DNA from: a virus
IMG/VR virus record: IMGVR_UViG_3300036768_001282
Location: 1 to 32,912 of that record
Direction: 5' to 3' (one strand)
DNA: 32,912 nucleotides
Shown: piece by piece, positions 1-32,912 of the stretch
Layout of the letters: each line of letters opens with the position of its first letter
Position numbering within the stretch: position 1 is the first letter of the stretch
The notes under the pieces: generated by a model
What the model was told of the DNA's origin: nothing
The model's database searches: none
Seen by the model: only the letters and a program-made list of their open reading frames with translations
Position numbers and translations under genes: made by a program

Positions 1-887
1 TTCGAACCAGTGAAGTTTTTGCAAGTTTTCAAGGTGAGGGACCTTTCGCAGGTGTTCCAAGTCTGTGGGTTAGATTTTTCGGTTGTAATTTGAAATGTAA
101 CGGTTTCGGCCAAAAAGATCCTTGTAACCCAGAAACTTATGTATTGCCATACCAGACGATAGATATTAGTAACATCAAACGCATGGAAGATCTTCCTGTG
201 TTTGAGTATGGTTGCGATTCGAGTTATAGTTGGAGTACGAGATTTAAACACTTAGCTAAAGATTGGGATGAAAAAGAATTAGTTGATGAATTATATCGTC
301 TTGGCGTTGAACGTTTTGGAATGGCTGAAGGTTGGTTTAATCAAAGAACTGGCCAAGAAATTCAACTTTGTTTCACTGGTGGAGAGCCAATGCTTCAGCA
401 GAAAGCCATGATGGCTATTCTCAATGAAGCTAATGAGAGATTTGGCGCATTTGGCCCCAAACTTGTTACAATTGAAACTAATGCTACTAGATTTCTGACT
501 GAAGAATTTAAGAAATTTCTTTATGATAGGGATTTTGAATTAACTATTGCCTGTTCTCCGAAATTATTCACAGTAAGTGGAGAAAAGAATGCAGTCTATT
601 TAGATGTCATTGAAGAATATATGCATTATGCTGATACAGGCATTTTGAAATTTGTAGTAAACGGTACTAAGGAATGTTGGGATGAGCTTGATAGCTACAC
701 GGACAAATTGGCTGAGCTTATCAGCAAAGATAGATTTTGGAGTTTGTGGGTGATGCCCGTTGGCGCAACTAAAGAACAGCAAGAATCACCGAGTATAGCA
801 GAAATTGCCAATGAGGCAATGCGTCGCGGATTTTATGTTGCGACACGTAATCATATTCATGTGTATGGCAATGTGGTGGGTAGCTGA
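1..887 (+). CDS. queE: QueE-like radical SAM 7-carboxy-7-deazaguanine synthase (5' end outside window)
   Basis: The open frame runs in from the left edge (frame starting at base 3), so the first ATG at 90 is not the true start. The residues before it read FASFQGEGPFAGVPS then RFFGCNLKC, the N-terminal QueE signature. QueE makes 7-carboxy-7-deazaguanine from carboxytetrahydropterin in the preQ0/queuosine pathway; phages use it for 7-deazaguanine DNA modification or tRNA modification. The middle has FTGGEPM, the glycine-rich SAM-binding motif of radical SAM enzymes. The usual third cysteine of the cluster motif is not next to CNLKC (the sequence continues NGFGQ); Cys in DPCNP or YGCDSSYSW may replace it. 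The stop overlaps the start of the helicase gene (TGATG), so the two are translationally coupled. Family call is strong; the exact substrate is inferred. Confidence 0.85.
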   Translation, partial: RTSEVFASFQGEGPFAGVPSLWVRFFGCNLKCNGFGQKDPCNPETYVLPYQTIDISNIKRMEDLPVFEYGCDSSYSWSTRFKHLAKDWDEKELVDELYRLGVERFGMAEGWFNQRTGQEIQLCFTGGEPMLQQKAMMAILNEANERFGAFGPKLVTIETNATRFLTEEFKKFLYDRDFELTIACSPKLFTVSGEKNAVYLDVIEEYMHYADTGILKFVVNGTKECWDELDSYTDKLAELISKDRFWSLWVMPVGATKEQQESPSIAEIANEAMRRGFYVATRNHIHVYGNVVGS

Positions 888-2263
888 TGGATGTTACAAG
901 TGAGAAACTTATCTTAAGTTCTTTAGTTCAAGATGAAGATTATGTACGTCAAGTATTACCATTCTTAAAGAGCGAATACTTCAACGATAAGGTCGAAAAG
1001 GCAGTTTTTGAAACCATTCGTTCTTATCTTTTAGAATATAACACCCTGCCTAATAAAACTACTTTACTGGTTGACATTCGCAACCATGATGATCTGAATG
1101 AAAAAGAGATTGCTGAAGCCGAATCTATCATTCGTGATATTTTCAGAATTGAACGTCCGACTGATTCTAAGTGGCTGATTGGACAGACAGAAGAGTTCTG
1201 TAGAACGAAAGCCATCTATAATGCCATCGTGAAGGCAATTTCGATATATGATGGCACTGACAAAACTATGACTCCGCATGCCATTCCTGATATGATAAAG
1301 GAGGCGGTGAGTGTAAGTTTTGATAGCCATATAGGCATGGACATATATGATGATGCAGGGATTCGTTATGATTATTATACATTACCAGAAAGTAAGATTC
1401 CTTTCGATATCGATCTATTGAATGATATTACTAATGGTGGAGTCAGTCGAAAGACGCTCAATGTTGTTGTTGCGGGAGTGAATGTTGGTAAGACTTTATC
1501 TTTAATACATTTCGCTTGCGCTTATGCTCGAGCGGGTTACAATGTGCTTTATTTTACTTTGGAGATGCGAGAGGAAGAAATTCTGAAGCGAATGGATGCT
1601 AATATGTTGAAAACTCCAATTAATGAGTTGGGTAAACTAGGCCGCGAAACGTTTATTGATGAGGTTGAGAAACTTCGAGCGAAATCTTATGGTAAGATAA
1701 AAGTAAAAGAATATCCTCCAGGTTCGGCGCACGCGGGTCATTTCAAACATATTATCAATGAATTAAAACTAAAACAACGTTTTGTTCCTGATGTCATTAT
1801 GGTGGATTACATTGGAATAACAGGCAGTTCAAGGATGAGAATGGGTCAGCAGAACAGTTATTTTTATTTGAAAGCCGTGGCTGAAGAATTGCGCGCTTTG
1901 GCTGTCGAAACTAACACCATTCTTTGGACTGCAATGCAATTGACTCGAAGTGGCATAACAAACACAGATGTAGAGATTACTGATGTCTCTGAATCGATGG
2001 GTATTCCAGCAACTGCAGATTTCATGATATCTATTACTCGAACGGAAGAATTGGATGGTTTAGGACAAGTACTTTTCAAACAGCTTAAAAATCGTTATGG
2101 TAATAAAACGAATAGGTTGAGATTTGTGGTGGGTGTCGATCTCGATAGACAAACATTGTATAATGTCAACAGCAGTGAACAAGATGATATAATTGCTCAA
2201 GAAAGAATAGTAACTAATACAACTAATTTGAAAGAGAAGTTCAAGCAGTTGAATGGTGAATGA
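887..2263 (+). CDS. 41: Replicative DNA helicase, DnaB/T4 gp41 family
   Basis: A 458-aa protein close in length to T4 gp41 (475 aa). Gp41 is the hexameric 5'-3' helicase that unwinds the lagging-strand template and works with primase gp61. Residues 1-120 form a helical N-terminal DnaB-like domain. The RecA core starts near 170 with Walker A AGVNVGKT (196-203), the catalytic glutamate in FTLEM (about 226) and Walker B DVIMVDYIG (302-310). The arginine-rich C-terminus (KQLKNRYGNKTNRLRF) matches the usual DnaB RNRYG element. ATG at 887 overlaps the queE stop. The matching primase is on the same strand at 9929, separated by structural genes. Confidence 0.93.
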   Translation: MDVTSEKLILSSLVQDEDYVRQVLPFLKSEYFNDKVEKAVFETIRSYLLEYNTLPNKTTLLVDIRNHDDLNEKEIAEAESIIRDIFRIERPTDSKWLIGQTEEFCRTKAIYNAIVKAISIYDGTDKTMTPHAIPDMIKEAVSVSFDSHIGMDIYDDAGIRYDYYTLPESKIPFDIDLLNDITNGGVSRKTLNVVVAGVNVGKTLSLIHFACAYARAGYNVLYFTLEMREEEILKRMDANMLKTPINELGKLGRETFIDEVEKLRAKSYGKIKVKEYPPGSAHAGHFKHIINELKLKQRFVPDVIMVDYIGITGSSRMRMGQQNSYFYLKAVAEELRALAVETNTILWTAMQLTRSGITNTDVEITDVSESMGIPATADFMISITRTEELDGLGQVLFKQLKNRYGNKTNRLRFVVGVDLDRQTLYNVNSSEQDDIIAQERIVTNTTNLKEKFKQLNGE

Positions 2264-2269
2264 TAAATA
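2262..2269 (+). promoter_or_regulatory. Candidate T4-type late promoter box (GATAAATA)
   Basis: GATAAATA lies just after the helicase stop and 24 bases before the ATG at 2294. T4 late promoters consist only of a -10 box, TATAAATA, read by gp55 sigma. The same ATAAATA core occurs in the intergenic gaps before two other virion-type genes (17230 and 22583), which supports the call. The genome is AT-rich, so a single match would not be convincing. Confidence 0.5.
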
Positions 2270-2293
2270 TTTAGAAACAAGATGAAAGGCGCC

Positions 2294-3400
2294 ATGTTAA
2301 CATTCAAGCAATTTTTCTTACTCGAAGGCGGAAATGTAGTCATAGATGATCAAGAAGCAACTCGCATTGATCTCAATAAAGTTAAGAGATCGGAAATCGT
2401 GAAGTTGCTGCTTACTGGTCTGGATGCTATCAATCGTGCATTCGAAAAACAGCATGGCTTGCCGCTTTGGAGTAAAGACTTATTCAAATCTAGAGAATTT
2501 TTAAGCGGCAGTGCTTTTCATTTCTTCAATCTCGGAAAAATAAGCGACGAAGAATTTGTTAATGTCAAATCTACCGTTGGGGATATTGATACTCAGGTTG
2601 ATGGTAACTTAGATAAGTCTATAGTAGAATTTTTGAACGCAAATAAAGGGAAGAGTTTTGGGCCATTGACTTTAATTGGATACAAAACGAGTGCTAACCA
2701 ACACATCACATTATGGCGTCTTGACAAATATAACATGAATATTCAGATTGATCTGGAACTAGTTGAATTTGGTCCAGATGGTAAACCGACGCCTTGGTCT
2801 AAGTTTAGTCATTCGAGTGCCTGGGAAGATTTGAAAGCGGGATTGAAAGGCGTTGCGCACAAATATTTGCTGCAAGCTTTAAATGCTCGAGGATTGCACG
2901 ATCTAGTCATTAAAGCTAAAACATCTCGAGGTAAAGATAAGGTCGTGAAGAAAAGTATCATGGCATTTTCTGTGACGCACGGATTGCGTCAGCGTCTGGT
3001 ACCAGTAAGAGATGAGCAAGGCAATCACGTCCATGTAGATGGTTTGCCAGCTTATCACGAGCTCAGTACATCAGAAAGTAAGAACATCACGGATCTGGAT
3101 CAGATTTTCAGAATATTTTTCAATCGAGAGCCTACTCCTGAAGACCTCAAAGATATGGGTAGTTTCATTGGGCTTGAAAAATTGATTGCGCGCTATTATA
3201 ATAAACAAGAGCAACAGATGGTCATTGATGGTTTCATGAACAAACTTTGGGGTCCAGGAGCTCAAGGTCTTTATCGAGGAGATAAAGAACGGGATTACCG
3301 AGAAAAACTTGTCATGGCAAAACACCTTCTTCAAACGCTTGGTGGTTCTCTCGACAAGTATCAAGAAATGATAGAAGATTATTATAAAGGTTACCGATAA
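2294..3400 (+). CDS. Pol-beta-type nucleotidyltransferase-like protein with capsid-targeting-like N-terminus
   Basis: The frame opens at ATG 2282, but AAAGG sits just before ATG 2294, which gives an N-terminus MLTFKQFFLLE, so I prefer 2294. That start resembles the T4 capsid-targeting sequence (MKTYQEFIAE), including a possible prohead-protease site LLE. Counting from 2282, Gly76-Ser77, Asp101-x-Asp103 in VGDIDTQVD and Asp157 in IQIDLELVEF look like the G[G/S]...DxD...D carboxylates of the Pol-beta nucleotidyltransferase fold. Such enzymes transfer a nucleotide to RNA, protein or a small molecule; the substrate here is unknown. It is the first of three consecutive nucleotidyl-transfer genes (2294, 3400, 4293), each overlapping the next by one base, and it follows a late-promoter-like box. 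Fold call is moderate and function is inferred. Confidence 0.6.
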   Translation: MLTFKQFFLLEGGNVVIDDQEATRIDLNKVKRSEIVKLLLTGLDAINRAFEKQHGLPLWSKDLFKSREFLSGSAFHFFNLGKISDEEFVNVKSTVGDIDTQVDGNLDKSIVEFLNANKGKSFGPLTLIGYKTSANQHITLWRLDKYNMNIQIDLELVEFGPDGKPTPWSKFSHSSAWEDLKAGLKGVAHKYLLQALNARGLHDLVIKAKTSRGKDKVVKKSIMAFSVTHGLRQRLVPVRDEQGNHVHVDGLPAYHELSTSESKNITDLDQIFRIFFNREPTPEDLKDMGSFIGLEKLIARYYNKQEQQMVIDGFMNKLWGPGAQGLYRGDKERDYREKLVMAKHLLQTLGGSLDKYQEMIEDYYKGYR

Positions 3401-4293
3401 TGCTGAGCTTCAAAGAATTCATCGAAGAACAAGTCGCACCAACAACCAGGCAAGGAATCACACATCTTCAGGACATGAAACCTGAAGAGTTTATATCTTG
3501 GATCAAGGAAGTTAAAGCAGCGGGAGGAATTCTTTCGAATTATAAAGTCGTAATGAAAATTGATGGGCTTGGTGCTCGTTTTGGTAAAGCAAAAGATGGC
3601 AGACCATTCTTTGAAGGTAGCCGAACTGGACCAATCTTCGATTCAGGGGCATTCAGCGCCTATGCCTTAGCAAAAGGATCTTCTGAAGAAATCTTGTTAC
3701 GCGCGAAACATTATGATGATATGCTTGAAATTATAAAGAATGCTGAGTTCATGAAAGTGATCCCTAATGATACGAAAATTGTTTGTGAAATATTTTACAA
3801 TCCTATGGCTCATGAAGATGAAGATGGTATCACTTTCGTGACGGTAAAATATGATAAGAGTAAACTCGGCAAACTTATGAGCATCATGCCCTATACTGTT
3901 TTGCAAGCCAGTACAGGATTGGAACATCCACAGAAACAAGAAATTTTGGATGCTCTCTATAAACAAAGTAATGATGAAATTCGCTTCATAGATCCGAATT
4001 TGAAGATGCATAGTATTGATATCAACGGCATCATTGATACTGTACATACCCTCGATGATGATGCTCTAAGAATACTCAAAAGTAGAAAAGCTTCTGATCG
4101 AGAGGCAAAACAAAATATTCTAGCTATCATTCAGAAAGCGAAGGATGAATTAGCTAAGTATTTACTTGCTCATCCTGGTATCGAAGGTAAATTCAAGCTC
4201 GGACCGAATATCGAAGGTATCGTTATACACATTAATAATAAGCCGTACAAGATCACAACCGACGAATTCAAAGCCAGTAAAAGGAAAGCATAA
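3400..4293 (+). CDS. ATP-dependent ligase/nucleotidyltransferase-superfamily protein with capsid-targeting-like N-terminus
   Basis: A 297-aa protein with the motifs of the covalent nucleotidyltransferase (DNA/RNA ligase, capping enzyme) superfamily. Motif I is KIDG (Lys53-Gly56) followed by Arg60; motif III-like FEGSRTG is at 71-77; IVCEIFYN has Glu130; motif IV is IEGIVI (271-276); motif V is KPYKI with Lys284. The lysine would carry AMP or GMP. There is no obvious C-terminal OB or DNA-binding domain, so an RNA ligase or specialised adenylating enzyme fits better than a full DNA ligase. The N-terminus MLSFKEFIEE has the capsid-targeting-like motif with an (I/L)xE cleavage site. ATAATG overlaps at both ends place it in one translational unit with its neighbours. 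Superfamily assignment is good; the substrate is unknown. Confidence 0.72.
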   Translation: MLSFKEFIEEQVAPTTRQGITHLQDMKPEEFISWIKEVKAAGGILSNYKVVMKIDGLGARFGKAKDGRPFFEGSRTGPIFDSGAFSAYALAKGSSEEILLRAKHYDDMLEIIKNAEFMKVIPNDTKIVCEIFYNPMAHEDEDGITFVTVKYDKSKLGKLMSIMPYTVLQASTGLEHPQKQEILDALYKQSNDEIRFIDPNLKMHSIDINGIIDTVHTLDDDALRILKSRKASDREAKQNILAIIQKAKDELAKYLLAHPGIEGKFKLGPNIEGIVIHINNKPYKITTDEFKASKRKA

Positions 4294-4997
4294 TGGAAGA
4301 GAAGAAAGAATATCCGAAACCTGGAAAAAAGAAAGTTCAGCTCTTTATAGGTCGAATGCAGCCTGTTCATCTGGGTCATAAGAAGATCATTGATAGCATG
4401 ACTAATCCTGTGATTGTTATCGTGAAAGGTGAGAAATCTAGCGAAGATCGCCTCAGGAATCCATTCAGCGCAGAATATCAAATTAAACTCATCAAGAAAA
4501 TTGCTCCGCAGGCAGAGATTATTACCGCATCTAGTGGATATCTCCCGAAAATATTGGCGCAACTTCGCGAAAAAGGCATGGAGGTAGATACAATTTATGC
4601 AGGAGCAGATCGAATTACAGGCTACAAAAAGCAAATTGAAAGCGCTAATGCTAAGATGGATCCTGAATATAGGTACAATGTCAAATTCAAAGAAACTGAT
4701 AGAGTGACAAGTGCGACAGCAGTGCGTAATGCTATTCGCTCGGGTGATGAACAAGAATTCAGAAAACTCATGCCGAAAGAACTTTGGGGTGAATTTGAAA
4801 CCATGAAGAAAACGCTTAGTGAATCTTTTGATTTTGATTTGCTGTCATTTGAAGAATGGTTGAATGAAGAAGGTGAGGGTTCTTCATTGAACACATCGGA
4901 TCAGATAGCCCAGAAAGATCAACCTCTTGGAATCAAAAAGAAGAAAAAGAAAAATGAAGAAGATGAATGCGAGGAGGATGAATCTGAATCTGAGTAA
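4293..4997 (+). CDS. HxGH nucleotidylyltransferase (NMN adenylyltransferase-like)
   Basis: A 234-aa protein whose N-terminal 175 residues form a cytidylyltransferase-like Rossmann fold. FIGRMQPVHLGHKK (18-31) contains the HxGH nucleotide-binding motif, and TSATAVR (139-145) is the family's C-terminal (I/T)SxTxxR phosphate-binding motif. The GRMQPxHxGH form is typical of NadM-type NMN adenylyltransferases, which make NAD from NMN and ATP; other substrates are possible. Residues 184-193 (LSFEEWLNEE) carry the capsid-targeting-like motif at the start of a C-terminal tail that ends in a lysine run and then an acidic run (214-234). This placement is odd because the other copies are N-terminal. The start overlaps the previous stop (TAATG). 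Family call is solid; NAD synthesis is inferred. Confidence 0.75.
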   Translation: MEEKKEYPKPGKKKVQLFIGRMQPVHLGHKKIIDSMTNPVIVIVKGEKSSEDRLRNPFSAEYQIKLIKKIAPQAEIITASSGYLPKILAQLREKGMEVDTIYAGADRITGYKKQIESANAKMDPEYRYNVKFKETDRVTSATAVRNAIRSGDEQEFRKLMPKELWGEFETMKKTLSESFDFDLLSFEEWLNEEGEGSSLNTSDQIAQKDQPLGIKKKKKKNEEDECEEDESESE

Positions 4998-5011
4998 CAT
5001 GAGGATTTGAT

Positions 5012-5779
5012 ATGGCATTACCTACTGTAAAATATCCGACTTTTGAGCTGACTATTCCAAGCACTAAGAAGAAAATCAAGTTCCGTCCTTTTTTAGTTAG
5101 AGAACATAAGCTACTACTACAAGCTATCGAATTGAATGATAGTGCCAATTTCATCAATACAATTTACAAAATAATCGAAGCTTGCACTTTTGGGAAGGTT
5201 GATGTTGAAAATCTTGCGATGTATGATATTGATTACATTTTCTTAATGCTCCGTGCGCGTAGTATTGGTGAATTGGTTCCCGTTGAATATAAATGTATGG
5301 CTGAAGTCAAAAAGACGAATGAGAATGGTGAGGAAATTACTGAAACTTGTAACAACAAAGTTCGTCTGAATCTTGATCTGAATCAAGTGGAAGTTCATAT
5401 TCCCGAAGGATATGAAAAGAATCGTATCATTATGATAGGTCCTGATATGGGACTTAAATTGCGTGCTCCGACTTTTGCGCAATTCAAAGAACTGAGTAAA
5501 ATTGAAAACGTCGAAGGTTTATTCAACGTTACAGAAGCCTTCATCTATAGTTGTACAGAATGCGTTTTTGATGGGGATAAGATTTTTGTTCCTGGTAAAG
5601 ATTTCACTCAACAAGAATTATCAGAGTTCATAGAAAATTTACATAGTGATGCGATCGATAAGATCAATGAATTTTTTGCTAATATGCCTTATGTGGCGTT
5701 GAATGTACATGTTCGTTGCCCTAAATGTGGTAATGAAGACGATATAGAAATCAGAGGCTTAGAGGATTTTTTCGTATAA
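5012..5779 (+). CDS. 26: Baseplate hub protein, T4 gp26-like
   Basis: A 255-aa protein starting MALPTVKYPTFEL, followed by KIKFRPFLVREHKLLL, the arrangement found in gp26-type baseplate hub proteins of T4-like phages. In T4, gp26 takes part in assembly of the central baseplate hub. The C-terminus has a CPKCG zinc-ribbon half followed by RGLEDFF; further cysteines near 90-115 (YKC, ETCNN) could complete metal binding. The T4 protein is shorter (208 aa), but homologues in T4-like environmental phages are about this size. It is followed with one-base overlap by a 57-aa gene and then by the large tail gene, which matches a hub-assembly operon. Confidence 0.72.
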   Translation: MALPTVKYPTFELTIPSTKKKIKFRPFLVREHKLLLQAIELNDSANFINTIYKIIEACTFGKVDVENLAMYDIDYIFLMLRARSIGELVPVEYKCMAEVKKTNENGEEITETCNNKVRLNLDLNQVEVHIPEGYEKNRIIMIGPDMGLKLRAPTFAQFKELSKIENVEGLFNVTEAFIYSCTECVFDGDKIFVPGKDFTQQELSEFIENLHSDAIDKINEFFANMPYVALNVHVRCPKCGNEDDIEIRGLEDFFV

Positions 5780-5952
5780 TGATTGGTAATGGCGAGCTGC
5801 TTGATCTCATGAAGAGTAATTTTCTACTAATGAATGAGCATCATTTCAGCTTGTCAGAGATCGAAGATATGGTACCATACGAACGAGAAATTTACATTAT
5901 GTTACTTCTAGATCATCTAGAACTCAAGAAAAAAGCAGCACAGCAGAAATAG
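5779..5952 (+). CDS. Small hub-assembly-type protein (57 aa)
   Basis: ATG overlaps the previous stop (TAATG) and the frame encodes 57 residues beginning MIGNGELLDLMKSN and ending with a lysine/glutamine-rich helix. The central part HHFSLSEIEDM then PYEREIYIMLLL looks like the small chaperone-like proteins that follow gp26 in T4-like phages, sometimes annotated as gp51-type hub assembly catalysts. Position between the hub protein and the long tail gene supports a tail-assembly role. The name is not certain, but the tight coupling and protein-like composition make it a real gene. Confidence 0.6.
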   Translation: MIGNGELLDLMKSNFLLMNEHHFSLSEIEDMVPYEREIYIMLLLDHLELKKKAAQQK

Positions 5953-5954
5953 AC

Positions 5955-8552
5955 ATGTTACCCGTATTTTTAGCCGCAACCAGAACAATCGCACGTAGTG
6001 TTGGTATTCCTCGTGGCATCAGCGAGATTAAAACTGGTAGCTTGAGAGAAATTGCCAGAAAAATTAGGCGAGAAGCTCCCAGTGCAGTTTGGCGTGCAGC
6101 GGGTGGCAATCAAGTACCTGTGTTAGATACCATATTCAATAAATGGAATGAGAGAAGGATTTCTCGTCTCGATGAAATAGAAAATGCTAGAGTTACTGGG
6201 AATAAGAAAGCTGAAGCAAGTGATATTAAATTTGCACGCGAGATAAACCGCGAACGTGCAACTAGTAGAAAACTACAGGAAGAAATTTTAAGAAAAGAAG
6301 AGGCAGATAGAGTTGCCGCAGCCCATGAAGCTGCACATCAGAGAGCTATTGCAGCGACTTTAGGTAGAGAAGAAGTAAACTATCTTCAGCGGATTAGCTA
6401 TGACATTGCGCAATTGAAAGAATATGTGCTTAGACATGGAATTTGTTGCGAATCGAGTAATGAAAATAAAAAACCAAGCGGATTATTCAGAGGATTGCTT
6501 GGCATCTTACCTCTAGGACTCCCGTTTCTTGGTAGGAAAATTTTAGATGTTTTTGGAGGGAGAATAAGTGTTATCAAGAATGTCGGCAGTAAAGTAATTG
6601 ATTTGATCGGGGCTGGTGGAAGGGGAATAGCTGGAGTCGCTAAAAGTTCTGCTCCCAAGATCAAAAGATTCTTAGAGGGTGCAACAGGGTTTGCAGGGAA
6701 AGCTGTAAGAGGATTGAAAACAAGCGCAGCAGATGTGATTGCTCGCAGTGGCGTATTAGAAAATGTTAAAAATGCCTCTTCTGGTATATTGAAAGGTATC
6801 GGTGCTACAGGCAGGATCACTGGAGTTGCTAAAAATGTTGTTACTCCTCTTTTAACGACCACTGCAGAATTACTAGATCCTGCCTTAGCGGTTACATCTG
6901 CGGGTTTGACTGGTTGGGAGGTTGGTAAATGGCTTAATAGAAAGATGGGAGGAACGGATATCGGTAGGATCAAGGACAAGATCTTTGACAATATCTTCTC
7001 GACTATAGATGCCTTAACTGGCGGTGGAATCAGTGGAAATAAAAATATTGCTGAACAGAATTGGAAAGAAAGTTCTCTAGGTAAATTTGCTGAGGAAACG
7101 AAACAGAAAGTTTCAAATATCATACAAAAAGTGGCTGATGTTATTGTGCCGCCTGCAAGTGCTTCGGAAACCGATGAAAAGATAGAAAAGCAAAAGTTTC
7201 AGAGAATTGAATTACAAAAATTCGAAAGAGTTGAGAAGATTGATAAAGATTTGATTGCCGCCATTAATGCTAATAATGAAAAATTAGATGAGATGAATGA
7301 GTCTCTCAAAGTTATTAGCAGTGATAGTTGGCTTGAAAAATTGGGAGATAATTTAAAAAATGGAATGGGTTTCCTAGCAAGTCGATTTGGTGAAAGGTTG
7401 AGAAGTGGTGCTCAGAGATTAGAGGAATGGGGGAGAAAGCTCCAAGAAGATACTGGTACTGGAGTTACTCAGCGATTGAAAAGATTCGCAGGCGGAGTTG
7501 CCGAAAAAGTTGGTTCTGGTTTAGAATCTGTTGCCATGAAAGCAGGTGAGATTGGTTATGATTTACAGAAAGGCAGTAAAAGTCAACTTGAATTGGCGAA
7601 AGCTTTCCAAGGAAGTAAAACTATAAAGGGTTTAACACCCGAACAGACGAAAGCTTATGCAGGTAATGTAGCGGCTACTGAAAGTGGCGGGAAATTAGAT
7701 ATAGTAAATCAATATGGTTTTGTTGGACAATATCAGTTTGGTGCGGATGCTTTAGCTGATCTCGGGTTCATAGATAAAGAGAAACTTGCCAAAGCAAAAG
7801 CCGAAGCTAGAGCCGCGGGTAAGGATTGGTACAAGAGTGGCTTGCATAAAAAATTCTTAGAAGATCCTAGAAATTGGATTAATGAAGGTGGCCGTGAAGC
7901 CTTCATGAAAAATAAGAAAATTCAAGATGAGTTGTTCATCGAATATACAAATAGAAACATCGAAGCAGGATTCAGAAGTGGTGCGCTCACTAAAGAAAGC
8001 ACTCCTGAACAGATAGTTGCTTATGCCAAGGCAGCGCATTTGAAAGGAGTCGGAGGAGCTAACAATTACTTCTTGCGAGGAATAGATAGCGCAGACGCTT
8101 ATGGCACGACAGTTAGTAAGTACGCAAAAGATGCTTCTAAAAATGTAATAGCACTAAGCAAACAAATCGCGGAAGCTACAACGCCAACCACAGCTAGTGT
8201 TCAGCCAGTTACAAATAAAGCTGAAATGAGCATATTTCCCCTTACCTATGATAATTCTCTCATGACGTCTGGGAGAATTGAGATGGCATCAACTAATGAC
8301 TTGACAAGATTGATGCCTGTCTCTCAAACAAAAGTAGGGGATGTTGTGAGTCTACAAACGATGGAAACAAGAAAGGCTGAACAACAAAGTCTTCAGCCTA
8401 TCGTCATTAATGCTGGTGGATCTGCTCCAGCGCCTGTGGTTGTTCCGACAAATAAAGTATCTAATACTGGATCGGCGCCCATGGTTACGCGCAATCAAGA
8501 CAGTAGCATCCGCCGCATTACAGATGCATTGATGAGTTATGGTTTGTCTTGA
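5955..8552 (+). CDS. Long tail/baseplate hub protein with lysozyme-like domain
   Basis: An 865-aa protein. Residues 1-150 are charged and helical. Residues about 175-350 are rich in Gly, Ala and hydrophobics (GLLGILPLGLPFLG and similar), as in tape-measure proteins. A helical, charged stretch follows (380-540). Residues about 565-725 look like a muramidase/transglycosylase: NVAATESGGKL with a candidate catalytic Glu576, then GFVGQYQFGADALADLG and a downstream helical part. Such domains cut peptidoglycan during genome injection. The C-terminal 140 residues are low complexity. The gene follows the gp26-like protein and its small partner. It could be a tape measure with a lytic domain or a hub tail lysozyme analogous to T4 gp5. 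Its stop is convergent with, and overlaps, the spanin gene. Confidence 0.65.
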   Translation: MLPVFLAATRTIARSVGIPRGISEIKTGSLREIARKIRREAPSAVWRAAGGNQVPVLDTIFNKWNERRISRLDEIENARVTGNKKAEASDIKFAREINRERATSRKLQEEILRKEEADRVAAAHEAAHQRAIAATLGREEVNYLQRISYDIAQLKEYVLRHGICCESSNENKKPSGLFRGLLGILPLGLPFLGRKILDVFGGRISVIKNVGSKVIDLIGAGGRGIAGVAKSSAPKIKRFLEGATGFAGKAVRGLKTSAADVIARSGVLENVKNASSGILKGIGATGRITGVAKNVVTPLLTTTAELLDPALAVTSAGLTGWEVGKWLNRKMGGTDIGRIKDKIFDNIFSTIDALTGGGISGNKNIAEQNWKESSLGKFAEETKQKVSNIIQKVADVIVPPASASETDEKIEKQKFQRIELQKFERVEKIDKDLIAAINANNEKLDEMNESLKVISSDSWLEKLGDNLKNGMGFLASRFGERLRSGAQRLEEWGRKLQEDTGTGVTQRLKRFAGGVAEKVGSGLESVAMKAGEIGYDLQKGSKSQLELAKAFQGSKTIKGLTPEQTKAYAGNVAATESGGKLDIVNQYGFVGQYQFGADALADLGFIDKEKLAKAKAEARAAGKDWYKSGLHKKFLEDPRNWINEGGREAFMKNKKIQDELFIEYTNRNIEAGFRSGALTKESTPEQIVAYAKAAHLKGVGGANNYFLRGIDSADAYGTTVSKYAKDASKNVIALSKQIAEATTPTTASVQPVTNKAEMSIFPLTYDNSLMTSGRIEMASTNDLTRLMPVSQTKVGDVVSLQTMETRKAEQQSLQPIVINAGGSAPAPVVVPTNKVSNTGSAPMVTRNQDSSIRRITDALMSYGLS

Positions 8553-9073
8553 TTGGCTTGGTTAGCTTGGTATCTGTCAAGTAGCTCTTTTACTGTTCTT
8601 GCCCAGGCCTTGCAGAGGTTGAGTTGCTCAACTACTGTGTCTGCTCGGGCAGCCTCATGGAGAAGAAATCTACTAGCCTCTTCAGAAAGTTCGGTTCCTG
8701 TTCCTCCTGAAGTGCTGGTGGTAGAGGAGGAATTTGTGGAAGAGGCGTTTTGACAACTCGAACGGGAGCCTGGGTCGCGCAGCCTGTGACCAGCACTGAT
8801 AGCAGAATTGTACTTATTAAGTAATGCTTTGGTGCGTTTTTCGTTCTCAGCATAGGCTAGTTCTAGTTTATCTCTAGTTGCGAGAAGTTCATGTTCAACT
8901 TGCGTGGCATGTTCTCTTTCTTGTCGCAAAGCTTCATTAGCTATTCGCTCAATTTCAGCAATCCTTTGTGTATATACGGCATCCTTATACTTTGCGGTGT
9001 AGTAAATCGAAATGGAGCTGCTAGCGGTAGCTGCAGCAATTGTTGCTAGTACAGTTACTTTAAGATTGAACAT
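8537..9073 (-). CDS. Rz: Inner-membrane spanin (Rz-like)
   Basis: A 178-aa minus-strand protein. Residues about 5-22 form an N-terminal signal-anchor helix (VTVLATIAAATASSSIS). A periplasmic coiled-coil region rich in Glu, Arg and Ala follows (35-85), then a motif SAGHRLRDPGSR typical of Rz-like lysis proteins, a Ser/Thr-rich linker and a C-terminal helix. Rz spans the periplasm and, with the outer-membrane lipoprotein Rz1, fuses the two membranes in the last step of lysis. The Rz1 gene is wholly contained in a different frame (8632-8853), the lambda-type embedded arrangement. The start overlaps the upstream gene by 14 bases and the 3' end overlaps the convergent tail gene by 16. Confidence 0.85.
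   Translation of the reverse strand: MFNLKVTVLATIAAATASSSISIYYTAKYKDAVYTQRIAEIERIANEALRQEREHATQVEHELLATRDKLELAYAENEKRTKALLNKYNSAISAGHRLRDPGSRSSCQNASSTNSSSTTSTSGGTGTELSEEASRFLLHEAARADTVVEQLNLCKAWARTVKELLDRYQANQANQDKP
8632..8853 (-). CDS. Rz1: Outer-membrane lipoprotein spanin (Rz1-like), embedded in Rz
   Basis: A 73-aa frame entirely inside the Rz gene on the same strand. It has a basic N-terminus, a hydrophobic core (LISTILLSVL) and a lipobox VTGC with Cys25. The residue after the cysteine is Ala, not Asp, so the lipoprotein should be sorted to the outer membrane. The mature part is short and proline-rich (TPLPQIPPLPPAL), as in Rz1. The combined signature of an embedded frame, a signal peptidase II site and a Pro-rich mature peptide is very specific for o-spanins. 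It implies a Gram-negative host. Confidence 0.88.
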   Translation of the reverse strand: MLRTKNAPKHYLISTILLSVLVTGCATQAPVRVVKTPLPQIPPLPPALQEEQEPNFLKRLVDFFSMRLPEQTQ

Positions 9074-9458
9074 CTCTATACACCAAGTGATATCTCTTTG
9101 CGGTATCGGCTAATATGTCATCGATGATTCTATTTGATTCAATTTCATCATCCCAAAGACAATAGCAACCAATAAAAAGAAGCATGCTTTTCGCGACAGA
9201 AAATTCATCATCCGACAAAATTATACGAAGCATTTGATTGACTTTCTTGGTACCAAAAGTGTTGATTGAAATTATAATATTATTCAGAAGTAATTTCTCA
9301 TTGATCATACCCGTTCTCAAGAAACGAGCAATCATTTTTCGGATGATAAAGAGATTGTATATGTCTTTCTTGAATTCAATTTCATTGAAGAAACCATTGA
9401 TGGCATAACCATCCCTGGCAATTTCTATGATTCTCTTTTTTCTGTCACGGTTCGCCAT
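9060..9458 (-). CDS. Conserved T4-like phage protein of unknown function (132 aa)
   Basis: MANRDRKKRIIEIARDGYAI, followed by NLFIIRKMIARFL and then GMINEKLLLNNII. I recognise this pattern from a small family widespread in cyanophages and other T4-like phages (DUF7207-type) with no known function. The protein is helical, with no signal peptide or membrane segment. Its ATG follows directly after the TAG of the upstream minus-strand gene, and its 3' end overlaps Rz by 14 bases, so it belongs to a four-gene minus-strand operon. A lysis-timing role is possible from context only. Confidence 0.7.
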   Translation of the reverse strand: MANRDRKKRIIEIARDGYAINGFFNEIEFKKDIYNLFIIRKMIARFLRTGMINEKLLLNNIIISINTFGTKKVNQMLRIILSDDEFSVAKSMLLFIGCYCLWDDEIESNRIIDDILADTAKRYHLVYRDVQS

Positions 9459-9740
9459 CTATTGTGCGGTTTTCGAACTTTTTGTCCGACGACGGGGCTT
9501 CTTTTCTGTTTCATGATCATCTGCTTTGGTTTCTGCTTCAACAGGAGCCTGTTCTGGTTCAGTTTCAGTAGTTTCTTTAGGAATTTCTCCTTTGTACGGC
9601 CGATTAGGTACAAATCCCTCAACTGGATTAGGCAGCCCACGCACACAAACTAGTACTTCGCCAGTTTTAGGGAGAGCCCAACCGTAAATAGTAGGAATCG
9701 CGTCTGGATGTGGTTTTCGAAAACGTCTTTCGGTTGACAT
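9459..9740 (-). CDS. Small conserved phage protein, basic tail (93 aa)
   Basis: I chose ATG at 9740 because AAAGGAG (9751-9757 on the minus strand) lies 10 bases upstream; an in-frame TTG at 9749 is too close to it. The N-terminal half contains PDAIPTIYGWALPKTGEVLV and GLPNPV, a compact hydrophobic domain I have seen in T4-like phages but cannot name. The C-terminal 40 residues are acidic and then basic (KKPRRRTKSSK), probably disordered. It is the first gene of the minus-strand operon leading to the spanins. Function unknown. Confidence 0.6.
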   Translation of the reverse strand: MSTERRFRKPHPDAIPTIYGWALPKTGEVLVCVRGLPNPVEGFVPNRPYKGEIPKETTETEPEQAPVEAETKADDHETEKKPRRRTKSSKTAQ

Positions 9741-9804
9741 TTGTATCAATCTCCTTTATAATATATTAACATGAGCTAACACACAGCCAAATACTGCATG
9801 TCTT

Positions 9805-9853
9805 CCGGACTCATCGACTCAGCCGCTGCTGACGCCTCCTCCGGTTTTTGTTT
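9805..9853 (+). terminator. Hairpin plus T-run in the divergent intergenic region
   Basis: CCGGA (9805-9809) pairs with TCCGG (9840-9844), and inside it TCAGC (9819-9823) pairs with GCTGA (9828-9832) around CGCT. TTTTTGTTT follows immediately. This is the form of a factor-independent terminator on the plus strand. It could stop transcripts that run from the tail genes antisense through the spanin operon. A second short hairpin, TGGCT/AGCCA with loop TCCA, lies at 9865-9878. Confidence 0.45.
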
Positions 9854-9928
9854 AACGTCCGACTTGGCTTCCAAGCCAGACGATATTATTTATGGTAATT
9901 CATTCACTATCAGTTGTATCGCAATTTA

Positions 9929-10987
9929 ATGAACCATGTTGATTACAAGTACATGCTGCTCGTCAGCCCGAGACTTGAGTTATTCAAGGACTTGGGAAAT
10001 GATATTTACAATTTCAGATGCCCTTTCTGTGGCGATAGTAAAAGGAAAAAGAATAGAGCTCGTGGTTACTTCTTCCCTGTAGATGATACGGTTATTTTCA
10101 AATGTCATAATTGCGGAAAAAGTGTCAATCTTCCGAAATTTCTTCAAGAATTGGATTATGGATTGTTCACTCAGTACAAGTTAGAGAAATTCGGTAAACC
10201 TAAGCAATCAAATCTTCTCCCTGAATTAGTTTCAACAAAACAAAAAGAATTTGTTTCAAAAACAAATGATATTCTTCGAGAATGCTATAAGTTGAATGAT
10301 GTTCCTGAAGATCTGAAATCTGTGCTTGAATATGCTAGAAGTCGTTGTATTCCCGAAGTATTTTTTGAAAAACTTTATGCTGCAAGAAGTTTAAATTCAA
10401 TTGCGAAACGTATTGATCGTTATAAAGATAAAGAATTCTCTGATTTTCCTGTCTTTGTTATTCCTTTCTTTAGAGCAGATGGCAGTTATAGTTACGTACA
10501 ATGCAGAAGTATTGATTCAGAAATTCCACAGCATTTACGTTTTGTTACATTCGGCATTGATACTACTGCGCCGAAGTTATGGGGTGAATTTCGCGTGAAT
10601 TGGAATAAGCCAATCTATATACTAGAAGGACCGATAGATGCTATGTTTGTAGTGAATGGTTTGGCTATAGCAGGCGCGATGCATACTGGTACCATAAATT
10701 ACATAAAAGAACGTCAAGTCAAATTTCGAAATGAATTGAATCTGAAGGATATTTGTTTTTGTTATGATAATGATTATTCAATGAATCAAGATATCATGAA
10801 ACAGTTATTGAGAAGAATCGATGAGGGATTCAGTGTAGTCATTTATGATAAGAAATTCAAATTTAAAGACATTAATGATGCCATAAGAGGCGGCTGGAAT
10901 ATTCAAGAAATAAATACTTATATTCGAAGTAGAACATTTAGCGGACTAACCGCAAAACTAGAGCTTAGTAAATTAGGTAGAAGTTAA
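9929..10987 (+). CDS. 61: DNA primase, T4 gp61-like
   Basis: Makes the RNA primers for lagging-strand synthesis and acts with helicase gp41. The N-terminal zinc finger has Cys31 and Cys34 (CPFCGDS) and Cys59 and Cys62 (CHNC), with the conserved NRARGYFF between them. The TOPRIM part is ILEGPIDAMFV plus a later acidic CYDNDYS. From the ATG at 9929 the protein is 352 aa, near T4 gp61 (342 aa), and begins MNHVDYKYMLLVSPRL, which fits the family N-terminus. The frame is open back to a TTG at 9914, but neither start has a good ribosome-binding site. The stop is one base before the GTG start of the next gene. Confidence 0.88.
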   Translation: MNHVDYKYMLLVSPRLELFKDLGNDIYNFRCPFCGDSKRKKNRARGYFFPVDDTVIFKCHNCGKSVNLPKFLQELDYGLFTQYKLEKFGKPKQSNLLPELVSTKQKEFVSKTNDILRECYKLNDVPEDLKSVLEYARSRCIPEVFFEKLYAARSLNSIAKRIDRYKDKEFSDFPVFVIPFFRADGSYSYVQCRSIDSEIPQHLRFVTFGIDTTAPKLWGEFRVNWNKPIYILEGPIDAMFVVNGLAIAGAMHTGTINYIKERQVKFRNELNLKDICFCYDNDYSMNQDIMKQLLRRIDEGFSVVIYDKKFKFKDINDAIRGGWNIQEINTYIRSRTFSGLTAKLELSKLGRS

Positions 10988-10988
10988 C

Positions 10989-12263
10989 GTGACATCTATC
11001 AAAGATCTTCAAGAAAAAATTAAGATTAGCGCAGGGTACGACAGCTCGATCAGTAAAAAGAGCAGTACTGTTCTTATCGTCGAGACGTCAAAAGGTGAAG
11101 ATCGTAAAGAAATCTTGCGTGATATCATTGCGCCATTAGTTGGCGGGGAATATGTTCCTGGCAATAGATTAAAAAGCACTGCAAAATCTAGCAAAGGTGG
11201 CGTGATTGTTGATAATATCACTATAATCGCCAAAGAAGTTATCAATGGTAAAATTGTCAGCCAATTAGATGCTCGAACTTTTACAGTAGGAGCTAAGAAA
11301 ACAACTATTGATTATAATGGCAGTGAAGTTTCTTGTTATGTATTCAGCGATGCAGAAGAAATTGAAGAAAGTATTATAAAAGGATGTTTGCAGGATCGAT
11401 TGCTCGGAGAGAATATTGCCGACACATTTGCAGATTTCTTTCAGAATGGGTTCTTTACTTGGGGTAAAGTCGAGCCAGAAACATTGCTTAATAAGATTGG
11501 CGTTTATGCTGGCGAATTATTGAGCGGTTGGGTGCTTCTTAAAGGACAGCAAGCAAAATACATGGTTGGTAATACTCCTTTCAAAGGAAAAGCGAAATAT
11601 TTTTATCTTCCAGATGATCCTAGTTTCAATGCAGTTGATTCGATAGTTGATATGGCTGATGGTAATACTTATGCCATTTCTAGCAAATTTGATAGAGGCG
11701 CGGCGGCTAGTCTTTTTGCAAATGTACTTCCAGGAGCAATCAAAAAATTGAACTCACTCAGAAATAATACATTGAAAGAACTTGCTACTATTTGTAAGAA
11801 AGGAAATATAGATCCAGGTAAAAATTCTAAGAAGATTGTTTATGAATGGGGTGTTAACTATTTGCTTGGCATGAACATAAGAAATCCTGAAAAGATTGCA
11901 GATGTGATTAGGATGGGTAAAACTTCACCTGAGCAGCAAGCCGTATGTGGTCGCGTAATGGAGATTATGAAAAAAGAAAATGACCCGCGCCTCGGGAAGA
12001 TGAATTACAGCTTAAGCAGTTTCTTTAATAGAAAATTAGCCGAAGCCTTGACAGAAGACAGTAAAGATGATATAATTAGTATTGTGAGTGCTAAGAGTTA
12101 CTATCAATTGAATCTCGATAAGAAAGCTTTCATGAAAGGAGAGCTGAAATTTCATTGTGTCAAGGCCGGGGATACCGAAATTATTATCAAAGGTAACAAA
12201 TCGAGCCAGGATGATATTACTTGTAAACAAGGATGGGTGAATTACGAGATTGTGAAAAAATAA
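10989..12263 (+). CDS. Unknown 424-aa protein in replication operon
   Basis: The start is GTG, one base after the primase stop. The protein is soluble, mixed alpha/beta and has no signal peptide. Its most conserved-looking part is YFYLPDDPSFNAVDSIVDM followed by TYAISSKFDRGAAAS and FANVLPGAI. An Asp in VDSIV and a Lys in ISSKF could be a weak PD-(D/E)XK nuclease trace, but the acidic residue normally before the lysine is missing, so I do not assign that function. I have seen similar sequences only as uncharacterised proteins in T4-like phages. Its place between primase and PhoH suggests DNA or nucleotide metabolism. Confidence 0.6.
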   Translation: MTSIKDLQEKIKISAGYDSSISKKSSTVLIVETSKGEDRKEILRDIIAPLVGGEYVPGNRLKSTAKSSKGGVIVDNITIIAKEVINGKIVSQLDARTFTVGAKKTTIDYNGSEVSCYVFSDAEEIEESIIKGCLQDRLLGENIADTFADFFQNGFFTWGKVEPETLLNKIGVYAGELLSGWVLLKGQQAKYMVGNTPFKGKAKYFYLPDDPSFNAVDSIVDMADGNTYAISSKFDRGAAASLFANVLPGAIKKLNSLRNNTLKELATICKKGNIDPGKNSKKIVYEWGVNYLLGMNIRNPEKIADVIRMGKTSPEQQAVCGRVMEIMKKENDPRLGKMNYSLSSFFNRKLAEALTEDSKDDIISIVSAKSYYQLNLDKKAFMKGELKFHCVKAGDTEIIIKGNKSSQDDITCKQGWVNYEIVKK

Positions 12264-12278
12264 AAAGGTTAAATAATC

Positions 12279-12371
12279 ATGTCAGAAACAATCAAAAACT
12301 CACTCAATGGCAAAAAAACAGATAAAGATCAGCTACCGCTCTGCTTTCCCTACCAACGACATCCTCTCTAA
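12279..12371 (+). CDS. Possible 30-aa leader ORF overlapping the phoH start
   Basis: ATG at 12279 has AAGG ten bases upstream and reads MSETIKNSLNGKK to a TAA at 12369-12371, overlapping the first 65 bases of phoH in another frame. phoH itself (ATG 12307) has no visible Shine-Dalgarno, so this ORF may bring ribosomes to phoH by coupling. It may equally be chance. Confidence 0.25.
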   Translation: MSETIKNSLNGKKTDKDQLPLCFPYQRHPL

Positions 12372-13089
12372 TTTAAAGCCATTTAAACCACTTACACCTA
12401 ATCAAGATTTAGCTTATCAGGAATTTAAACAAGGCAAAAATTTGTTCTTATATGGATATGCAGGTACTGGTAAAACTTATCTCGCTTGCGCATTCGCGAT
12501 TGAATCTCTTAAGAAAAGAGAAGTGAGTCAAATTCGTGTAATCAGAAGTTCAGTTCCGACGCGTGATATTGGATTTTTGCCTGGCACAGAAGAAGAGAAG
12601 ATGGCTGCTTATGAAACTCCTTATGCAGCAATTTTTAATGCCATCTTAGGACGAGGGGATGCTTACAGTATCATGAAACAAAAAAGTATGGTTGTTTTTG
12701 AGAGTTCAAGTTTTCAGAGAGGTATTACTTATGATAATACATTCTTGATTGTTGATGAATTTCAGAATATGAGTTTCGAAGAACTGAACACTATCATCAC
12801 GCGTATTGGAGAAAATACTCGTATTATCTTCTGTGGTGATATTCGGCAATGTGATTTGGGGAAGCAGGAAAGCGGATTTGGTATAATGAAAAAAGTCTTG
12901 ACATCTTTGGAGAAATATTTTACAATGATTGAGATGGGTCAGGACGATATTGTTAGGTCTGATCTTGTACGTGACTACATCATTGCTCTAGAGAGGCTCA
13001 AAGATGAGAAATGTAATTCAAAAAAAGTTGAGATTAACGATTCTGATCACAGGGTTATTGCTCGCCTTTTGTCCGCTGCAGTCGGTTAG
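12307..13089 (+). CDS. phoH: PhoH-like ATPase
   Basis: A 260-aa P-loop NTPase. After LTPNQDLAYQEF the Walker A reads GYAGTGKT (50-57). RVIRSSVPTRDIGFLPGT is the PhoH-family signature, and FLIVDEFQNMS is the Walker B region, followed by IIFCGDIRQCDL. The family belongs to the SF1-like helicase/RNase-linked NTPases. It is common in T4-like phages of aquatic bacteria, though its role there is unresolved. The protein begins MAKKQIKISYRS. Its last 86 bases overlap the secreted-protein gene that starts at 13004. Confidence 0.9.
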   Translation: MAKKQIKISYRSAFPTNDILSNLKPFKPLTPNQDLAYQEFKQGKNLFLYGYAGTGKTYLACAFAIESLKKREVSQIRVIRSSVPTRDIGFLPGTEEEKMAAYETPYAAIFNAILGRGDAYSIMKQKSMVVFESSSFQRGITYDNTFLIVDEFQNMSFEELNTIITRIGENTRIIFCGDIRQCDLGKQESGFGIMKKVLTSLEKYFTMIEMGQDDIVRSDLVRDYIIALERLKDEKCNSKKVEINDSDHRVIARLLSAAVG

Positions 13090-13363
13090 CGCTAGACAAT
13101 TTAATATTAATGTTTGGGCTCCTTATGAGGGCTTGAGTATTTCGACAGGGCCCTATGGCACATCAATGAGTGTGATGATTCCTGGTATGTTTTCCTTTAA
13201 CAGTTATGACCCGTACTACCCCAGGTATTATCATGACAGGCCTCGAGTTTTCATCGAGAGGACAATCATATACCCTTCTTGGCCTGATGGGTATTTTGAA
13301 ACTGGCAGGGCTTGTCACTCTAATGTTGTTTGTATCAATGGTGCTTGTTATCGGTGTTATTGA
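13004..13363 (+). CDS. Secreted small protein of unknown function (119 aa)
   Basis: ATG at 13004 has GAGAGG eight bases upstream and overlaps the 3' end of phoH. Residues 1-30 form a textbook Sec signal peptide: basic MRNVIQKKLRL, hydrophobic TILITGLLLAF, then VSA with cleavage before RQF. The mature protein (about 89 aa) is rich in Tyr, Pro, Ser and Gly (SYDPYYPRYYHDRP) and ends with three cysteines (ACHSNVVCINGACYRCY has Cys at four positions), probably disulphide-bonded in the periplasm. No family recognised. Context is a replication cluster with the signal-bearing endolysin further on. It could act in lysis or superinfection exclusion; this is only inference. Confidence 0.72.
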   Translation: MRNVIQKKLRLTILITGLLLAFCPLQSVSARQFNINVWAPYEGLSISTGPYGTSMSVMIPGMFSFNSYDPYYPRYYHDRPRVFIERTIIYPSWPDGYFETGRACHSNVVCINGACYRCY

Positions 13364-13374
13364 GAGGTGTAGAA

Positions 13375-13560
13375 ATGTCTAGTCGTCGTGATAAATTTGA
13401 CGAAGATCAACTTGAAATTCATCATACTAACATTCAGAAGAAGCGGGAGCGAAACAAACAAAATTTTAAGTATGTAAATGTACGCGAAATTCTCGAAGAT
13501 GAATATGGTGATGAAGAAATGTATGCTCGTTTTGAACGCTTTCATAGGAGACGTGGATGA
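13375..13560 (+). CDS. Small charged protein (61 aa)
   Basis: ATG at 13375 is preceded by GAGAGG. The product begins MSSRRDKFDEDQLEI and continues with basic and then acidic stretches, ending in FERFHRRRG. It is highly charged and probably helical, with no cysteines or membrane segment. The TGA overlaps the ATG of the RNase H gene (GGATGA), so the two are coupled. Similar short basic proteins are common before rnh in T4-like phages, but I cannot name it. Confidence 0.6.
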   Translation: MSSRRDKFDEDQLEIHHTNIQKKRERNKQNFKYVNVREILEDEYGDEEMYARFERFHRRRG

Positions 13561-14417
13561 TTTTATTTGATTTTTCACAGGTTGTGGTTGGTGCCGCTCT
13601 CGAATATCATGCACGAACAAAGGAACTAATCGATGTGCCGCTTTTGCGGCACATCTCTCTTAACAATACTCTGAGTCTCAAAGATAAACTTCGCAAGTAT
13701 TCTGATGAAATTGTTTTGTGCTTAGACGGTCGCAATTACTGGCGCAAGAAGATTTTTCCTTACTACAAACAAAACCGCAAGAAGAGCCAAGAGAAGCAAA
13801 CATTTGATTGGAAAACTTTTCATGAATCATTTAATATTATCAAACAAGAATTCATTGAAAATTTGCCATACAAAGTAATCGAAGTTGAAGGCGCAGAAGC
13901 GGATGATATCATTGCGGTACTTTGCACTATTTTTGGCAATCAGCGAGATGTTGTTGTAGTTAGTTCTGATAAAGATTTGTTGCAGATTCAGATGAATTTA
14001 GCTTCTCATGTGAAGCAATATTCTCCTTTTCATAAGAAATTTCTCCAATCAGATCATAACTCATACAACCTCTTTGAGCATGTAGTCAAAGGTGATCCAG
14101 GAGATGGCATTCCGAATATTCTGAGTGATGATGATGTTTTCTTATGTGAAAGTAAAAGAAGTAGACCAATTCGTTCGAGTCAAATAGAAGCTTGGAGTAA
14201 ATTTGGTCTTGATAATCCTGAAGGCTTCTGCAACGATCTAGTAGAACTAGAAAAGTTTCGTCGAAATCGTACACTCATTGATTTACGAATGATTCCCAAA
14301 GACGTGGTTGACGTCATTGCTTCGACTTACCAAGACATAAAACCACACGCAGATAATACTTTTAATTACTTGGTGAAGCATAAGTTACGAAAAATTCTTG
14401 AAAGAGGAGGTTTTTAA
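13557..14417 (+). CDS. rnh: RNase H (FEN-type 5'-3' exonuclease), T4 Rnh-like
   Basis: A 286-aa protein (T4 Rnh is 305). The FEN-family metal site is visible: MILFDFSQ (Asp5), [11 protein letters not shown] (Asp with the basic gateway), [13 protein letters not shown] and [11 protein letters not shown], with [11 protein letters not shown] forming the helix-hairpin part. The enzyme removes RNA primers from Okazaki fragments. It overlaps the preceding gene by four bases and lies in the T4-type neighbourhood of gp33 and gp32. After GDGIPN the sequence is Asp/Ser-rich and binds DNA in T4. Confidence 0.9.
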
Positions 14418-14418
14418 C

Positions 14419-14676
14419 ATGCCAATTTATGACTACAAATGCCAAGCTTGTTCACATCATTTTACTGAAATGAAACGTATGGATGACAGAAAAGTACCAG
14501 AAAGTGAACCTTGTCCATCTTGCGGGAAAGTAGGTGAAGTGAAGCAAATTATTACGACAAATTTTGAATTGATGGCGCCAGATCAACTTGGACGTGTTAA
14601 GCCACCATCAGATTGGAGATATTTTCTTCAAAATTTGAAACGAAAAAATCCTGGTTCTGATTTTACAACTTACTGA
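14419..14676 (+). CDS. FmdB-like zinc ribbon protein (85 aa)
   Basis: ATG 14419 is preceded by AGAGGAGG, so I use it rather than the upstream in-frame ATG inside rnh. The protein begins [15 protein letters not shown], and a second cysteine pair CPSC completes a zinc ribbon, the FmdB pattern. In bacteria the family includes putative regulators; it is recurrent in T4-like phages near the replication or late-transcription genes. The C-terminal part ([20 protein letters not shown]) is phage-specific. Binding partner unknown. Confidence 0.8.
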
Positions 14677-14686
14677 GGAGGTCACC

Positions 14687-14812
14687 ATGAAGAAGATTAT
14701 CAAAAATTCTGATGTCACGTTTTTCGCCGCATTCTTTTTCATTGAATTCATTAGTCTGACTCTTTTATCCTCCATGTTGTTCTGGTTGTTTGATATCATT
14801 CTCAAGAAGTGA
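14687..14812 (+). CDS. Small single-span membrane protein (41 aa)
   Basis: ATG 14687 has GAGGAGG six bases upstream. The 41-aa product has a short basic start (MKKIIKNSD), a long hydrophobic helix (TFFAAFFFIEFISLTLL and more) and a terminal KK. The TGA overlaps the next ATG (TGATG). The strong ribosome-binding site and coupling make it likely real. Function unknown; small phage membrane proteins near an endolysin can be holin-like, but one short helix is not enough to say so. Confidence 0.6.
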   Translation: MKKIIKNSDVTFFAAFFFIEFISLTLLSSMLFWLFDIILKK

Positions 14813-15522
14813 TGGACATTTCGGAATGTAAAATCAAGTTAAAAAACTTTGAATCTCAAGCAAGAGCAATACGTGATAGAATCGACCCTTCAGTTGGACG
14901 CATATACACTACTCCTGAAGGGAAAGAATATGTTTCTATCACGACTATCTTATCTGCCGTTTCTGATAAAACTTGGCTTGAAGAATGGAAAAAACGAGTA
15001 GGAGAAGATACAGCCAATCGAATCACTCAGGAAGCTGCAGCTAGAGGCTCTAGTTTACATGATATTATTGAAAGACATTTTAAAGGAAATTTGAATAAGG
15101 AGGATCAAGTAGCATCAGGGTGGAAGTTGTATAAATCATTATTAATTCATTTGAATAAGATAGAGCCTCTTTCTCTTGAATTGCCACTATGGTCTGATCA
15201 TTTACATGTAGCAGGCAGAACAGATTGCGTTGGAATTTACGATGGGAAATTGAGTATCATCGACTTTAAATCAAGCCGTCGTGAAAAACGAGAAGAAGAA
15301 ATCAATAACTATTTTCTTCAATGTACGTTGTATGCGTTAATGATATATGAGTTGTTAGGTATTGAATGCAAACAAATTGTGGTGTTGATTGGTAATGATA
15401 ATGGATTCCCTCAGGAGTTCAAAAGAAAAACTCGTACTCATGCGAGAGAAGCTATCGAAGCTGTTAGGCGCTATCATTCTCTTTTCGAGCACAGCCGCGA
15501 TGTCTGCGCAGTACAACGCTAA
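14812..15522 (+). CDS. PD-(D/E)XK nuclease (RecB/Cas4-like exonuclease)
   Basis: A 236-aa protein. The nuclease core shows RGSSLHDIIERHF (RecB-like motif with His), then VAGRTDCVGIYDGKLSIID, where Asp precedes the catalytic IIDFKSS (Asp-x-Lys), and a downstream QCTLYALM (Q...Y motif). This is the RecB-family single-strand/double-strand exonuclease fold often found in T4-like aquatic phages near gp32. I use ATG 14812, coupled to the previous stop; an in-frame GTG at 14809 is also possible. The 3' end overlaps the endolysin start by 83 bases. Confidence 0.85.
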   Translation: MDISECKIKLKNFESQARAIRDRIDPSVGRIYTTPEGKEYVSITTILSAVSDKTWLEEWKKRVGEDTANRITQEAAARGSSLHDIIERHFKGNLNKEDQVASGWKLYKSLLIHLNKIEPLSLELPLWSDHLHVAGRTDCVGIYDGKLSIIDFKSSRREKREEEINNYFLQCTLYALMIYELLGIECKQIVVLIGNDNGFPQEFKRKTRTHAREAIEAVRRYHSLFEHSRDVCAVQR

Positions 15523-15913
15523 AAAAGAGATTGAGTGCTTAGCAAAAACGATCTATCATGAAGCGCGTGGGGAACCAGAGATTGGTAAGAAGGCGGTTGC
15601 TATAGTTTTGATGAATCGAGCAAAGAGTGCAAATTTTTCTAACTCGATTTGTCGCGTTGTGCTCGAGGAAGGACAATTCCCTTGGAAGTTGAGTAGAAGG
15701 ATTGCGAAGAAAGATATTCGAATGTTTATGGAGATTCGTGAGTTAGCTGCTTCTTTGTATAAGAGCTATCACATGAGACGAAAGTTGCCAAGAGGCTTGA
15801 CAATTTTTAAAAATGCGTTATACTTTAGCAAGCGAGGATTCAAGAACAAGAACTTGAAGTTTGTTGCGAAGATTGGTGGTCATAGATTTTACACGGTGAG
15901 GTATACTAGATGA
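15440..15913 (+). CDS. SleB-type cell-wall hydrolase (endolysin) with signal peptide
   Basis: The frame is open from 15389, but ATG 15440 gives MREKLSKLLGAIILFSSTA with an AMSA cleavage site, a good N-terminal export signal. The mature part has ECLAKTIYHEARGEPE with the catalytic Glu of SleB/CwlJ hydrolases (Hydrolase_2), then AIVLMNRAKS and RVVLEEGQFPW. These lytic transglycosylase-like enzymes cut peptidoglycan. With export by Sec or retention as a signal-anchor enzyme, it would act with the spanins at 8537-9073. It is 157 aa from this start. It overlaps the upstream nuclease by 83 bases and the downstream gene by four. Confidence 0.85.
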   Translation: MREKLSKLLGAIILFSSTAAMSAQYNAKKEIECLAKTIYHEARGEPEIGKKAVAIVLMNRAKSANFSNSICRVVLEEGQFPWKLSRRIAKKDIRMFMEIRELAASLYKSYHMRRKLPRGLTIFKNALYFSKRGFKNKNLKFVAKIGGHRFYTVRYTR

Positions 15914-16137
15914 GTTATAGCGAGAAAGCATTGTTACGTATTCAAGAAATTGCCCATGAACAAGGAGTCGATATAGTAGAAGCTACTTCTCTTTTTTGCG
16001 AAGAGAATAATATCGATGTTCATGATTTCATCAAAATGATTGACAAAAACTTCATTGATCTGTTAAAATATACCGCAATCGAAATGCGTAAAGTTAGGAA
16101 ATCAGTAGCCAAGCCTATCAGCAAACTACCTATTTGA
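15910..16137 (+). CDS. 33: Probable late-transcription accessory protein gp33
   Basis: A 75-aa helical protein, MSYSEKALLRIQEIAHEQG then EATSLFCEENNIDV, with a basic end (MRKVRKSVAKPI). T4 gp33 (112 aa) bridges RNA polymerase and the sliding clamp at late promoters, and in T4 it lies between rnh and gene 32. This gene has the same relative place and the size of gp33 in cyanophages. The motif FCEENNIDV plus a hydrophobic C-terminal end (SKLPI) fits gp33 of that group. Assignment rests on synteny and resemblance, not a strong motif. Confidence 0.55.
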   Translation: MSYSEKALLRIQEIAHEQGVDIVEATSLFCEENNIDVHDFIKMIDKNFIDLLKYTAIEMRKVRKSVAKPISKLPI

Positions 16138-16145
16138 AAATAGTG

Positions 16146-16253
16146 ATGTTGAAAAATTTGGTTGACATGTGGTTAAAGATCTCATATTATAATGGAGGTA
16201 CAGTTGATGAAATATTAGCGGTACTTGATCGAACAGAACTAGCAAACAGATAG
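16146..16253 (+). CDS. Possible 35-aa protein between gp33 and gp32
   Basis: ATG 16146 lies eight bases after the gp33 stop. The frame reads MLKNLVDMWLKIS then GGTVDEILAVLDRTELANR. The composition is protein-like: the last part looks like a real helix. There is no good Shine-Dalgarno, and the gp32 promoter (16162-16190) lies inside it, so it may be chance. Conservation in relatives would decide. Confidence 0.35.
   Translation: MLKNLVDMWLKISYYNGGTVDEILAVLDRTELANR
16162..16190 (+). promoter_or_regulatory. Sigma70-type promoter upstream of gp32
   Basis: TTGACA (16162-16167), 17 bases, TATTAT (16185-16190); an overlapping TATAAT is at 16188. The -35 is perfect, and the promoter sits about 95 bases ahead of the gp32 start, giving a leader that might serve autoregulation as in T4 gene 32. 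Confidence 0.75.
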
Positions 16254-16286
16254 ATTCAATTAATTGATGTAATAAGAGGTAAACAT

Positions 16287-17180
16287 ATGAGCTTTGCAGC
16301 TTTGAAAAAATCTAGCAAAACTTCTTTCACTGCTCTCGTTGAGAAAATCAGAGGTGAACAGAAAAGGGCGGTTGATTACAACGAAGGATTCTGGCAGCCA
16401 GAAGTAGATAAAGCAGGAAATGGCTACGCGGTCATCCGATTTTTACCGCCTGTTGAAGGCGAGGATATGCCTTATGTGAAGTTATATAACCACGGATTCA
16501 AAATCGGAGAACGCTGGTATATTGAAAATTGCCCAACGACTATCGGCAAGAGGTGCCCAGTTTGTGATGCAAACAATGAATTGTGGGGAAGCGGTATTCA
16601 AGCAAACCAAGATTTAGTTCGTTTCGAACGTAAACGTCGCCTGAGTTACATTTCTAATATCTTAGTGATTTCTGACCCCAAACATCCCGAAAACGAAGGG
16701 AAAGTGTTCTACTTCCGCTACGGAGCGAAAATCTTTTCGAAGATTATGAGTGCCATTCAGCCTGAATTTGAAGATGAGACTCCATTCAATCCTTTTGATT
16801 TCTGGACTGGGGCAAACTTCAAATTGAAGATTCGTAATTTTGAAGGTTATCGTAATTATGATAAGAGTGAATTTGAATCACCCTCTGCTTTATTTGATGG
16901 TGATGATGAAGCGCTAGAAGCTCTTTGGAAGTCTCAAAAGCCACTTAAAGTTTTAGTGGATGAATCTCAATTCAAACCCTATGAAGAGCTGAAAAGGAAA
17001 TTTGATGAATTGTCAGGCGCAAAATCTCCATTTGCAGCAACTCAGGCTCGTGTGGTTCAAGAAGTTGATGATGAACCTCCATTTGATGTAGATCCTCCGA
17101 AGCATTCCAATAAATCTACAGCTGCGATGGATGATGAGGATGATTTAGCGATGTATGCTAAATTGCTCGAAGGTGAGTAA
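16287..17180 (+). CDS. 32: Single-stranded DNA-binding protein gp32
   Basis: A 297-aa protein (T4 gp32: 301). The N-terminal basic segment (MSFAALKKSSKTSF) is the cooperative domain. The core OB fold has NGYAVIRFLPP and the zinc site His-Cys-Cys-Cys in LYNHGFKIG, ENCPTTIGKRCPVC. The C-terminus is acidic (DDEDDLAMYAKLLEGE) and contacts replication partners. Gp32 coats ssDNA during replication and recombination and autoregulates its own mRNA in T4. It has its own sigma70-like promoter and is closed by a strong terminator. Confidence 0.95.
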   Translation: MSFAALKKSSKTSFTALVEKIRGEQKRAVDYNEGFWQPEVDKAGNGYAVIRFLPPVEGEDMPYVKLYNHGFKIGERWYIENCPTTIGKRCPVCDANNELWGSGIQANQDLVRFERKRRLSYISNILVISDPKHPENEGKVFYFRYGAKIFSKIMSAIQPEFEDETPFNPFDFWTGANFKLKIRNFEGYRNYDKSEFESPSALFDGDDEALEALWKSQKPLKVLVDESQFKPYEELKRKFDELSGAKSPFAATQARVVQEVDDEPPFDVDPPKHSNKSTAAMDDEDDLAMYAKLLEGE

Positions 17181-17201
17181 TTGGCTGTCATATGATCAGG
17201 G

Positions 17202-17228
17202 AGAGGGGCTCTATGGCCCCTCTTTTTT
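17202..17228 (+). terminator. Factor-independent terminator after gp32
   Basis: AGAGGGGC (17202-17209) pairs perfectly with GCCCCTCT (17216-17223) around a six-base loop, and the run of T continues to 17228. A textbook terminator that closes the gp32 transcript. Confidence 0.92.
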
Positions 17229-17236
17229 AATAAATA
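17229..17236 (+). promoter_or_regulatory. Candidate T4-type late promoter box (AATAAATA)
   Basis: AATAAATA follows the terminator and precedes the giant ADP-ribosyltransferase gene by 41 bases. The ATAAATA core is the same as in the boxes at 2262 and 22582, both in intergenic gaps before likely virion genes. Confidence 0.45.
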
Positions 17237-17277
17237 TCTAAACTGTATTCTGGGCGAAAAATAACAAGGGCAACTAC

Positions 17278-20200
17278 ATGAAATTCAAAGAATTCTTAGA
17301 ACTCCAAGAGAATAGTCTGTACACGGATTCTGCCACGAAAAACGCTCTTCTTGCAGATAAAGAGCGCGTGATGGATAGTCTCATGTTCAACTTCTTTGGC
17401 TTTCTTGGATTGTACAAATTGAGTGATACTCGTGGTTATATGAAAAGTTATGAAACAACTGAAGGGAAGTTGATTGTTCATAACATTAGTGATACTAACC
17501 ATGATGTGAGTTTATCAATCAAATTGGCTTACGACGCAGGTCTATTAAATTTGAATGTTGTGAATAAAATGACTCGCTTGCTTGCATTGATCAAACAGAA
17601 AAGATTGAGGAGCGAAGATCTTGATGAAACTTTAATTAGGGCTCTATTAGATGAAATTCATTATGCCACCCATAGGCCTAGTTCAAGAGTCTTTTTATTA
17701 ATACAGGCATTCCATAATGGCGTTCTCGATTTACCTAATTTAGCAAAAGAACTCTATCAACTCGCAAAGCTACGGGAATATAAAAGTATCACAGGTGAAT
17801 TCCGTGATTTAGTTTTAAAAGGGCAGTACAATAGTCTTTTTGCGAAATTAAAACCTCAAGCGAATGTCACTAATGATGCGCCAACCACTTCCGAGATATC
17901 TGCAGCTGACATTCAAGATACGAATAAGCAAAATCAGTCTGGCTCTTCTGAAGTAGAAAAACCAGTTTCGCCTCCACCTTCAAAATTAGGACAAACAGAT
18001 GAGTTCACGGATGGAATTTTTGAAGCTAAGGATCAAGCGCAATTTAAAGATCTGTTCAAAACTTATGATGTTAAAGAATTTGACTTTGATAAGTTCGTAA
18101 AATGGTTCAAATCACCCAAGAACAAAGAAAAGTTTCCTCCTGGAGTTCTAAATAGTCCACTTTGTAAGTGGCTTCTAGAAACCTTAAATTCCTCGAGGGA
18201 TGGGAAAGTACGCCAAGCCATTAATGATATTTTAGAAAAAATTCTGGTTAATTTTGTTTCAAGTTGTGCAGCTTCGAGAGATATAAGAGGATTCCTTGAA
18301 GCTATCAAAGACATCGACCCGAAGGTTGTTCACATAATCGAAATTTCTAGGAAAAGCAAAAAGATACTTGCAGATTCTCTTGATAAACTTCTAGATCTTT
18401 TCGTTTCTGATATTGTCGGAAATGTTCCTGATTTTTCAGACGCCACATTGGCGCAACTTAAAAAACAATATGAATCTTTCAAAACATTTGCGATAAGCGC
18501 TGGATTTGAGGCGAAAATAAATGCAGTTAAAGCAAAAGAAATTTTTGATGCTGGGTTCAATAAGATCAGTGTTTACATTTTAGCCCTAGATCTCGCATAT
18601 ACCACTTACGCGCGAATTGATTATGCCGAGTGGCTTGAAAAAGCTTTTGGCTCTGGAAGTGCAATCATCAAGTCTGGAGCAAATTCTAAAACGCCGCCTC
18701 TCGCATTGAAGAAGAGTGCCTATGATAAAGCACCAGAAGAAGCTAAGCAAGCTTTTCAATTGCTAGTTCGGAATAAAATTCAAGGGGCAGAAATAGTTGA
18801 TGATGATAATGCTGGAACGTTGTGGGCAAAACATTGGATCTATGAAGTAAGTCCGTATAGGCATGATGCACATTTTAAAATGAGCAACTACAATGAAGTT
18901 AATCTCAAAGCATTCACAGAAAATGAAATTAATGCAGCGTATGAAGTGTTTGCCAGCTTGACGCCTGCTACTCTTGCCAATTGTATAGATCTATTCTGTA
19001 GAATTCGCATAATGAGTTTGAATGATAATGGAAAAGCTTACTATAAAAATTTAGTGAAGGTGATCGCCAAATTAATAAAAACAGGTAAAATTGAAGATGT
19101 CAAATTGCTTGTCATTTGCGCAGGCTTGGATGATTTGTTATTTGATGAAGCCACTAAACTGATCTTGAACAACAACAAATATTTGGATGTCTTAAATGAT
19201 GCCATGGAGTTTTTGATTGATCATAGAAATGATTATGATATATCATATGTTTCATTAAAGAAGATTTTTACGTGGTATTCGAAGCTAGCTGAACAAGGGA
19301 AGGTCATTTCTACCGCGAAATTGGTTACCGCAATCAGATTTTATGGTATTGATGCTTATATTATGCCTAAACAAGAGGATGTCGAAGATGTTTTTCTTGT
19401 ATTAAAACATAAACAAGAATCATTTGATTATCTTCGTTGGTTAGTTAAACATAATGATAATTTGAGGAAAAAAATCATTGAATACAACACGACTGCTAGT
19501 CATGGAGGTGATGTTGATCCTGTCAGAGTGCCTTATCCCGCAATTTTCTTATCTGATGAAGATATTACTGATGGAATGATTGTAAATTTCAAGCAGCAGT
19601 GGTCAGTCAATCCTAAATTCAATAACATCTCAGATTATGCTTTCAGTAAGAAATTGACTGATGCTTGCCGTGAAACAATGGAAGAAGTATTGAAAACATC
19701 TGACAGTAAACCACTCATACTGAAGGCATTGAGTGTTGTTGGTGGAAAAGCATTTAATGATTATTTCAACAAAACAGATGTTTCGAAAATAAAAAATATT
19801 TTTTCTGGTAGCTTGACAAAGCCAGAAGATGTCGCTGATATACTTAGATCAATAGCCAGTGATCAGAAATTCATCACTAATATCGGGCCTACTGCTGCCG
19901 CTAAATTTACGACAGTTCTCCAACAAGCCCTTGAGAACAAGAAAAAATTTGATAAATCTTATCGGGATGAAATCCATAAGTTGTTCTGTGAATTTATGGC
20001 TTCAGGGATGGAATCTAACAAATATGATGTTTTAGAGGAAGTTTATAGTAACGCAAAGGGAGAATTCAAGAAAGCAATTGTTGATTATTTTGTGGGTTAT
20101 AGCTTCTTGGAAAAGGCATCCAAAGCTATTTTCGCAGATGACGTTTTAATCAAACCTTATGAAAAACTAAATCAACAGCGCTTACTTGATGTTCTTCGCT

Positions 20201-21204
20201 ATAACAATGTTAATCCGCCTTCTTTGTCAATTCGTGAAGCGCCGACTTTTAAGACTCTTCTGCAAAGAGCAAATATGGCGAATGCTGTTATCTCTGATTT
20301 AAAGGTTGAACAAGTTGAACATAATGAAGAGTCTTTAGAACGGAAGAGTGCTGAGTATGATGTTTTTAATAAGTATCGTCATGGACAGATTGCAGTTAAA
20401 TTCCTTCGTGAATTCAAAGTTAATATTCCAGAACAAGAAAAAGGACAACAGGAATTTTTGAAGTATATGCCTAATACAGATGAGATTGATCCTGCATTTC
20501 ATGGTACAGGATCAGTTGCCGCGTCTATGATTTTACGTTATGGCTTTGCTGTCATTAATAACGATGACGAGATGGTTGTTGGTCGTATGCTTGGTAATGG
20601 AATTTATTTCTCAAATGTGCTTGATAAGGTTGCCCAGTATGTATCTGATGAAGGTTATACGCGCGGTATTGGCACTAAAGGTTATATCTTTCAAATGAAT
20701 GCATTACTCGGCAAAGAAGGTGTTGATTATAGAGCTGCTGGGCTTGGGGGAGACAGCATCATTTCTCCTGAATGGTGTGTATTTCATCTCAATAAACAAC
20801 TCAGAATTTACAAGGCATTTGAAGTTGAAATTATTAGTAAGGATGATATGGATGCCTTGAAAGCAAAATACAAGATAAATGAGGAAACAGCAGTGAGAAT
20901 ACTCACTTTTAAGGAGTTCTTACGTGAAGCAAGAACTCCAGGTAAACAAGTGACTACTTACGTGTTTGTTGATGGAACAATTCCTGTCTCAGAACACAAA
21001 GCGGTTGATTTTGAACAATTCAGGCCTGAACAGTTTGGTCCTCATGTGTGGCTTGAGCCATCTAAGAATGGTCCCATGGTCTGTATCGAACATGATGGAG
21101 AACAAAGTGAAGCATTTTGTGTGAGATTTACGCATGCTTTCATGAGACAAGGACAAGATTTGATGAAGTTCTTGAATTCACTTCGGAAGAAAACGGTTGT
21201 TTAA
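17278..21204 (+). CDS. Giant (1308 aa) PARP-type ADP-ribosyltransferase with capsid-targeting-like N-terminus
   Basis: AAGGG precedes ATG 17278. The N-terminus MKFKEFLELQE resembles the T4 capsid-targeting sequence with an LxE cleavage site. Residues 12-205 are helical; about 205-245 is a Ser/Pro/Gln-rich linker; about 250-1060 is a long helical region with no family I recognise. Residues about 1070-1185 look like a PARP catalytic domain: AFHGTGS (His1075), GNGIYFS (Tyr1110), GYIFQM, and SPEWCVF (Glu1165) with KQLRIYKAFEVEI after it. The H-Y-E triad and its order match PARP/ART-D enzymes, which transfer ADP-ribose from NAD. T4 Alt and Mod enzymes are R-S-E type, so the class differs. After the catalytic domain, a second targeting-like motif (LTFKEFLRE) starts a 100-aa tail. 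Late promoter upstream. Injection is inferred. Confidence 0.75.
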   Translation: MKFKEFLELQENSLYTDSATKNALLADKERVMDSLMFNFFGFLGLYKLSDTRGYMKSYETTEGKLIVHNISDTNHDVSLSIKLAYDAGLLNLNVVNKMTRLLALIKQKRLRSEDLDETLIRALLDEIHYATHRPSSRVFLLIQAFHNGVLDLPNLAKELYQLAKLREYKSITGEFRDLVLKGQYNSLFAKLKPQANVTNDAPTTSEISAADIQDTNKQNQSGSSEVEKPVSPPPSKLGQTDEFTDGIFEAKDQAQFKDLFKTYDVKEFDFDKFVKWFKSPKNKEKFPPGVLNSPLCKWLLETLNSSRDGKVRQAINDILEKILVNFVSSCAASRDIRGFLEAIKDIDPKVVHIIEISRKSKKILADSLDKLLDLFVSDIVGNVPDFSDATLAQLKKQYESFKTFAISAGFEAKINAVKAKEIFDAGFNKISVYILALDLAYTTYARIDYAEWLEKAFGSGSAIIKSGANSKTPPLALKKSAYDKAPEEAKQAFQLLVRNKIQGAEIVDDDNAGTLWAKHWIYEVSPYRHDAHFKMSNYNEVNLKAFTENEINAAYEVFASLTPATLANCIDLFCRIRIMSLNDNGKAYYKNLVKVIAKLIKTGKIEDVKLLVICAGLDDLLFDEATKLILNNNKYLDVLNDAMEFLIDHRNDYDISYVSLKKIFTWYSKLAEQGKVISTAKLVTAIRFYGIDAYIMPKQEDVEDVFLVLKHKQESFDYLRWLVKHNDNLRKKIIEYNTTASHGGDVDPVRVPYPAIFLSDEDITDGMIVNFKQQWSVNPKFNNISDYAFSKKLTDACRETMEEVLKTSDSKPLILKALSVVGGKAFNDYFNKTDVSKIKNIFSGSLTKPEDVADILRSIASDQKFITNIGPTAAAKFTTVLQQALENKKKFDKSYRDEIHKLFCEFMASGMESNKYDVLEEVYSNAKGEFKKAIVDYFVGYSFLEKASKAIFADDVLIKPYEKLNQQRLLDVLRYNNVNPPSLSIREAPTFKTLLQRANMANAVISDLKVEQVEHNEESLERKSAEYDVFNKYRHGQIAVKFLREFKVNIPEQEKGQQEFLKYMPNTDEIDPAFHGTGSVAASMILRYGFAVINNDDEMVVGRMLGNGIYFSNVLDKVAQYVSDEGYTRGIGTKGYIFQMNALLGKEGVDYRAAGLGGDSIISPEWCVFHLNKQLRIYKAFEVEIISKDDMDALKAKYKINEETAVRILTFKEFLREARTPGKQVTTYVFVDGTIPVSEHKAVDFEQFRPEQFGPHVWLEPSKNGPMVCIEHDGEQSEAFCVRFTHAFMRQGQDLMKFLNSLRKKTVV

Positions 21205-21220
21205 ATTGCCTTGATGCTGC

Positions 21221-21268
21221 GTCAGATGTCGAGTATTTCAACTGCAAAACTGATGCTTGACATCTGAC
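21221..21268 (+). repeat. Perfect 10-bp inverted repeat overlapping a promoter -35
   Basis: GTCAGATGTC (21221-21230) and GACATCTGAC (21259-21268) are exact reverse complements separated by 28 bases. The right arm contains most of the TTGACA box. AATTTTTAT follows, so it could act as the terminator of the ADP-ribosyltransferase transcript, as an operator for the downstream promoter, or as both. Confidence 0.65.
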
Positions 21269-21285
21269 AATTTTTATCTTACAAT
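21257..21285 (+). promoter_or_regulatory. Sigma70-type promoter for the 21323-dexA-dsbA genes
   Basis: TTGACA (21257-21262), 17 bases, TACAAT (21280-21285), overlapped by a further TATAAT at 21285. It lies about 40 bases before the 21323 start. The inverted repeat arm covers the -35, suggesting repressible control. Confidence 0.7.
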
Positions 21286-21322
21286 ATAATCTGCAGTTGA
21301 TGATAATAAAGGGAATTTTGAT

Positions 21323-21694
21323 ATGGACTCAAAGCTCAAACAATTGCTAAAGCTTTGGTTTGAGGCTCATGCAATTAACTATATCAGTTGTAATTGTATC
21401 GGTGATGTTGATTTGTCTCAAGAACATTTCAAGATAGTGAACAAGTTAGGATGTGACAAAGAAAGCTGGGTTGCAATTCACAAGAGCATGATTCATGGAG
21501 ATTGGGAAGCAGAATTTGACAATTATGAGGCGGCATGTGATGCTTTAAGTGATCATTTGAAGGAACAGATTGAAGAAGTTGTTTTCTTGTTCGTTCACGA
21601 TCACAGCCACTGCGAAGAAAAAGGATTCGAATTTATTGCTGCTAAATTGGCAGCCATGTACAAGATTCACATGGAACTAAAGAGACTACAATGA
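21323..21694 (+). CDS. Unknown 123-aa protein
   Basis: A soluble, helical, acidic protein beginning MDSKLKQLLKLWFEAH, with five cysteines (two in SCNC) and three closely spaced His in FVHDHSHCEEKG, which together could bind a metal. I recognise no family. It has AAAGGGA about eleven bases upstream and its last four bases overlap the exonuclease gene, so it is the first gene of the dexA-dsbA operon. Confidence 0.55.
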   Translation: MDSKLKQLLKLWFEAHAINYISCNCIGDVDLSQEHFKIVNKLGCDKESWVAIHKSMIHGDWEAEFDNYEAACDALSDHLKEQIEEVVFLFVHDHSHCEEKGFEFIAAKLAAMYKIHMELKRLQ

Positions 21695-22281
21695 TCACGC
21701 ATCTAAATTTTGATATCGAAACACTCGGTAGGAGATCCAATAGCGTAGTATTAAGTTTGGCATGTATTGCTTTCACATTTGAAGATGATACGCCTTATTC
21801 TCAGTACATACTTGATGGTTTTTATGTAAAATTTAATCCCGTAGAACAAATTAAGATGGGCAGGACCGTTGATCAAGATACAATAGAATGGTGGAAGAAG
21901 CAAAGTGAAGAAGCGCGCAAAGTCACGAAACCCAGCAAAGATGATGTTCATGTCAAGCAGGGGCTAAAATTGTTGCGAGAGTATATTGAAAAAACAGACT
22001 ATGATTGGAAGGTTGGTTATTGCTGGAGTCGCGGTAATTACTTTGATTTTCCTATGATAGAGGATCTTCATCGACAGGTTGGATTAGAGTTGCCATTCAA
22101 TACTTGGAAGATTCGCGATATTCGGACTATGATTGATGTATTAACAGGTGATGATAGAGGACAATATGAGTTACGTGGTGGCTTACCTGCTGAGTATGTT
22201 GCTCATCATGCTCTGCATGACGCAGCGTTAGATGTAATGCGGATGAAAGAAATCTTTAAAAGTTTGTTAGAAGGAGAGTGA
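21691..22281 (+). CDS. dexA: DexA-like 3'-5' exonuclease
   Basis: A 196-aa DnaQ-fold exonuclease. The DEDD residues are visible: LNFDIETLG (Asp8, Glu10), WSRGNYFDFPMIEDL (second Asp) and HHALHDAALDVMRM (His and final Asp). In T4, DexA (227 aa) degrades DNA from 3' ends. GGGRTVDQDTIEWW-like spacing (here MGRTVDQDTIEWWKKQ) is shared with T4 DexA and related RNase T-like phage proteins. It overlaps the gene upstream by four bases and is followed directly by dsbA. Confidence 0.82.
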   Translation: MITHLNFDIETLGRRSNSVVLSLACIAFTFEDDTPYSQYILDGFYVKFNPVEQIKMGRTVDQDTIEWWKKQSEEARKVTKPSKDDVHVKQGLKLLREYIEKTDYDWKVGYCWSRGNYFDFPMIEDLHRQVGLELPFNTWKIRDIRTMIDVLTGDDRGQYELRGGLPAEYVAHHALHDAALDVMRMKEIFKSLLEGE

Positions 22282-22282
22282 T

Positions 22283-22576
22283 ATGAAAAAACTTGATTCT
22301 ATGACGACTGAAATGGGTGTAACAATTCCTTCGAATCCACAAGATCGTGCAGCTATCAAAGCTGTTATGAGAGACATTAGCGATGCGATGACCATGATCG
22401 AAGCCAAGAGGGAGTTCATTAAAGAAGAACTGAAAGCTCTTGCTGAAAAGTATGAAATGCCAGTTAAACTGTTAAGAAAGATGGCAAAAGCCTACCACCG
22501 ACAAACGTTTGAAAAAGAAAGACAAGAAATGGAGGATTTTGAAGCTTTGTACGAGTCAATTATCGGGGATGAGTGA
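22283..22576 (+). CDS. dsbA: DsbA-like dsDNA-binding late-transcription factor
   Basis: A 97-aa helical protein (T4 DsbA: 89 aa). The order AIKAVMRDISDAMTMIEAK, EFIKEELKALAEKYEMP, KLLRKMAKAYHRQTF then EDFEALYESI matches the DsbA proteins of T4-like phages, which are small DNA-binding helical proteins annotated as late transcription regulators. GGAGAG precedes its ATG by four bases. With gp33 upstream and a late-promoter box just after it, its role in switching to late genes is plausible. Confidence 0.72.
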   Translation: MKKLDSMTTEMGVTIPSNPQDRAAIKAVMRDISDAMTMIEAKREFIKEELKALAEKYEMPVKLLRKMAKAYHRQTFEKERQEMEDFEALYESIIGDE

Positions 22577-22581
22577 ATTAA

Positions 22582-22589
22582 GATAAATA
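22582..22589 (+). promoter_or_regulatory. Candidate T4-type late promoter box (GATAAATA)
   Basis: GATAAATA sits in the 42-base gap between dsbA and the first tail gene at 22619, 29 bases before that ATG. It is identical over eight bases to the box at 2262. Confidence 0.55.
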
Positions 22590-22618
22590 CATTTGAACTA
22601 TATACAGCAGAAGTTCAA

Positions 22619-22975
22619 ATGAAACCTGCAGTAATAAATCTCACCATTTATCAAGGAAGTACTTTTTCGCAGAAGTTTCAGTGGAAGACAGGAAATCCAC
22701 CAACTCCTGTCAATCTGACTGGCTACACTGCCAGGATGCAAATTCGTGAAAAAATCAAATCTCCTAACTACATCATAAATTTGACTACAGAAAATGGTGG
22801 GATTGTAATAACGAATGCTGCTAATGGAGAATTTTCAGTTGAAATTCCCGCTAACGTAACTGCTTCCATGGATTTTAAAACTGCAGTGTATGATCTTGAA
22901 TTCGTTTCGCCGAGCGGGATTGTAACGAGATTATTTCAAGGAATGGTTATACTTTCTCCTGAGGTGACTAGATAA
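22619..22975 (+). CDS. Tail-fibre-associated Ig-like protein (118 aa)
   Basis: The beginning INLTIYQGSTFSQKFQWK and then PVNLTGYTARMQIREK is a pattern seen in many phages upstream of tail-fibre genes, in small beta-sandwich proteins similar to BppU N-terminal domains. It probably attaches or caps fibre components. No signal peptide or cysteines. A late-promoter-like box precedes it, and the stop overlaps the next ATG region (GATAATG). It opens the receptor-binding cassette. Confidence 0.7.
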   Translation: MKPAVINLTIYQGSTFSQKFQWKTGNPPTPVNLTGYTARMQIREKIKSPNYIINLTTENGGIVITNAANGEFSVEIPANVTASMDFKTAVYDLEFVSPSGIVTRLFQGMVILSPEVTR

Positions 22976-23211
22976 TGTCCGAGACTATTGTCGTTGTAGA
23001 AAATGATACTATAGTAATTACTACAGAAAAAGATCCTGTAGTGATTGAAAAGATTGAAGTGGGACCACAAGGGCCTCCAGGTCCACAAGGTCCTCCTGGG
23101 CCACCAGGCCCTTCGGGAGTAATTAGCGCAGACGCAGGAAATGCTCTTACACACGGATCTGATGGCGGTTTATATTGTCCTGCGGTCATAAGTTCAACGA
23201 TTCATTGGTAA
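22975..23211 (+). CDS. Short collagen-like tail protein (78 aa)
   Basis: An N-terminal beta-like part (MSETIVVVENDTIVITTEKD) is followed by six Gly-x-y triplets (GPQGPPGPQ, GPPGPPGPSG) and then SADAGNALTHGSDGGLY, a phrase I know from phage fibre proteins. Collagen-like stretches trimerise phage fibres. The gene sits between a beta-sandwich fibre protein and other small tail proteins. The codon usage of the repeats is constrained by Gly/Pro, giving locally high GC. Confidence 0.72.
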   Translation: MSETIVVVENDTIVITTEKDPVVIEKIEVGPQGPPGPQGPPGPPGPSGVISADAGNALTHGSDGGLYCPAVISSTIHW

Positions 23212-23226
23212 ATCTAAAGGAGTTAT

Positions 23227-23793
23227 ATGGCAACAATCAAAATTCACAAGACTACTACTTTACCTGGTACGCTCGAAGGGCATAGCGTTTATCTTGTTGC
23301 GCCGTCTTCGAAGCCCAACTACGTCGAAATGTATGTGACGAATTCAGACGGCTCTCAAGCGCGACGTATTATTAACTCAGATGATATCCAGGCCATGATC
23401 GACGCTTCTTTGGCAAGCGTTTCTGGCGGTGTTGAAATTGTGGCGGATATTGCCGCACGCGATGCGCTTACAAAAACTAATGGTAAGTATGTGCTAGTAT
23501 TAGATGCTAGTGCTGATCCAACTGTTAATAGTGGCGCGGCATCTTATGTTTGGCGATCAGCCACTAACGAGTGGATCAAGTTGACTGAATATGAGTCGAT
23601 GGATATGACTATCACGTGGGCGATGATTCAAGGTAAACCGACTTCGTCGCCATCGGCTATCGACTCGGCTGTGGCGAACAGTCACACTCACTCTAACATG
23701 ACGCAACTTTCTAAAATCGGTGAGGATGCAAACGGGGACTTTACTTACAATGGTAATTATCCTAGAGCGAGGTTAGAAACTGCAGGTTGGTAA
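23227..23793 (+). CDS. Tail-fibre cassette protein (188 aa)
   Basis: Starts MATIKIHKTTTLPGTLEGHS and YLVAPSSKPNYVEMYVTN, a compact domain that is also found at the start of the next gene (23797). The middle part (DIAARDALTKTNGKYVLVL) and the end (SHTHSNMTQLSKIGED) resemble linker and metal-binding SHTH elements of phage fibres. Probably a structural fibre component. AAAGGAG precedes the ATG. Confidence 0.65.
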   Translation: MATIKIHKTTTLPGTLEGHSVYLVAPSSKPNYVEMYVTNSDGSQARRIINSDDIQAMIDASLASVSGGVEIVADIAARDALTKTNGKYVLVLDASADPTVNSGAASYVWRSATNEWIKLTEYESMDMTITWAMIQGKPTSSPSAIDSAVANSHTHSNMTQLSKIGEDANGDFTYNGNYPRARLETAGW

Positions 23794-23796
23794 AAT

Positions 23797-24009
23797 ATGG
23801 CTACAATACGTTTCGCTAAAGTTGTGGCAAATTTACCAGCAACTCTTGAGCCCAATACACTTTACTTGGTGCGAGTCGGATCGGGTTTTGATTTATATGC
23901 TTCCGATATGACAGGAAGTGTTGCGTATTTAATCAATAAAGATTCTCCAACCTCCTCCACTAACCTAGGTCTCGTATACGCTATGCGACTTAATATGTTT
24001 GTGCCTTAA
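23797..24009 (+). CDS. Small tail protein related to the N-terminus of the 23227 product (70 aa)
   Basis: MATIRFAKVVANLPATLEPN followed by LYLV, FDLYASDMTGS and YLINKD lines up with the first 55 residues of the 188-aa protein before it (MATIKIHK, LPGTLEGHS, VYLV, MYVTNSDGS, RIINSDD). It therefore looks like a duplicated adaptor domain standing alone. The gene begins three bases after the previous stop. Function is inferred as a fibre connector. Confidence 0.6.
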   Translation: MATIRFAKVVANLPATLEPNTLYLVRVGSGFDLYASDMTGSVAYLINKDSPTSSTNLGLVYAMRLNMFVP

Positions 24010-24021
24010 GGAGTAAAATAC

Positions 24022-24762
24022 ATGGCTGCTAATACCTCACCGATCTTTTCTCGTGCTGGCGATATTCAAGGCGGTGTAGTTCTAACTACCGCTGCCAACG
24101 ACTACACTGGCCAAAACATTAATAACGCTGTAGTCTTCACTGCCGATCCTACAAATGGTGGGTATATCCAGCGCTTACGATTTAAAGCGCTAGGTACTAA
24201 CGTTGCTACGGTATGCCGAATTTATATCAATAACGGAAGAGGACGTTTTGCTCCAGCTATTTCAGCGCCTTCTTCAGCGCCTACAGGGACTGCATCCACG
24301 ACAGATGGTAATCTGCAAACGGGTTCGTATTACGCTAAGATTGTTGCCGTTGATCAGTACGGTGTCCCAACTTCCCCGTCACCAGAATCCTCGGCTGTTT
24401 CCGTTACTGGCCCCACGGGATCTATCACTTGGAACTGGACAGCCGTGACAGGCGCAGTAAGTTATATGATCTTTGTGGGGAGTGTTTCTGGTGGACAAGT
24501 GTCCTACTTCACTTCAAATACAAATTCCTTTACTCAGACAGATCCTGTCGGAACTGTTAGATCTATAAATGGTTCGATTGCCAACAACTGGTTGTACGGT
24601 GAACTTTCTTTACCAGCCACCACTGCTTCTGCGACTGCAGCTACTATCGAAGTTGATTACCCATTGAACTTTGTTCTGCCTCCAGGGTATTCTATCATAG
24701 TCGGTCTAGGAACAACTGTTGCCGCGGGTTGGTCGGTCGCTGCTATTGGAGGTAAGTACTAA
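24022..24762 (+). CDS. Tail protein with fibronectin/Ig-like domain (246 aa)
   Basis: The N-terminal 75 residues are beta-rich. A Pro/Ser/Thr linker (SAPSSAPTGTASTTDG) leads to a domain with YYAKIVAVDQYGVPTSPS and WTAVTGAVSYMIFVG, which is the strand order of fibronectin type III-like modules, followed by another beta-rich part (VDYPLNFVLPPGYSIIVGLG). No enzyme motif. GC content appears higher than in the replication genes. Stop overlaps the adhesin start (TAATG). A fibre or spike subunit is likely. Confidence 0.65.
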   Translation: MAANTSPIFSRAGDIQGGVVLTTAANDYTGQNINNAVVFTADPTNGGYIQRLRFKALGTNVATVCRIYINNGRGRFAPAISAPSSAPTGTASTTDGNLQTGSYYAKIVAVDQYGVPTSPSPESSAVSVTGPTGSITWNWTAVTGAVSYMIFVGSVSGGQVSYFTSNTNSFTQTDPVGTVRSINGSIANNWLYGELSLPATTASATAATIEVDYPLNFVLPPGYSIIVGLGTTVAAGWSVAAIGGKY

Positions 24763-25703
24763 TGCTGGATATACTGCATTTAGCTGAACAACCAGGGGCT
24801 GACGTTCAAATTTTCAGGGGTACAGGGGCTTCTGGCGCTCCTACATGGATGACTTGGCAAAAACGCCGCGGCGTATCCATGTGTTATATGATCTGTATTG
24901 GTGGTGGTGGTGGCGGCGGATCAGGAGCGGTCGGCTCTCCTTCCTCTGCAGCCGGCGGTGGCGGAGGCGGGTCTGGGGGTCAATCTACACTGATCATTCC
25001 TGCTTGCCTTTTACCTGATACTTTGTTTGTAAGTGTGGGTCGAGGGGGTGATTCAGGGAGCGCAGGCGCTCCGTCGGTCATTTCAATCCAACCGCACGCT
25101 TCGAATTCACAAAATTATGTATTGATGGCTAACGGGGGCGGCGCCGGCGGTAATGCTTCGGGTTCGACTGCTGGGGCAGCCGGCGCCGCAGCATCGGCAG
25201 TTTCAATAGGTAGTTGTCCTCTTGCCGGATTGGGGGTTTATATTTTCCTTGCTGGTCAAGCTGGGACCGCTGGCGGTTCCACAACCGTCGGTACTGCGCT
25301 TTCATACCCCGCCGCAGGCATGGTTGTTACTGGTGGTACTGGGGGCGGAGGACTTCCTGCGCTTTCAACCGCAGGAAACGCCGGTGGCGCAATTAATAGT
25401 CTTACGCACCCGACATATTTTGTCGGTAATCCAGGCGGGGCAGGTGGTGCCGCAAACAACTCTCCAGGCAGTAACGGGTCGAATGGAGCTAGTCTATTTC
25501 CGAAGCTGCTTTATGGTTGGGGTGGGACAGGCGGCGGAAGTGGTGGTTTAGGTTCGTCTGGTGCTTCTACAGCTGCTGGTGGTAGAGGTGGTGATGGTGG
25601 TATGGGTTCTGGTGGCGGCGGTGGTGGTGGTGGATTCACTGGAGCTGCAGTAGCCCCTGGTGGACGTGGCGGTGATGGTATTGTTATCATTGTTTCGTGG
25701 TGA
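24762..25703 (+). CDS. Polyglycine-rich tail-tip adhesin (gp38-like)
   Basis: A 313-aa protein of which most is glycine-rich: GGGGGGGSG near residue 50, GGGGGGSGG near 67, and later GGTGGGSGGLGSSG and GGGGGGGGF. It ends GGRGGDGIVIIVSW, where VIIVSW is a strand closing the fold. T-even gp38 adhesins of the S16/T2 type have alternating glycine-rich segments that form a bundle of polyglycine helices with variable receptor-binding loops between. This protein has the same design: Gly blocks separated by non-repetitive loops. It is the likely receptor-binding protein and the last of the fibre cassette. GC is markedly above the genome norm. Confidence 0.7.
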   Translation: MLDILHLAEQPGADVQIFRGTGASGAPTWMTWQKRRGVSMCYMICIGGGGGGGSGAVGSPSSAAGGGGGGSGGQSTLIIPACLLPDTLFVSVGRGGDSGSAGAPSVISIQPHASNSQNYVLMANGGGAGGNASGSTAGAAGAAASAVSIGSCPLAGLGVYIFLAGQAGTAGGSTTVGTALSYPAAGMVVTGGTGGGGLPALSTAGNAGGAINSLTHPTYFVGNPGGAGGAANNSPGSNGSNGASLFPKLLYGWGGTGGGSGGLGSSGASTAAGGRGGDGGMGSGGGGGGGGFTGAAVAPGGRGGDGIVIIVSW

Positions 25704-25736
25704 AATTTTTCAAAAGAAACAAGAAGGAGACTTTGT

Positions 25737-25952
25737 ATGAAAACATTCGATGAATTCTTAAAAGAAAGGCATCTTACTCCAGCCGAATTGAAGAAGCGAG
25801 AAGAAATCGCGAAAGCTATTGAAAGAGAACATCCTGATATGCCTAAGGATCAAAAGATGGCAATTGCCACTGCAGCTGCTAAGAAAGCGCTGAGTAAGAA
25901 AAAGAAGAAAGATGAAGATATGGAAGAGAATGAAGAAGAAAAATCTAAGTGA
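25737..25952 (+). CDS. Small basic/acidic protein with capsid-targeting-like N-terminus (71 aa)
   Basis: The start MKTFDEFLKERH is the closest match in the window to T4 MKTYQEFIAE, with an LKE cleavage site. The remaining part, EEIAKAIEREHP then DMPKDQKMAIATAAAKKAL, is a helical motif I have seen in several phage proteins, ending in KKKKKDEDMEENEEE. A head-packed, DNA-associated small protein like T4 internal proteins is a fair guess. AGGAG precedes the ATG. Confidence 0.65.
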   Translation: MKTFDEFLKERHLTPAELKKREEIAKAIEREHPDMPKDQKMAIATAAAKKALSKKKKKDEDMEENEEEKSK

Positions 25953-25964
25953 AAGGAGCTTTAC

Positions 25965-26504
25965 ATGAGCATCGCAGCTATACTCGATAAAATTTTCAGA
26001 CGTTCAAAACCTGAAGAACAAGTAAACAATGAAGGAGTTGAAAACTTGAAACCAAAATTTCATGTGCAATTAGCTTTGTATAAAGGTCCTCCGAGATATG
26101 ATTGGATGAATATTCTCTTCCACTACGCAGTTCGTCTACGAACTTGGAGTAAGTGGAGTCATGCTGAACTAGTCATCAATGATGTCTGCTGGTCATCGTC
26201 TGGTAGGGATGGAGGTGTTCGCGGCAAGATAATCAATCTCAGCAGTGGAAGATGGGACGTATTTGATTTGGATTTGACTGATGAGCAAGCAGCTAAAGCT
26301 CTCGCCTGGTTCAAGTCTCATGAAGGTGAAGGCTATGATTGGTTGGGTGTTCTTTGCTTTGTCTTACCTTTCGTAAAACAAGAACGTAAGCGCTGGACTT
26401 GCTTCGAAGCAATTGGCTCAGCTTTAGGGATTGAAAATCCTCACCGTCTAGATGCAAACGATCTGTACAAGTGGGCTCTTGAACATCCGAAGCCTGAGGC
26501 TTGA
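25965..26504 (+). CDS. NlpC/P60-like (papain-fold) protein
   Basis: A 179-aa protein. WSKWSHAELVIN has His66, GGVRGK is in the middle, and RWTCFEAIGSALGI has Cys146, with YDWLGVL before it. This His-first, Cys-later order is that of permuted NlpC/P60 (YiiX-like/LRAT-like) hydrolases that cleave amide or ester bonds in peptidoglycan or lipids. N-terminal 30 residues are variable. It follows the adhesin and the small targeting-motif protein with AAAGGAG before the ATG. It could be a virion-associated cell-wall enzyme or an effector acting on host membrane. Confidence 0.65.
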   Translation: MSIAAILDKIFRRSKPEEQVNNEGVENLKPKFHVQLALYKGPPRYDWMNILFHYAVRLRTWSKWSHAELVINDVCWSSSGRDGGVRGKIINLSSGRWDVFDLDLTDEQAAKALAWFKSHEGEGYDWLGVLCFVLPFVKQERKRWTCFEAIGSALGIENPHRLDANDLYKWALEHPKPEA

Positions 26505-26551
26505 GAATGATCGACTGTTGCGCGGTTAGAGGTCTACTTCTGTAACCAGCT

Positions 26552-26578
26552 CCTGTCTCACTGCCACTGAAGGACAGG
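26552..26578 (+). other. Stem-loop after the 25965 gene
   Basis: CCTGTC (26552-26557) pairs with GACAGG (26573-26578), extended inward by TCA/TGA. Another hairpin (GGTTA/TAACC) lies just upstream at about 26524-26547. There is no T-run, so a simple terminator is not certain. Confidence 0.4.
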
Positions 26579-26622
26579 GACGTCCTCCCCTCAAAAAAGT
26601 TCAAAAATTTTTCAAAAATTGC

Positions 26623-26651
26623 TTGACATCTCGTAGAAGTTGTGATATAAT
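26623..26651 (+). promoter_or_regulatory. Early-type promoter, copy 1
   Basis: TTGACA (26623-26628), 17 bases, TATAAT (26646-26651), with a second TATAAT immediately after (26651). A-rich tract upstream (AAAAATTTTTCAAAAATT) resembles an UP element. Confidence 0.82.
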
Positions 26652-26715
26652 ATAATCGTGAAATGAAAAAGGAGGACGCAGAAGTTGAACGGAGTCAAAA
26701 ATTTTCAAAAATTGC

Positions 26716-26744
26716 TTGACTTTCCTCAGAAGCTGCACTATAAT
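26716..26744 (+). promoter_or_regulatory. Early-type promoter, copy 2
   Basis: TTGACT (26716-26721), 17 bases, TATAAT (26739-26744), 31 bases before the ATG at 26776. It has the same A-tract upstream as copy 1. Confidence 0.8.
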
Positions 26745-26775
26745 TAAATCAAGATGGCAAAAAGAGGATGCAGCG

Positions 26776-27198
26776 ATGAAAAAGTTCACTCTTCCAGCAA
26801 GCAAGTACTTCGTAGGAGATCCTTGCTTTGTTATAGATGACAGCTCCAGATGGATGCGTTTTCTTGAAAGTTGTTGTTACTTTGAAGATTCTGTTCGCGC
26901 AACTGATGATGGAGATGAGTTTTGGGCTAGTCCGACCAAGATAGGCAACGGAACTTTTGCTAGCAATACAGATGATTTGTTTGTTGTTGATTCAGGGTTG
27001 ATTGGTGTGGTTCCGTCAAGTTTGTTAGAAAAATGTAAACGCAATGAAGCAGAACTAAACAAACTAGGAAAGATCGTTGAATTCAAAGAGCCATTTGTTG
27101 TCATTTTCAATCCGTATGATAGCGCAGGCTTGACACACATCATCGGAAATATTAAAATTTTCACAGATGAGGAGTCTGAGGCTGAAAAAGCCTTATGA
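26776..27198 (+). CDS. Unknown 140-aa protein
   Basis: I use ATG 26776, after AAAGAGGATG, because the longer frame from 26716 would start at the promoter. The N-terminus reads LPASKYFVGDPCFVIDDSS and W, a pattern (YxxGDPCxV) seen in a small family of phage and bacterial proteins of unknown function. The remainder is beta-rich, with FVVDSGLIGVVPSSLL. It is driven by the second copy of a duplicated promoter, so it is likely an early protein. It overlaps the next gene by four bases. Confidence 0.65.
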   Translation: MKKFTLPASKYFVGDPCFVIDDSSRWMRFLESCCYFEDSVRATDDGDEFWASPTKIGNGTFASNTDDLFVVDSGLIGVVPSSLLEKCKRNEAELNKLGKIVEFKEPFVVIFNPYDSAGLTHIIGNIKIFTDEESEAEKAL

Positions 27199-27545
27199 TA
27201 CACCAAGATACTATTCGCGCTATCGAAGAAGTTCTCGAAGGGCGCGTTACTGATAGATCGAAAGAATATTTGTTGCAATTTACCGAGTTCCTGGATGTGA
27301 TTCCAAAAGCGGTAGATGCTGCAAAGAAACATTTCCCAGAAGCGCAGCTTGTTGTGGATGTCTACCAGGATCCTGAAATTGACGATCACTATCTTGTCTT
27401 GTACGTTAGGTCAAAGTACTATGATGACTCATTCATTGAACGATTAGAGAAGGCGGAAGCGGAGTTCCTTAACCAGCTTGTGAACAAAAGAGGGTGGATT
27501 CAGCTGACCACGGACTTTCGGGAACCAGAAGAAGTTTCACATTAA
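27195..27545 (+). CDS. Unknown 116-aa protein
   Basis: Begins MIHQDTIRAIEEVLEGR with an alpha/beta fold: helix 20-50, then AQLVVDVYQDPEIDDHYLVLYVRSK (strands), and a helical C-terminus. The pattern resembles small host-like proteins of unknown function. It overlaps the previous gene by four bases (ATGA), so it is co-transcribed from the 26716 promoter. No catalytic motif is visible. Confidence 0.6.
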   Translation: MIHQDTIRAIEEVLEGRVTDRSKEYLLQFTEFLDVIPKAVDAAKKHFPEAQLVVDVYQDPEIDDHYLVLYVRSKYYDDSFIERLEKAEAEFLNQLVNKRGWIQLTTDFREPEEVSH

Positions 27546-27569
27546 ATTGTAATTGAAGGAGGACTTATT

Positions 27570-28553
27570 ATGGCACACGAAATCACTATTCGCGAGAATG
27601 GAATGGCTGAGATGGCTTTCACTGGATCACGTCAAGCAATTTGGCATGGTCTAGGTCAGCAACTCGATAATGATTCTCCTATCGAAGTTTGGAAGGTCCA
27701 AGCAGGCCTCGACTGGGAAGTTTTTGAATCTACTGTCACCTATCAAACCATGGAAGGCGGTAAATTAGTCACTAAGACTTTCCCAAACAAAAAAGTCCTG
27801 TTTCGTTCCGACACTGGTGCGCCTCTCTCAATTGTAGGTTCAGAATTTAAAGTTGTACAGCCAGGAGAAGTACTTGAATTCTTTCGTGATTTGATGCAAC
27901 TACATGGCATGAAATTATCGACTGCGGGTTCTCTCTTTGGCGGTACCCGTTTCTGGGCACTAGCAGAAACTGGTAAGGCCGAAAATGTCACTAAAGATGA
28001 TGAAGTTAAAGGACATTTATTATTAGTTACCGCAGTTGATGGAACTCTTGCCACTACTGCTAAGTTTGTATCAACTCGAGTTGTTTGTAATAATACACTT
28101 ACAATTGCGCTCTCTGAAGATTCAAAGAGAATGGTTAAGAGGACTCATAAAGTCGCATGGGACCCCTCTGCAGTAAAGATTGATCTAGGACTATTAGACA
28201 GGTCATGGAATCAATTCATGGAGAATCTTCGCAAGTTAGCGAATTTCGAAATGTCCGATAAAGAAGTACGTAAATTTTACCAAGATATGTTCTTTGATCC
28301 CAAGAAAACAGCCGAGGAACAGACTTGGGGTGCTACTAGACGTGTCAACGAACTTATGCGACTGTATGGTAATGGAGCGGGTGCGTCTCTTTCACGAGGA
28401 ACGGCTTGGGGAGCTCTGAATGCCATTACAGAGATGTTCACTCATGGATCAGGCAAACGTGACGCCTCAAGACAATTTTGGGATGCGTACTATGGAAACG
28501 GCGATGAAATCAAAAACGAAGCAATGTCCAAACTGCTTGCCATGGCTGCATAA
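27570..28553 (+). CDS. DUF932 (phage/plasmid-like) protein
   Basis: A 327-aa protein. AIWHGLGQQLDNDSPIE near the start, then FRSDTGAPLSIVGSEFKVVQP, STRVVCNNTLTIAL, and a C-terminal LSRGTAWGALNAITE followed by RQFWDAYYGNG, are the landmarks of DUF932 (also TIGR03299), found in phages and plasmids. The family has no settled function; links to RecT-like recombination have been suggested. AAGGAGG precedes the ATG. The 3' end overlaps a small cysteine-containing gene. Confidence 0.85.
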   Translation: MAHEITIRENGMAEMAFTGSRQAIWHGLGQQLDNDSPIEVWKVQAGLDWEVFESTVTYQTMEGGKLVTKTFPNKKVLFRSDTGAPLSIVGSEFKVVQPGEVLEFFRDLMQLHGMKLSTAGSLFGGTRFWALAETGKAENVTKDDEVKGHLLLVTAVDGTLATTAKFVSTRVVCNNTLTIALSEDSKRMVKRTHKVAWDPSAVKIDLGLLDRSWNQFMENLRKLANFEMSDKEVRKFYQDMFFDPKKTAEEQTWGATRRVNELMRLYGNGAGASLSRGTAWGALNAITEMFTHGSGKRDASRQFWDAYYGNGDEIKNEAMSKLLAMAA

Positions 28554-28764
28554 AGAACTGGAAATTCTTCGGGAGATCGAGTCCTTGCTCAGAGAAGCTA
28601 AGGACTCACTCCTGATGGTAGAGCATGAGAGTCCATGTGGTTGTTCTCCAAAAATTAAGGTTTTCAAGAGCCCACAAGCATATCAGATTGCACATAGGTT
28701 GAAAGAATTGGAAATTCTTCGCGGTAAAATAAATACTTTTGCAGACAAGTTAGACGGTTCATAG
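28504..28764 (+). CDS. Small coiled-coil protein with cysteine pair (86 aa)
   Basis: The frame is open from 28420, but ATG 28504 with GGA upstream gives MKSKTKQCPNCLPWLHKE, placing the CPNC motif at the start; ATG 28492 is an alternative. After it, a helical region (LEILREIESLLREAKD) and a second CGC are followed by another helix. Overlaps the DUF932 gene by 50 bases and abuts the next ATG. Function unknown; zinc binding likely. Confidence 0.5.
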   Translation: MKSKTKQCPNCLPWLHKELEILREIESLLREAKDSLLMVEHESPCGCSPKIKVFKSPQAYQIAHRLKELEILRGKINTFADKLDGS

Positions 28765-28989
28765 ATGAGCTACAACATATTAGACGTCGCAAAAGACGCA
28801 TTAACAGGCAATCTCAAGATGACAACTACTGAAGAACAAGAAAAACGTCTATCGATTTGCAGGAATTGTGAATATTTGATTAAAATTCCTGGCAATACGA
28901 AGATTACAGGGACTTGCAAAAAATGTGGCTGTTTCATGGATGCGAAAGTTAAGTTTGCGCAAGCAAGTTGTCCTCTCGGGAAGTGGTAA
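28765..28989 (+). CDS. Small zinc-binding phage protein (74 aa)
   Basis: RLSICRNCEYLIKI, GTCKKCGCFMDAK and ASCPLGKW give C-x2-C, C-x2-C-x-C and a last Cys, a zinc-binding pattern I know from a small, widely distributed T4-like phage protein. It begins directly after the preceding stop. No known biochemical role. It is followed within 11 bases by tRNA-Thr, and all are on one transcript. Confidence 0.75.
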   Translation: MSYNILDVAKDALTGNLKMTTTEEQEKRLSICRNCEYLIKIPGNTKITGTCKKCGCFMDAKVKFAQASCPLGKW

Positions 28990-28999
28990 AATCGATTTC

Positions 29000-29075
29000 G
29001 CTGGGTTCGCGTAGTGGTCATCGCAGCGGATTTGTAATCCGCCATTCGTGGGTTCGAATCCCACACCCAGCTCCA
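29000..29075 (+). tRNA. tRNA-Thr (UGU)
   Basis: Acceptor GCTGGGT (29000-29006) pairs with ACCCAGC (29065-29071), followed by T and an encoded CCA. The anticodon stem is GCGGA/TCCGC, with loop TTTGTAA and anticodon TGT at 29033-29035. The T arm GTGGG-TTCGAAT-CCCAC is intact. No promoter of its own; it is probably processed from the upstream mRNA. Confidence 0.95.
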
Positions 29076-29103
29076 TTTTTGACAACTGACAGGAGGTAAT
29101 TGC

Positions 29104-29265
29104 GTGGCCACAAAAAACGACATCACAGGTGATGCTATTAAAAGTCGAGTCATTACGAAAGCTTATGAAGAAGGTTATGAACGGATCTTCGGCAAGAAGA
29201 AGCGCGAAGAGAATGAAAAGTCATTAAATAAAATTGATGACAAAAAATCACAAGAACAGGCTTGA
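29104..29265 (+). CDS. Small basic protein (53 aa), GTG start
   Basis: GTG at 29104 has AGGAGG 8 bases upstream. The product begins MATKNDITGDAIKSR and continues AYEEGYERIFGKKKREE to a charged end. This looks like a short phage protein I have seen in other phages but cannot name. Its TGA overlaps the -35 (TTGACA) of the tmRNA promoter, so the gene reads right up to the RNA gene. Confidence 0.7.
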   Translation: MATKNDITGDAIKSRVITKAYEEGYERIFGKKKREENEKSLNKIDDKKSQEQA

Positions 29266-29290
29266 CAACTTGTAAGAATTGCTATAATAT
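29262..29290 (+). promoter_or_regulatory. Sigma70-type promoter of the tmRNA
   Basis: TTGACA (29262-29267), 17 bases, TAATAT (29285-29290), overlapped by TATAAT at 29283. Transcription would start near 29296, where the acceptor half of the tmRNA begins. Confidence 0.82.
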
Positions 29291-29295
29291 TTTAG

Positions 29296-29541
29296 AAATG
29301 GCTGTGTAACTCAACTTCAGAAAGTCATATCGGACGGCGGTTCGAATCCGCCCAGCTCCACCAGGGGCTGAATTGGGCGTCGACGGTATGGTAAGTAAGA
29401 AGTTTGGGCAGCTCGACAAGGTAAAGTCGTTAAAACCAACCAAAGTAAACGCGAACGACGCAGTTTACGAGTTGGCGGCTTAGTAAGTAACCGCCTGGGG
29501 TTTGGTGGGTACCTCGCAACAGAAACCCACCTTTGTTTTGT
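29296..29541 (+). ncRNA. ssrA: Circularly permuted (two-piece) tmRNA, tag ANDAVYELAA
   Basis: The order is acceptor half, then coding half. The T arm GGCGG-TTCGAAT-CCGCC and CAGCTCC-ACCA (to 29363) come first; GGGGCTG (29364-29370), the mature 5' end, follows without a spacer. GGGGCTG pairs with CAGCTCC including G3-U70, the alanine identity pair. Helix P2 pairs across the halves: CGGTATG (29384) with CATATCG (29326), GAAGTT (29399) with AACTTC (29313), CAGC (29409) with GCTG (29301). A pseudoknot (CGAC/GTCG, GGT/ACC) precedes the resume codon. The tag GCG AAC GAC GCA GTT TAC GAG TTG GCG GCT (29451-29480) is followed by TAG TAA, with a GGCGG/CCGCC helix around the stop. The hairpin GGTGGGT/ACCCACC (29504-29531) and a T-rich end close it. 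It rescues stalled ribosomes. The exact ends are uncertain. Confidence 0.93.
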
Positions 29542-29585
29542 TACCCATATGTAGTAACTGATCTTTTAACACCATGGAGATTCAC

Positions 29586-30188
29586 ATGAGCCAAGAAGAA
29601 TATACTGAAAATCTTGATCTTAATCTCAATACACCGACCAATGCTTTTCTGAATATTCCTATTGCTCGCCAGCACAGTTTCTATTTGAGTGGTCCTATCT
29701 TATCTCCTGAGCATTACTCAAAATGGTTTCATGTAATTCGAAATGCCAGCGAGAATGATGTTGTCATTCTACATATAAACAGTCCTGGAGGAGATGTTGC
29801 GACTGCAATTCAATTTATGCGTGTGATTGCAGAAACTCCCGCGACTGTTGTAGCCAGTGCAGAGGGTAATTGTATGAGTGCCGCTGCAATGATTTTCTTA
29901 GCAGCAGATTCTCATCAGATCAGTGAGCATAGTTGCTTCATGTTTCACAACTACAGTGGAATAAGTGTTGGCAAAGGCGGTGAGATGTACGATAACATAA
30001 TCTTCGAGCGTAAATGGAGTGAAAGGATGCTCAGGAGCATTTATGCCAATTTTCTCACTGATGATGAGATTGAAGCGATGCTCAATAATCGTGATGTTTG
30101 GATGGATGGCGAAGAAGTTGCTAAACGACTAGAAAAGCGATATGAAAAACTAGCCAAAGAAATGGAGGACGAAGAAAATGGGTGCTGA
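29586..30188 (+). CDS. clpP: ClpP-like serine protease subunit
   Basis: ATG 29586 has GGAG six bases upstream, so I use it rather than ATG 29574. The 200-aa protein has INSPGGDVATAIQF, GNCMSAAAMIFLAA (Ser98), CFMFHNYSG (His121) and NNRDVWMDGEEVAKR (Asp170), the ClpP catalytic triad in order. Length is that of ClpP (about 195-207). ClpP needs a Clp ATPase partner, which must come from the host or elsewhere in the genome. It lies 45 bases after the tmRNA, whose LAA-ending tag is of the kind recognised by ClpXP. A role in phage head maturation has also been proposed for ClpP-like phage proteases, but this gene is far from head genes here. Confidence 0.85.
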   Translation: MSQEEYTENLDLNLNTPTNAFLNIPIARQHSFYLSGPILSPEHYSKWFHVIRNASENDVVILHINSPGGDVATAIQFMRVIAETPATVVASAEGNCMSAAAMIFLAADSHQISEHSCFMFHNYSGISVGKGGEMYDNIIFERKWSERMLRSIYANFLTDDEIEAMLNNRDVWMDGEEVAKRLEKRYEKLAKEMEDEENGC

Positions 30189-30537
30189 AGCTGAATATGT
30201 TTATTACTACAAAGGCCAAGTACTAAAAGTAGTCGATGGAGATACGGTGGATGTTGATATTGATCTCGGATTTGATGTTCATTTCAGGACTCGACTGCGT
30301 CTGTATGGAGTAAACACCCCTGAACTGAGTTCAAAAAACCCTGATGAACGCAAGAAAGCTGATGATGCTAAGAATTTCTTGAAAGAGTTGATTGAAGGAA
30401 AGGAAATCGAGATTCAATCTTTCAAACATGAAAAGTATGGTCGATATCTCGCCAAAATTTTCATCAATAATGTAGATGTAAATCAGAAACTGATCGAAGA
30501 AGGTTTTGCAGTTCCATATTTCGGTGGTCCCAGGTAA
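30178..30537 (+). CDS. Staphylococcal-nuclease-like thermonuclease
   Basis: A 119-aa SNase-fold protein. VVDGDTVDVDID has the metal-binding Asp22 (SNase Asp21), RLRLYGVNTPE has Arg41 and Glu49 in the spacing of SNase Arg35 and Glu43, and HEKYGRYLAKIF has Arg89 (SNase Arg87). Asn46 replaces the usual Asp40 metal ligand. It degrades DNA and RNA with calcium in the family. No signal peptide, so it acts in the cytoplasm. It overlaps clpP by 11 bases. Confidence 0.85.
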   Translation: MGAEAEYVYYYKGQVLKVVDGDTVDVDIDLGFDVHFRTRLRLYGVNTPELSSKNPDERKKADDAKNFLKELIEGKEIEIQSFKHEKYGRYLAKIFINNVDVNQKLIEEGFAVPYFGGPR

Positions 30538-30539
30538 TC

Positions 30540-31088
30540 ATGCGAATTTGGTTTACTAGTGATACGCATTTCTTTCATAAGAATATTATAAAGTATTGCC
30601 CAACCAATCGTGGGCATTTTAAGGATGAAAATGAAATGACGGAATATTTGGTTTCAGTTTGGAATGAACGAATTGGTCGGGATGATCTTATATTTCATCT
30701 TGGTGATGTTGCGCTTGGAAATCCTCAGAGAGCCGTAGAAGTTTTGCGTCGCTTAAATGGCATGAAAGTTCTAGTGAAAGGAAATCATGATACTCGTTTG
30801 CTAACATATCGAGCATTCGTGAACATCTGGGAAGGCATTTATGATGCTTATACGGAAATTGAGATTGATGACATCCCGATAGTACTTTCCCATCATCCGT
30901 TGTCTAAATGGAACAAGATGGAAGAAGGGGCTTATCATCTACACGGACATGTTCACGGCAATCACATGAACCGAGAAACAGGACGAAGAATGGACGTTGG
31001 AGTAGACACGCGAAAGGATCTTGCCCCTTGGAGTTGGGAAGAAATTCATGAAAAATTGAATGAACGGCCTGTAGGAGTTGGTATATGA
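30540..31088 (+). CDS. Metallophosphoesterase
   Basis: A 182-aa calcineurin-like phosphoesterase. The motifs are in order: FTSDTHFFHKN (Asp-x-His), FHLGDVALG (GDxxxG), VKGNHDTRL (GNHD), LSHHPLSKWN, and HGHVHGNH (GHxH). All metal-binding residues are present. Substrate unknown; relatives hydrolyse phosphodiesters or nucleotides. Two bases after the SNase stop; the stop overlaps the next gene by four bases. Confidence 0.85.
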   Translation: MRIWFTSDTHFFHKNIIKYCPTNRGHFKDENEMTEYLVSVWNERIGRDDLIFHLGDVALGNPQRAVEVLRRLNGMKVLVKGNHDTRLLTYRAFVNIWEGIYDAYTEIEIDDIPIVLSHHPLSKWNKMEEGAYHLHGHVHGNHMNRETGRRMDVGVDTRKDLAPWSWEEIHEKLNERPVGVGI

Positions 31089-31348
31089 ACTTTTCGAAAT
31101 ACGAAAATCATGAGCATACATTAGTTCTCAAGTATCTTCATCCACACATCATCGACAAGATCGAAAAATTTTGGGGATTCCCAGTCTGTCGCGAGTACTT
31201 GAATGATTTGTTGATGGACAGTAGAGATGGAACTCGACAAGGTTTTTCTAAAGAAGCTTTCAAGGCAATCTTATTTTTCTTGAACGAACATGACAAGTGC
31301 TTCCCTCAGTTTGACAGACAGCGCGATCCTTGGTCTGATGCAAGGTGA
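31085..31348 (+). CDS. Small protein of unknown function (87 aa)
   Basis: Contains FWGFPVCREYLNDLLMDSRDGTRQGF and related: the phrase DSRDGTRQGF plus a helical C-terminus is a pattern I associate with small proteins in Burkholderiales plasmids and phages. This is memory-based and is a weak hint about the host. The gene overlaps the phosphoesterase stop by four bases and ends shortly before an early-type promoter. Confidence 0.55.
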   Translation: MNFSKYENHEHTLVLKYLHPHIIDKIEKFWGFPVCREYLNDLLMDSRDGTRQGFSKEAFKAILFFLNEHDKCFPQFDRQRDPWSDAR

Positions 31349-31356
31349 AAAAGTGC

Positions 31357-31385
31357 TTGACTTTTTGAACAAATTTTAATAAAAT
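31357..31385 (+). promoter_or_regulatory. Early-type promoter
   Basis: TTGACT (31357-31362), 17 bases, TAAAAT (31380-31385). It is the same GCTTGACT form as at 26716. The transcript would start about 31392, at the stem-loop described next. Confidence 0.65.
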
Positions 31386-31390
31386 ATTTT

Positions 31391-31411
31391 CTGGCTTGAA
31401 AGTCAAGCTAG
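31391..31411 (+). other. Stem-loop at the expected transcript 5' end
   Basis: CTGGCTTGA (31391-31399) pairs with TCAAGCTAG (31403-31411) around the loop AAG, one pair being G-U. It starts at about +1 of the promoter before it. It may protect the mRNA 5' end or regulate. Confidence 0.55.
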
Positions 31412-31440
31412 ACATTAAACAAAAATCAAAGGAGGTGTCG

Positions 31441-31476
31441 ATGTTAGTTGAGTCTATGAGTCCAGAAGATGTGTGA
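31441..31476 (+). CDS. Possible 11-aa leader peptide
   Basis: ATG 31441 has an excellent AAAGGAGGTG five bases upstream and reads MLVESMSPEDV, then TGA. It lies on the leader between the stem-loop and the 31530 gene. Could be a leader peptide or a decayed gene start. Confidence 0.35.
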   Translation: MLVESMSPEDV

Positions 31477-31529
31477 TTTCCGATCATGCATTAAATCAAA
31501 AACATTATAGAAAAAACGAGAGGAAGATG

Positions 31530-31808
31530 ATGGAAAATAATCCTGTAACAATGTATGTTGCGGCTCCTCTAATTTGTGAAAACGATGAATTTCTTGACGT
31601 TCCTATTATCGAGGTTCAAGCTTTCAAAACTGAATATGAAGGTTATTGGGATGTTCCTCTCCTTGGAGAAATTTTATATGAAGGGGTGGGAATTTTTCAT
31701 TCATATGAAGAGGCCCGGGACTATCAAAACAATAAAATCGAATCAATGATTTCTGAGCTTCGTAAAATTCAAGAAAAGATGAATAATGCTTCTAGTATTT
31801 CTTCCTGA
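31530..31808 (+). CDS. Paralogue A of a small phage protein (92 aa)
   Basis: ATG 31530 (after GAGAGGA) gives MENNPVTMYVAAPLI. The core PIIEVQAFK, WDVP, LYEGVGIFHSYEEARDYQ and a C-terminal helix are shared with the gene at 31912 (PIIKVEAYK, WVVP, FFEGHEIFRTYEEARDYQ). The two are a tandem duplication. The family is unknown. An in-frame upstream start (31473) gives a longer, less likely product. Driven by the 31357 promoter. Confidence 0.6.
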   Translation: MENNPVTMYVAAPLICENDEFLDVPIIEVQAFKTEYEGYWDVPLLGEILYEGVGIFHSYEEARDYQNNKIESMISELRKIQEKMNNASSISS

Positions 31809-31911
31809 TTGTTTTAGTTTGATATCTATTTACAATAAAAGCATTTGATAGATAGCACAATTCTTAATTTGGTGTAGAGTAACAAAGGTATTTGATTTTA
31901 AGTCATAGAAC

Positions 31912-32238
31912 ATGAGTGAGACATTAGAACTTCCAGCTTCACAAAATTCTTTGACAAGTGAACAAGAAATTGATGATGGAGGATTGAAAATTATGTATCT
32001 TGTTGCTTCTCCTCAAGCCCTCCTAGACCACAGAAATCTGCCCATCATAAAAGTTGAGGCTTATAAGCATGGTAAAAAGGAATGGGTAGTACCACAGTTC
32101 AATCGTCTCTTCTTTGAAGGCCATGAAATCTTCAGGACATATGAGGAAGCGAGAGATTATCAAATCTCCGTCATCAAATCGTTGATCCTGAAACTTAACA
32201 AAAGGATTGACGATTTGCGCAATTCGCATTATAATTAA
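31912..32238 (+). CDS. Paralogue B of a small phage protein (108 aa)
   Basis: Shares its core with the 31530 product. From ATG 31912 it has a 27-residue acidic N-terminal extension. ATG 31993, with GGAGG ten bases upstream, would begin MYLVASPQ, exactly in register with MYVAAPLI of the paralogue, so it may be the true start. The last bases contain the promoter of tRNA-Arg. No catalytic motif. Function unknown. Confidence 0.55.
   Translation: MSETLELPASQNSLTSEQEIDDGGLKIMYLVASPQALLDHRNLPIIKVEAYKHGKKEWVVPQFNRLFFEGHEIFRTYEEARDYQISVIKSLILKLNKRIDDLRNSHYN
32207..32235 (+). promoter_or_regulatory. Promoter of tRNA-Arg
   Basis: TTGACG (32207-32212), 17 bases, TATAAT (32230-32235), all inside the end of the 31912 gene. 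The tRNA starts nine bases later, so the primary transcript has almost no leader. Confidence 0.8.
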
Positions 32239-32243
32239 ATCAT

Positions 32244-32321
32244 GGGCCAGTAGCTCAAAGGAAAAGTAGCAACGTCCTTCTAAGACGTGGGTTGCAGGTT
32301 CGAGTCCTGCCTGGCCCGCCA
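32244..32321 (+). tRNA. tRNA-Arg (UCU)
   Basis: Acceptor GGGCCAG (32244-32250) pairs with CTGGCCC (32311-32317), then G and an encoded CCA. The anticodon stem ACGTC/GACGT holds loop CTTCTAA with anticodon TCT at 32279-32281, reading AGA. T arm GCAGG-TTCGAGT-CCTGC is complete. AGA is common in these AT-rich genes, so the tRNA may help the phage's own codon use. Confidence 0.93.
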
Positions 32322-32356
32322 TTCTTCAAACATCATTGACATTTGGAGGTGAAATT

Positions 32357-32912
32357 ATGCGTAAATTAGCTTCCTTGCGTACCATCAAAGAAATTCGTTC
32401 TATCGAAGGTGCGGATGCCATTGAATGTGCCGTGGTTGATGGATGGACGGTTGTTGTCAAGAAAGGTGAATTTAAGCCAGGCGATCTTGTTGTTTTCTTT
32501 GAAATCGATAGTTGGATTCCACATTCTATTGCGCCTTTTCTGACTCCTAAAGGGAAAACTCCCAGCGTTTATAACGGAGTTGAAGGTGAGCGTTTACGTA
32601 CTGTGAAATTGCGGGGACAGTTGAGTCAAGGTTTAATAATGCCATATCAAAAATTCCCAGAAGTTGTTGAATACATGAAAAAGGTGGGCCCTGATTGTTC
32701 TAATCCGCTCGACTTAACTGAAATTCTCGGGATTCAAAAATGGGAACCACCAACTCCTACTCGGCTTGGGGGAGAAATCAAAGGCAACTTCCCTAGTCGT
32801 ATTCCGAAGACGGAACAAGAACGAGTTCAGAATCTGATCGGTGTGGTTTTTGATCCTGATAATTTGAATAACTTCGAATATGAAATCACCATCAAGCTTG
32901 ATGGCACGAGTA
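32357..32912 (+). CDS. RNA ligase, Rnl5/DraRnl-like (3' end outside window)
   Basis: GGAGGTG precedes ATG 32357. The N-terminal OB domain MRKLASLRTIKEIRSIEGAD, then DGWTVVVKKGEFKPGD and FFEIDSWIP, GERLRTVKLRGQLSQGLI, is the signature of the RNA ligase family that includes Deinococcus DraRnl. In it an N-terminal OB fold precedes the nucleotidyltransferase domain. The motif I lysine KLDGTS (Lys180) is at the window end; later motifs are cut off. Such ligases seal nicks in RNA. Beside a tRNA gene it might repair cleaved tRNAs, a known defence target, but that is inference. Confidence 0.85.
   Translation, partial: MRKLASLRTIKEIRSIEGADAIECAVVDGWTVVVKKGEFKPGDLVVFFEIDSWIPHSIAPFLTPKGKTPSVYNGVEGERLRTVKLRGQLSQGLIMPYQKFPEVVEYMKKVGPDCSNPLDLTEILGIQKWEPPTPTRLGGEIKGNFPSRIPKTEQERVQNLIGVVFDPDNLNNFEYEITIKLDGTS

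Follow-up and report, generated by a model that had tools for sequence, protein, structure and literature searches.

In precursors of permuted tmRNAs and tRNAs, a spacer that needs excision connects the CCA end and the 5′ end. The stretch of viral DNA analyzed here (the window; 32,912 nucleotides, IMG/VR record IMGVR_UViG_3300036768_001282) carries on its + strand, at 29296–29541, a permuted (two-piece) tmRNA gene in which the acceptor half is encoded 5′ of the coding half and the spacer between the halves is missing; how such an RNA would be divided into its pieces and charged is the question that follows. It is the missing spacer that is new here; permuted tmRNAs in T4-like phages are already known. 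On balance, the sequence favors a real, compact and independently transcribed permuted ssrA of a T4-like phage, which would probably work without a spacer and mature through one cut.

The gene was called as a permuted tmRNA by ARAGORN at 29271–29574, with the tag ANDAVYELAA followed by two stops, and was matched in Infernal by both RF04321 (tmRNA_permuted; 29300–29483, 111 bits against a gathering score of 47, E 4.4e-21) and RF01850 (beta_tmRNA; 29248–29543, 108.1 bits against 84, E 3.1e-32). These scores, above both gathering cut-offs, come from the permuted-model search proposed in a preliminary description of the DNA and confirm the permuted tmRNA described there. Its account of a compact, phage-encoded RNA was also borne out, the RNA measuring ~246 nt, as claimed, and the window carrying T4-like genes. 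The free-energy z-score is modest alone (−2.13), and the case rests mainly on the profile scores together with the compensating changes in helix P2.

The acceptor piece (29296–29363, 68 nt, with a putative 5′ end) is comprised of the 5′ strands of P2, the T arm, the acceptor 3′ strand, the discriminator A and an encoded CCA. Its T stem-loop, GGCGG-TTCGAAT-CCGCC (29336–29352), is followed by the acceptor-stem strand CAGCTCC and by ACCA (29353–29363), and the strand pairs with 29364–29370 across zero intervening sequence. The coding piece (29364–29541, about 168–178 nt) starts at G1 directly 3′ of the CCA, and its likely 3′ end was placed from a terminal hairpin and T-rich tail. In a scripted pairing check all seven pairs of the acceptor helix GGGGCTG/CAGCTCC were intact, G3-U70 included, and every pair was standard in the three blocks of P2 (29300–29413) that join the pieces: 29300–29305/29408–29413, 29313–29318/29399–29404 and 29324–29332/29384–29392, with 6, 6 and 9 pairs. 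The tag frame, ANDAVYELAA then TAG TAA, occupies 29451–29486, and helix P5 (GGCGG/CCGCC, 29474–29495) encloses the tandem stop; the acceptor helix, the three P2 blocks and the helix around the stop codons that had been drawn before are all present as pairings. The pseudoknot proposed before the resume codon held in part: the 4-bp hairpin CGAC-AAGGUAAA-GUCG is found in that position (29414–29429), while the second helix is unconfirmed, its candidate GGU/ACC being 3 bp only and not retained in the nearest relative (L003, below). At the 3′ end, a hairpin with 7-bp pairing (GGTGGGT/ACCCACC), a conserved loop and the T-rich tail TTTGTTTTGTT (29504–29542) is a possible intrinsic terminator; no intrinsic terminator was reported by a terminator scan limited to loops of 8, since the loop of this hairpin exceeds that limit.

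The closest sequence found to the window tmRNA is that of the phage contig IMGVR_UViG_3300035181_001055 (L003, also filed as L203), at 81% identity. The inner block of P2 reads GUCAUAUCG/CGGUAUGGU in the window and GUGCGAUG/CGUCGCAU in L003, each fully paired, and the energy of P2 (−20.2 kcal/mol in the window, −24.2 in L003) weakens to −14.4 and −16.1 when strands are swapped between them. Among foreign strands, the pairing of the window was equalled or bettered by 15 of 204 coding strands and 4 of 204 acceptor strands. The strand-swap test is supportive, not overwhelming, of a P2 kept through compensating changes, and the structure of the tmRNA appears to be under constraint. The two tmRNAs share P5, the 3′ hairpin, a similar tag (ANDGVYALAA in L003) and a position upstream of a related clpP-like gene; L003 differs in having a 33-nt intervening sequence with complementary ends and in sitting within a tRNA cluster.

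The acquisition from a bacterial host that had been suggested is not borne out, the closest sequence found being from another phage. Host origin was sought by sequence similarity in the GTDB class of Dechloromonas; the 274 genomes sampled give short matches only, almost all to the T arm and acceptor, and thus no donor can be named. RF01850 matched 2 of 143 sampled genomes of the same class.

Upstream of the RNA, a sigma-70-like promoter is predicted at 29262–29290 (+ strand), with TTGACA at 29262–29267 and the extended −10 element TGCTATAAT at 29280–29288 (the tool's own call was TAATAT with a 17-nt spacer). It matches 10 of 12 consensus bases, though two such sites were found where shuffled sequence gives 1.1, and the match is weak and not significant alone; the predicted transcription start, near 29296, coincides with the beginning of the acceptor piece. 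The tmRNA gene has the look of a self-contained cassette. The related phage contig L004 has flanks of 82% and 87% identity at this place but lacks the cassette, with 128 unrelated bases in its stead; no permuted tmRNA was found elsewhere in the fragment holding L004. As L004 lacks the gene at the same place, phages of this group can probably do without the tmRNA. A small 53-aa ORF just 5′ of the tmRNA (29104–29265) has no PHROG match, but viral contigs hold at least 126 relatives; a conserved tmRNA beside this ORF was considered and rejected, as of 80 loci only one showed it, that of the near-identical contig described below.

T4-type genes place the window in a T4-like phage; they include gp32 (PF08804), matching T4-like phages at 47–49%, the C-terminal domain of T4 RNase H and a DnaB-like helicase. 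Downstream of gp32, the C-terminal part of a 1308-aa ORF (17278–21204) bears a weak resemblance to the catalytic domain of PARP (PF00644; 26.4 bits, below the cut-off of 26.7; E 5.6e-6), which makes a phage ADP-ribosyltransferase possible, and a short collagen-like ORF (GPQGPPGPQGPPGPPGP, 22975–23211) has no Pfam match. About 45 bases downstream of the tmRNA, and outside the RNA, begins a gene for a ClpP-like serine protease (29586–30188, + strand; PF00574, E 1.5e-10; phrog_1827, ATP-dependent protease, E 4.3e-65). Proteins tagged by tmRNA go to ClpXP, and for this reason the neighbor may be a functional partner of the tmRNA. The association is not general; a strict tmRNA-clpP pair was rejected, as ClpP relatives in L004–L012 occur without a tmRNA in their records, which are mostly fragments.

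A permuted tmRNA had been considered unusual on a T4-like phage, a view that does not survive the wider search. Two pattern scans of IMG/VR each gave at least about 120 stretches fitting a permuted tmRNA, together more than 200 contigs, and ARAGORN called 319 permuted tmRNAs over the loci gathered, overlapping and bacterial loci included. Among cultured T4-like phages, the Stenotrophomonas phages Marzo and Bhz51 (Menderavirus) have permuted tmRNAs annotated as tmRNA, and the Synechococcus cyanophages S-SSM7, S-SSM6a, Sf-FS3, S-CAM1 and S-CAM3 have them unannotated. A published study counted 53 two-piece forms among 133 unique phage tmRNA structures and described the two-piece tmRNA of phage Melnitz (PMC9004378). 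Permuted tmRNAs are thus common in T4-like phages and often unannotated. The tmRNA of S-SSM7 lies at NC_015287.1 20967–21318 (L489, 309–660) and that of S-SSM6a in L493; an annotated hypothetical protein, YP_004324078.1, falls within the former and is probably a false gene. Those of Sf-FS3, S-CAM1 and S-CAM3 (L490, L491, L492) have no encoded CCA. Searching INPHARED with the window tmRNA returned T-arm-like matches only.

What the preliminary description overlooked is that CCA (29361–29363) directly abuts G1 (29364) with no bases between, so that the acceptor stem is closed by a four-base ACCA loop; the zero spacer was found by direct reading and by pattern and pairing searches, and the corresponding junction in L003 holds 33 nt. 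The spacer varies widely in length among permuted tmRNAs and is absent from the mature form, and its lack lowers the typicality of the gene, not its membership. A scan for spacers of 0–8 nt across 84,980 bacterial and archaeal species, with a pattern that requires an encoded CCA and some fixed bases and is not exhaustive, gave 51 matches with lengths of 3 (1), 4 (46), 5 (3) and 6 nt (1), and none of 0–2 nt. Such short-spacer genes (mostly 4 nt; genome loci L252–L302) are found mainly in Rhodocyclaceae and Accumulibacter. Permuted tmRNAs that share one tag and have a 5-nt spacer occur in a genome contig of Dyella sp. (L275) and in a viral contig (L078), which may point to a prophage or a phage contig. 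Among viral sequences, a looser scan for 0–2 nt spacers found only one further contig with the window's junction (L013, the same as L002) and three contigs (L057, L348, L349) of a marine cyanophage group, the only group to come near, with 1 nt after the CCA. The L002/L013 contig is separate, with 124 mismatches to the window in 10 kb (98.6% identity), and its tmRNA and junction are identical; the zero junction was seen in these two near-identical contigs only. When bases between discriminator and G1 are counted, so that genes lacking an encoded CCA are also comparable, the window has 3, the three contigs 4, the cultured cyanophages 5, and the bacteria examined, sampled cyanobacteria included, at least 5. 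The second short-loop group retains its acceptor stem by a double change (CATCTCC/GGGGATG in L348, CACCTCC/GGGGGTG in L349), as would be expected if very short loops still mature.

A zero-spacer gene is a limiting case: either RNase P cuts a closed ACCA loop or the gene encodes a natural uncleavable tmRNA. In the route proposed, host RNA polymerase would transcribe the tmRNA from its own promoter, and the transcript would fold with P2 holding the acceptor and coding pieces and the ACCA loop closing the acceptor stem. An endonuclease, most probably host RNase P, would then cut the RNA once between A76 and G1. Cleavage by RNase P yields a 3′-OH and a 5′-phosphate; therefore this one cut would complete the two ends together, leaving the CCA end with its 3′-OH and G1 with its 5′-phosphate, with no trimming. 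Host AlaRS would then charge the acceptor piece through G3-U70, and host SmpB would load the charged tmRNA, so that stalled ribosomes are rescued by trans-translation during infection and ANDAVYELAA is added to the stalled products as a ClpXP-type degradation tag. The host is implied as the source of SmpB as none was detected in 20 viral records, L002 and L003 among them, while it was found in 10 of 14 control genomes; the records of the window and its relatives are fragments, and a phage SmpB elsewhere is possible. RNase P normally holds leader and CCA apart, and cutting a 4-nt loop may for that reason be hard. Hairpin model substrates are cleaved by RNase P (PMC11143913). It is tentatively proposed, at somewhat short of even confidence, that one RNase P cut at A76/G1 in the ACCA loop makes both ends, and that loops of 3–4 nt from discriminator to G1, unseen in the bacteria searched, arose two or more times among T4-like phages.

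The first alternative, which seems unlikely, is maturation in two steps, in which a cut inside the ACCA loop (e.g. after A73, tRNase Z-like) is followed by re-addition of CCA by the host CCA-adding enzyme and removal of the leftover CCA leader from the coding piece by RNase P, the encoded CCA thereby serving as a 3-nt spacer. The permuted tmRNAs of T4-like cyanophages and of several cyanobacteria lack an encoded CCA, with down to 5 nt from A73 to G1, and CCA addition is for this reason the norm there; however, an encoded CCA normally blocks tRNase Z, and an exact CCA kept beside G1 fits better if the encoded CCA is used.

Less probable still, and a doubtful reading, is that loss of the spacer stops maturation and the uncut, uncharged RNA acts as a decoy, titrating SmpB or occupying stalled ribosomes and so dampening host trans-translation in infection. 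The tight 4-nt loop is shorter than in any bacterial gene found, and a precedent exists in the mycobacteriophage DS6A, whose form is the tRNA-like domain only; such a molecule inhibits tmRNA (PMC4131195, PMC11915505). A decoy would need neither the tag frame and tandem stop nor G3-U70 and CCA, yet all of these are intact. With each functional element kept, a working tmRNA is the better reading, though with so tight a loop the RNA may yet stay uncut and act as a decoy; if uncleavable, the window tmRNA would be a candidate inhibitor of trans-translation.

Decay of the gene, with a recent and inactivating deletion of the spacer and both contigs carrying the young allele, is very improbable. The junction is indeed confined to two near-identical contigs, where ~3 differences in the tmRNA are expected at their divergence and 0 are seen, a weak sign of constraint at best, but the spacer is gone precisely from boundary to boundary and all helices are still paired. 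An assembly or sequencing artefact deleting a palindromic spacer can be set aside as negligible: the complementary ends of the L003 spacer can form a deletion-prone hairpin, but the exact junction is common to two contigs with 124 mismatches between them in 10 kb, and thus is not an assembly error.

In comparing the spacer-less, working tmRNA favored here to known systems, the betaproteobacterial RF01850 tmRNAs (e.g. of Rhodocyclaceae) share its permuted order, conserved-loop 3′ hairpin and tag type, in line with a score above the gathering cut-off; they differ in an intervening sequence of 3–6 nt in the short-spacer set (mode 4) and longer elsewhere, and the terminator hairpin of the model is missing in the window. 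The Methylophilales phage Melnitz is likewise a myophage with T4-like genes and a permuted tmRNA, but one reported to be of alphaproteobacterial type and controlled by a glutamine riboswitch (PMC9004378), whereas Infernal found no riboswitch in the window. The cyanophage tmRNAs (S-SSM7, S-SSM6a, Sf-FS3, S-CAM1, S-CAM3, L348, L349 and L057) are also from T4-like phages and have very short acceptor loops, but with a cyanobacterial tag type and either 5 nt from discriminator to G1 without an encoded CCA or CCA plus 1 nt. Beyond tmRNA, the permuted tRNA-Tyr of Thermofilum pendens has an encoded CCA and a 1-nt intervening sequence, the shortest reported among permuted tRNAs, the removal of which still awaits explanation according to a review (PMC3978253). 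Unlike the window RNA, this tRNA is archaeal and is re-ligated after processing, whereas tmRNA remains in two pieces.
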